DNA from: a virus
Virus record (IMG/VR): IMGVR_UViG_3300034137_000060
Coordinates: 1-41,685 of that record
Direction: 5' to 3' (one strand)
Length of the DNA stretch: 41,685 bases
Of the stretch, positions 1 to 41,685 are shown piece by piece (within the stretch, counting starts at the first letter, position 1; each line of letters begins with the position of its first letter). Under the pieces are notes generated by a model. That model was not told the DNA's origin and ran no database searches. It saw only the letters and a program-made list of their open reading frames with translations. A program made the position numbers and the translations under genes.

Positions 1-1104
1 CTAAGCAACGTCGATCCACTCAGTGCCACGACCGTCACGGTATACGTTAGTCATCGCCGCGCTTTTGTGGCCAAGCAGCTTTTGAGGATCGCGGCCTTCA
101 GCTGCATGGAGGCGGGCGGAGAGTGATCGCATTTCGTGAAAACTTGGCGGATGGTCGCTCAGTTGAATGCCATAGGCGGCAGCGGCCTTATCTCTGGTTT
201 TAGCGAATATTCGCGTCATGGTTTCCGAGGTCAAGGCAGATCCACTTTTTACTTTCGCTATCGACTGCGAATGATGAACCATGTGCTGGGATAAAACGCG
301 ACCCCTGCAGCGTTTGATAACTGTCCCCAGATCCAGATCAATGGCGTCCAAGCGGAGCGCGGTGCTTATGCGAAGCCTGGCCCCGGTCTTTGACTGTACG
401 ACATGGAGAAAGCCGTCCTGCTCGTCCTTGAAGAGCATGGACCGAATGTCCTCGCGGCGCTGCCCAGTCAGAAGCGCAAGTTCCATTGATCGCTTCAGCC
501 ATGCACGATCTGTTGTATCGTAAATCGCCTTCCATAACCCGAGACTGAGACGTTCGCGCGTAACTTTCGCCCGCGCAGCTTTGGTTGCATCGACGGGGTT
601 TATGTCGCATAACCCGGCGGCGATAGCTTCAGTGAATATATCGCGCAACATGGATCTGAGAGCTTTTGACATATTGGCCTTTCCTTCCTTGGCGAAGCCC
701 GTTAGATATGCGGCGACGTCCATGGTCCTTATCTCCCGAATCGGCATATGACCGAACCTTGCCTCTATGCGACCGATGCGACTTTTGAAATTTCGAATGG
801 TGTGGCTGGACAATTCTTTTTCCAAGTAGTCGACTTTATATTCAACTAACCATTCGGCGAAGGTTTTACCTCTTTCCAACACAGGCTCCGCAATGCGCGC
901 GGTCAATGTTGGTTTTAGCACTTCAGCATGATTGGCAGCGACGGCCTCGCGAATAGCGGCTTCTTTATCCTTGCCAAGGCCAAACATTCGCCCGCTGACC
1001 GGATCGCGATAGGTGTAATAGGTCTGACCGTTTCGACTATCCGTTTTTCGGTACAGGTTGGGCGGCAGATCTTTCGACCCGGTGTTACGCGGCCTTGGAA
1101 CCAT
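1..1104 (-). CDS. int: Lambda-type tyrosine integrase
   Basis: Site-specific recombinase that would integrate and excise the prophage at attP/attB. The N-terminus (KDLPPNLY, then YRDPVSGRMFGLGKDKEAA) matches the lambda Int arm-binding domain. A core-binding domain spans about residues 75-180 and the catalytic domain follows. In 367-residue numbering the visible catalytic set is R216 (LLTGQRRED), K239, H323-x-x-R326, H346 and Y355 (NVYRDGRG), the same order and C-terminal ending as lambda Int. I chose the ATG at 1104; a GTG at 1113 would add three residues. The start overlaps the xis 3' end by 20 bases, as in lambda. The stop codon is at the window edge, so attP/attL is not visible. Confidence 0.95.
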   Translation of the reverse strand: MVPRPRNTGSKDLPPNLYRKTDSRNGQTYYTYRDPVSGRMFGLGKDKEAAIREAVAANHAEVLKPTLTARIAEPVLERGKTFAEWLVEYKVDYLEKELSSHTIRNFKSRIGRIEARFGHMPIREIRTMDVAAYLTGFAKEGKANMSKALRSMLRDIFTEAIAAGLCDINPVDATKAARAKVTRERLSLGLWKAIYDTTDRAWLKRSMELALLTGQRREDIRSMLFKDEQDGFLHVVQSKTGARLRISTALRLDAIDLDLGTVIKRCRGRVLSQHMVHHSQSIAKVKSGSALTSETMTRIFAKTRDKAAAAYGIQLSDHPPSFHEMRSLSARLHAAEGRDPQKLLGHKSAAMTNVYRDGRGTEWIDVA

Positions 1105-1327
1105 GGCGTGCACTCGCTATTCGACTTATCAGGCTTGAGCCCAGCGGGATTCGCTCCACTGGCGCTAGCTCTTTGTAGCAGGCGTTCGGTTCAACGTAGT
1201 AGCGGCTGCCGTGCTTTATGGGGGAAGGACTAATACGTCCCGTTCTGGCCCAGGTGCGCAGCGTATTTAGAGTCGGCGGCGTCCTGAACTGCTCCGCTGC
1301 CCACTCCTCAAGGGTCATCTTTGGCAT
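1085..1327 (-). CDS. xis: Excisionase (lambda Xis-like)
   Basis: Small DNA-bending directionality factor that favours excision by the adjacent integrase. The 80-residue protein begins MPKMTLEEWAAEQF, continues TLNTLRTWARTGRISP, and then has PIKHGSRYYVEPNA. This is the winged-helix layout of lambda Xis (LQEWN...RTVRRWVRECRIFPPPVK). It overlaps the int start, so the two are translated from the same leftward transcript. The family call rests on pattern similarity and on position next to int. Confidence 0.85.
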   Translation of the reverse strand: MPKMTLEEWAAEQFRTPPTLNTLRTWARTGRISPSPIKHGSRYYVEPNACYKELAPVERIPLGSSLISRIASARHGSKAA

Positions 1328-1412
1328 CTGTTACCGCCTTCCTGACTATTCAGGTTTTGTAAATCTTCTAATCTGACGCATCAGATGTCCTGACTTTCCA
1401 GGGCATCTATTC

Positions 1413-1448
1413 CGCGCCACGATTTCGTTATGCGCGTTTCGTGGCGCG
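1413..1448 (-). repeat. Inverted repeat, left copy of a hairpin shared by both early operons
   Basis: CGCGCCACGA at 1413-1422 pairs perfectly with TCGTGGCGCG at 1439-1448 around a 16-base loop. Read as leftward transcript, the element begins CGCGCCACGAAAC and ends TCGTGGCGCGGA. The same start and end, in the sense orientation of the rightward transcript, occur at 8427-8463. The copy overlaps the 3' end of the upstream gene (1428-1751). It has no U-tract, so it is not an ordinary intrinsic terminator. Confidence 0.7.
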
Positions 1449-1751
1449 AGCCGGAAAAGCCTCACCTTCCCATTTGCCCGCCATGCCGCGAATTCCGCCG
1501 CGGTGGACGTGGGGGCGAAGCCTCTTGCTGGCGAACAGATCCGAGCAGGCCTTGAATAGATCGGCTTCGGTGACGTGTTCGGCAAGCGCCTTGCACTCGG
1601 TGGAGTTCACGCGCACCCACCCATCTTTGGTGCCGCTATGCATGCTGGTGCGACTCAGGGCGTACCGGTTGCCGTTGCCAGCTCCCGCTGATACTTCATT
1701 GAGGTAGAACGCCACGCCATCCAGGCGGACGCGCAAGACTGTTTTAGCCAT
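1428..1751 (-). CDS. Hypothetical early phage protein
   Basis: A 107-residue basic soluble protein with no motif I recognise; it begins MAKTVLRVRLDGVAFYLNEV. Its start overlaps the end of the next upstream gene by eight bases, which indicates translational coupling in the leftward operon. Its last codons lie inside the 1413-1448 inverted repeat. A different minus-strand frame stays open through that repeat to 1346, so a downstream frame extension is possible but unsupported. It sits just before xis, where lambdoid phages carry small accessory genes. Confidence 0.6.
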   Translation of the reverse strand: MAKTVLRVRLDGVAFYLNEVSAGAGNGNRYALSRTSMHSGTKDGWVRVNSTECKALAEHVTEADLFKACSDLFASKRLRPHVHRGGIRGMAGKWEGEAFPARATKRA

Positions 1752-2421
1752 TGTTCTTCTCCAACTTCCGCTCCACCACCCGACTGCTGCCGTCCGGACT
1801 GTGCACCGTCAACGAAGCGCTCTTGCGTGCCAGGGTGCCGTCGGGCTGGTGGTGATAGGTCGGGATTCCGTGGAACGGGCCACCTGGTGCGAAAGGGTCG
1901 GGCATCTTGTCCATGTTGCGCATCATGAAATCGTGCATTGCTGCGCCAATCGCCTTGGTAACTGGGCCGGCACCGGTAAGGCCGTCATTGCCATAGTGGG
2001 TTGAGCTATCCTCGTACTGCCCACCGATCCAAGTGATAGCGAACAGACCTTTCTCAACTGCCGCGACTTCGGCCCGGTGCACACGGTTGACGCACATCAC
2101 GTCGCACAACTCGTCGAAAGTCATCGAAGCTTCAAGCGTATGGTGGTAATCGCGCAGAAGCTGGCCGTAATCCTTCAATACATCCCGGTTGGCATCGCGG
2201 CAGTCCTTCAGCAGCCCTTCGAGTTCAGTCAGGCGGGGCTGGGTAAATGGCAGTCGACGCTTCATTGCGCGAATAGACATCCGGAGAATGGTTTTCTCCC
2301 TGTCGTCCTGGGCCATCACTTCTCGCAGGATTCGCCTCATGACGATCAAGCGAGTGCGCGGCGATAGCTCTTGGCAGACCTTCGTCACCAGCACTTCGAA
2401 GTGTTCATTCTTCATCAGCAT
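1744..2421 (-). CDS. Hypothetical phage protein, paralog of the 9524-10144 product
   Basis: A 225-residue protein of unknown function. The start at 2421 is set by AAGGAGG six bases upstream. It shares a clear core with the 9524-10144 protein: LPFTQ followed about 60 residues on by FDELCDVMCVNRVHRAE (paralog FDGICDLLNINRVHREA), then a C-terminal PDPFAPGGPFHGI (paralog PDLFGPGSPFAAV). One prophage therefore carries two members of one family, one in each early operon. The LCDVMCVNRVHRAE stretch could be a helix-turn-helix, but that is inference. It overlaps both neighbours slightly. Confidence 0.7.
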   Translation of the reverse strand: MLMKNEHFEVLVTKVCQELSPRTRLIVMRRILREVMAQDDREKTILRMSIRAMKRRLPFTQPRLTELEGLLKDCRDANRDVLKDYGQLLRDYHHTLEASMTFDELCDVMCVNRVHRAEVAAVEKGLFAITWIGGQYEDSSTHYGNDGLTGAGPVTKAIGAAMHDFMMRNMDKMPDPFAPGGPFHGIPTYHHQPDGTLARKSASLTVHSPDGSSRVVERKLEKNNG

Positions 2422-3241
2422 GGTCGGCCTCCTTGACCAGGGCTGCATCAACTGCAGCATCTAGAAACTCAACATTGCGCCATCGATAATCAATCATGCA
2501 GGTCGGTGCGTGATTTGCTGAGCGCAGCCACCGATAACGACCTGCGTCCACCAGTAGGCCCTCAACCCTGGAATCCTCAAGGTAGTGGTACGCCTGACCG
2601 TCAATATCGAGCGTGCAACCCATACGATCGTTTGCCAGGGCAAAGAGGTACGGCGCGTCCTCGGCGCCAGGGCCATTGGAGAAGTCGCCGTGCTTGGCGC
2701 GCAATCGGCTCAGCTCGCCCACGGCAGCGTCCCGTTCCCGCTCTGCAGTCAGGCGGAGCTCGTGTGGTGTCTTGCCCATCTCCTTTTTCACGGTGACCAC
2801 GATCTGACCGAGCTCGGGATATTTGCTGCTGGAAAAATACGCCTCGATGTAGTTCTCGACTTCACCCTCGAAAAGCATCTCACCGAAAGCGTCAGCCATG
2901 ATCCGACATATCCCGCCGTTGGCGCCCAGAGTCAGGCCTTCCGTGCTGATGATCGAGCCGCTAAGAGTTGTCGCGTCGATGAGTCTCTCCGTCAGCGCCA
3001 GCCGCATTTCGTTGTTTTCCAGCTTCAGCCGCCGCACCTCCGCCCGAGCTTCGTCAGCCGCCTTGGCTTCAGCGTCTGCGCCTTGCCGGTAGCCGCCTTC
3101 GTCATTGAGCAGACCCAACACCATTGCTGGCGTCGTCAGCTTTTCGAATTGATCCAGAGCCAGCTCGGCGTCGTGGATTGAGTCGAACTCCTGCGCCGCC
3201 AGCCGCTGGCAAAGGATTTTGAGCTTGGTGTTATTGCTCAT
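2405..3241 (-). CDS. Hypothetical phage early protein with central coiled coil
   Basis: A 278-residue protein. Residues about 50-90 (rich in EAKAADEARAEVRRL) and 165-185 look coiled-coil. The C-terminus carries RYRWLRSAN followed by LDAAVDAAL, a combination I know from many uncharacterised early proteins of Gram-negative phages (Ea22-like neighbourhoods). No catalytic motif is visible. The end overlaps the start of the 1744-2421 gene by 17 bases and the start overlaps the gene upstream by 11, so it is embedded in the leftward operon. Confidence 0.65.
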   Translation of the reverse strand: MSNNTKLKILCQRLAAQEFDSIHDAELALDQFEKLTTPAMVLGLLNDEGGYRQGADAEAKAADEARAEVRRLKLENNEMRLALTERLIDATTLSGSIISTEGLTLGANGGICRIMADAFGEMLFEGEVENYIEAYFSSSKYPELGQIVVTVKKEMGKTPHELRLTAERERDAAVGELSRLRAKHGDFSNGPGAEDAPYLFALANDRMGCTLDIDGQAYHYLEDSRVEGLLVDAGRYRWLRSANHAPTCMIDYRWRNVEFLDAAVDAALVKEADHADEE

Positions 3242-3434
3242 CTGTTTGCGCTCCAGACTCGGCGACGGCGCGCAGCTTGAGCGCGATACCGCAGCGGCTG
3301 GCCAAGGCAGTCAGTTGGCCAACAGTCGTCTCAGGACTTTGCAGCGCCTGGCCAAATTGAATCAGGCGGTCGCCCAGTTTTTCGAGATCGCTCCGGATAG
3401 TGATGCGGGTTCCTGCTGATGTGTGCACGGTCAT
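3231..3434 (-). CDS. Small hypothetical early protein
   Basis: A 67-residue protein with no recognised domain; the predicted structure is helical (IRSDLEKLGDRLIQFGQAL). An AGAGGA about seven bases before the ATG supports the start. It overlaps the lipoprotein gene upstream by four bases and the 278-residue protein gene downstream by 11, so its place in the operon is better supported than any function. Confidence 0.55.
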   Translation of the reverse strand: MTVHTSAGTRITIRSDLEKLGDRLIQFGQALQSPETTVGQLTALASRCGIALKLRAVAESGAQTDEQ

Positions 3435-3724
3435 AGCTGCATCCTCTCAACCGTCGAAAATGGGGTGGCCTGCAATGCTTCGGTTTTTCGTGCGGAATTG
3501 GCAGGAGAGGCCCGGCCCTCCGAGCTTGATTGGGTGGCCTGCTGGCGCAGCTGGCTATCCGGTAGGCAGCTAATGCTGTGTCCGCCATTGATGGCCCAGC
3601 AGGTCACGCCGTTCTTGTCGTCGCGATAGCGGAGAAGGTCGCTCTGACCATCGCGGGATTGGGAGGGGCCGCAGCCGGTGAGGGCGAGAAGGGTGGCGAG
3701 GAGCAGCAGAGTCAAGGCTTGCAT
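3431..3724 (-). CDS. Small phage lipoprotein
   Basis: A 97-residue predicted lipoprotein. Residues 1-17 form a signal peptide ending in the lipobox LTGC (15-18), so the mature protein would be anchored through C18. Two further cysteines in GVTCW and SISCLP could form a disulfide in the periplasm. AAGGAGG sits directly before the ATG, and the gene overlaps the membrane-protein gene upstream by 13 bases. An early lipoprotein beside a membrane protein suggests a prophage-expressed envelope role such as superinfection exclusion; that is inference from context only. Confidence 0.65.
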   Translation of the reverse strand: MQALTLLLLATLLALTGCGPSQSRDGQSDLLRYRDDKNGVTCWAINGGHSISCLPDSQLRQQATQSSSEGRASPANSARKTEALQATPFSTVERMQL

Positions 3725-4041
3725 GGCGCCTCCTTTTTCTCACCAAAGGCGAGCGCAACCATAGCGACCGATACGAGGAAGTACGACGCCGCCAAGATTG
3801 GGTGCCCTGAGAAGATCATCGCGCTGAGCTGGATCGCGGAAGTAATCGCGCTCACCCATGCGTGCTTTCGAAGGTTGAGGGCTACATCGCCCTTGATGGT
3901 GTCGCTCAGTACAGCAAACCAGCAAAGGACGTTGACGAAAACGGCCACGTAGAACGCGAAGTCGTGCAGGTCTGGAATGCCAGAGACAAGCGCTGCGCTG
4001 AGCGCCAAGCTGATCAGTGTCGTGATGATCGTCCGCTTCAT
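3712..4041 (-). CDS. Small inner-membrane protein
   Basis: A 109-residue protein with hydrophobic stretches at about 5-23, 30-47 and 65-100, giving three to four membrane segments, and a charged C-terminus (FGEKKEAPCKP). No enzyme motif is visible. It sits between a lipoprotein gene and a 250-residue soluble protein gene, overlapping both. It could be an exclusion or holin-like protein, but nothing in the sequence separates these options. Confidence 0.6.
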   Translation of the reverse strand: MKRTIITTLISLALSAALVSGIPDLHDFAFYVAVFVNVLCWFAVLSDTIKGDVALNLRKHAWVSAITSAIQLSAMIFSGHPILAASYFLVSVAMVALAFGEKKEAPCKP

Positions 4042-4790
4042 TGCATGGACTCCATCAGGTTGCCAGTGGTCAAACCGAACACCTCGGCATTCGTTCCCAG
4101 GGCTTTCTGGCCGTAGGGAAGCTTGGCGATCAACGGGGCGGCGGCGTTCAGGGTTGGAAGCTTGAAGACGATCGTCAGAAACGATGGTTCAGCAACCACT
4201 GCCTTGACGCGGTCGTCGATGTGGACGGATTCGGCAACTACTGGATTTTCCGTAATTAAACTACTTGGAATAGTTTTCGGAATATTCTGCAGCTCGTTTT
4301 GTAGTTGGTTGACGTTTTCGAGGTTTTGGGCAATTTGGTTGACTTGAGCTGTTTCAACCGAGAGCAGGTCAGGCTCCAACATCTTCTCCAAGCCCATCTT
4401 GATCATCGCCGCAACACGCAGAGCTTGACCGGCCCGGTCCTCGGCTTCCTGCTCGTCGTTGTCTTCTTCGAGGTATGTCTCTTTCACCTCGTCGGCGACA
4501 TTTAAGGCCACTTGCATGATGTGCCCGATCACTCGATTCAGCGCCGGGATGTGATCCTGATCGGCCATCAGAGCGCCACGCCGCATAGCCGCTTCAGCCA
4601 GAGCGATCTGATTTCGAAGGAGCTCAATCTCCTGCAGCTGATCCCCTTCGCCAATCGATGCCACTACAGCGCCTGCGCGGCCGATCTGGACAGTTGAGCC
4701 GAGCGTCAGGAATGAAAGGGCGGCGCTCAAGTCTTCGTCGGGGCGGGGCTTCAGTACCACCGTGACGCGTTGTTGATTAATTGCTGACAT
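4038..4790 (-). CDS. Hypothetical early protein
   Basis: A 250-residue acidic, helix-rich protein that I do not recognise. The middle is polar (LEEDNDEQEAEDRAGQAL). Residues about 150-180 are Asn/Gln-rich (QIAQNLENVNQLQNELQNI) and may be a coiled coil. GGAGAAAG lies a few bases before the ATG. The end overlaps the membrane-protein start by four bases (ATGA), which supports a coupled operon gene. Confidence 0.6.
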   Translation of the reverse strand: MSAINQQRVTVVLKPRPDEDLSAALSFLTLGSTVQIGRAGAVVASIGEGDQLQEIELLRNQIALAEAAMRRGALMADQDHIPALNRVIGHIMQVALNVADEVKETYLEEDNDEQEAEDRAGQALRVAAMIKMGLEKMLEPDLLSVETAQVNQIAQNLENVNQLQNELQNIPKTIPSSLITENPVVAESVHIDDRVKAVVAEPSFLTIVFKLPTLNAAAPLIAKLPYGQKALGTNAEVFGLTTGNLMESMQ

Positions 4791-4871
4791 TTACTTTCTC
4801 CAGGCAAGCCGGTGGCGCGCCAGATAACTTGGCGTTGATTAAAGTTGTGGTGTTAGTTGGCGAGTATCTAT

Positions 4872-5543
4872 TTAGTGTTGTGTGGTGGAATTACCCAAGA
4901 GCAATGCACCGGCATACTTCACAAACTCTACAGCAGAATCTTTCGCTCTTTTCGCTGCTACTTTGTGTCCATCGCCCGCATCCAGGCTTAACTTCAGTTG
5001 ATTACGAAATACCGAATGCAAAGTCGTGAGCAGAATTTGTTGGTCAAGTGTCAAGCTTTTACGTTCGCCGCTGGCAATGCCCATGGCCGAATTGATCGCT
5101 TTGTTCGCGTTTATATGAAAGATCCGTTCCGGCGTGGTACTGCCGCGTTCTTCAGCGCGAAGTGCAAGCGCTTTCACCTCGTCGTGCATTTCCCGGTATA
5201 GAGGCAAGTACTGGAGGCTGGTTACTGACTCTTTATTGCGAGCCTCACGGAAAGCCATTACGAGGTCAGCCTTCAAGTCGACGACAATCTCGCTGTTACG
5301 AGAGAGGGCGAGCAGGTAATAGCTCTGATCTTCGTTGAGCAGTGCGAACTTTTCAGCCTTGCCGCCGCCTTGGGCGCGCTTACCAACCTCCGTTTGAAAC
5401 GGAAGATGGCCGAACCGTTGAAACTTCGGCTCGTACTTCTCGATCAGCTCGATGGTGCTTTTGTGATTGTTGCCAAGGTCCATGGCAATCAGGCGGCTGT
5501 CGATCCGCGGCTCGCCCCGAAATGTCGTAACTTGCAGATTCAT
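4872..5543 (-). CDS. Rha-family phage regulatory protein
   Basis: A 223-residue protein whose first ~105 residues fit the Rha domain: MDLGNNHKSTIELIEKY, then GKAEKFALLNEDQSYYLLAL and VDLKADLVMAFREAR. In phages such as P22 and phi-80, Rha-type proteins are leftward early regulators that interfere with lytic growth when integration host factor is absent; activity here is not tested. The start has no strong Shine-Dalgarno but overlaps a 29-codon ORF by ATGA, so coupled initiation is likely. The C-terminal half is a helical domain of unknown role. Confidence 0.85.
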   Translation of the reverse strand: MNLQVTTFRGEPRIDSRLIAMDLGNNHKSTIELIEKYEPKFQRFGHLPFQTEVGKRAQGGGKAEKFALLNEDQSYYLLALSRNSEIVVDLKADLVMAFREARNKESVTSLQYLPLYREMHDEVKALALRAEERGSTTPERIFHINANKAINSAMGIASGERKSLTLDQQILLTTLHSVFRNQLKLSLDAGDGHKVAAKRAKDSAVEFVKYAGALLLGNSTTQH

Positions 5544-5629
5544 GATAATACCCGCTGATTTGGAACCCTGGCCTTAATGTGCCTGAGCATCGGACTGTCC
5601 AACTGCGAGATGGACACGCCGCTGCTCAT
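5540..5629 (-). CDS. 29-residue coupled small ORF
   Basis: The ORF starts at an ATG overlapping the TGA of the LuxR-like gene (ATGA at 5626-5629). It ends in a TGA overlapping the ATG of the Rha gene (ATGA at 5540-5543). It encodes 29 residues beginning MSSGVSISQLDSPMLRHI. It fills the only gap between two real genes with four-base overlaps on both sides, which is hard to get by chance. No function can be assigned; it may act mainly as a translational bridge. Confidence 0.5.
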   Translation of the reverse strand: MSSGVSISQLDSPMLRHIKARVPNQRVLS

Positions 5630-5931
5630 GCAATGAAAACGCCTTCATGTTGACTGCCCTGCTGATTGCCCTGAGGGGTAGGAAGCATCCCTGCTGAGAA
5701 ACTGATCAGGCCCATTGCGACCGCTTTAGCTACCATGGCGGCTTGCCGATTGACCCCGAGCTTGAACATGGCGCTTGAAATCCTCTTCGCGGTCGAGGAC
5801 GGAGATACACCCAGTGTTTTGGCGGTCTCTTTCACGGTCTTACCACTGGCAATTGCCAGGACACACTGCAGCTCACGTGGAGCCAGTCCGCGATTCGTAA
5901 GTCCTTTCCATCCACACAATTCTAAAAACAT
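5626..5931 (-). CDS. LuxR-type HTH regulator, first gene of the leftward operon
   Basis: A 101-residue protein with a GerE/LuxR DNA-binding domain at about 12-75: LAPRELQCVLAIASGKTVKETAKTLGVSPSS followed by VNRQAAMVAKAVAMGL. No receiver or autoinducer-binding domain is attached. I chose the ATG at 5931 because GGAG lies six bases upstream; the ATG at 5943 has no such site. It is the first gene after PL, where lambda encodes N. It may control phage or host genes after derepression; its target is unknown. Confidence 0.8.
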   Translation of the reverse strand: MFLELCGWKGLTNRGLAPRELQCVLAIASGKTVKETAKTLGVSPSSTAKRISSAMFKLGVNRQAAMVAKAVAMGLISFSAGMLPTPQGNQQGSQHEGVFIA

Positions 5932-5970
5932 GGTCGTCTCCATAGCCGCTGGTAAATCTCAATACGGCTT

Positions 5971-5999
5971 AATCTACCGGCGGTTATAAATGGTGTCAA
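5971..5999 (-). promoter_or_regulatory. PL, promoter of the leftward operon
   Basis: On the minus strand, TTGACA (5994-5999) is followed by 17 bases and TAGATT (5971-5976), close to the sigma-70 consensus. It lies about 40 bases upstream of the LuxR-like gene. Both of its elements touch copies of the immunity operator (5973-5985 and 5998-6010), so CI or Cro binding should block it. Confidence 0.7.
5973..5985. promoter_or_regulatory. Left operator site nearest the LuxR-like gene
   Basis: TCTACCGGCGGTT on the plus strand is a diverged copy of the immunity operator (consensus AACACCTGCGGTT). It overlaps the PL -10 and spacer. Its centre is 25 bp from the neighbouring site. Confidence 0.5.
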
Positions 6000-6010
6000 C
6001 ACCTGCGGTT
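5998..6010. promoter_or_regulatory. Left operator site over the PL -35
   Basis: AACACCTGCGGTT is an exact reverse complement of the site at 6978-6990. It overlaps the PL -35 hexamer. Confidence 0.65.
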
Positions 6011-6060
6011 ATTTATTTTTAAGTGGGCCTGCTTTTCCGGTGCCGGCAGGAGCAGCGGAC

Positions 6061-6085
6061 ATAAAAAAACCCGCAGCGCGGGTTT
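6061..6085 (-). terminator. Terminator behind cI
   Basis: AAACCCGC (6067-6074) pairs with GCGGGTTT (6078-6085) around a 3-base loop. On the minus strand the stem is followed by seven U residues. It ends the cI transcript 17-40 bases after the stop codon and separates it from PL. Confidence 0.85.
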
Positions 6086-6101
6086 ATTGAGGTGACGGAG
6101 A

Positions 6102-6941
6102 TTAAAAGCTCCGGCCGTTCCACCAGTAGATGATTTGTGCAAGCACCTGAATGTCCATCTCGCGGTCCCCTGGGACGTCGATTTCACGGTACTGACCATT
6201 GTCCGAAATGATCGTCAGTCCGTCCAGATTCCGCTGGATGCGCTTTACATGGTGCTGGCCACGCATGAGGAAAAAGTAGATAGCATCCGACTCGACGGAG
6301 CGAACACCAGCATCTACAAGCAAGGCGTCACCATTGCGAATTGTTGGAGCCATGCTGTCGCCTCGACCAGATATTAGCTTCAGGTTGTCGACCGAGGTGT
6401 AGACCAAATTCTGTCGGACCCAGCCGGCGTCTAGCCTCATGTGTTCAACAATCATGTTCACGTCGGGCGGCTCCGTGCCTGGCCCCATAGAGGCCGAAAT
6501 GTCATAGCGTTCTACTTCTACTACGGGCCGGTAACTAGTGATTTTTTGCGCTAGCGCCGATGGCAGTCCTTCGACATCGATATTGCTGTAAGGACGAGCG
6601 CGATCTAGCGTCGACAAGAACTGTTCCATCGGAATTTGCTGGGATTGATCCCAGACTTCTCCGACCAGCTTGGTTAATCCTGCCGGGGTGCTTAATTCCC
6701 TCGCTATTCGAGGGCTGAACTCGTTGATGTGGACGGAAAGGGCTCTAGAGATTTTGATCGCAAATTCCATATTCAGCGCATTCACGCCGTTTAAATACAT
6801 GGAAAGACCGGCTTGCGACATTTCTAAATCTTGAGCGAGTTTCTCTTGGGTAAGCCCCAGCTCGCGGCGCTTGAGTCCATATATCGCCTTGAGCTTTGAG
6901 CACTCGGCTTTTTCTTCATCTGTGAGGGGGCGCTTTTTCAT
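6102..6941 (-). CDS. CI-like repressor (XRE HTH plus S24 peptidase domain)
   Basis: Lysogeny repressor of 279 residues. The HTH is at about 24-70 (LTQEKLAQDLEMSQAGLSMYLNG). The C-terminal S24 domain has the catalytic pair S196 (GRGDSMAPTI) and K233 (HHVKRIQ). The position equivalent to the usual Ala-Gly cleavage site reads SASMGPG (about 149-155) rather than an AG pair, so RecA-stimulated self-cleavage may use a variant site. It faces Cro across three operator copies. The predicted PRM would start transcription at or next to the ATG, giving a leaderless mRNA, and no Shine-Dalgarno is visible upstream. Confidence 0.93.
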   Translation of the reverse strand: MKKRPLTDEEKAECSKLKAIYGLKRRELGLTQEKLAQDLEMSQAGLSMYLNGVNALNMEFAIKISRALSVHINEFSPRIARELSTPAGLTKLVGEVWDQSQQIPMEQFLSTLDRARPYSNIDVEGLPSALAQKITSYRPVVEVERYDISASMGPGTEPPDVNMIVEHMRLDAGWVRQNLVYTSVDNLKLISGRGDSMAPTIRNGDALLVDAGVRSVESDAIYFFLMRGQHHVKRIQRNLDGLTIISDNGQYREIDVPGDREMDIQVLAQIIYWWNGRSF

Positions 6942-6947
6942 TTGCTC

Positions 6948-6976
6948 AGTATATAACCGTAGGTGAACCAGTTCAA
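6948..6976 (-). promoter_or_regulatory. PRM, promoter of cI
   Basis: On the minus strand TTGAAC (6971-6976), a 17-base spacer and TATACT (6948-6953) form a near-consensus promoter. The expected start is about seven bases downstream, at the cI ATG (6941), which predicts a leaderless message like lambda cI from PRM. An operator copy (6955-6967) fills the spacer. Confidence 0.7.
6955..6967. promoter_or_regulatory. Right operator site inside PRM
   Basis: AACCGTAGGTGAA differs at a few positions from the core AACCGCAGGTGTT. It lies in the spacer of PRM, where binding would repress cI. Confidence 0.6.
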
Positions 6977-6977
6977 A

Positions 6978-6990
6978 AACCGCAGGTGTT
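6978..6990. promoter_or_regulatory. Middle right operator site
   Basis: AACCGCAGGTGTT, with outer AAC/GTT symmetry. It lies between the -35 elements of PRM and PR and touches the PR -35. Its centre is 23 bp from the first site and 22 bp from the third. Confidence 0.65.
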
Positions 6991-7017
6991 TACTTTTCGT
7001 TCACCTGCGGTTATTTT
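6989..7017 (+). promoter_or_regulatory. PR, promoter of the rightward early operon
   Basis: TTTACT (6989-6994), a 17-base spacer and TATTTT (7012-7017) precede cro by about 30 bases. The operator copy at 7000-7012 fills the spacer and a second copy touches the -35, so CI binding would shut it off. Confidence 0.65.
7000..7012. promoter_or_regulatory. Right operator site inside PR
   Basis: TTCACCTGCGGTT, the inverted orientation of the same core. It lies within PR, mirroring the operator-promoter overlap of lambda OR. Confidence 0.65.
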
Positions 7018-7046
7018 GTGTGGTAATAGCCATTCTAGGTGAGCAC

Positions 7047-7358
7047 ATGACTTCTATCCCCCTGAGTGCTTTCGTCGACGACAAAGGTCAGGACGAAGCC
7101 GCCAAGATTCTCGGATCAAGCCAAGCGGCTATCTCAAAAGCTTTAAAAACGGAGCGCTTGATTTTCGTCAGTGAGGACTCCCCTGGCGCCTATTCAGCTA
7201 TAGAGCTGAAGTCCTTCCCATCCGGGTGGCCTAGCCAAAAGCCTCGGCCAAATCTTGAACAAATTGTGGCGCGGCTCGCACGATTCGGACAGGGGCTTAG
7301 CGTAGCTGTTCAACCATCCAGTACAAAACTCGACCCTACTGAGGCCCTCGGTTTATGA
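7047..7358 (+). CDS. cro: Cro-like repressor
   Basis: A 103-residue lambda-type Cro. LSAFVDDKGQDEAAKILGSSQAAISKAL is the HTH. FVSEDSPGAYSAIELKSFPS matches the strand and the PFPS-like tail of lambda Cro (IFLTINADGSVYAEEVKPFPS). It is longer than lambda Cro (66 residues) by a C-terminal extension of about 40 residues. The ATG at 7047 is preceded by AGGTGAG; an ATG at 6963 lies inside the operators and is unlikely to be used. It is the first gene of the rightward operon, and its stop overlaps a small ORF by ATGA. Confidence 0.88.
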   Translation: MTSIPLSAFVDDKGQDEAAKILGSSQAAISKALKTERLIFVSEDSPGAYSAIELKSFPSGWPSQKPRPNLEQIVARLARFGQGLSVAVQPSSTKLDPTEALGL

Positions 7359-7468
7359 GTAGGCTTCCGAACAACACATTTATTCCAAAAGTGGAAGGCC
7401 CTGAGCCGCCCCTGGTCAGCGACTTCCAATCATCGGCGTTTGTCGATTTGATTGAGCACATGAAATGA
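7355..7468 (+). CDS. 37-residue small ORF coupled to cro
   Basis: The ATG overlaps the cro stop (ATGA at 7355-7358). The ORF encodes 37 residues beginning MSRLPNNTFIPKVEGPEP and ends with a TGA that overlaps a further ATG (7465). The four-base overlaps at both ends fit the style of the whole operon. No domain is recognised. An alternative is that it is non-coding sequence before the hairpin at 7519-7543. Confidence 0.45.
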   Translation: MSRLPNNTFIPKVEGPEPPLVSDFQSSAFVDLIEHMK

Positions 7469-7503
7469 ACAAGCGCCCATCTAAGTATTTGCTGAGCGGT
7501 TAA
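7465..7503 (+). CDS. 12-residue micro-ORF
   Basis: ATG at 7465 overlaps the preceding TGA (ATGA). The peptide is MNKRPSKYLLSG. It ends 15 bases before a strong hairpin. It is too short to classify; it could be a leader peptide or chance. Confidence 0.2.
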   Translation: MNKRPSKYLLSG

Positions 7504-7518
7504 ATCGCAGGCAACAAA

Positions 7519-7543
7519 AAGGCCAGCTGTGGAGGCTGGCCTT
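7519..7543. terminator. Hairpin between cro cluster and metallopeptidase gene
   Basis: AAGGCCAGC (7519-7527) pairs perfectly with GCTGGCCTT (7535-7543) around a 7-base loop. On the plus strand no U-tract follows; on the minus strand UUUUU follows. It is therefore a good intrinsic terminator for antisense transcription and at best a pause or Rho-type site for PR transcripts. It lies where lambda has tR1. Confidence 0.6.
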
Positions 7544-7610
7544 CGTAATACCCATCGCTTGTATATAGCAAGCAATTTGAAAACTTCTTCGTTCTGTGGA
7601 GGACGAATCA

Positions 7611-7679
7611 ATGCACCCGAAAAATACCACCGGACATAACCGGATGCAACACCCATTTGTAAAGGAGGCGGCTCAATGA
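7611..7679 (+). CDS. 22-residue ORF with strong ribosome binding site
   Basis: TGGAGGA lies seven bases before the ATG. The ORF encodes MHPKNTTGHNRMQHPFVKEA plus two residues, and its TGA overlaps the ATG of the metallopeptidase gene (ATGA at 7676-7679). The strong Shine-Dalgarno plus exact coupling suggests it is translated and feeds ribosomes to the next gene. No homology is recognised. Confidence 0.4.
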   Translation: MHPKNTTGHNRMQHPFVKEAAQ

Positions 7680-8398
7680 AGACCGACTCAACCTTGCGCC
7701 TTGGTCGCATTCAATACCGTCAACTTGCTGAGCTGGCTAAACAATCCGGCTGCACCCTGTCCCTTGGCACTCCAGAGGAGCTGGAAGGGAATTGGGGGAT
7801 GTACTTCGGATTCGGTCAGGCCGTGCATTTGGATGCCTCAACCTCCGAAACCTCACTTCAAGAGAGAATAGTTCTTCACGTTGCGCGCGATATCGACGCC
7901 GGGAAACTTCGCAGCAGTCAACGTCCAGAAATCGACTGGTCACAGCTTGAGGATGATGAAATTCACAAGTTTGTTGTTTGTCACGAGATCGGGCATTTCG
8001 TGGACAACCACCTATGTTTCGACATTTTCAATGTTCCTGACTCTGACACTCAAAGCCGGTGCCACCAGGTCATAAGAGGGGTCAACGAGATTCTGGCTGA
8101 TCGCTTTGCCTGGAACATGATCCGCCCGGGCGAGCCGGTGCCGCTGTGTGAAACCGGTAAGCGTCTGCAGGAAGGCATGGCCGAGGCTATGGCGCTCTTG
8201 GATAAGCACGTCCCACGCGTCCGGCGTGCCGCCCGGTCTTTGCCCGTCGGCCAGTACGCTTACGTGCCTAGCTCGATGCTCATGAGCGACGCGAACCTTG
8301 CCTACGTCGGGCCTCAGGTGTCTGCAGCATTGGTAGATCGTGTCCGTGGCGGAAATCGCGTACACCGCCGCGATACCCGGTCGAGGGCTTTTGCATGA
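7676..8398 (+). CDS. HEIGH zinc metallopeptidase, ImmA/IrrE-like
   Basis: A 240-residue protein with the zinc motif HEIGH at 103-107 and a downstream NEILADRFAW (137-146), whose E138 fits the third ligand of the ImmA/IrrE (DUF955) type (E-x-x-A-D-x-F-A). Family members cleave or inactivate phage and ICE repressors, for example ImmA acting on ImmR. Here it is an early gene right after cro, so cleavage of a repressor or host regulator is a reasonable inference. GGAGG is close upstream and the start is coupled to the 22-codon ORF. A basic C-terminal tail (225-240) is unusual. Confidence 0.75.
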   Translation: MKTDSTLRLGRIQYRQLAELAKQSGCTLSLGTPEELEGNWGMYFGFGQAVHLDASTSETSLQERIVLHVARDIDAGKLRSSQRPEIDWSQLEDDEIHKFVVCHEIGHFVDNHLCFDIFNVPDSDTQSRCHQVIRGVNEILADRFAWNMIRPGEPVPLCETGKRLQEGMAEAMALLDKHVPRVRRAARSLPVGQYAYVPSSMLMSDANLAYVGPQVSAALVDRVRGGNRVHRRDTRSRAFA

Positions 8399-8769
8399 AG
8401 CAACTTATCAAGACCTCTATCGACCGCGCGCCACGAAACTCAATTGTGCCGTTTCGTGGCGCGGACAAAGGAATTTCCGGGGAAGTGGTAACCGACGCCG
8501 TCCTCGACGGTGACGCCATGTGCTCGATGAACTTCGCTCGCGAGGAACACCGGAAGCTCGCCAAGATCCTGCTTTGCCAGATCATCCCGGCCTTGGGCGG
8601 CTACAGCAATGAGCTCGCTTGCGACATTGCTCGCCACTTGGAGCAGATCCAGACGTTCAGTGGCAATTACTGCTGGAAGCACCGTCACGTTGGAGCTGCG
8701 TTTGGCGAAGTGGGCAAGCGCCCCGGAATCGATGATGCCAAACGCGGCCAGGGGAGGGCTGGTCAATGA
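8395..8769 (+). CDS. Hypothetical early protein
   Basis: A 124-residue protein with no recognised domain. It contains four cysteines, including SNELACDIARHLEQ and NYCWKHRH, which could bind metal. It is coupled by ATGA overlaps to both neighbours. Its 5' coding region contains the 13-bp inverted repeat at 8427-8463, so part of its N-terminus (DRAPRNSIVPFRGADKG) is dictated by that element. Confidence 0.6.
   Translation: MKQLIKTSIDRAPRNSIVPFRGADKGISGEVVTDAVLDGDAMCSMNFAREEHRKLAKILLCQIIPALGGYSNELACDIARHLEQIQTFSGNYCWKHRHVGAAFGEVGKRPGIDDAKRGQGRAGQ
8427..8463 (+). repeat. Inverted repeat, right copy of a hairpin shared by both early operons
   Basis: CGCGCCACGAAAC (8427-8439) pairs perfectly over 13 bp with GTTTCGTGGCGCG (8451-8463) around an 11-base loop. 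The same arms occur in the sense strand of the leftward operon at 1413-1448, with a different loop. The element lies inside a coding region and has no U-tract. Confidence 0.75.
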
Positions 8770-9527
8770 ACTTGATCACCATCCACAACACCGAGTTGCC
8801 CATTGTCGAGTATCTCGGCCAGCGGGTCGTCACGCTCGCAATGATCGATGAGATCCACGAGCGTCCGGAAGGCACGGCAAGCAGAACGTTTACCGCTCAC
8901 AAAGACAAGCTTGGCGAAGGTTCGGATTACTTCTTCGCTGACGTCACTCAAAAAGACGCGTTGCGTTGTTTTGGAATTGAAGTTCCGAACCGTGGGCTGA
9001 CTCTGATTGCCGAGGACGGTTATCTGATGCTGGTGAAGCCATTCACCGACGACTTGTCATGGAAGGTTCAGCGCCAGCTTGTGAATCGCTATTTCCGCCC
9101 TCAAGCGCCTATCGAGCTATCTCGGCTAGAACTGCTGGAAATTGCCCTTGCTAGCGAGCGCGAAAAGATCCTCGTGACTGGGGAGCGTGACGAAGCGATC
9201 CGAACGAAAGCCGAGATCGGCACCCGCCGCGAAGCAACAGCTATGGCTACCGCTTCGGCGGCAAAGCGCGAGAACCGTCACCTCAAGGAACAGCTGGGCC
9301 TTGGCGTGATACAGGCAACCGTTACTGCCGTAGAGCGCGCCGCCAACCGCAAGTTTGGAAAGCAAGGCTGGCGCCCGCTCGGGAAGTGGTGCGGCGCTCG
9401 CAACATCAAACCCCCGAAGGTTAACGACCCTCGCTGGGGCTGGGTTATCGCCTGGCCCGCGGCTGCCTGGATGGACGCTTACCAAATTGATCTGACCGAA
9501 CTTTTCGGCGACGGAGAACAAGCATGA
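8766..9527 (+). CDS. ORF6N-domain antirepressor-like protein
   Basis: A 253-residue protein whose first ~100 residues fit the ORF6N DNA-binding domain: ITIHNTELPIVEYLGQRVV, then LAMIDEIHERPEGTASRTF and KDALRCFGIEV. ORF6N proteins are phage antirepressors or regulators related to KilA-N/BRO proteins. The middle (about 120-185) is a charged helix, and the C-terminal part contains KPPKVNDPRWGWVIAWP. It is coupled by ATGA to both neighbours. Its targets are unknown; CI is a candidate. Confidence 0.8.
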   Translation: MNLITIHNTELPIVEYLGQRVVTLAMIDEIHERPEGTASRTFTAHKDKLGEGSDYFFADVTQKDALRCFGIEVPNRGLTLIAEDGYLMLVKPFTDDLSWKVQRQLVNRYFRPQAPIELSRLELLEIALASEREKILVTGERDEAIRTKAEIGTRREATAMATASAAKRENRHLKEQLGLGVIQATVTAVERAANRKFGKQGWRPLGKWCGARNIKPPKVNDPRWGWVIAWPAAAWMDAYQIDLTELFGDGEQA

Positions 9528-10144
9528 ACACTATCAATCTCGCAGTCGCGGAAAAGCTCGCTGCCATTTCCCGTAAACCCGGCTTGTCTCACAGCACGAT
9601 GCTGATCCTCACTCGCAGGGTAATCCAGCAGGGGTTGCGCCATCGCGATCTAATCAGGGCAGAGCGGCGGATATTCCGTCGTGAGGCCGGAAAGCTCAAA
9701 GCATATCTGCCATTCACACAGGCTCAGATTGATGTGCTTATGGAAAAGGCTCGGGCGCATCGTCAAGCTGAAATGGCCGACATCAAGAAAGGCCTAGTGG
9801 GCACCGGTTATCACCTTGTACATGATACCGATGGCACCTACGCCGCCATCGGTTTCGATGGCATATGCGACCTACTTAATATCAACCGCGTGCACCGTGA
9901 GGCGGCGAAGCTGAAAGAAGAGCTAAGCCTTGCGGGTTTGATCTACATCGCTCGCCTGGAAAATAGCGCCTCTCCCGAGCCAGAAGCGTGGGGAGAGGGC
10001 GGCCCGCTTTTTGAGGCCTGCTTTGCCGCTATGTGCGACTGGATCCGCACGGCGCCGAAAGAGAATTTGCCTGATCTGTTCGGCCCAGGCTCGCCGTTTG
10101 CTGCCGTGAAGCTGGTGCAGGTCAAGGCGGAGGTGCTGCATTGA
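9524..10144 (+). CDS. Hypothetical early protein, paralog of the 1744-2421 product
   Basis: A 206-residue protein sharing LPFTQ, FDGICDLLNINRVHREA and PDLFGPGSPFAAV with the left-arm protein at 1744-2421. The spacing of the three blocks is similar, so the whole protein, not one motif, is duplicated. It sits between the ORF6N gene and the replication initiator gene and overlaps both by four bases. Function is unknown; a DNA-binding role is only a guess from the short helical motif. Confidence 0.7.
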   Translation: MNTINLAVAEKLAAISRKPGLSHSTMLILTRRVIQQGLRHRDLIRAERRIFRREAGKLKAYLPFTQAQIDVLMEKARAHRQAEMADIKKGLVGTGYHLVHDTDGTYAAIGFDGICDLLNINRVHREAAKLKEELSLAGLIYIARLENSASPEPEAWGEGGPLFEACFAAMCDWIRTAPKENLPDLFGPGSPFAAVKLVQVKAEVLH

Positions 10145-10929
10145 GCATTGTCCGCGCCCCGCGTCCCGAATCGAACTTCTATCTCCTCAACAAGGCAATC
10201 AGCGAGAACCATCGCCTGAGCTGGGCGGCAAGGGGGCTGCTCGTCTTCTTGCTGGGCAAGCCTGACCACTGGAACGTCTCGGTGGCGCACCTTCGCAATG
10301 AAACGAGCAAGTCGGCCAAGCCCACGGGTCGAGACGGCGTTTACGGCCTCCTGGCAGAGCTGATTGAAACCGGTTATGTCCAGCGTCGGCAGACTCGCGG
10401 CGATGGCGGAGCCATGGGCGAGGTGTCCTATCTGGTCTCTGAATCACCGCTTCCTGACTCACCGCTTCCGGCTTCACCGGATACGGCTCAGCCGCTTCCG
10501 GCAAATCCGACACTAGTAAGTATTGAGGTTAAGCAAGGACTGAATGAAGCAGTAAGGATTGAAAAACCTTTGGGCAAACAGGATCCAATGGAAGGCTTTG
10601 AGACGTTCTGGAAGTTGTACCCGAGGAAGGTCAACAAGGTTCCTGCTGAGAAGGCCTGGAAGAAGCTGAGCGTAACCCCGGAACTGCTCGCGGTGATGAT
10701 CGGCGCGCTTGGCAAACAATCCACCAGCATTGAATGGCTCAAGAGTGGCGGCCAGTACATCCCCCACCCGGCAAGCTGGCTCAATGCCCGCCGCTGGGAG
10801 GATGAGATTCCTTCGGGTCTTGCTGGCGCCGGAACATCCCGTCACACCAACCTCGACCAGATCGACCACACCGCCGGCCTTGAGCTTGATGCTGATGGCA
10901 ACTACCGGGTAGCGGGGAGCGCGCAATGA
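10141..10929 (+). CDS. Replication initiator, lambda O-like
   Basis: A 262-residue replisome organiser. The N-terminal ~95 residues form a winged-helix domain (SNFYLLNKAISENHRLSWAARGLLVFLLG). A Pro/Ser-rich linker (about 100-125) is encoded by four 15-bp direct repeats, and the C-terminal domain carries FWKLYPRKVNKVPAEKAWKKL and YIPHPASWLNARRWEDE, typical of phage O-like proteins. The start is a TTG overlapping the upstream stop (TTGA), with GGAGG seven bases before it. It is followed directly by the loader and helicase genes. Confidence 0.85.
   Translation: MSIVRAPRPESNFYLLNKAISENHRLSWAARGLLVFLLGKPDHWNVSVAHLRNETSKSAKPTGRDGVYGLLAELIETGYVQRRQTRGDGGAMGEVSYLVSESPLPDSPLPASPDTAQPLPANPTLVSIEVKQGLNEAVRIEKPLGKQDPMEGFETFWKLYPRKVNKVPAEKAWKKLSVTPELLAVMIGALGKQSTSIEWLKSGGQYIPHPASWLNARRWEDEIPSGLAGAGTSRHTNLDQIDHTAGLELDADGNYRVAGSAQ
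10444..10503 (+). repeat. Four 15-bp direct repeats, candidate phage origin
   Basis: Four tandem 15-bp units start at 10444, 10459, 10474 and 10489; the clearest unit is TCACCGCTTCCGGCT. They lie inside the O-like gene and encode the repeated SPLPD/SPLPA/SPDTA/QPLPA linker. The next ~65 bases (10504-10570) are visibly AT-richer than their surroundings. Iterons followed by an AT-rich stretch inside the initiator gene is the plan of lambda ori. A purely protein-level linker repeat is the alternative. Confidence 0.5.
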
Positions 10930-11714
10930 CCACACGACCACGCTATACAATCGAAACTCGCGCCGGTCAGTGCGCCGAGCACGGGCAGTACCCGAACGCA
11001 CTGGTTCAACAGTTCGGCACCGATCCGGCTTGGTACGGCTGCCCACGCTGCCAGTTTGATCGCCGACACACTGCTGACCCGATTGTCCGGGCTGGAGGTG
11101 CCATTGAGCACGCGAACCGTCAACTAAACACGCAACTGCTCGACGCTGGTATCCCGCTGCGCTTTCAACAGGCCAGCCTTGACAACTGGATCGCCGGGAA
11201 TGACCAAGCCAAGGCGAAGGCCTGGAACATTGCCACGGGCTTCGTAGAGGCCTTCGCTGAAAACTTCGAAGTAGGACGCTGTGTGATGCTGCTGGGCAAG
11301 CCGGGTACTGGGAAAACCCATTTGGCGACTGCGATTCTCCAGCAAACGATCCGCTACTTCGGGGCCCAGGGCATGACAGGGGCGTACACCACGGCGGGCG
11401 GCATCATCCGTGCTGTGAAAGCCACCTTCGGCACCCAGGCTAAAACCGAGGCTTCGGTATACGCCGATATGGTCGCCCCGCACTTGCTGGTGATTGATGA
11501 GGTGGGCCTGCAGAACGGCACAGACTTCGAGCGGCAGACGCTTTTCGAAGTCATCAATGGGCGGTATGAGCAGGCCAAGCCAACGATTGTCGTTTCGAAC
11601 CTGGCCATCCCTCAGTTGCGCGACGCTCTCGGTGATCGATCAGTTGATCGTCTGCGGGATCGTGGCGGGCTGGTTGAAGTGTTCGGCTGGGCTTCCGCGC
11701 GGGGTGCAGCATGA
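10926..11714 (+). CDS. DnaC-like helicase loader (AAA+ ATPase)
   Basis: A 262-residue loader that would deliver DnaB-type helicase to the origin. A possible N-terminal zinc site is C16, H19, C39 and C42 (CPRC). Walker A is GKPGTGKTH at 124-132 and Walker B is LLVIDEVG at 187-194, followed by the family-typical NGRYEQAKPTIVVSN and RLRDRGG. It is coupled by ATGA to the initiator gene and the helicase gene, so loader and helicase are made together. Confidence 0.9.
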   Translation: MTTRPRYTIETRAGQCAEHGQYPNALVQQFGTDPAWYGCPRCQFDRRHTADPIVRAGGAIEHANRQLNTQLLDAGIPLRFQQASLDNWIAGNDQAKAKAWNIATGFVEAFAENFEVGRCVMLLGKPGTGKTHLATAILQQTIRYFGAQGMTGAYTTAGGIIRAVKATFGTQAKTEASVYADMVAPHLLVIDEVGLQNGTDFERQTLFEVINGRYEQAKPTIVVSNLAIPQLRDALGDRSVDRLRDRGGLVEVFGWASARGAA

Positions 11715-13084
11715 GTCGCGACCTGTTCAACATCAACGCAGAGCACGGCCTGCTGGGCGCTATCTTCGTCGACCCGTCATTGCTGGACGATATCGCCAGC
11801 AAGGTCAACATTGCGGACTTCTACGAGATTGAGAACGCTGCGCTGTTCCGGGCAATTCTCGACTGCCAGGCCGCTGGCGATCCGGTTGACGTAATCACCG
11901 TGAGTATCCATCACCCATCACTGCCCAGCGGAGAGAGTATGTTGGCGCACGCCGCCGATATTCACTCTAAAGCGCAAGGTACGTCGAGCTGGCGAACCTA
12001 CGCTCGCGTGATTCGAGAGCGGGCCGTGCTTCGCAAGGTCGTCGATTCAGCACAGGCCATCACCGAGTCGGCGAGCGAGGATCTACCAGTCGTAGATATC
12101 ATCGCCAACGCTCAGCAGGCCATGGCTGACTTGCGCGACCTGGAAGACGGTGAGCCAGACTATCACCGGATCAAAGACATCCTGCCGGAAGTGGTTGAGG
12201 CAATCGACGCTCGCTACAACGGCACGGCACCGAAGGGGCTTTCTACCGGTCTGCCAGATCTGGACGAGATCCTTCGAGGCCTTCGTCCGGGCAACATGAT
12301 CGTGATCGCCGGCCTCACCGGTACGGGCAAAACGATCTTGGGCCTGCAAATCGCCCAGCACGTCACCACCCAGCTCGGCGGCGCTGGATTGGCGTTCAGC
12401 ATGGAAATGACCCGGCAGGAGCTGGCGACACGGGGTATCGCTTCGATGGGCGGCGTAAACCTTGGACGACTGGACGAGGGCAACATCGAAGATGACGACT
12501 GGCCAAAGATCACCAGTGCGGTAGGGCGGCTGATGGAAGCCAGGCTGTACGTGAACGATCAGGCTGGGCTCACGCTGTCGCGTATCCGATCAATCGCCCG
12601 CCAGTGCCAGAAGCGGGAAGGGCTGGACGTTTTATTGGTCGATTACATCACCTTGATCGGCTCGGAGGGCGGCCAGAACCGGACGCTTGAGGTCGGCAAA
12701 ATCTCCACGGGCCTGAAAAATCTTGCGAAAGAGCTGCAGGTGCCGGTGATCGTGCTGGCGCAACTCAACCGAGGATCTGCGAACCGTACGGACAAGCGCC
12801 CGCGCACAAGCGATCTGCGTGACTCCGGCCAAATCGAGCAAGACGCCGACGCTGTGATCCTTTTGCACCGCGATGCAGACAGCGAAGAGGGCGCTAATGG
12901 CGTCACTCAGCTGATCGTCGGCAAGTGTCGCCACGGCAAGCCCGGTGACTGTCTTGTTCAGGCGCAAGGTCAGTTCGTGCGCTTCGTTCCGTTCGGGGGT
13001 AAGCCACCCTCAGACGAACAGGTCGCGATGGGCCGCGTGGTGAAGTTCACTGGCCGAACCCGAGGGAGGCCAGCCGATGAATGA
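11711..13084 (+). CDS. DnaB-like replicative helicase
   Basis: A 457-residue hexameric helicase that would unwind phage DNA. The DnaB N-terminal domain is at about 8-110 (EHGLLGAIFVDPSLLDDIA). The RecA-like domain has Walker A GLTGTGKT (201-208), Walker B VLLVDYITL (about 307-315), the LNRGSANRTDKRPRTSDLRDSGQIEQDAD block and the arginine-finger region. The length is normal for the family. It overlaps the loader by four bases and the downstream recombinase by eight. Confidence 0.95.
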   Translation: MSRDLFNINAEHGLLGAIFVDPSLLDDIASKVNIADFYEIENAALFRAILDCQAAGDPVDVITVSIHHPSLPSGESMLAHAADIHSKAQGTSSWRTYARVIRERAVLRKVVDSAQAITESASEDLPVVDIIANAQQAMADLRDLEDGEPDYHRIKDILPEVVEAIDARYNGTAPKGLSTGLPDLDEILRGLRPGNMIVIAGLTGTGKTILGLQIAQHVTTQLGGAGLAFSMEMTRQELATRGIASMGGVNLGRLDEGNIEDDDWPKITSAVGRLMEARLYVNDQAGLTLSRIRSIARQCQKREGLDVLLVDYITLIGSEGGQNRTLEVGKISTGLKNLAKELQVPVIVLAQLNRGSANRTDKRPRTSDLRDSGQIEQDADAVILLHRDADSEEGANGVTQLIVGKCRHGKPGDCLVQAQGQFVRFVPFGGKPPSDEQVAMGRVVKFTGRTRGRPADE

Positions 13085-14429
13085 CCAAGTGAAAACCCTT
13101 ACCGTGATCATGACCGACGCCGAAATCCGTCGGCACGCCGAGCGGTCGCATGTTCGAGCGCTTCGCGATGCTCGCCATCCGGCGCTGCACTTTCGTTATT
13201 CGACGGTCGACCGCAGTCGTGGATCTTGGCATGTTGTAGTGCGGGGCAAATGGGGCAAGGCGGGCAATTATCCTGGTATCAACGCCAAACTGATGCAGTC
13301 GACGCTGCCGTCGATCCTTGCGCGTCGCTCGGCTGATCCTGCGGCTGCATCGACCACCAGCAGTTGGACGACTGTCGGCGACGTGCTGGCCTGGTACACC
13401 GACCGGATGACCCGCGACCGTGGTCTGTCTGCCAAACGCAAGGCCAGCGCGCAGTCCGCATTGCGGTGCCACCTGGTGCCAAAACTTCAGCATGTGGAGT
13501 TGGCCAGCCTCAATCGTGCAGCCCTGGACAAGCTGCTGATGTGGCCCATGCAGGAGAAGTACGAACTGTCGTTCGTGCGGTCTGTGTATGGCGTGCTCGC
13601 CGCTGCGTTCCGCCAAGCAACCCGGCTGGCCCTTGTGGGGGCAAACCCCATGGCCGAGCTGAAATACAGCGACTTTGTCCGGACACGCATCAAACCCAAG
13701 CCCGCACGGCTGCGCGGTGACGACGTGCCTGCACTGCTGGCTGACCTGCGGGAGCGGATTACCCGCGCGCCTTTGGAATCGATGCTGGCGCTGCTGATGC
13801 TTTGCCACGGGACGCGACTCGGTGAAACCCGTCTGGCCCGCTGGAAGAACGTCAACGTGGCCACCGGTCAATGGTTCATCCCTGCGCCCGACACCAAGAC
13901 CAAGGCGGAGCACACGCTGCCACTGACCGGCCAGGCCTGCGCGCTTATTGAGCGCTACCGGGCCATGCAGCTCGCGACCGGGTATCAAGGGCCCTTCCTG
14001 TTCCCAGGGCGTTCAGGTGAGGCCATCAGCGCGACCAAGGCCAGCACCTTGTTCGCCGGAATGGCGGGGCGTGAATGGTCGAGCCATGACCTGCGCAAGG
14101 TTGCCCGTACTGCGTGGGCCGATCTGGGCGTGGATTACATGGTGGGGGAGATGCTGCTCAACCATGCGATGAAGGATCTGGACGCCACCTACATCCACAC
14201 CACCGCCGAGGGGCTGAAACGCCAAGCCTTGGAATCGTGGCATGACCACCTCGATAAGCTCGGTTTTGCTGCGCTGCATAACGGGACATGTGCGGGACAC
14301 GAATCGACTAATGAAGGCGTGCAGGCCAACGAATCCGTGGCGTGTAGCGCAAATCTGCATCCATCCCAAGGGAGGAGGCTAATAGAAAATGCCGCCGCCC
14401 AGACCCAGCCAGGAGACGGCAATGAGTAG
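13077..14429 (+). CDS. Second tyrosine recombinase, inside the replication operon
   Basis: A 450-residue tyrosine recombinase unrelated in detail to the integrase at the left end. The catalytic pattern is R247 (CHGTRLGE), a lysine near 274-276 (DTKTKAEHTLPL), H337-D-L-R340, H363 and Y372 (DATYIHTT). The N-terminal ~90 residues look like the arm domain of P4-type integrases (SRGSWHVVVRGKWGKAGNYPG), and a core-binding domain follows. GGGAGG precedes the ATG, which overlaps the helicase stop. It has no partner excisionase and is co-transcribed with replication genes, so resolution of replication products or a decayed integrase are both possible. Confidence 0.85.
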   Translation: MNDQVKTLTVIMTDAEIRRHAERSHVRALRDARHPALHFRYSTVDRSRGSWHVVVRGKWGKAGNYPGINAKLMQSTLPSILARRSADPAAASTTSSWTTVGDVLAWYTDRMTRDRGLSAKRKASAQSALRCHLVPKLQHVELASLNRAALDKLLMWPMQEKYELSFVRSVYGVLAAAFRQATRLALVGANPMAELKYSDFVRTRIKPKPARLRGDDVPALLADLRERITRAPLESMLALLMLCHGTRLGETRLARWKNVNVATGQWFIPAPDTKTKAEHTLPLTGQACALIERYRAMQLATGYQGPFLFPGRSGEAISATKASTLFAGMAGREWSSHDLRKVARTAWADLGVDYMVGEMLLNHAMKDLDATYIHTTAEGLKRQALESWHDHLDKLGFAALHNGTCAGHESTNEGVQANESVACSANLHPSQGRRLIENAAAQTQPGDGNE

Positions 14430-14724
14430 AGTATCTGCGGCACTGCCACGCAAAAGCATGCATGAGTACGAGCGTACTTTCCTCAAGGTGGCTGGTGACG
14501 GGCTGGCGCGGGAAAAGCTGGGCGGTGCGGTCGCTATGGCCTGCCTGCTCGATATTGTCGCCAGTTGGCACGCAACCCGGATCGACATTGAGTTCGGCGA
14601 GTACTGCAGGCGCTGGGTGTCCGAGGGAAATGCAAAGAACAAGATTGCCGATCGGCTGCTGCGCGATCTGCTGGGCCTCGATGACGAGCCGACTCCACCA
14701 CGACGAATCAGGAAGGCAGCATGA
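14422..14724 (+). CDS. Small hypothetical early protein
   Basis: A 100-residue helical protein with no domain I recognise (MSRVSAALPRKSMHEYERTF...). AGGAGA lies five bases before this ATG, so it is preferred to the ATG at 14389. It overlaps the recombinase stop by eight bases and the Q-like gene start by four. Lambdoid phages carry small Nin-region genes here, but no specific match can be claimed. Confidence 0.6.
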   Translation: MSRVSAALPRKSMHEYERTFLKVAGDGLAREKLGGAVAMACLLDIVASWHATRIDIEFGEYCRRWVSEGNAKNKIADRLLRDLLGLDDEPTPPRRIRKAA

Positions 14725-15269
14725 GTGTTTATCGAAGCGCTGAGCACGCCATCATGCGAGCCATGAACGTGGATTCAATCTCTCTTCACAAGGGCGCTGG
14801 CTGGCAGAACAAGTGCCAGTCGGACAACTGGGAGCCGCCAAAGGCCGACAATCCATGCCCGCTGGATAAGTTCGACCAGCTCACCCAAGACAGCATGACC
14901 CGGGCGATACTGCGCCGCGTCCTGTCAAAGCATCACTGGGCGGTACTGGTCGCACACTTCATGGTCAACCTTGACGGTTCGACCCAGCAGCAGCGTGTAA
15001 CGGCAATCATCGACCTGGCTCGATCTGCACCGGGGAAGGCGCATCACTTGTTCAAGACCAAGTGCGTGACAGCATGGGCAACGCCGCGCATCCCCGATTC
15101 GTTCATGGTTATCCACACATGGGACAACGCAGAACCGATGACGCCGGAGAAAACGCTGTACCGGTGGCGGTCGGATTTGCGCAAGTGGCTGAACGCCGAA
15201 CGGGACGCCGCTATAGCGTCTGCCTCGGTGGTTTTGGACGAAGCTCAACTCATTGCCGAAGCCGCTTGA
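14721..15269 (+). CDS. Probable late-gene antiterminator (Q-like)
   Basis: A 182-residue basic protein, last gene of the rightward early operon. A central HHWAVLVAHF followed by a helical region resembles the HW..LVA.. part of phage Q/antitermination families, but this match is weak. The main support is context: a sigma-70 promoter overlaps its stop codon and a strong terminator follows within 85 bases, as with lambda Q, pR' and tR'. AGGAAGG precedes the ATG. An alternative is an unrelated early protein that merely precedes the late promoter. Confidence 0.55.
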   Translation: MSVYRSAEHAIMRAMNVDSISLHKGAGWQNKCQSDNWEPPKADNPCPLDKFDQLTQDSMTRAILRRVLSKHHWAVLVAHFMVNLDGSTQQQRVTAIIDLARSAPGKAHHLFKTKCVTAWATPRIPDSFMVIHTWDNAEPMTPEKTLYRWRSDLRKWLNAERDAAIASASVVLDEAQLIAEAA

Positions 15270-15294
15270 TTGGCTGAGAAAATGAGAATATAGT
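15266..15294 (+). promoter_or_regulatory. Late promoter, pR'-like
   Basis: TTGATT (15266-15271), 17 bases, TATAGT (15289-15294). The -35 overlaps the stop codon of the Q-like gene. Two tandem copies of TGAGAAAA/TGAGAATA (15275-15290) fill the spacer and -10 and could be a Q-binding element. Transcription would start near 15301. Confidence 0.6.
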
Positions 15295-15344
15295 TTCCCA
15301 CATTGCGGTTCTGCGTCTTGAGATGCGAAGCCCACGAAACAAGA

Positions 15345-15377
15345 AAAGCCCGGCCATATTTGAGCCGGGCTTTTTTT
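15345..15377 (+). terminator. Leader terminator, tR'-like
   Basis: AAAGCCCGGC (15345-15354) pairs perfectly with GCCGGGCTTT (15364-15373) around nine bases, followed by a T-run to 15377. It ends a leader RNA of about 75 bases from the promoter at 15266-15294. Confidence 0.85.
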
Positions 15378-15405
15378 ATCCGTGTGGATGACCCTCTGTA
15401 CCAGC

Positions 15406-15437
15406 GTGATGCCAGAATGATATTCTTCTGATATCAC
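15406..15437. repeat. Inverted repeat upstream of a small gene
   Basis: GTGATGCCAGAA (15406-15417) and TTCTGATATCAC (15426-15437) are inverted with 10 of 12 matches around eight bases. It lies 18 bp before the ATG at 15455, a place suited to an operator or a regulatory RNA hairpin. Confidence 0.4.
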
Positions 15438-15454
15438 GTTCTGCGAGTTAAAAG

Positions 15455-15658
15455 ATGTCGGTTGCAATTATCGAAAAAGTAGGTCTTAACGTACCGGAGC
15501 CATGGCTCTCTCAGGGTTTTGCTAGGGTCTGGGTTTTAGATGGTGAAGCGCCTGTAGTCTTTTTCAGTCGCGTCCAGGCTGAAATGTTTGTAGCGTTGCT
15601 GGATCCTATCGATATTGCTGTGCACTCGGATATGCATGTGCCGGCGCAAACGCCGTAG
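15455..15658 (+). CDS. Small hypothetical protein
   Basis: A 67-residue ORF (MSVAIIEKVGLNVPEPWLSQ...) with no recognised domain. The Shine-Dalgarno is weak. An inverted repeat precedes it and an intrinsic terminator follows at 15707-15730, so it looks like a separate transcription unit. It could be cargo gained between Q and the lysis genes. Confidence 0.45.
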   Translation: MSVAIIEKVGLNVPEPWLSQGFARVWVLDGEAPVVFFSRVQAEMFVALLDPIDIAVHSDMHVPAQTP

Positions 15659-15706
15659 CGTTCAAGATCAGCCAGCGTCTGATACGAAATTGACACCGAT
15701 TCTACT

Positions 15707-15730
15707 AGCCGCCATTGAGCGGCTTTTTTT
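15707..15730 (+). terminator. Terminator after small gene
   Basis: AGCCGC (15707-15712) pairs with GCGGCT (15719-15724), followed by seven Ts. Confidence 0.75.
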
Positions 15731-16192
15731 GTACCTGAATTTTGCGCATGCGGCAGATACAGCAAGGGTTCACGTTGTGAATCAAGGCGAAAGCCCCGGC
15801 TCCTTGCTCTGCGGGCGCAGATAGGCGTATGGGTTGCGACTACGCGGCCGGCGCCGAAAGCCTCGACCAGATCGGGGTTTTTATTCTTTTCAATTTTGTG
15901 TGCAGGCCATTGCCAGGGTGGGCCTAGAAATCAACATGCCGCCGTTGTGGATGCCGGAACGCACATGGCATGCGCGCGGTCATGGATTCATTACCGGACG
16001 AGCGGAGTTGTACTAAGTTGAACGAAAGATTTATGACACCATCACATTTCGTGTGAGTCGTATCTCACATCAGCAAAGCAACTTGGCCCGTACGGTGTGC
16101 GGGCCCTTTTTAACGCACGTCAAAAGTTCGAAGTAGCTTCGCAGCGTTTTGCGCAGCAGTAACCTGGCGACTTCCAAATTATACCGTGACGC
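15731..16192. other. Gene-free stretch with structured sequence and terminators
   Basis: No convincing gene is visible in about 460 bases. A weak terminator-like hairpin (CCTCGA...TCGGGG then TTTTT) lies near 15861-15883. TGTGAG/CTCACA (16052-16057 and 16064-16069) forms a small hairpin, and a terminator lies at 16085-16111. The block 15755-15860 is GC-rich with several short complementary segments and could be a non-coding RNA ending at the weak terminator. I could not fit it to a known RNA family or to a tRNA. Confidence 0.35.
16085..16111 (+). terminator. Terminator in the Q-to-lysis gap
   Basis: GGCCCG (16085-16090) pairs with CGGGCC (16100-16105) around nine bases, followed by CTTTTT. 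Confidence 0.7.
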
Positions 16193-16444
16193 GTGGATAA
16201 CATGAGACACACAGGGAGACCCATTAGAGCGGCGAGAAAGAGCGTGCGACTCCAAGAGAGCTGCACGCATCCGTTAGTTCGGAAAGGTTACTACCTTGGC
16301 TTAGACACTGAAGACTACGTTTGCCTGACTTGTGGCAGATCCGGAAAAGTTCCCGCATGGCCTAGCGAGATATTTTCTCTTAACGCTGCGCCCCACGCAG
16401 CTTGCCCTGCTTCTGACACTGACACTGACCCTGACTCAAATTAG
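16193..16444 (+). CDS. Small zinc-ribbon-like protein (possible)
   Basis: An 83-residue ORF from a GTG; an ATG at 16202 gives 80 residues. It contains CTHPLVRKGYYLGLD followed by DYVCLTCGRSGKVP, a C-x-H ... C-x-x-C arrangement like a small treble-clef or zinc ribbon. The C-terminus is a short Asp/Thr repeat. The Shine-Dalgarno is weak and composition is AT-richer than the phage core, so it may be recently acquired cargo. Confidence 0.45.
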   Translation: MDNMRHTGRPIRAARKSVRLQESCTHPLVRKGYYLGLDTEDYVCLTCGRSGKVPAWPSEIFSLNAAPHAACPASDTDTDPDSN

Positions 16445-16689
16445 GTCTGGGCTCGTTTCCTATTGCTCTTGAAAACGTCCCACCTTAGATTTGCCTCGGT
16501 ATGTTTGGCGTTAGCGATGAGGACTGCTGCTGTGAAGTGAGTAATAGACGCGGGCGTTAAAGGAAAATCTTTGAGTATGGAATAAGCTTCCTCGCTGAGC
16601 TTGTCAGCGTCAAAGAAGCATTGATTGATTTTACTCAGGTCGTCTAGGACCTGCAGTGGCTGCATCGGGCGTGATGTCCTGGGTTCCAT
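16441..16689 (-). CDS. Small hypothetical protein, reversed
   Basis: An 82-residue ORF on the minus strand. The start at 16689 is set by AGGAGG four bases upstream. It is helical with no recognised domain (MQPLQVLDDLSKINQCFFD...). Its stop overlaps the end of the plus-strand zinc-ribbon-like ORF, so the two converge. The reversed orientation within the late region suggests a gene expressed from the prophage. Confidence 0.55.
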   Translation of the reverse strand: MEPRTSRPMQPLQVLDDLSKINQCFFDADKLSEEAYSILKDFPLTPASITHFTAAVLIANAKHTEANLRWDVFKSNRKRAQT

Positions 16690-16772
16690 ACTACCTCCTG
16701 GCACAAGGCTTTCGTGGACAGCTGGCTAACAGTCGACAAAAAAATGATACTCAGAAAGCGCAAGCGGTTAAC

Positions 16773-16826
16773 TATCCGAATGACTGACAATGCGGCCTCG
16801 CACGATTCGTCTGAGTTATTCGGATA
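16773..16826. repeat. 13-bp inverted repeat between two reversed small genes
   Basis: TATCCGAATGACT (16773-16785) and AGTTATTCGGATA (16814-16826) are inverted with 12 of 13 matches and 28 bases between. No U-tract follows either arm. It lies between two minus-strand genes, so it could be a double operator or a long hairpin. Confidence 0.45.
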
Positions 16827-16864
16827 TATATTAAGACCAATGGCAACATATCATATTGATACTA

Positions 16865-17089
16865 TTAGGCCGTGCTCCATGAAACGTCAGTGACGCCGTG
16901 TCGTTCTGCTAAGGGCTTGCTAACCTTTGGGACCTTATCGGTTCGATATTTGGGGATTTGACCGATTCCAGCATCTACTGACGCCCAATGCCATGCTTCA
17001 CTGTTACTCATATCCGTTGTTCTTACATAGAAGCTTCTGTAAGCGCCATGATACAAGTAGTCGATTTTGTAATGTTCTGATTGGGACAT
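16865..17089 (-). CDS. DUF6555-like small Pseudomonas protein
   Basis: A 74-residue protein: HYKIDYLYHGAYRSFYVRT, then NSEAWHWASVDAGIG, KVPKVSKPLAERHGV and VSW near the end. I recall this pattern from a small family found in many Pseudomonas genomes and prophages (DUF6555), with no known function. GGAGAG lies before the ATG. It is in reverse orientation to the late genes and probably has its own promoter. Confidence 0.6.
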   Translation of the reverse strand: MSQSEHYKIDYLYHGAYRSFYVRTTDMSNSEAWHWASVDAGIGQIPKYRTDKVPKVSKPLAERHGVTDVSWSTA

Positions 17090-17242
17090 TTCGGCTCTCC
17101 GTCAGTGACTAAATCAGTTGATCGGCTCTCCTAGAAAAAATTCCATCTAGTAAGAAACCAATCCGTTTAGACGAGCTGCAGCCGTACCCTCTGGCCTTCA
17201 ATAGCCACTTTCTAATCAACTCCCTAACGGGGAGGACACCGG

Positions 17243-17569
17243 ATGAAGTCCATGCCAGAAAAGAATCCTGATTTCTGGGCCGCGCTGTACCTCTTCATCA
17301 GCACACCGCTATGGCAGGGCGCGATCATGGCGACCACCGTCTCGCTGTTGCGTGTCCTCTACGAAGCCAAGGAAGCGAACAAGTGGCGGATCGTGCTGGA
17401 GGCGCTCATCTGTGGCTCGCTGAGCCTGTCCGCCAGTAGCGTTATCGAATGGATGGCCTGGCCGCCGAGCTTGTCAGTCGCCGCCGGCGGAACCATTGGC
17501 TTTGTTGGGGTCACAGCGATCCGAGAGCTGATCATCAAGTTCCTTGGGCGAAAGGCGGATGCACCATGA
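17243..17569 (+). CDS. Holin, lambda S-like
   Basis: A 108-residue membrane protein that would permeabilise the inner membrane to time lysis. MKSMPEKNPDFWAAL resembles the lambda S start (MKMPEKHDLLAAI). Hydrophobic segments lie at about 24-42, 50-69 and 76-96, with a basic C-terminus (KFLGRKADAP). Two start codons, M1 and M4, flank a lysine, as in lambda S107/S105, so a dual-start holin/antiholin pair is possible. GGGGAGG lies seven bases before the first ATG. It overlaps Rz by four bases. Confidence 0.85.
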   Translation: MKSMPEKNPDFWAALYLFISTPLWQGAIMATTVSLLRVLYEAKEANKWRIVLEALICGSLSLSASSVIEWMAWPPSLSVAAGGTIGFVGVTAIRELIIKFLGRKADAP

Positions 17570-17952
17570 GCACATTGAAGTCCTTCGCGCTGGCATGCGT
17601 GATTGCCCTTGTCGGGGTTCTGCTGGTGGGTATTCAGCAGTACCGGGTGCTTGCATTGGAAGGCCGGGTCAGCATCGAAACCAAGGGCAAGGCTGACGCC
17701 GTGGCAGCCAACGAGGCGAGCCAGGCAACCATCACCACGCTGCAGGCCGAAGCCAAGCGGAACGCCGCGTACAGCGCCGACCTGGTCAAGCGCATCAAGG
17801 CCAGTGAAGACAAAGCCAAGCAGGCGAGGAAGAACTTTGAAGATCTCAAACGCAACAGCAAGCCTGTTCGTGATTGGGCTGCTCAGCCTTTGCCTGACGG
17901 CCTGCGCGGGAAAGCCGTCAGTGGTAACAAAGACAAGCGCCCTAAGAATTGA
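17566..17952 (+). CDS. Rz-like inner-membrane spanin subunit
   Basis: A 128-residue i-spanin. Residues about 5-24 (FALACVIALVGVLLVGIQQY) form the N-terminal membrane anchor. The rest is a long charged helix rich in Ala, Lys and Glu, ending in a basic tail. It would pair with Rz1 across the periplasm to fuse inner and outer membranes in the final lysis step. The ATG overlaps the holin stop (ATGA). The longer in-frame opening upstream runs inside the holin gene and is not used. Confidence 0.85.
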   Translation: MSTLKSFALACVIALVGVLLVGIQQYRVLALEGRVSIETKGKADAVAANEASQATITTLQAEAKRNAAYSADLVKRIKASEDKAKQARKNFEDLKRNSKPVRDWAAQPLPDGLRGKAVSGNKDKRPKN

Positions 17953-18109
17953 AGCGCCCGAGCTGGTGCCATGTGAGCGGGTAGAGGCAGATGACGCCGA
18001 CCTACAGGACAACGGCGATGTATGGGCCTTGAAAGATCAAGCCATCAAGCTGCTCGACACCTGCGCAGATCAGGTTGACGCCCAGATCGTTCGCAGTCAG
18101 AGCAAGTGA
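17837..18109 (+). CDS. Rz1-like outer-membrane lipoprotein, TTG start
   Basis: A 90-residue o-spanin in the +1 frame of Rz, starting inside it and running 157 bases past its end. The TTG at 17837 has GAGGA six bases upstream. The signal peptide MKISNATASLFVIGLLSLCL is followed by the lipobox LTAC (20-23). The mature part, about 67 residues, is not strongly proline-rich (unlike lambda Rz1) and has two further cysteines (PCERV and DTCADQ). No ATG is available in this frame before the signal peptide. Confidence 0.8.
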   Translation: MKISNATASLFVIGLLSLCLTACAGKPSVVTKTSALRIEAPELVPCERVEADDADLQDNGDVWALKDQAIKLLDTCADQVDAQIVRSQSK

Positions 18110-18195
18110 TCTATGACGTCTATATGCGGGATCCTGCAGGACCTTGCCGGTGGGCAGTATAGGATCCAGTTGTATGCAGATAGATTCTGCTTTGG

Positions 18196-18825
18196 TTATT
18201 CGTCTTGGCAAGTAAGCGCGTCATAGACCGCTGTAAAATCAATGTATCCCCAGAGCATCGTCTTGCCATCTTCGGTTATCAGGACGGCTAAGTTTTCACC
18301 CTCATCACCCTGGCTAGGTAACCGTTCAATCATGCAGGTGTCTTTAGTAAATGGTGCCAGCCCCATGCCGACCTTTTTTAGTGAGGCTACAACCTTTGCC
18401 AGTGGAGGTTGTGCTACATCCATCATGGTACCCCAGCACTCCCCGCCCATCGATACTGAATCCCTAAGATACGCTGTAACTTTGTCACGGGGCTCGTTGT
18501 TCTGGATCATTCGTTGCCAATAGCCCCATGCAGTGCCGGTGCCTCCCGTGTCGGTGATTTCCCCAGCATCAGGATCGATGGACCAAATATGGCTTATAGC
18601 TGGGTTAGCGGTTTCGGCTTTCACAACTTGCTCATATCCTGAAACTTGATGCCTCGTAAACTTCTGGCCGGGATTAGTTTTTGCCCACCTTCTGGCCTCT
18701 TCAAAGGTTTCAAACCATTGGCGCTCAGGCTCTGTTGGGCGCTCTGCTCGGAAGCTGCTGTTTATTTCATCAATTATTCCCATGACATCCGCCCCTGCGC
18801 CGAATGTCCTTTCGAAATCGCTCAT
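18196..18825 (-). CDS. Reversed cargo gene of unknown function
   Basis: A 209-residue soluble protein on the strand opposite to the lysis and head genes. No catalytic motif or membrane segment is visible. It contains WFETFEEARRWAKTNPGQKF, a tryptophan/glycine-rich middle (ISHIWSIDPDAGEITDTGGTG) and LWGYIDFTAVYDAL at the end. AAAGAGG precedes the ATG at 18825. Its orientation, its isolation and its position between lysis and terminase are typical of a moron. Defence, exclusion or host-fitness roles cannot be separated from the sequence. Confidence 0.65.
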   Translation of the reverse strand: MSDFERTFGAGADVMGIIDEINSSFRAERPTEPERQWFETFEEARRWAKTNPGQKFTRHQVSGYEQVVKAETANPAISHIWSIDPDAGEITDTGGTGTAWGYWQRMIQNNEPRDKVTAYLRDSVSMGGECWGTMMDVAQPPLAKVVASLKKVGMGLAPFTKDTCMIERLPSQGDEGENLAVLITEDGKTMLWGYIDFTAVYDALTCQDE

Positions 18826-18869
18826 GTACTACCTCTTTCGACCGTGTGACTCATTAAGTCGGACCGGAT

Positions 18870-19223
18870 ATGAATAAAACCGTCGTAAATAACGACAATC
18901 GCTCCTTCACTGTCAAGGCAAAGCGTTACGACACTAGTAAGCGGATGTCGGGCCGAGCATTGCAGAAGCGCCGCCTGAGCGTCTGGACCAAAGACCCTTG
19001 CTGCGCAATGTGCCGACGGCTCACTGACTACCCGTCAGGCTTTGAGCTCGACCACAAGGTGCCACTGTTCAAGGATGGGGAAGACACCGAGGCGAACTGC
19101 CAAATTCTGTGTGTTAGTCCAGACGGCAAGATCCCAGGGTGTCACGAACGCAAGACCGCCACCGACCTTGGGTATCGCATCAAGATCCAGATCGGCCCAG
19201 ACGGCTACCCCGTAGAGAACTGA
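18870..19223 (+). CDS. HNH endonuclease of the packaging region
   Basis: A 117-residue nuclease. CAMC (45-48), ELDHKVPLFKDG with DH at 61-62, N76 in EANCQILC and CHERKTATD (91-99) form an HNH domain with a zinc-binding cysteine set. In HK97-type phages an HNH protein next to the terminase stimulates large-subunit cleavage at cos, so this protein probably works with TerS and TerL. A second HNH gene separates it from terS. Confidence 0.85.
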   Translation: MNKTVVNNDNRSFTVKAKRYDTSKRMSGRALQKRRLSVWTKDPCCAMCRRLTDYPSGFELDHKVPLFKDGEDTEANCQILCVSPDGKIPGCHERKTATDLGYRIKIQIGPDGYPVEN

Positions 19224-19250
19224 GAGACCAGATAGGTAATAGGAGCAGCC

Positions 19251-20009
19251 ATGACCGGCGTATTCGACAGATGCGCCGGGTGCGGCGTTGCTATGAACCA
19301 CCAGGATGGACGAGGCAAGGCGACCAAGTACTGCGGTGACATCTGCCGCATTGCTGGTGACAGCCAGAATCGAGCATCCCGAACTTACGCAGAGTGTTCG
19401 GTGCACGGGTGTTGCAAGCCCGCCACACGCATTGCGTCAGTCATGTGCGAGACGCACTACTACCGACAACGCCGCACAGGCATGACCTCTCTGCGGGCAG
19501 TGACTCTATCGAATACGGTCAAGCCAACCGCAGAACTTCGGGTCATCCCGGAGACGGTGGAGCACAGTCACGGCTACTTGCTGAACTACGCGCCAGACCA
19601 TCCGCTATCGAGAGGAAATCACCCTCGGGTCTATCAGCATCGCGCGGTGTACTACGAGCATCACGGTGCCGGTCCCTTCAACTGTAATTGGTGCCAACGC
19701 TTAGTTACCTGGGAAACCATGCATGTTGACCACGTCGATGACGACAAGCAGAACAATGACATCTCCAACCTGGTTGCGAGTTGCCCGACCTGTAATCAGG
19801 CGAGAGGGCAGTGGAAGGTCAGGCTGCATCATCGGCGACAGACAGGCATCAAGATCGGTGACCGCACTCACACCATTAACGAATGGGCTGCGATTGCCGG
19901 GATTAGCCGTAACGCTATCCGGCTTCGACTGGACAAGGGATGGCCTGCTGAGCGTGCCGTGTTCGAGCCAAGAGGCAAGTTCGGGCCACGTTCAAAGATG
20001 CGGGCATGA
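19251..20009 (+). CDS. HNH homing-endonuclease-like protein
   Basis: A 252-residue nuclease. Two N-terminal zinc sites are visible (C8, C11, C28, C32, and C49, C54, C66, H69). The HNH core has C145-x-x-C148, DH at 160-161, N173 and CPTCNQARG (178-186). The C-terminal HTINEWAAIAGISRNAIRLRL (about 207-227) and the WPAERAVFEP that follows form the helix-turn-helix seen in phage homing endonucleases. It is separate from the smaller HNH gene upstream and may be a selfish insertion or a fused packaging nuclease. Confidence 0.8.
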   Translation: MTGVFDRCAGCGVAMNHQDGRGKATKYCGDICRIAGDSQNRASRTYAECSVHGCCKPATRIASVMCETHYYRQRRTGMTSLRAVTLSNTVKPTAELRVIPETVEHSHGYLLNYAPDHPLSRGNHPRVYQHRAVYYEHHGAGPFNCNWCQRLVTWETMHVDHVDDDKQNNDISNLVASCPTCNQARGQWKVRLHHRRQTGIKIGDRTHTINEWAAIAGISRNAIRLRLDKGWPAERAVFEPRGKFGPRSKMRA

Positions 20010-20164
20010 ATGCGAAATATTCCCATCAGTGACGCACCGTTTCAGGGCGCTGGAAAATACGGGGGAGGGTGGGTCGAGAGTTCAGAGCTCTCGATGCCGG
20101 AAATCGACTCCCGCCCTTTTCTTGCGCGACCGCGAAATGAATAGTTTTTTTTCGGAATGAAACC
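20010..20164. other. Structured gap before terS, candidate cos region
   Basis: About 155 bases with no gene. TCGAGAG (20074-20080) and CTCTCGA (20088-20094) form a perfect 7-bp hairpin. Around it GGGTGGG and CCCGCCC can extend pairing, followed by CTTTTCTTG. Then come GCGCGACCGCG and a long T-run (20143-20151). HK97-like phages place cos directly upstream of terS, so this is the best place for it. The cut position cannot be read from the sequence. Confidence 0.35.
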
Positions 20165-20632
20165 ATGGCAGGACGACGACCCACTCCCACGACGCTGAAG
20201 CTCGTAAAAGGGAATCCGGGGAAGCGCGCGCTGAACAAAAAGGAGCCGAAGCCAACCCGGTCTATTCCCAGCCCACCAGATCACCTGACCGACGCAGGGA
20301 AAGTCGCCTGGGGCCGACTCACCGTGATGCTGGATCGCATGGGCGTGCTGACCGAGGCCGACACCTTCGCGCTGGAGCGGCTCTGCGATTGCTACGCCGA
20401 CATCCTCGAACTGCGCGACCTGGTCGAGCGGGATGGTCGGACCTACGAAACGACCAGTACCCAAGGCGAGACGGTCATCAAGGCCAACCCCGCTGTTTCC
20501 ATGCTCGCCGACGCTGATCGACGCTTCAAAGGCTACTTAGTCGAGTTCGGCCTGACCCCGGCCGCCCGCTCTAAGGTTCAAATAAAAGACGATGACCCAA
20601 AAGAAGACCAGTTCGCGGAGTTCTTCGGTTGA
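20165..20632 (+). CDS. terS: Terminase small subunit, P27 family
   Basis: A 155-residue DNA-recognition subunit of the packaging motor. MAGRRPTPTTLKLVKGNPGKR is the hallmark N-terminus of the P27/HK97-type family, followed by EPKPTRSIPSPPDHLT and a helical middle (LTEADTFALERLCDCYADI). The C-terminus (VEFGLTPAARSKV) is also family-typical. The gene overlaps the large subunit by 41 bases in another frame. Confidence 0.93.
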   Translation: MAGRRPTPTTLKLVKGNPGKRALNKKEPKPTRSIPSPPDHLTDAGKVAWGRLTVMLDRMGVLTEADTFALERLCDCYADILELRDLVERDGRTYETTSTQGETVIKANPAVSMLADADRRFKGYLVEFGLTPAARSKVQIKDDDPKEDQFAEFFG

Positions 20633-22328
20633 GGACCGAGCAACCCAATATGCGACCGAGGTCAATAGCGGCGCACGGATCGCCGGCCCGGACATTAGAA
20701 ACGCTTGCGCACGACACCTGAAGGATCTGAAAGAGGGCAAAAAGCGCGGGCTTGTCTGGGATGTAGAGGCGGCAACTAAAGCGATTCGGTATTACCGGAC
20801 CGTACTCAAGCTCAACGGTGGCGACTACGAAGGCAAGCCCTTCGAATTGCTGCCTTGGCAGTGCTTCATTGTTGGCAGCGTCTTTGGCTGGAAATCGGCA
20901 GACGGTTACCGCCGCTTTCGTGTCGCCTATGTCGAGACCGGCAAGGGTTCTGGAAAGTCACCACTGGCCGCTGGCGTTGCATTGTTCGGCCTGGTTGCCG
21001 ACGGCGAGGCCCGGGCTGAGATTTACGCGGCGGCGACGAAGAAAGATCAGGCCATGATCCTGTTCCGCGATGCGGTGGCCATGGTTCAGCAGTCTCCGGA
21101 ACTGTCCAAGCGGCTAACAACCAGCGGCACTGGCCAGAACATCTGGAACCTTGCCTATCTGAAGACCGGATCGTTCTTTCGCCCGATCAGTTCGGACGAC
21201 GGCCAATCCGGACCGCGCCCGCACATGGCGTTGATCGATGAGGTCCACGAACACAGAAACAACACGGTCGTGGAGATGATGCGCGCCGGCACTAAGAGCC
21301 GGAAGCAAGCGATGATTTTCATGATCACCAACAGCGGCTCCAACAAGCTTGGGCCGTGCTGGAGTTATCACGAATACGGCTCCCGGGTTGCTTCTGGCGA
21401 ACTGGTTGATGATGCATTTTTCTCTTTCATCTGCTCCCTGGATGAAGGCGATGACCCGATCCAGGATGAGGGCTGCTGGTTTAAGTCCAATCCGTCGCTG
21501 CAAGACGCAGATCTGCCCGGTATCAAGTACCTGCGAGAACAGGTAACCGAGGCTCGCGGCATGCCCAGTAAAGAGGCAATGGTTCGCCGCCTGAATTTCT
21601 GCCAGTGGACCGGCGCCGAATCACCGTGGATCAGCACCGATGTTTGGAAAGGTGCCGCGCTTGACTTCGATTGGAATGAATTGCGCGGCAGGCGGGCGTA
21701 TGCGGGGCTTGATTTGTCCAGCACCCAGGATCTTACCGGCTTGGTCTTCCTCGTCGAGCCGCTAAAACCGGGCGAGAAGTGGTTGCTGGTTCCTTTCGCC
21801 TGGCTCCCCGATGAGGGGCTCGCTCGCAAGGCAGAGCAGGACCGGGTGCCTTATGTCGAGTGGAAGGCGCGCTGCGTGCTTGAGACGACGCCAGGGCGAG
21901 CCATCAGCAAAAGGGTGATCCTTCAGCGGCTTTCCAAGCTGTGCAGCTTCTTCGAGGTTATCGCGGTCGCCTATGACCGCTGGCGCATTGAAGACCTCAT
22001 CGCCATGGCTAATGACGACGGCATAACCCTGCCGCCGATGATCCCTTTTGGCCAGGGTTACAAGGAAATGAGCCCGGCAGTTGAGCGGTTCGAAGAAATG
22101 TTGCTCAACAACGACTTGGCCCACCCGAACAACCCCGTCATGAACTGGTGCGCGAACAACGCGGTGACCACTTCGGACGACGCTGAAAACCGGAAGCCTT
22201 CGAAAGAGAAGGCTATCGGCAGGATTGACCTCATCGTCGCCGCAATCATGGCCGTGGGCATCGCAGCGAAAGAAGCTGACGCCGCTCCAGACGTAAATGA
22301 CTTTCTCGACAATATGGTGATCGCCTAA
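20592..22328 (+). CDS. terL: Terminase large subunit
   Basis: A 578-residue ATPase and nuclease that packages DNA into proheads. Walker A is TGKGSGKS (116-123) and Walker B MALIDEVH (212-219), followed by the coupling motif MITNSGSN (244-251). The nuclease domain begins AGLDLSSTQDLTGL with D374. The length is normal for the HK97 type. Its start lies inside terS, and its stop overlaps the portal start (TAATG). Confidence 0.95.
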   Translation: MTQKKTSSRSSSVEDRATQYATEVNSGARIAGPDIRNACARHLKDLKEGKKRGLVWDVEAATKAIRYYRTVLKLNGGDYEGKPFELLPWQCFIVGSVFGWKSADGYRRFRVAYVETGKGSGKSPLAAGVALFGLVADGEARAEIYAAATKKDQAMILFRDAVAMVQQSPELSKRLTTSGTGQNIWNLAYLKTGSFFRPISSDDGQSGPRPHMALIDEVHEHRNNTVVEMMRAGTKSRKQAMIFMITNSGSNKLGPCWSYHEYGSRVASGELVDDAFFSFICSLDEGDDPIQDEGCWFKSNPSLQDADLPGIKYLREQVTEARGMPSKEAMVRRLNFCQWTGAESPWISTDVWKGAALDFDWNELRGRRAYAGLDLSSTQDLTGLVFLVEPLKPGEKWLLVPFAWLPDEGLARKAEQDRVPYVEWKARCVLETTPGRAISKRVILQRLSKLCSFFEVIAVAYDRWRIEDLIAMANDDGITLPPMIPFGQGYKEMSPAVERFEEMLLNNDLAHPNNPVMNWCANNAVTTSDDAENRKPSKEKAIGRIDLIVAAIMAVGIAAKEADAAPDVNDFLDNMVIA

Positions 22329-23557
22329 TGGCAGACCTCAACGATTCTGGCTTCTGGCAGCGGTTCTGGAGCCGCTTCAGCGGCAGAACGCGCCTCGATG
22401 ATGGCGAGCGGGCCGTGCCTTTCGAATCACATACCACGCCGTCAGGTTCGGTAGTGGGCGCCGACTCATCGCTGAAACTGTCGGCGGTGTGGGCGTGCGT
22501 ACGACTCCGCGCGCAGACGGTCGCATCGCTGCCTTTGCATCTGCGTGGCGAAGACAAATCGCACGCCAAAGAGCATCCGCTGTACCGGCTGCTGCACTCT
22601 TCGCCGAACGCGGACATGACTGCAAGCGAATTCTGGGAGTCGCAGCTGGCATCTCTGGACCTTTGGGGCAATGCCTTTTCCCATATCGTCTGGATCGGCC
22701 GACGCGTGACGGCCCTGGTGCCGCTCAACCCTGAAAAGATGACTGTTCGCCGCACCAGTAGCGGGAAGCTGGTCTACGAATACACGAAGGGCGGCAACGT
22801 CAAAGAGTATGCCGAAGAGGAGATCCTTCATCTGAAGGGTTTCACGCTGGACGGCTTGATGGGCTTGTCTCCGATCCAGTTCGCCGCCGAAACACTGGGC
22901 GGTCTGATGGATGCGAACAAAGCGGCCACTCGCGAGTTCCAGAACGGCCTGAAGGTTGGCGGATTCTTGAAGACTGGCGTTGCAACGCTGGCCCAGGAAC
23001 AGCGTGATCGACTTCGCGCCGGACTGTCCACATTCGGTCTGCCGGAGAACGCAGGCAAATGGATGGTGCTTGAGGCGGGTATGGAGCCGGCATCTGCCCA
23101 GGGTATTCGCATCAATCCTGTCGACGCCCAGCTCCTTGAGTCTCGATATTTTGGCATTGAGGAAATCTGCCGCGCGTTCGGCGTGCCTCCTCAGCTTGTC
23201 GGCCACACAAACAAGGCGTCCAGCTGGGCTTCCAGCCTGGAGCAAACAAACATGGGGTTCCTGACCTACTCGTTGCGGCCAACGCTGGTGCGGATCGAGC
23301 AGGCCATCGCGAAAAAGCTGTTGCTTCCTGAAGAACGCGGTTTGTACCGCCCGAAATTCGCGGTCGAGGGCCTGCTCCGCGCCGATTCTGCCGCCCGGTC
23401 GAGCTTCTACTCCCAAATGCTGCAGAACGGGGTCATGAGCCGCAATGAAGTCCGGGCGCTTGAAGATTTCCCGCCTGTTGAGGGTGCAGATGCACTCACC
23501 GCGCAGCTGAACTTGACCACCATCGACAAGATCGGGGCTCCCGAGGAACCGAAATGA
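22328..23557 (+). CDS. Portal protein, HK97 family
   Basis: A 409-residue protein that would form the dodecameric ring at the capsid vertex through which DNA passes. KLSAVWACVRLRAQTVASLPL, then LHSSPNADMTASEFWE and FGVPPQLVGHTNKASSWASS are family hallmarks. The start ATG overlaps the terL stop, and the end overlaps the protease gene by four bases, giving the standard HK97 head order. Confidence 0.95.
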   Translation: MADLNDSGFWQRFWSRFSGRTRLDDGERAVPFESHTTPSGSVVGADSSLKLSAVWACVRLRAQTVASLPLHLRGEDKSHAKEHPLYRLLHSSPNADMTASEFWESQLASLDLWGNAFSHIVWIGRRVTALVPLNPEKMTVRRTSSGKLVYEYTKGGNVKEYAEEEILHLKGFTLDGLMGLSPIQFAAETLGGLMDANKAATREFQNGLKVGGFLKTGVATLAQEQRDRLRAGLSTFGLPENAGKWMVLEAGMEPASAQGIRINPVDAQLLESRYFGIEEICRAFGVPPQLVGHTNKASSWASSLEQTNMGFLTYSLRPTLVRIEQAIAKKLLLPEERGLYRPKFAVEGLLRADSAARSSFYSQMLQNGVMSRNEVRALEDFPPVEGADALTAQLNLTTIDKIGAPEEPK

Positions 23558-24213
23558 CTCATAAGACCCTGGATTTACATTTTGAAATCAAGGCTGTCAG
23601 CGATGACGGCCTTTTTTCTGGCTACGGTTCCGTGTTCGGCAACGTGGACGGCGGCGGCGACATCGTCCACGCGGGCGCCTTCACCAAGTCCATCAAGGAA
23701 TGGGAAGGCCGCAAGCGGATGCCACCGGTTCTCTGGAATCACGACCGGAACGAGCCAATCGGCGTCTACACGGCCCTTCGAGAGGACGAAAAGGGCCTTT
23801 ATGTCGAGGGCAAGCTGCTGGTCGGCGAGGTGCAGCGTGCTCGCGAGATCCACGCCCTTATGAAAGCCGGCGCCCTGGACGGCATGTCCATCGGTTACGG
23901 CGTGCGCGGGGCTGACCGGGACCGCGCAACTGGGGTGAGAAACCTCAAAGATCTGCGGCTTTTCGAAGTCAGCATCGTGACTTTCCCAATGAACGAAGCG
24001 GCGACTATCGATGCCGTGAAATCTGCACTGGAGGAGGGCTCGCTGCCCAGCCTCCCAGAATTTGAAAAGTTCCTGCGTGAGGCCGGCTTTTCGAAAACCC
24101 AGGCTGCCGCCGTCGCAAGTGGCGGCCTGGTCAAGTTGCTCCGGAGTGAGTCCGGCGACACCGAAGCGAACAAAACGCTAAGCGATGCGCTGGCGATTCT
24201 CAAATCAAATTAA
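23554..24213 (+). CDS. Prohead protease, HK97 family (S78)
   Basis: A 219-residue serine protease that matures the prohead by removing the delta domain of the capsid protein. FSGYGSVFGNVDGGGDIV is the N-terminal hallmark. H63 (LWNHDRNEPIG) and S112 (LDGMSIGY) are the expected catalytic residues. It lies directly upstream of the capsid gene. Confidence 0.95.
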   Translation: MTHKTLDLHFEIKAVSDDGLFSGYGSVFGNVDGGGDIVHAGAFTKSIKEWEGRKRMPPVLWNHDRNEPIGVYTALREDEKGLYVEGKLLVGEVQRAREIHALMKAGALDGMSIGYGVRGADRDRATGVRNLKDLRLFEVSIVTFPMNEAATIDAVKSALEEGSLPSLPEFEKFLREAGFSKTQAAAVASGGLVKLLRSESGDTEANKTLSDALAILKSN

Positions 24214-24225
24214 GGATTCACTCCC

Positions 24226-25419
24226 ATGGCTGACGAAAATCAACTCGTTGAACTGACCAACGAATTCAAAAAAGCGACCGATGAGGTCAAGAAGCTCGGC
24301 GAAGACATCACCGGCAAGATGGCCCACGGTGAAAAGGTCACCTCTGACCTGAAAGAGCAGGCTGACAACGCTCTGACCTTGATGAACGGCTTCAAAGCCC
24401 GCGTCGATGAACTGGAGCAGAAGTTGGCGCGCCACGGCGAGGACGATAATGATCAGGAGCAGAAAAGCTTCGGTCAGCAGTTCGTTGAGTCGCAAACCTT
24501 CAAGGGCCTGGCGGAATCCAGCTCGCAACGAGGTCGCGCCGACATGCAGTTCAAGGCCACCATCACTCTTGCTACCAGTGACGCTGCGGGCTCTGCCGGT
24601 GCAACGGTGGCAACTACCCGTTTGCCGGGTATCGTTGCTCAGCCTGACCGCCGCTTGACCGTTCGTGACTTGATCACGCCAGGTCGCATGGACGGCAACG
24701 CGCTGGAATATGTCCGCGAAACAGGCTTCACCAACGCAGCAGCCGCTGTAGCTGAAACTGCCAAGAAGCCGCAGTCCGACATCCAGTTCGATCTGATCAG
24801 CACGACCGCGAAAGTCATTGCGCACTACGTCAAAGCGTCCCGCCAGATTCTGTCGGATGCTCCGATGCTGGCAAGTTACATCGACGGCCGCCTGCGTTAT
24901 GGCCTGGTCTACAAAGAAGAGCAGCAGCTGCTGAACGGCGACGGTACCGGCCAGAACCTGTTGGGCATCGTGCCTCAAGCCACGGCTTTCGCTGCGCCGT
25001 TTGCTCTGGCTGGCGCCACCACCATGGATACGCTTCGCCTTGCGATGCTCCAGGCGGTGCTAGCAGAGTTCCCGGCTACAGGCCACGTTCTGAACCCTAT
25101 CGACTGGGCGCGCATCGAGCTGACCAAGGACAGCGAAGGTCGCTACATCATCGGCCAGCCCCAAGGCGTTGCATCTCCGACCATGTGGGGCCTACCGGTG
25201 GTTTCTACCCAGGCGATGGCTTCCGGCAAGTTCCTGACCGGTGCTTTCCGAATGGGCGCCCAGCTGTTTGATCGCTGGATGGCCCGCGTGGAAGTGGCTA
25301 CCGAGAACGAAGACGACTTCGTCAAGAACTTGGTAACCATCCTGGCAGAGGAGCGCCTTGCACTGGCCGTGTATCGCCCTGAAGCCTTCATCTACGGCAA
25401 TGTTGTTCCTGCCGTCTGA
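24226..25419 (+). CDS. Major capsid protein, HK97 fold
   Basis: A 397-residue shell protein. The first ~100 residues form the charged coiled-coil delta domain (LTNEFKKATDEVKKLGEDI) that would be removed by the protease. The fold follows with PDRRLTVRDLITPGRMD, AKVIAHYVKASRQILSDAPML and a C-terminal NLVTILAEERLALAVYRPEAF. AAGGA precedes the ATG. A perfect hairpin without U-tract follows at 25427-25448. Confidence 0.95.
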   Translation: MADENQLVELTNEFKKATDEVKKLGEDITGKMAHGEKVTSDLKEQADNALTLMNGFKARVDELEQKLARHGEDDNDQEQKSFGQQFVESQTFKGLAESSSQRGRADMQFKATITLATSDAAGSAGATVATTRLPGIVAQPDRRLTVRDLITPGRMDGNALEYVRETGFTNAAAAVAETAKKPQSDIQFDLISTTAKVIAHYVKASRQILSDAPMLASYIDGRLRYGLVYKEEQQLLNGDGTGQNLLGIVPQATAFAAPFALAGATTMDTLRLAMLQAVLAEFPATGHVLNPIDWARIELTKDSEGRYIIGQPQGVASPTMWGLPVVSTQAMASGKFLTGAFRMGAQLFDRWMARVEVATENEDDFVKNLVTILAEERLALAVYRPEAFIYGNVVPAV

Positions 25420-25426
25420 TCAAGCC

Positions 25427-25448
25427 GGGGCTGGGTAAAACCAGCCCC
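25427..25448 (+). other. Hairpin behind the capsid gene
   Basis: GGGGCTGG (25427-25434) pairs with CCAGCCCC (25441-25448) around GTAAAA. No T-run follows, so it is more likely to stabilise or process the mRNA than to terminate it. The Shine-Dalgarno of the next gene (GAGGTG) starts four bases later. Confidence 0.5.
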
Positions 25449-25461
25449 CACGAGGTGAATC

Positions 25462-25650
25462 ATGAGTCAGAAAGCGATTTATACCGTTGACAGGCAGCAC
25501 CTGGGCGACCGGATGTATATGCCTGGCGATGACCGCGAGCTCGATCCGAACGAAGCCAAGCGTCTGGTCGAGCTGGGCGTCCTGATCGAGAAGAAGGCAG
25601 AGCCAAAAGCCTCGAACAAGTCCTTGAAGGGCGCACCCGAGAACAAATAA
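25462..25650 (+). CDS. Small head-region protein
   Basis: A 62-residue protein (AIYTVDRQHLGDRMYMPGDD, then AKRLVELGVLIEKK). Similar short proteins with MPGDxR and a hydrophobic heptad lie next to HK97-type head genes, role unknown. The gene at 26325-26504 has the same plan (MPGDEF...ADLIARR...), so the two may be distant paralogs. A basic Lys/Ala tail follows. Confidence 0.65.
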   Translation: MSQKAIYTVDRQHLGDRMYMPGDDRELDPNEAKRLVELGVLIEKKAEPKASNKSLKGAPENK

Positions 25651-25992
25651 ATGAGCCTGATCGCTATCGAAGACGCAATGCTCCATGTCCGAGCGGAGGA
25701 AGCCGACCGGCATCTCGTCCAGCTGTACTTGGACGCGGCAGAAGACAGCGCGGTGCGTTTCATGGGGCGCAGCGTCTACCCAGATCAGGCGGCCCTGGAC
25801 GCGGATGTTACAGCTGAGCTGGCCGGCGAAAACCCGATTGTGGTGAACCCGTCCATAACCGCTGCCTGCCTTCTGCTTGCTGGTCATCTCTACGCAAACC
25901 GCGAAGACGTGGCCACCGGCGTCAGCGTTACTCAAATGCCGATGGGCTCCACGTTCCTGCTCACGCCTTACCGCGCAAATATGGGGGTTTGA
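25651..25992 (+). CDS. Head-tail connector, HK97 gp6-like
   Basis: A 113-residue protein of the adaptor family that binds under the portal. The helical start (IAIEDAMLHVRAEEADRHLVQLYLDAAEDSA) and PSITAACLLLAGHLYANREDV are typical of gp6/gp15-like proteins. It begins directly after the stop of the preceding gene, in the expected position between capsid and head-closure genes. Confidence 0.8.
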   Translation: MSLIAIEDAMLHVRAEEADRHLVQLYLDAAEDSAVRFMGRSVYPDQAALDADVTAELAGENPIVVNPSITAACLLLAGHLYANREDVATGVSVTQMPMGSTFLLTPYRANMGV

Positions 25993-25993
25993 T

Positions 25994-26314
25994 ATGAGGG
26001 CTGGGCCACTGCGTAACCATTGTTCGCTTCAGTCTGAGCAGCGCGTCTCCGACGGTGGCGGCGGCTATTCAAAAGGCTGGGTAGAGCTGAGAAAAATCTG
26101 GGCAGCGATTGAAACACCTGGTGGGCGCGCCGCCGTAATAGCCCAGCAAGTGAAAACTCTGGTCACTGCCGAGATTCTGGTTCGCCCAGCAGCTGACCTG
26201 GTGGCGGGGCGCAGGATTGTTCATTCCGGCACCACGTACCTGATCGAAGCCGCACTCCCCGACAACAAGCACTCCATGCTTCGGCTGGTGTGCTCCAGCG
26301 TTCCAAACCCTTGA
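25994..26314 (+). CDS. Head closure / head-tail joining protein
   Basis: A 106-residue protein of the SPP1 gp16/HK97-type joining family. Residues about 23-50 (GGYSKGWVELRKIWAAIE) and the C-terminal GRRIVHSGTTYLIEAALPDN fit the beta-barrel family. The start at 25994 is one base after the upstream stop. It would seal the capsid and bind the tail. Confidence 0.75.
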   Translation: MRAGPLRNHCSLQSEQRVSDGGGGYSKGWVELRKIWAAIETPGGRAAVIAQQVKTLVTAEILVRPAADLVAGRRIVHSGTTYLIEAALPDNKHSMLRLVCSSVPNP

Positions 26315-26324
26315 GGTGTTCACC

Positions 26325-26504
26325 ATGAAAATTCGAGCATTGTCCCGTTTGTCCGGGCCGACTGGCGTCCAGATGCCAGGCGACGAGTTCATCGTTGACG
26401 CGGCCACCGGTGCCGATCTGATCGCGCGCCGCGCAGCAGAAGAAGTCATGCCAGAACCGGCCGAGCCGGTGGCCGACAAGAAACCAGCGAAGAAGAAGGC
26501 CTGA
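26325..26504 (+). CDS. Small head-tail region protein
   Basis: A 59-residue protein (MKIRALSRLSGPTGVQMPGDEF...), preceded by GAGGTG. It resembles the 25462-25650 product in its MPGD motif, hydrophobic middle and Pro/Lys-rich tail (EPVADKKPAKKKA). Its function is unknown; position implies a small structural or assembly role. Confidence 0.6.
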   Translation: MKIRALSRLSGPTGVQMPGDEFIVDAATGADLIARRAAEEVMPEPAEPVADKKPAKKKA

Positions 26505-26506
26505 TC

Positions 26507-26941
26507 GTGGCCCGGCGCTCAAGCGTGCAGGGCAACTTCAAGTTGCGCGGGCTGCTGCGCCGGATCGGCAACCAGATGGAAAGCGATTTGCGTCCGGCGA
26601 TGGTCCAGGCCGCAAACCTGGTGCTTGCCACTCAGCAGCGCTTGATTCCACGCGACCCAAGTTCTTCGGAGCACATCGAGGATGAGCTTGAGGCGTTTGT
26701 CTCGAAAAGCGGCCTGGATGCGCAAATCGGTATTCGCGGGAAGAAAGATAATCGGAAGTTCTTCTACGGGCGATTCCTTGAATACGGCACGAAGCAGTAC
26801 ACCCGGGGCGACAGCACTGTCGCTGCTCGGCCTGCGCATCCATGGCTTCGCCCTTCGTACGACATGAACCGCGAGCAGATTGTCGACCTGATCACCAAGG
26901 CGATTGCCTCAACCTTGCGCAAGGCTGCGGAGGCCAAATGA
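26507..26941 (+). CDS. HK97 gp10-like tail completion protein
   Basis: A 144-residue protein with the gp10 signature: KLRGLLRRIGNQM, VLATQQRLIPRDPS and RFLEYGTKQYTRGDSTVAARPAHPWLRP. This family helps finish the tail and join it to the head. It uses a GTG start two bases after the upstream stop. The end overlaps the next gene by four bases. Confidence 0.85.
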   Translation: MARRSSVQGNFKLRGLLRRIGNQMESDLRPAMVQAANLVLATQQRLIPRDPSSSEHIEDELEAFVSKSGLDAQIGIRGKKDNRKFFYGRFLEYGTKQYTRGDSTVAARPAHPWLRPSYDMNREQIVDLITKAIASTLRKAAEAK

Positions 26942-27324
26942 GCGATCCAAGCTGGGCATTGCAAGTGGCTCTGTTTCAGCGCCTGTCAGCGGCCCTGACA
27001 GTGCCCGTGTTTGACGCTGTAGAGAGTGGCACGCCATACCCCTACGTGACGCTGGATTACGAGGCCGTAGACAACACCTCGCCGATCTCGGGCAAAAAGC
27101 GCGAAACCCGTTTTTTCTACCTAAGCGTCTGGAGCGACCACCAAGGCCAGGCCGAAGTGAAACGCATCAATGCGGAGATTGCTGAAGCCCTGGACGAAGT
27201 GAAACTGCCGCTCAGCACCGGCAACGCGGTATCGATCCGTGTCATCCGTACAGAATCAAACCGGGAGCCTGACGGAATCACCTACATGGGCTCCGTCACG
27301 CTGCGCATCATCACCCAACACTAA
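26938..27324 (+). CDS. DUF3168-type tail completion protein
   Basis: A 128-residue protein: SWALQVALFQRLSAALTVPVFDAV, TPYPYVTLD and RFFYLSVWSDHQGQAEVKRI are typical of the DUF3168/gp17-like family that caps the tail tube. The ATG overlaps the stop of the gp10-like gene. It lies just upstream of the tail tube gene, as in other siphoviruses. Confidence 0.85.
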   Translation: MSDPSWALQVALFQRLSAALTVPVFDAVESGTPYPYVTLDYEAVDNTSPISGKKRETRFFYLSVWSDHQGQAEVKRINAEIAEALDEVKLPLSTGNAVSIRVIRTESNREPDGITYMGSVTLRIITQH

Positions 27325-27380
27325 TTTCCGCCACTCCGGCCGCACTGCGGCTACATCACCTGTCCTCAGGAGGACTACCC

Positions 27381-27854
27381 ATGCCTGTTAATACCGCTGC
27401 CGGTACGCGACTTTCCATTGGTCCGCGTCTCTCGGCAAAACTCCCGGCGCTGGATTCCGCCGCGATCACGCTGCTGGCTGGCCTCACCTACATCGAGGTA
27501 GGCGAGCTGGAAAACATCGGCGACTACGGTGACGAAGTTGGCGACGTGACGTTCTCGGCCCTGGCCGACTCGCGCACCCGTCACTTGAAAGGCCTGGCTG
27601 ACGCCGGTTCGGTCGAGCTGGCTATTGGCTTCGACGCTGGTGACGCTGGCCAGTTGGCTCTGGTCGCTGCACAAAAAGACCGCTCCCAGTTCGATTACCC
27701 GGTGAAAGTCGAGTACGTCGACGGCTTGATCGACTACTTCGCCGTCAAGGTCATGAGCTCCCGCAAAGGCGTGGGCGGTGCCGAAGACGTGATCAAGCGC
27801 AACGTGACCGTGGGTATCAACTCCGGGATCTACGAAGTGCCTGTCGCGCCTTGA
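27381..27854 (+). CDS. Major tail tube protein
   Basis: A 157-residue protein that would form the tail tube. GTRLSIGPRLSAKL, FSALADSRTRHLKGLADAG and FDYPVKVEYVDGLIDYF match the small tail-tube family of Gram-negative siphoviruses. AGGAGG precedes the ATG. It is followed by the chaperone pair and tape measure gene in the usual order. Confidence 0.85.
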   Translation: MPVNTAAGTRLSIGPRLSAKLPALDSAAITLLAGLTYIEVGELENIGDYGDEVGDVTFSALADSRTRHLKGLADAGSVELAIGFDAGDAGQLALVAAQKDRSQFDYPVKVEYVDGLIDYFAVKVMSSRKGVGGAEDVIKRNVTVGINSGIYEVPVAP

Positions 27855-27929
27855 TTCGCTGATTGCTTCACTGCGCGGCCGCCTGGCTGCGCAGCTTTTC
27901 TCCCTTTTTAATTGCAGGAATACCCCAAC

Positions 27930-28301
27930 ATGTCCAAGACCAACTACGGCACCGTTGACGTTGAAGTCGGCACCGAGATCTACACCCTGAGTTTCAACCT
28001 GAAAGCCGTGCGCGCTGTTGAGCGTTTCTTCGGTGGCATTTCCCCAGCGTTGCAGGAACTGCAAAAGCTACAACTGGGCGCGGCCGCCCGAGTCATCATT
28101 GCTGGCGCAAACCTGACGCTGAAGCCGAAGGAAGTCGAAGCGCTGGAAGAAGAAATCTATGACTTCGGCATCGGTGAGGTGACGCCTTCCCTGGTCAACT
28201 ACGTCTTGACGCTCCTGAACCCTGCCGCGAAAAGTGCAGAGGATCTGGCCGCCGCAGACGCTGAGGCTGCTGAAGCGGCGACGAAAACCCCAAAAAAGTA
28301 A
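27930..28301 (+). CDS. Tail assembly chaperone, short form (G-like)
   Basis: A 123-residue GTA gp11/lambda G-like chaperone that binds the tape measure protein before tail polymerisation. DVEVGTEIYTLSFNLKAVRAVERFFGG is typical. The last codons are CCA AAA AAG TAA; the embedded A AAA AAG is a classic -1 slippery heptamer right before the stop. Shifting into the -1 frame gives the longer GT form. The tail is Ala/Glu-rich. Confidence 0.85.
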   Translation: MSKTNYGTVDVEVGTEIYTLSFNLKAVRAVERFFGGISPALQELQKLQLGAAARVIIAGANLTLKPKEVEALEEEIYDFGIGEVTPSLVNYVLTLLNPAAKSAEDLAAADAEAAEAATKTPKK

Positions 28302-28564
28302 AGCCTGACGCCAATCGGAGCTATGTCGATGAGGTATACGGCATAGCTACCGGCTGGCTGGGCTGGTCTGACAGCGAGGCATGGACGGCCTCGGTGCCAT
28401 CGATCTTCTTGGCATGGGAAGCGAAAAAGGTATTTCTCGAAATGACCAACCCCAATGGCCCACCGAAGAAGAAGCCGAGCAAGGAAATGGCCGCCAAAGA
28501 GGCGCGCATGGGTTTCCGGGCGGCCGCAATGAATCGACCGCAGGACAGCGCGGCGTCGCCATGA
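27930..28564 (+). CDS. Tail assembly chaperone, frameshifted long form (GT-like)
   Basis: A -1 shift on A AAA AAG (28292-28298) re-reads the G at 28298 and opens 88 codons to TGA at 28562-28564, giving about 211 residues. The extension begins VKPDANRSYVDEVYGIA and includes YGIATGWLGWSDSEAWTA and a basic tail (PPKKKPSKEM). A possible stimulator lies downstream: AGCTATG (28319-28325) with CATAGCT (28342-28348), extendable by CGG/CCG. The extension region has no good start of its own in this frame, which supports frameshifting. Confidence 0.8.
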
Positions 28565-28588
28565 CGCTGCGAACAAATTTGTGATCAG

Positions 28589-28612
28589 CCGCCCATTGAG
28601 GCGGTTTTTTTT
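28589..28612 (+). terminator. Terminator before the tape measure gene
   Basis: CCGCC (28589-28593) pairs with GGCGG (28600-28604), then eight Ts. It is followed after a few bases by CGGAGA and the ATG of the tape measure gene. A strong terminator inside the tail operon implies read-through by an antiterminated polymerase. Confidence 0.75.
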
Positions 28613-28629
28613 CGCCCGGAGAATCGTTT

Positions 28630-31600
28630 ATGGCAGGTCAAGAAGTCCAGGGGATGCTGATCCGGCTTGAGGCCACGACGGCGCAGCTTCGCCAAGAAAT
28701 GGACAAGGCCGATGCGTCGGTGACCAAAGCCACCGGGCGAATTGACAGCCAGCTTAGTCGAGTCGACTCGGCATTTGATCGCGTCGGAAAGAGCGCGCAA
28801 ACAGCATCGAACGTCCTGAAAGGCGCTTTCGCACTGGCGGTCGGTGGTGCTGGCGCTGGCGCTCTGCTCGCTCAGGCCGAAGCTTACACAACCGTTGCCA
28901 ACCGCCTGAAGCTGGTGACGTCGAACAGCGCAGAGTTCACCGCGGCGCAGAATGCTGTATTCGCTATCGCGCAGAAGTCCGGTCAACCGCTGGGTGCCAC
29001 TGCTGAACTGTACCAGCGGATCGCCCAGAACCAGGACGCGCTGAAGCTAAGCGGCAAGGGTGTCGCGGGAATTGTTGAGACGATCAGTAAAACGATGGTC
29101 ATCAGCGGCACATCTGCAGAGTCAGCGAATGCTGCGCTCATTCAGTTGGGCCAAGCCTTTGCCTCCGGCACCCTTCGCGGGGAAGAACTGAACTCCGTAA
29201 TGGAGCAGGCTCCGGCACTCAGCCAGGCAATTGCCAAGGGGATGGGCGTTTCCGTGGGTGCGTTGCGGGCCCTGGGTGCCGCTGGCAAGCTAACTGCTGA
29301 CTCTGTTATCAAGGCGCTGCAAGCACAAGCTGAAGCCGTCAATGCCTTATTCGCGAAGATGCAGGGCACTGTCGGCATTGCCCTGACTCGCACGCAAACA
29401 GCATTCACGAAGATCATCGGCGAAGCTGATGCGTTCAGCGGCACAAGCGCGTCGCTCGCAGCTTCGATTGATGCGGTCGCTAAAGCGCTGAGCTCTATCA
29501 ATGTGCCTGCGGCGATGGCAGTTATTGAGGCGCACGGTAAAGCACTGGCGGAGATCCTCGGGGTTGTACTTATTGCCGCTTTGGGCCGCGTTGCTGCGGG
29601 ACTAGCCGAGGCCGGCGTGAAAGCTGCCGGGAATATTGTCACCTGGGTACAGCTGACCACTGTCACTCGCGCCGCAGCAGCTGCCAAGATCGAAGAAACT
29701 GCGGCTTCAGCCTTGCTCACTGCCGCTCATGTCGCTGAGGCCGCCTCAAATGTCCAGGTCGCGCAGGCTACCGAAGCGGGCGCCATAGCCAAACTTGCTC
29801 TTCTCCAGGGTCAGCGTGATCAGTTGGCCTACACCACTGCTCTCTCCGTTGGGACAGTCGAACAGGCACGCTACACCAAGGCCCTCGCTGCCACAGACCT
29901 AGAATTAGCAGCTGCGAAGCGTGCAGTTCAAATATCCTCCGCCCAGCTTGATGCCGCGCTAAAAATCGAGTCGGCGACTTTGGCTAAGGATGCGGCCGCA
30001 ACTCAAGCGGCTTCAGCCGCAAAAGCGGAATATGCCGCAATTTCCTCAACGGCCGGTCGTGCCGGCAGCGCACTCCTCGGAGTACTGGGTGGGCCGGTTG
30101 GCCTGGCCTTTACAGTGGTGGCGCTGGCTGCCAGCTACCTGACTCTCGGATCCAGCACTGACGCCGCCACCAAGGCGTTGATCGATCAGAACGCCACGGT
30201 AGGCGAAGCAATCAAGAAATTTGACGAGCTCGACGCGTCTCAACAGCGTCTGCAGACATCAAAATGGGTGGGCGAACAGCGTGATGCGCTCAAATCCGCC
30301 GCCGCTGACCTTGAGAGCTATGCCGCTAAAAGCTATCAAAGCCTTAACCTCGCAAATCGTGGCAATACTGAGTACCAAGAGCAGTTCGCCCGGATGCTGG
30401 CCGAAGTGCGCGATGGCAAGCGAACGCTGGACTCGGTGACTGCCTGGGCGCAGGACACGGCAAAGCTGACCCCTATGCAGGTTCAGCGGCTGACTGAACT
30501 GTCCGCTGCATACGGTGCGAGCACCAAGCGAGCCAGCGAACTGGGCGATGTGCTGGGTAAAACGTCAAAGGCAACGACCGGCCTGACAGCCAGCACCCAA
30601 GAGCTGAATGCAGCACAGAAGACCGGCGGGCAGAGCGGTGCCAGCGACGCCGCCTGGGATACCTACATTGAAAAGCTGACCAAGACCCGCGATCTGCTCG
30701 GGGCGAACGCTGCGGCTGAAGCCGCTTATACGGCAGCGAAAATGGGTGCTACGCCTGCTCAAATGGCGCAGGCCAAGTTGATTGCCGACGAAACGGACAC
30801 CCTGAAGAAATACCAGGAAGCAATCAAGGAAGGTAACAAGGTCGAGCAGGCCGCGCTCAAGCTCAAATTGGTTGCCTTATACGCTGCCGAAGACGCGACC
30901 GCTCAGACAGCGGCTGCACAGAAAACGTCGCTCGACGAGGCGGCAAAGGCTACCGAAAACAGCGCGACCCGCCAGGTTGCGGCGCTACAGCGGATTATCG
31001 ACCAAACCGTGCGGGTGGCGACCGGCACTGATATGCCGCGTCAAAATCTTTCGGGTTACGGCCTGCTCACCAACGGCGGTACTCCACCGGCAGCGCCGGT
31101 AGTGACCAAAGCTACTCCGGATCAGCGCGCGACGGCGGACATTGCTCGACTAAACGAAACCACGGATGCGAACAAACGCGTGGACAAAGCCGCCAACGCT
31201 GCGGCAACCGCGCTGAAGAACCAAGCCAAGGCACTTGACGATTTGCTGGCCAAGTCCGGCATCTCGACCAAATCTGCAAATGAAATGGCCGATGCCTACC
31301 TGGCTGGCGCCGATAACGTGCGCGCCATTACGATTCAGCAAAAAATTGAGGAGGAATTGCTCAAAACAGGTGCTGGAGCTCGGGACAAGGTGACCAAGGC
31401 GATCAACGATCTGCAGGATGCCGAGGACCGCCGGGACGTAAACAAAAACATCACTGAAATGAAGGTCGAGGTTGATCAGATCCTGAAGCAGGCCACGGCC
31501 ACGCTACAGGGCAAGGATGCGCTTGAGGCTTATAACGTCGAGAAATCTGTGACCGTGGCGCTGGCGGGCAGAAACATTTCGGTGGGCAGCGAAGAGTACA

Positions 31601-34600
31601 AGCAGCTGGTAGCCACAACCAAGGCCCAGCTCGACGCGAATAAAGCGCTGGAGCAGGCTGGCCAAGTCGAAGGCATTGTTGATCGGCTTACCCCAAAGAC
31701 CAAGCTGCTTCGAGACTTCACGAACGAACAGGATGCGCTCAACGCCGCTATTGCTCGCTATCCGGAAAACGCCGCGCTGTATCAAGATGCATTGGTCAAG
31801 CTCGGCAAAGAATACGAAGTCAATCAGAGCAAGGCCACGATCTGGGGCCAGCTCACCGAAGGCGCAGTAGATCGTATCGACGGCGTGTTCGCAGATGCAT
31901 GGGCGAACATCGGCAGCGGCGCGGGCAACCTCTGGGACAACCTGGTCAAGGGTGCCAAGCAGGCCTTTGGCGAAATTGCTCACATGCTCACCACAAAGCC
32001 CTTGCTGGCTTCGCTCAGCAACTGGCTCACCGGGACGGATAACGGGCAGGGGATTGGTTCGGTTTGGAGCAAGCTGCTCGGGACAGTGGGCGGTTCGTCC
32101 GGCTCATCCAGCGCAGGAGATTCTGGCGGCTGGGGCAGCATGGCTAGCCTAGGCAAAAACATTTACTCGGCATGGAGTGCAGTCACTGGCGTAGGTGCAG
32201 ATATTGCGGCGGGCTATGCCTCTGGCGGCATCAGCGGCGCAGTATCTGGGGGCATCGGCTACTACAGCAGCATGTTGTCGTCGCTGGGTGGCACGCTGTC
32301 GAGTGGATTTACGTCCCTGACAACAGCGCTAGGCCTGCAAACGGCTGCCACTACGGCGGGAACCGCGGCTGTGGGCACGGGTTATGGCTTGGGTGGTGCG
32401 CTTGTTTCAGGCACCGCCGGCTCTGCAACCTATGCCGCTGGCCAAGCCGGCTTGTCCGCGGCACTGAGTAGCGCTGCAGCCATGTGGCCGCTTGCCGTAA
32501 TTATGGGCATGTACCAGTCCGGCAAGCTCTATAGCGCGGGTGTTCGCCCTGACGCAGGCGAGATGGCGGACAGCGCAGGCGGCACGGTCCTCGGCAAGAC
32601 CACCATGCTTCCTGCCATTGCCGCAGCCAAGTACTTCGAAGTCACCGACAAACTGCTCGGCAAGGTCGTTGGCGGCAAGATGGCGGCGATCCTGAGCGGC
32701 TCAACCCTGTTCCAAGCTGTCTGGAGCAAGGTCGGCAGCAAGTTGTTCGGCAGTGGCTACCAGACCAAAGACACCGGCATTCAGTTGAGTGTCGATGACG
32801 GCATGTTTGACGCCTCGCAGTACATCAAGCAAAAGAAAAAGAAGGGCCTGATTTCCGGATCAAGCAAGACCCGGTACCTGACGGCCGATCTTGATCCGAC
32901 AATCAAGGATCCACTGGGTCAGCGTTACAACAGCACGGTGATGACCGTTCTGGATCAGTTCACGCTGCTGAACGTCGCGCTGAACGACACCGTGCTCGAC
33001 GGCCTCAACATGGCCAAGCGCTACATCAGCACGAAAGACCGCTCAGAAGACGACATCAATACGGCGATTGACCTTTGGTTTACGGACCTTGGCCAGGCTG
33101 CCGTCACTGCCGTTTCGGATGCAACCAACTCCGGCATTGGCAATTACAACTTCGTCCAGCTTCAAGAGTTCGTCGGCAACCTGTACAGCATCAACGACAC
33201 GTTCAAGCTGCTCAACATCAACGCGCTACCCCTGAGCGTCTGGGGTGGCAAGCTGACTGAACAGTACGTCGCGATGGCTGGCGGCATGGAGGCGCTCAAC
33301 ACTTCCGCAAGCAAGTATTACGACAACTTTTTCAGTGACTCGGAGAAGGCAAGCGATACGCTCGCGGCGGTCAACCAGCAGTTCCAGGCACTTGGCCTGA
33401 CGCTGCCCGCGAACGAGGCCGGTTTCCGGGCGATGGTCGAAGGCATCGACAGCACAACGGATGCCGGTCGGTCGATGTACTTCACGTTGATGGGGCTGAG
33501 TGATAGCGCCAAAGCGGCTTATACGATCATGAAGCAGCAAGCCGCCGATGCTGAAGCCGCATCAGAGGCGGCATCGCAAGCTGCGTCCGCCGCAGCTCAG
33601 GCAGCACTGGACGCGGCAACCGCGATCCGCGATGCGCTCCTAGCAACAGTGTCGACCCGGTTCAGTGCGGTGCAACGCGCCATCGCAGCGCAGGAAAAAG
33701 CGACTACGGACGCGTACAACGCTCGGGTAAATTCTCTGAACGATATGCTCGCTACGGCGAACACCTCAGTCAGCGATCTCACCGGCGTCAGCGGCAATCT
33801 CAGCTCGGCGCTCAAAGCGCTACGCGGTGACTCTGACGATGTAGTGAAAATGCTACGTCGCCAAGCACAGGTCACGCTGCAGAGCGCATTGGCTACGGCG
33901 AAAGCAGGCGGTTCACTGGCCGGATTTGCCGGATTGGACGACGCGCTCGAAACGGTCAGCAGCAACACCACGGACCTGTATTCCTCGCTCGAAGACTTCA
34001 ATCGTGATCAGGGTCGCACCGCAAACGTGGTCGCCGAGCTGAATGCCTTGAATGGCAAACAGCTGACCAATGCCCAGAAGACGGTCAAAACGCTTGAGGA
34101 CCAACTGGACGTTGCGAAAACCGCGTATGACGCTCAGATCGCGGCGTTTGATCAGCAGTTGGAGTTTGCCCAGGCACAGCTCGACGCGCTCAACGGCGTA
34201 GACAACTCGATCCTGAGTGTCACGGATGCCGTGAACGCTATGAACACGGCTGTCGTTGCAGCGCTGGGTACCGTGAAATCGGCCACTCCGGCCAATACCG
34301 GGACGCTGATCGATACGGTCTACAAGGACTTGCTGGGCAAGAACGCCGATGCGGCGGGCAAAAACTATTGGCAAGGGCAGGTCAGCAGCGGTGCTGTTGG
34401 TGTTGACCAGCTTGCTGGGGCGATCAAGAACGCGGCCACCGAAAACGCGATCAAGGACGCCTATAAAAACATTCTCGATCGCGTCGCTGACGCGGCGGGC
34501 GCGAAGTACTGGAGCGATCAAGTCGCCTCGGGCGCACTGACTGTGGCTCAACTGGGGCAGGCAATCGCCAATGCGGCTAAGGCGAACGGCTCTGTCCCGG

Positions 34601-35019
34601 CGTTCGCCACCGGTGGGTTGATCTCGGGGCCAGGCACCGGCACCAGTGACAGTATTCTGGCTCGGCTATCGGCCGGCGAATACGTCATGAAGGCCTCTGC
34701 CGTTAGTGCGTATGGCACAAGCCTGCTCGACCAGATGAATGCTGGTCAGCTGCCATCATTTGCCACAGGGGGTGCGCCGGAACTTCGATTCGACGGGGCG
34801 GCAAGTTACCGCGCTACGCGATCCGAAACAGCCGACAGCCAGGGCGACGAACAAGACGTGGATGTAACTGCCCTCGCCAGAAAAGTCGACACGCTGATCG
34901 ATGTCGTGAAACAGGTTGTCGGGCCGATGAAAATTGACTCGGACAAGAACCGAAAACTATTCACAAAGTGGGACAACGAAGGGTTGCCCGCCACCAAAAA
35001 AGCGAGTGTGCCCGCATGA
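28630..35019 (+). CDS. Tape measure protein with C-terminal DUF4214 repeats
   Basis: A 2129-residue tail-length ruler. The tape-measure N-terminal domain is at about 60-240 (TVANRLKLVTSNSAEFT, ANAALIQLGQAFASGTLRGEE). A strongly hydrophobic stretch lies at about 478-503, and long Ala/Gln/Lys helices follow. Two DUF4214 repeats (IDTVYKDLLGKNADAAGKNYW and KDAYKNILDRVADAAGAKYW) lie near 1890-1980. The end has FATGGLISGPGTGTSD. At roughly 0.15 nm per residue the tail would be near 320 nm, much longer than lambda's. The stop overlaps the next gene by ATGA. Confidence 0.92.
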   Translation: MAGQEVQGMLIRLEATTAQLRQEMDKADASVTKATGRIDSQLSRVDSAFDRVGKSAQTASNVLKGAFALAVGGAGAGALLAQAEAYTTVANRLKLVTSNSAEFTAAQNAVFAIAQKSGQPLGATAELYQRIAQNQDALKLSGKGVAGIVETISKTMVISGTSAESANAALIQLGQAFASGTLRGEELNSVMEQAPALSQAIAKGMGVSVGALRALGAAGKLTADSVIKALQAQAEAVNALFAKMQGTVGIALTRTQTAFTKIIGEADAFSGTSASLAASIDAVAKALSSINVPAAMAVIEAHGKALAEILGVVLIAALGRVAAGLAEAGVKAAGNIVTWVQLTTVTRAAAAAKIEETAASALLTAAHVAEAASNVQVAQATEAGAIAKLALLQGQRDQLAYTTALSVGTVEQARYTKALAATDLELAAAKRAVQISSAQLDAALKIESATLAKDAAATQAASAAKAEYAAISSTAGRAGSALLGVLGGPVGLAFTVVALAASYLTLGSSTDAATKALIDQNATVGEAIKKFDELDASQQRLQTSKWVGEQRDALKSAAADLESYAAKSYQSLNLANRGNTEYQEQFARMLAEVRDGKRTLDSVTAWAQDTAKLTPMQVQRLTELSAAYGASTKRASELGDVLGKTSKATTGLTASTQELNAAQKTGGQSGASDAAWDTYIEKLTKTRDLLGANAAAEAAYTAAKMGATPAQMAQAKLIADETDTLKKYQEAIKEGNKVEQAALKLKLVALYAAEDATAQTAAAQKTSLDEAAKATENSATRQVAALQRIIDQTVRVATGTDMPRQNLSGYGLLTNGGTPPAAPVVTKATPDQRATADIARLNETTDANKRVDKAANAAATALKNQAKALDDLLAKSGISTKSANEMADAYLAGADNVRAITIQQKIEEELLKTGAGARDKVTKAINDLQDAEDRRDVNKNITEMKVEVDQILKQATATLQGKDALEAYNVEKSVTVALAGRNISVGSEEYKQLVATTKAQLDANKALEQAGQVEGIVDRLTPKTKLLRDFTNEQDALNAAIARYPENAALYQDALVKLGKEYEVNQSKATIWGQLTEGAVDRIDGVFADAWANIGSGAGNLWDNLVKGAKQAFGEIAHMLTTKPLLASLSNWLTGTDNGQGIGSVWSKLLGTVGGSSGSSSAGDSGGWGSMASLGKNIYSAWSAVTGVGADIAAGYASGGISGAVSGGIGYYSSMLSSLGGTLSSGFTSLTTALGLQTAATTAGTAAVGTGYGLGGALVSGTAGSATYAAGQAGLSAALSSAAAMWPLAVIMGMYQSGKLYSAGVRPDAGEMADSAGGTVLGKTTMLPAIAAAKYFEVTDKLLGKVVGGKMAAILSGSTLFQAVWSKVGSKLFGSGYQTKDTGIQLSVDDGMFDASQYIKQKKKKGLISGSSKTRYLTADLDPTIKDPLGQRYNSTVMTVLDQFTLLNVALNDTVLDGLNMAKRYISTKDRSEDDINTAIDLWFTDLGQAAVTAVSDATNSGIGNYNFVQLQEFVGNLYSINDTFKLLNINALPLSVWGGKLTEQYVAMAGGMEALNTSASKYYDNFFSDSEKASDTLAAVNQQFQALGLTLPANEAGFRAMVEGIDSTTDAGRSMYFTLMGLSDSAKAAYTIMKQQAADAEAASEAASQAASAAAQAALDAATAIRDALLATVSTRFSAVQRAIAAQEKATTDAYNARVNSLNDMLATANTSVSDLTGVSGNLSSALKALRGDSDDVVKMLRRQAQVTLQSALATAKAGGSLAGFAGLDDALETVSSNTTDLYSSLEDFNRDQGRTANVVAELNALNGKQLTNAQKTVKTLEDQLDVAKTAYDAQIAAFDQQLEFAQAQLDALNGVDNSILSVTDAVNAMNTAVVAALGTVKSATPANTGTLIDTVYKDLLGKNADAAGKNYWQGQVSSGAVGVDQLAGAIKNAATENAIKDAYKNILDRVADAAGAKYWSDQVASGALTVAQLGQAIANAAKANGSVPAFATGGLISGPGTGTSDSILARLSAGEYVMKASAVSAYGTSLLDQMNAGQLPSFATGGAPELRFDGAASYRATRSETADSQGDEQDVDVTALARKVDTLIDVVKQVVGPMKIDSDKNRKLFTKWDNEGLPATKKASVPA

Positions 35020-35909
35020 GGTTTATCCGACCTATTGAGGTCACTCCCGCGAAATTGATCAGTTCCAATGTTCTGGAAAATGACTATCCGGAGTGGGCTG
35101 CCGGAACGAATGCCCTGGGCGTCCGGAAAATGCTCGCGGCCGAGCACAAGGTTTATGAGGTGATTGCCGCGACTACCACCGACGCCCCGCAGGCGGGACT
35201 GCTGAAAGATCCACCCACTTGGATGGAGATCGGTTACACGAACCGGTGGCGGATGTTTGACGAGATTGTGGGTACCACGACTTCCAACCCGGGGATCGTT
35301 TCCGTAACGATCAAGCCAGGCACAGTTGTGAACTCCCTCGCGCTGTTCAACGTCCAGGGTGGATCCGTGACGGTTACCGTGACAGACCCCGTGGAGGGGG
35401 AGATCTACACGCGAACTGTCAGCCTTGTGGATGCCGGCGTGAATAACTGGTTTGACTGGTTTTTCGCTGACATCGAGGTTCGGACCAGTCTGGTCTTTCT
35501 TGATATGCCCGCATACGGAACGGCAAACATCACGATCACCGTCACGAGCAGCACCACGGCCAGCGTTGGCGCATTGGTAATTGGCAAGCTGATCCCGATT
35601 GGCACCACCACATACGGCGCCAAGGTCGGGATTGACGACTACAGCACGAAGGAACGAGACAAGTTCGGCAATCTCGTTGTGCTGGAGGGTGCTTATTCAG
35701 ACACGGGAGACTTCCCCGTCGTTGTCGAGACGGCGCGCGTGACGAAGATCAGGAAAATGCTGATTGAAGTTCGCGCCAAGCCGGTGGTGTGGATCGGCGA
35801 AGAAACATACGAAGCGACAATCATTTACGGCTTTTTCAAATCATTCGACCTGATTTATTCGGGGCCGGACGTTTCTGACTGCCAGCTTTCTATCGAGGGT
35901 CTTATCTAA
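35016..35909 (+). CDS. Tail protein downstream of the tape measure
   Basis: A 297-residue beta-rich protein. MRFIRPIEVTPAKLISSNV, then YPEWAAGTNAL and HKVYEVIAATTTDAPQ resemble phage tail proteins with a small WxAGTxY/VYE carbohydrate-binding-like motif. TNRWRMFDEIVGTTTSNPG and YSTKERDKFGN are also recurrent in this family. It is the only gene between the tape measure and the fibre, so it may replace several tip proteins. The start overlaps the tape measure stop, and its stop is directly followed by the fibre ATG. Confidence 0.7.
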   Translation: MRFIRPIEVTPAKLISSNVLENDYPEWAAGTNALGVRKMLAAEHKVYEVIAATTTDAPQAGLLKDPPTWMEIGYTNRWRMFDEIVGTTTSNPGIVSVTIKPGTVVNSLALFNVQGGSVTVTVTDPVEGEIYTRTVSLVDAGVNNWFDWFFADIEVRTSLVFLDMPAYGTANITITVTSSTTASVGALVIGKLIPIGTTTYGAKVGIDDYSTKERDKFGNLVVLEGAYSDTGDFPVVVETARVTKIRKMLIEVRAKPVVWIGEETYEATIIYGFFKSFDLIYSGPDVSDCQLSIEGLI

Positions 35910-38344
35910 TGGCTGCACCAATATTTGCGGAATTCCCTCCGGCCCCGTCGCGATCCGAAGGGCAGGAGGATTTTAGCGAAACAGCGGATGCGTTTGCGGC
36001 AGCATTGCCGCCCTTCGCGTTGAAAATGAACCTGGCCATCACCTGGATGGCCGACACGATGACAGCCACTTCGGGCTACAAGGACGCTGCGGCCGCTTCT
36101 GCTAACCTGTCCTCTCAAGCGGCCGTGACTTCTGCCCAGGCGAGAGACGCCGCGCTGGCCGCCGTGACCGCCGCCACTCAGGCAGGGGCGGCTCAGGTTG
36201 CGCTGGCAGCGCAGCAGGTCGCGTTGGCTGTCGCTGCCAAAGATACGGCGCAGACCTATGCCGTTGCGGCCGGGGCATCTTCCGGGGTCGGTCAGCTCGG
36301 CAATTCTGGAGACGCCCTCGTTGTAAACGCAACCCGCACGGGAATGATGTTTGCGCCCGCGTCAAACGTAGGTGATATTCTTATTAGCGCAGTTACTCCC
36401 GGCCCCTTGTATGTTCCAGCCAATGGTGGCATTCGTGCCCAATCGGCACTACCGAGTTTGTTCGGTATTCTTGGACGATTAGGTGGACAAATAGGCCAGC
36501 AGTACCTTGCTGTATCGCCCGGCAACACTAGCGCCGGAGTTATCGACATTGCTAGTGCATCAAGTCTTACCAGCAAAATTCCCATGATTATGCAGATAAT
36601 CACTGGCAGCTTGATTAACCTTAGTCTTGATGGCGGTATGACATGGGTGCAGAAGGATGCATCAGCCAGCATTACTAACGTAAACTCATTAAACTATGAC
36701 GAGTCTCGGAGGCTATGGATTGCTACTAACTCGTCAGGGCTTTTGTATACCAGTGCGGACGATGGAACAACGTGGATAACTGCGCTAAACCAACCTGTAG
36801 TATTTGGCCGAGTAATCGCAGATACCAACGGGGTATGGCTCGCAAGTCCAGTGGCAGCCAACACAAGCATTTACCGAAGCACTGACGCGGGCGTCACATG
36901 GACGGCCATAGCCACGGGGGCATCGGCTATACATACTGCAATATCGACAGATAATAAGGGTGTCTGGTGCGTCTGTGCGGGTACGACCGTGCGGCGGTCC
37001 GCCGACGGCGGTCTGACTTGGACGATATCGATAACAGCAGGGTCTACAGTAGGGTCAATCTCCAACGACCGAAACGGTACGTGGATGGTTGGGGTATCGG
37101 TCAGCAGTACTGGAATACTACGTTCAGTTGACAACGGCTTGACTTTTTACTCGTTGACAATTGCTACAGCGGTCGTAACCGATATAGCTTATACACAAGG
37201 CTTCTTTTTCATCGTGCGTAGCGTGTCTCCGCAGTTGATGATGATTAGCTCTGCGCCAGATGTCACGACCTTCACAATTCCAACTGCCGCAGTACTTGCA
37301 AGCCTTAGCCGCGTCACAGCGACGGCGGGCTATGTTGTGGCTGCCAACTCGGCAAACGCAACTGTTCTTCGCTCTGCGCCGATATTCGCTTATGATCCAA
37401 ACACGCAGTTACAGCTTCCTAACTTGCCTACTGCTAATGGTTTGCAAGCGTGGATTAAAGCGGGTTTAATTTCGGCCTCTACAGGTAAGACGTTTACGCT
37501 AGTAGCTTCTAATATCTATTCGTCCGTATCCGACATGGCGTCCGATGAAAACGGCGTGATAATCGCAGTTGGGACGAACGGCACTATCCGCAGGTCTGCT
37601 GACTATGGGGTAACTTGGGTAACTATTGCTAACCCTAGCGGTCTGGGCCAACTTTCGTCAGTAGCAACTAACGGCCGGGGTCTTTGGATTATAGGCGGCA
37701 TTAGTAATATTTTACGTTCGACCGACAACGGGGTTACATTTGTTGCCGTAACTGGGCACGGCCTAGTCGGGACAATAAGCCAGGTTGTAATCGGCCGTAA
37801 TGACGTGACGATTGCGTGTCTATCAACGGCCGTAATTCCACGAAAATCAACGGACGGTGGCCTTACCTGGGCTTCTACTGGATTGACAGCTGCTGTAAGT
37901 AGAGCATGCACCGATGGCGCGGGTAATTGGTTGATTGGCCAAGGTGCTGGAAGCGTTTTTAGAAGCGCAGACAATTCCTCTACTTTTTCGGCGGCTATCG
38001 TTAGCGGGCTACTTGTCGCAATCACCGACATAAAAATGACGAAAAACGGTGTTGCTTATCTTTGCGGGGCGTCAACCTCGGCTAAAAAGTCAACTGACTA
38101 TGGGGTAACTTGGTCAGCACTTAGTTTGCCCGCAGCAGGCTTGAAATTTGCAACCGGCAACACCAATATCGTCATGCTTTACGGGGTAGGTGTCTCGCGA
38201 ACTACCTTAGATGGCGGGCTAACTTGGACAACAATTGATCCGGCCGCAAATAGTTCTATTGTATTTGGCGGCACTAATTCGCCTTTTTCATTGGGTAGTG
38301 GTGGTGGTTCTCTATATACAGCAACCTCATTTATGCCAATTTAA
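35909..38344 (+). CDS. Tail fibre with eleven Asp-box (BNR) repeats
   Basis: An 811-residue receptor-binding protein. The first ~60 residues are the fibre anchor (FPPAPSRSEGQEDFSETADAF), then an Ala-rich coiled coil (60-125). Eleven Asp boxes (S-x-D-x-G-x-T-W/F) follow at about 239, 282, 324, 364, 406, then 563, 604, 647, 686, 728 and 766, spaced 38-43 residues. Between the two sets lies LQLPNLPTANGLQAWIKAG (501-519), a motif normally near the C-terminus of tail fibres. Catalytic sialidase residues were not identified, so binding rather than cleavage is likelier. Codon use is AT-richer from about 36360 on. Confidence 0.85.
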   Translation: MAAPIFAEFPPAPSRSEGQEDFSETADAFAAALPPFALKMNLAITWMADTMTATSGYKDAAAASANLSSQAAVTSAQARDAALAAVTAATQAGAAQVALAAQQVALAVAAKDTAQTYAVAAGASSGVGQLGNSGDALVVNATRTGMMFAPASNVGDILISAVTPGPLYVPANGGIRAQSALPSLFGILGRLGGQIGQQYLAVSPGNTSAGVIDIASASSLTSKIPMIMQIITGSLINLSLDGGMTWVQKDASASITNVNSLNYDESRRLWIATNSSGLLYTSADDGTTWITALNQPVVFGRVIADTNGVWLASPVAANTSIYRSTDAGVTWTAIATGASAIHTAISTDNKGVWCVCAGTTVRRSADGGLTWTISITAGSTVGSISNDRNGTWMVGVSVSSTGILRSVDNGLTFYSLTIATAVVTDIAYTQGFFFIVRSVSPQLMMISSAPDVTTFTIPTAAVLASLSRVTATAGYVVAANSANATVLRSAPIFAYDPNTQLQLPNLPTANGLQAWIKAGLISASTGKTFTLVASNIYSSVSDMASDENGVIIAVGTNGTIRRSADYGVTWVTIANPSGLGQLSSVATNGRGLWIIGGISNILRSTDNGVTFVAVTGHGLVGTISQVVIGRNDVTIACLSTAVIPRKSTDGGLTWASTGLTAAVSRACTDGAGNWLIGQGAGSVFRSADNSSTFSAAIVSGLLVAITDIKMTKNGVAYLCGASTSAKKSTDYGVTWSALSLPAAGLKFATGNTNIVMLYGVGVSRTTLDGGLTWTTIDPAANSSIVFGGTNSPFSLGSGGGSLYTATSFMPI

Positions 38345-38353
38345 GGATTCGAC

Positions 38354-38863
38354 ATGCAAACTATCTATCGTTGGGATGAAAGCCGAATTTATGCTGGCAG
38401 TATCGAGGTAGACGAATCGGGAGAACTGCCGATTCGATCAACTTTCACCGCACCGCCTGAGCTTGAAGGCAAGCAGGTTGCAAGCTGGACCGGGGAGGGC
38501 TGGACGGTGCTGGAGTCTGTGCCCGCCGCGCCGGCTCCCGAGTGGACAGCGCTGATCGCGGCCCGTCGCTATGTTGCCGAGACTGCCGGGACCACCATCG
38601 AAGGCATGCCCATCGACACCGGCCGCGACAGCCAAGGCCTGATCACTGGCGCAGCGGTGCAGGCCCTCATCGATCCGGCGTATTCGCTGCACTGGAAAAC
38701 CTCGGCTGGCTTCGTTGAGTTGACTCGCGAGCAGATCCTTGGCGTGGCTTCAGCAGTCCGGGCGTACGTGCAGGCGTGCTTCAATCGCGAGGCTGCGCTG
38801 CTTGATGCGGTTGCCGACGGCACGATCACCACCGCCATGCTCGAAGAGGGCTGGCCCGCTTAA
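38354..38863 (+). CDS. Tail fibre assembly / DUF4376 protein
   Basis: A 169-residue protein that follows the fibre gene. The N-terminal part (IYRWDESRIYAGSIEV, PPELEGKQVASWTGEGW) and the DUF4376 domain (about 60-165: AARRYVAETAGTTIEGMPIDT, WKTSAGFVELTREQILGV) are typical of fibre chaperones or fibre-associated proteins. AAGGA precedes the ATG. Its stop is followed three bases later by a repeat found twice more downstream. Confidence 0.8.
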   Translation: MQTIYRWDESRIYAGSIEVDESGELPIRSTFTAPPELEGKQVASWTGEGWTVLESVPAAPAPEWTALIAARRYVAETAGTTIEGMPIDTGRDSQGLITGAAVQALIDPAYSLHWKTSAGFVELTREQILGVASAVRAYVQACFNREAALLDAVADGTITTAMLEEGWPA

Positions 38864-38865
38864 CC

Positions 38866-38883
38866 CATCGACTACAAATTTCA
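38866..38883 (+). repeat. 18-bp direct repeat, left copy
   Basis: CATCGACTACAAATTTCA. The last three bases are also the stop codon (TGA, minus strand) of the manganese-catalase-like gene. A copy with one mismatch lies on the other side of that gene at 39582-39599. Downstream bases CAGCTAT are shared with a third, looser copy near 40774. Confidence 0.7.
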
Positions 38884-39471
38884 GCTATCTGAGCCTCCCG
38901 ATCTGTCTTTGCCAGCTAGGCTGCGCAGCATTTCGATGAAGTCATTTCGATGTTGTATCTGGCGCGCTTGGATGTAGTTGAGTGCCGATATGAAATTGGC
39001 ATCGTCGGTCAGCTCAACCAGTCTCTGGTAGGCAATAATCTGTTTTGTCTCCGTATCGATGTTAGCGGTAAGGTATTTTTTTGGGTTATTGCTGAGCTGA
39101 TTGCTGTCTATAGGTTGGCGGGAATTCGGTGCAAGCCTGAGCTGCGACAATCCAGCAGAGAACTTGTGAGTGCTGATTCCATTGAAGCTAAGGAATTCTT
39201 TGAATTCATTTCGATCTATGCGGGTCGATAATGGCCCACTAACTCCCTTGGATATCTGAAGGAGAATTGAACCGAGTATGTCTGCATGTTTGATTTTAGT
39301 CTTAGCGATTCTGATTAAGTTTGCTCTTCGCGTGCGGTTGTATTCTGTAGAAGCCTGAACCAGATACGCCGACGCTGTAGGTAGCTCACCTTGCTGTCCT
39401 CGGAACTGCTCTAGGAGGAGATCAAAAAACTTGAGATCTTTGATAAAACTACCGTCCGATGTGCTAGCCAT
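38881..39471 (-). CDS. Degenerate manganese-catalase-like protein (reversed cargo)
   Basis: A 196-residue ferritin-like helical protein. LLLEQFRGQQGELPTASAYL and TANIDTETKQIIAYQRLVELTDDANF align by eye with non-haem manganese catalases (LLEQFGGxxGEL..., NIAAEARAKIVYERL..TDD). E29, H62, E141 and H174 fit four of the five metal ligands. The fifth, a Glu three residues before H62, is K59, and the second-shell Glu before H174 is Q171. The start at 39471 is set by AAGGAGA. It is reversed, AT-richer than its neighbours and bracketed by direct repeats, so it is probably a moron. Catalase activity is doubtful. Confidence 0.7.
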   Translation of the reverse strand: MASTSDGSFIKDLKFFDLLLEQFRGQQGELPTASAYLVQASTEYNRTRRANLIRIAKTKIKHADILGSILLQISKGVSGPLSTRIDRNEFKEFLSFNGISTHKFSAGLSQLRLAPNSRQPIDSNQLSNNPKKYLTANIDTETKQIIAYQRLVELTDDANFISALNYIQARQIQHRNDFIEMLRSLAGKDRSGGSDS

Positions 39472-39581
39472 GCCGCTCTCCTTGGGCACGTTGATTTAAC
39501 TACTCAGTACTTGAGATCAGAAAATCCCGGTGCAGTTCCGTCCGGGACGGAGCGCCGAGCTGAAAGGTCGCAACCTCGGAC

Positions 39582-39599
39582 CATCGACTACAAATCTCA
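39582..39599 (+). repeat. 18-bp direct repeat, right copy
   Basis: CATCGACTACAAATCTCA, 17 of 18 identical to 38866-38883. It is followed by a terminator, as the ancestral end of the tail operon would be. Confidence 0.7.
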
Positions 39600-39607
39600 C
39601 CGAAACA

Positions 39608-39630
39608 GGCCGCCTTGAGCGGTCTTTTTG
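39608..39630 (+). terminator. Terminator at the end of the tail operon
   Basis: GGCCGC and GCGGTC pair (with G-U pairs) around CTTGA and are followed by TTTTTG. Confidence 0.65.
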
Positions 39631-39646
39631 TGCCTCAGAAATGGCA

Positions 39647-39676
39647 AAGCCCCAATGATCGTGGTCATCAGGGCTT
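39647..39676. terminator. Long hairpin before the XRE gene
   Basis: AAGCCC (39647-39652) pairs with GGGCTT (39671-39676), and ATGA with TCAT inside it. It is followed by CTTATT, so termination would be weak on the plus strand. Confidence 0.5.
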
Positions 39677-39743
39677 CTTATTCCTCGAGCATCTCAACCG
39701 GCGGAATCTGAATTCATGGTAGCAAGCTATTTATTTGTAATCT

Positions 39744-39757
39744 ATCGGTTTTCCGAT
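39744..39757. promoter_or_regulatory. Palindrome upstream of the XRE gene
   Basis: ATCGG-TTTT-CCGAT is a perfect 5-bp inverted repeat about 95 bases before the start codon. It is a plausible autoregulatory operator of the adjacent HTH protein. Confidence 0.35.
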
Positions 39758-39853
39758 GACCGCTCGGCGGATAACAAGCTCAAATTGTTCAGCTAAGCTT
39801 GATGAGCCATGGCCTGCAGTCTGGCGAAAAAAATGGTCTGAGAGGTGGCTGAA

Positions 39854-40195
39854 ATGAACGTAGGGCAACGACTCAAGCGAGAGCGAAAGCGGTTTGGTTT
39901 TACCCAGGCACAGTTTGGGGCAGTGGGCGGCGTCGCCCCGAATGCACAGGTGAATTATGAGCGCGGTGAGCGTCAGCCACGCGCCGATTATTTGGCTGCG
40001 TTAGCGAGTATTGGAGTAGACGTCGTCTATATCGTAACCGGAGTCAATATGCCTGAAGCGCCGCTCGTGGATAAGGAGGCGAAGCTGATAAGTTGTATGA
40101 GAGCCCTACAGCCGCGCGAGTGGAAGGCTATATCTATCCTGGCCGAAACCCTTGGAGTGAAAGTGTTCAAGCCACAAACTAAGGCCGACTCCTGA
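39854..40195 (+). CDS. XRE-family regulator
   Basis: A 113-residue protein with an HTH at about 5-60 (MNVGQRLKRERKRFGFTQAQFGAVGGV, NAQVNYERGERQPRADYLAAL). The following DVVYIVTG is typical of phage-borne XRE proteins. The start at 39854 is set by AGAGGTGG; a GTG at 39845 is less likely. It has no peptidase domain. It is a separate unit, with a terminator just after it, so it is likely expressed in the lysogen. It may control itself or the divergent cargo gene. Confidence 0.8.
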   Translation: MNVGQRLKRERKRFGFTQAQFGAVGGVAPNAQVNYERGERQPRADYLAALASIGVDVVYIVTGVNMPEAPLVDKEAKLISCMRALQPREWKAISILAETLGVKVFKPQTKADS

Positions 40196-40224
40196 CTAAC
40201 TGAGCAATATCCGAACTGCTAAAG

Positions 40225-40248
40225 CCCGCCACCGAGCGGGTTTTTTTT
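40225..40248 (+). terminator. Terminator after the XRE gene
   Basis: CCCGC (40225-40229) pairs with GCGGG (40236-40240), then eight Ts. The next gene's Shine-Dalgarno (TGGAGA) begins only a few bases later, the same module as before the tape measure gene. Confidence 0.8.
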
Positions 40249-40263
40249 CGCCTGGAGATAAGC

Positions 40264-40773
40264 ATGACGACACCGATCGGCAAATTCGACGTAAGGCCAG
40301 ACATCCGCTTTATCAGCCGTTGGGACGTGGAGATGCGGCGGGACATGACGTTCAACGACCCGGTGCGCGGCCTGATAACCGTTCCGGACACATTCGTCAG
40401 TGACCTGGCTTCGATCCGCATCCTTCGGGAAATCTGCCGGTGGTGTGCGGTTACGGCGCTGACTGGCGGGACGTGGGTTGATTCATATCCGTGGATTCGC
40501 ATGACGCTCTGGATCGTCGCCGTCATTGCCCTGGCTATCTATGGCCTGCTCGTCGGCTACGGGATGCGCGCCTCGATCCTGCATGACTGGCTGTACACCT
40601 TCGGGCCACTCACCCGGCGCGAATGCGACGACATCTATTACCGAGCGCTTACAACTGGCGACGGTACGGCCCGATGGCGGGCGTGGATCTTCTTCCTCGG
40701 CGTCCGACTGGGCGGACACTGGAGTTACACCAAGACACCGACAAGTCCGGGCGCTTCTTCGCTCAGCGACTGA
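40264..40773 (+). CDS. DUF1353 phage protein
   Basis: A 169-residue protein. VPDTFVSDLASI, RASILHDWLYTFGPLTRRECDDIYYRAL and RWRAWIFFLGVRLGG are hallmarks of DUF1353, found next to lysis genes in many phages. A hydrophobic stretch at about 76-101 (WIRMTLWIVAVIALAIYGLLVGYGM) could cross the membrane. Function is unknown. It sits before the lysozyme-like gene. Confidence 0.75.
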   Translation: MTTPIGKFDVRPDIRFISRWDVEMRRDMTFNDPVRGLITVPDTFVSDLASIRILREICRWCAVTALTGGTWVDSYPWIRMTLWIVAVIALAIYGLLVGYGMRASILHDWLYTFGPLTRRECDDIYYRALTTGDGTARWRAWIFFLGVRLGGHWSYTKTPTSPGASSLSD

Positions 40774-40795
40774 CGACTACAGATTTTCAGCTATG
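40774..40795 (+). repeat. Third, diverged copy of the repeat
   Basis: CGACTACAGATTTTCAGCTA (from 40774) resembles CGACTACAAATTTCAGCTAT at 38869 apart from one extra T and one substitution. It again precedes a terminator. Confidence 0.5.
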
Positions 40796-40821
40796 AGCCC
40801 GCCGCGTGCGGGCTTCTTTTT
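40796..40821 (+). terminator. Terminator before the lysozyme-like gene
   Basis: AGCCCGC (40796-40802) pairs with GCGGGCT (40808-40814), then TCTTTTT. It is followed by CAAGGA and the next start. Confidence 0.8.
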
Positions 40822-40838
40822 GTCTCAAGGAAATGAAC

Positions 40839-41285
40839 ATGACCATCGCTCGCGGCATCCGCTCCAACAATCCAGGCAACATCGATTACAACCCACGCAA
40901 CGATTGGCAGGGCCAGCTCGGCATTGAGGAGGGCGTCGCCAAACCACGCTTTGCCCGGTTCGACACGCCCGAGAACGGAATCCGCGCCTTGGCGAAGCTG
41001 CTGATTAACTATCGAGGGAAGGACGGCATGCCTGGGGTTGGCCTGCAGGGTATCGACACGGTGCGGGAGACGATCAATCGGTGGGCGCCGGCCGTCGAGA
41101 ACAACACGGATGCCTACGTCAAAGCCGTTTCAGTGGAGGCGGGCGTGCTGCCCAACGAAAGTATTGATATTCGGGATCGTCGCATTCTGCTGGGTGTGGT
41201 CACCGCGATCATCAAGCACGAGAACGGCGGCAATCCATACTCGCCTAGCGTTATTGCCGACGGCGTGCGGCGTGCGCTGGCCTAA
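40839..41285 (+). CDS. Structural protein P5 / lysozyme-like protein, putative endolysin
   Basis: A 148-residue protein. TIARGIRSNNPGNIDYNP and WQGQLGIEEG, then FDTPENGIRALAKLLINYR and HENGGNPYSP fit the family annotated in Pseudomonas phages as structural protein P5 or lysozyme-like peptidoglycan hydrolase. No separate endolysin is present in the holin-Rz block, so this is the best candidate for that role. AAGGA lies seven bases before the ATG at 40839. The catalytic residue cannot be named with confidence. Confidence 0.65.
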   Translation: MTIARGIRSNNPGNIDYNPRNDWQGQLGIEEGVAKPRFARFDTPENGIRALAKLLINYRGKDGMPGVGLQGIDTVRETINRWAPAVENNTDAYVKAVSVEAGVLPNESIDIRDRRILLGVVTAIIKHENGGNPYSPSVIADGVRRALA

Positions 41286-41368
41286 TGGCCTGCCGACACA
41301 TTGTCGAAGCGGCTGAACTTCGGAGATATCAGGTCGCCGCTATCGACCCGCTCAGCAAGACAGGCTGA
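41285..41368 (+). CDS. 27-residue ORF overlapping the upstream stop
   Basis: The ATG overlaps the preceding TAA (TAATG). It encodes 27 residues (MACRHIVEAAELRRYQVAAI...). There is no Shine-Dalgarno of its own; it may be a decayed gene remnant. Confidence 0.2.
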   Translation: MACRHIVEAAELRRYQVAAIDPLSKTG

Positions 41369-41424
41369 ACGATCTGATGGCTAGCTAATCGACTGCTCAT
41401 AAGGACGACATAAGGAATGCAGTC

Positions 41425-41685
41425 ATGATCTCTAGCCTTGAACTTCGCCAGATTGTTGAATCTGGTTTTCTGCCGCTCAAATGTGTTTGCACAATAGACT
41501 CTGACGGCCGAATGACGGTGAGCCTGTTCCAAGCAGAGAAGGGCCACGCATCATTTATTGCCGAAGGGATACTTACCGAAAACCTCACCACCTGTCGAAA
41601 TATAGCAAATCTGGTGGCAGAGCTTAAAGAGCAGTTCAGGAAGAAAGGCTTCGATAATGCTGAGCCGCGCCGCCGACTGGGATAG
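41425..41685 (+). CDS. DUF1652 family protein
   Basis: An 86-residue protein: MISSLELRQIVESGFLPLKCVCTID, then DGRMTVSLFQ and CRNIANLVAELKEQFR. This is the small DUF1652 family common in Pseudomonas chromosomes and prophages, function unknown. AAGGA precedes the ATG. Its stop is the last codon of the window, so whether it belongs to the phage or to flanking chromosome cannot be decided here. Confidence 0.75.
   Translation: MISSLELRQIVESGFLPLKCVCTIDSDGRMTVSLFQAEKGHASFIAEGILTENLTTCRNIANLVAELKEQFRKKGFDNAEPRRRLG

Follow-up and report, generated by a model that had tools for sequence, protein, structure and literature searches.

A phage tail fibre with a predicted beta-propeller inside a collar-type domain and a second one after it

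The phage and its tail fibre gene

The window analysed here is a whole virus record of 41,685 bases. It contains a lambda-type integrase at its left end (1-1113), genes for a CI-like repressor, a DnaB-like helicase, terminase, portal, capsid and tail tube proteins, and further tail genes, including a tape measure of 2129 amino acids; judged by this gene content, the phage is temperate and long-tailed. Apart from this integrase, the phage has another tyrosine recombinase-like gene (PF00589, 68.2 bits; 13077-14429, + strand), located in the replication region. The gene directly upstream of the DnaB-like helicase (10926-11714, + strand) matches the PADLOC model for DrmD with 41 bits, which probably corresponds to a shared ATPase domain rather than to a defence gene.

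The fibre gene (35909-38344, + strand) is an open reading frame with an ATG start that encodes 811 amino acids, and its neighbours are tail genes according to Pfam and PHROG. Upstream lies a distal tail gene (35016..35909, + strand; PHROG 6278, E 6.8e-83), which served as the syntenic anchor; its conserved start is the ATG at 35016 (MRFIRP), where the relatives also begin, and not the GTG at 34968. Downstream is a gene with a DUF4376 domain (38354..38863, + strand; PF14301, 74.2 bits; PHROG 10508), which resembles PHROG tail fibre protein families and is also found directly after the fibre gene in three related loci (L009, L010 and L012). Just past the fibre genes, on the opposite strand, lies an ORF of 202 amino acids (38881-39489, - strand) with a match to manganese catalase (PF05067, 61.6 bits). 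The surrounding DNA is low in GC (about 45-47%), and the ORF may be a cargo gene that the prophage expresses.

Residues 1-152 of the fibre (35909..36364, + strand) form an N-terminal region that the alignment shows to be common to the relatives, strongly so for the first ~50 residues, with 83% DNA identity to L012 up to position 36066 (about residue 53). This region is presumed to comprise the virion attachment and an Ala-rich shaft. On the same strand it is followed by the first part of a collar-type domain at residues 153-198 (36365..36502; VGDILISAVTPGPLYVPANGG..LPSLFGILG..), by propeller 1 at residues 194-492 (36488..37384), which is inserted in the collar and overlaps the final residues of the collar start, by the last part of the collar-type domain at residues 493-518 (37385..37462; FAYDPNTQLQLPNLPTANGLQAWIKA), and by propeller 2 at residues 519-811 (37463..38341), past the collar end.

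The two propellers correspond to two arrays of Asp boxes. With the strict pattern [ST]x[DN]x[GS]x[TS][WFY], the fibre has 11 boxes, starting at residues 239, 282, 324, 364 and 406 in array 1 and at residues 563, 604, 647, 686, 728 and 766 in array 2, with a spacing of 38-43 residues inside each array; 2000 shuffles of residues 151-811 gave 0.05 strict boxes on average and never more than 2. At residue 448, after the five strict boxes of array 1, there is a sixth, degenerate one, SAPDVTTF. The motif between the arrays (YDPNTQLQLPNLPTANGLQAWIKAG / FAYDPNTQLQLPNLPTANGLQAWIKAG) falls within residues 493-518. The Pfam matches of the fibre include BNR (PF02012, 48.2 bits, cut-off 27), YCF48/PSII_BNR (PF14870, 47.3 bits, cut-off 27) and Sortilin-Vps10 (45 bits, cut-off 33); no sialidase family was found among the Pfam matches up to E = 1, and no Pfam glycosidase family matched the fibre. 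The regular boxes, the Pfam scores above cut-off and the modelled fold described below place the arrays among the BNR/Asp-box (YCF48-like) propellers.

Relatives of the fibre and their shared architecture

With the whole fibre protein as the query, one match was obtained in a Vibrio phage and none in plasmids, viral contigs or genome contigs, and neither searching for the collar end as a fixed DNA pattern nor using the rebuilt collar as a single-sequence query returned any match. The relatives were reached by synteny, through an alignment of the upstream PHROG 6278 gene, and then with an alignment of collar and propeller. The PHROG 6278 alignment recovered 379 loci in viral contigs, and the analysis continued with the best 80; the nearest four among these best 80 of 379 have 79-87% identity in the upstream gene. 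Three of the four (L009, L010 and L012) each have a single Asp-box array in a fibre of about 545-563 residues, and the fourth (L011) has a short fibre of 224 amino acids and, after it, a separate ORF that combines a glycine-rich part with propeller-like repeats (L011:6936-9220). In L010 an in-frame TAG (L010:7341-7343) splits the fibre gene into 137 + 417 codons, with a GTG one codon later; the gene may be broken, the stop may be read through, or the TAG may be an error of sequencing. The sequence of the fibre and propeller ORF region of L011 recurs at locus L153 of a Pseudomonas genome. The upstream tail gene has a homologue in Vibrio phage 2.095.A (L008:3017-4801) that is itself enlarged and annotated as WD40/YVTN repeat-like.

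In total, 20 relatives were assembled: L009, L010 and L012; Salicola phage CGphi29 (L003), with the same fibre layout and a different propeller; L091-L096, L098 and the Pseudomonas prophage L108, from scans with the fibre alignment; L149, L150, L151 and L155 in Pseudomonas genomes; L163, L165 and L166 in viral contigs; and L210. Most of the matches in bacterial genomes were rejected as fibres, leaving the collar uncovered and resembling host propeller proteins. Two other proteins have a collar-like start followed by a propeller and lack a clear collar end, namely a collagen-like fibre (L106:2018-4831) and a protein in a Pseudomonas genome (L156:2301-3395). Since the best bacterial-genome relatives of the fibre sit in Pseudomonas genomes, a Pseudomonas-type host is likely for the phage of the window.

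All 20 relatives have the same order of attachment region, collar start, propeller, collar end and protein end, with L009, L092, L093, L150 and L210 read by eye. Their collar start follows the pattern 'GD[IVL]...PxxYLPANGxI..QSAYPALFxxLG', the propeller insert has about 290-335 residues, and the collar end follows 'YDxxTQFxLPNxxxxxGLxxYIKA', with the protein terminating 0-5 residues later (20 of 20). The window fibre alone continues past the collar end, for another 293 residues that contain six Asp boxes. Profiles built from the relatives with the window left out match residues 153-198 for the collar start (58.5 bits; best of shuffles, 5.6) and residues 493-518 for the collar end (33.4 bits; best of 1000 shuffles, 5.3). 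With the same profiles, no credible second copy of either collar part was found in the window protein, so each part is present once and the two flank array 1. The sequence comparison establishes the order of the domains and the homology of both collar parts to those of the relatives.

These results bear out most of the preliminary description, which had read the protein as five Asp boxes, a motif that normally ends tail fibres and six more boxes. The motif is the C-terminus, to within 5 residues, in every relative; the sequence before the first array, which had been likened to the start of a collar domain, is matched by the collar-start profile of the relatives; and the proposal that array 1 lies inside the collar domain and array 2 after it is supported by the 20 single-propeller relatives, the profile matches and the similarity to collars.

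The propeller slot of the family is occupied by more than one type of repeat, with WD40-like repeats in L003, L165 and L210 (the L210 insert has weak WD40-type Pfam matches) and Asp-box repeats in the other relatives. One genome of the Pseudomonas group (G138) has three collar fibres (L210, L155 and L150) with differing inserts, two of them different inserts of Asp-box type and one WD40-like, all at the same slot. As far as these sequences indicate, this is a sparse family of collar-propeller fibres in which the slot accepts propellers of different families.

Collar identity, structure models and composition

The T4 gp12 protein is the textbook example of the phage tail collar domain (PF07484). 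The window fibre and its relatives share with ordinary PF07484 collars the collar start pattern, the FxLPN strand and, presumably, the position at the tail-fibre tip. When the two collar halves were joined, those of L095 (24.3 bits) and L165 (26.3 bits) were above the PF07484 cut-off of 24, those of L009, L108, L149, L163, L210 and L003 scored 18.6-21.3 against the same cut-off, and those of the window fibre and several others had no match in the PF07484 search. The match runs beyond the junction in L009, L108 and L210. In a control with the order of the halves swapped, Pfam Collar was still matched, by the first half only, which indicates that the first half supplies most of the Pfam score in the relatives. 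A profile of 12 rebuilt collars, mostly from relatives apart from the window's own and those of L165 type, could be aligned across both of its halves with natural contiguous collars from two Microbacterium phages, with a probability of 97% and, as a single comparison, E 1.3e-10; a profile search of solved structures with the rebuilt collars gave chance-level matches alone (ribosomal S4 and similar). By homology, the first half is a collar; because it carries most of the Pfam score, the assignment of the second half draws chiefly on the conservation of its position and pattern.

Three ordinary, naturally contiguous collars (L157, L158 and L167) have a loop of 10-12 residues before FxLPN and one of 95-100 residues after it. 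The natural empty collar L167 ('YLQSAYPALFAAIGTAYGSADGTHFNVPD') has 10 residues at the propeller slot and scores 78 bits with Pfam Collar. In contrast, the propeller fibres hold a propeller of ~300 residues before FxLPN (about 309 residues in the window fibre) and only about 10 residues after it, and the window fibre adds the second propeller past the collar end. On this sequence comparison, the variable head is seen to have changed loops between ordinary collars and propeller fibres.

The AlphaFold2 model of the monomer, with 13 aligned sequences, gives most of propeller 1 (194-492) a pLDDT of 70-93 and array 2 one of about 70-80, whereas the collar segments are below 50 and form a low-confidence break between the two propellers. 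From the list of strands, rather than from coordinates, it appears that propeller 1 could use its first strand to complete its last blade, bringing the ends together as an insertion requires. Modelled alone with 17 sequences, array 2 reached a pTM of 0.78 with six clear blades, the last ~34 residues being uncertain, and among solved structures it is closest to YCF48 proteins (TM up to 0.68). The models thus give a propeller fold for both arrays, in agreement with the two propeller-like heads anticipated in the preliminary description. A single continuous fold was rejected, with the low-confidence break, the independent folding of array 2 and the collar-end profile match between the arrays all speaking for two domains. 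Over most of its length, the whole fibre model is also matched by models of other large phage proteins, so multiple propellers within one phage protein are probably no novelty on their own.

The GC content at third codon positions (GC3) is 0.66 for residues 1-150, 0.33 for the collar start, 0.51 for array 1, 0.40 for the collar end and 0.43 for array 2, and 0.69 in the gene after the fibre. The AT-rich composition noted earlier from about position 36360 is therefore a real break; the recent acquisition read from it is not supported as stated, because GC3 falls at the collar rather than at the first propeller and because the drop is present in all 14 relatives checked (mean 0.12, against 0.20 in the window). 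The same break in 14 of 14 relatives led us to reject the GC change as a sign of recent acquisition of either array, and the gap between array 2 (0.43) and array 1 (0.51) is too small to date array 2. Together with its onset at the collar, the shared break marks instead an exchangeable head cassette. DNA similarity to the relatives returns in the next gene (38372-38530, varying by relative), and in sequence the collar and head resemble a single exchangeable cassette, a usual feature of host-range regions.

A probable two-propeller fibre and its alternatives

The explanation favoured here, with a probability of roughly three in four, is that the protein is a host-recognition fibre with a collar-type tip, propeller 1 in the loop of the collar and a separate propeller 2 after it. 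The collar-type domain would form the fibre tip, and the loop between the 'YPxLFxxLG' segment and the 'FxLPN' strand, ordinarily of ~10 residues, would hold a whole beta-propeller, with the extra Asp-box propeller of the window fibre placed past the normal C-terminus of the collar. Known collar fibres and Gp45 of phage phi11 (PMC4901313) suggest by analogy that the fibre would be a trimer with its tip at the collar. The two collar parts would pack together as this tip, and each chain would carry propeller 1 beside it and propeller 2 beyond, making six propellers per fibre. The propellers may bind sugars or proteins of the cell surface, and two host-binding heads are probably presented per chain, which could provide a second specificity or more avidity. 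The temperate, long-tailed phage that carries this fibre probably infects Pseudomonas or a close relative.

An enzymatic role was considered, in which the propellers act as one unit, facing each other across a cleft as in the GH74 xyloglucanases, and the fibre degrades polysaccharide. The whole model has its best fold matches among tandem two-propeller proteins, with GH74 enzymes first, and the best sequence match among solved structures is a xyloglucanase (E 1e-5). However, the pair has an rmsd of over 20 A, and therefore only the separate propellers match GH74; with a collar segment separating the two propellers, relatives that work with one, array 2 alone fitting YCF48 best and the glycosidase and sialidase families missing from the Pfam matches, this role appears improbable. 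Slightly less credit still is given to an artefact of assembly or binning that joined fibre genes of related phages in one contig. The second propeller is seen in a single record, the window, which is a virus record, against 20 relatives examined; yet no stop interrupts the reading frame over the whole 2.4 kb, the join coincides with a domain boundary, no second collar part is found past array 2, and the expected DUF4376 gene comes next. The similar repeat lengths of both arrays would also fit one continuous repeat domain with a chance resemblance to a collar end in its middle, but that resemblance amounts to 33 bits with the profile of the relatives, is the C-terminus of all 20 of them and lies in the low-confidence break, and array 2 folds by itself, so this reading is hardly credible.

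A further alternative bears on the origin of propeller 2 alone and not on the present architecture, namely that it is a tandem duplicate of propeller 1 or a fused downstream propeller gene, and not a captured fibre insert. The two arrays are about 32% identical, and a tree test retained them as sisters (p-AU 0.059), so duplication is not rejected; for fusion, free-standing propeller ORFs are found after a short fibre in L005 and L011. Against both, the closest match of array 2 is an insert from a different fibre, L094 (37% over 235 residues), and the propeller tree, mostly unresolved, has L094 nearest to both arrays. Duplication or fusion is thus a serious candidate, at somewhat below even odds. 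The free-standing protein of L005, from Limnohabitans phage DC31 (L005:6602-8392), has 596 amino acids of propeller repeats and lies right after the short fibre gene.

Similarly to the favoured two-propeller fibre, the single-propeller relatives have the same part order, the same collar start and end and one propeller in the collar, and several have the same upstream and downstream genes, but they have nothing beyond 5 residues after the collar end. Phage phi11 Gp45 is a trimeric fibre with one propeller per chain for receptor binding (PMC4901313); unlike those of the window, this propeller is five-bladed and lies between the stem and a C-terminal tower, outside any collar. PhiKZ gp131C has a seven-bladed propeller proposed to bind a receptor, as described in PMC4901313, and is like the window fibre a phage tail protein with a propeller, in its case from a Pseudomonas phage; that propeller is the terminal domain of a baseplate protein, with no collar reported. 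Among cellular proteins, YCF48, the photosystem II assembly factor, shares with propeller 2 its fold (TM 0.67) and Asp-box repeats, and GH74 shares with the window fibre two propellers in one chain, but both are without fibre or collar. A catalogue of contractile injection system fibres includes propeller lectins joined to collagen-like shafts (PMC12923769), and an added propeller in a bacterial protein is mentioned in a tentaclin paper (PMC10743442); both arrangements differ from the collar-inserted propeller of the window. In the open-access papers searched, there was no account of propellers in the collar loop, nor of a fibre with both the collar loop and the post-collar position filled. 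Collar, propeller and fibre are each known, and for their combination in the window we found no description in the open-access literature searched.

More tentatively, and at slightly longer odds than the origin by duplication or fusion, the collar may be a general docking platform with two sites, the loop for varied propellers (Asp-box, WD40-like) and the C-terminus for a second one; if so, the window fibre would be a naturally two-specificity fibre. The architecture suggests a simple route to change or add host-binding heads with the tip undisturbed, by swapping the propeller in the collar loop or by appending one after the collar.
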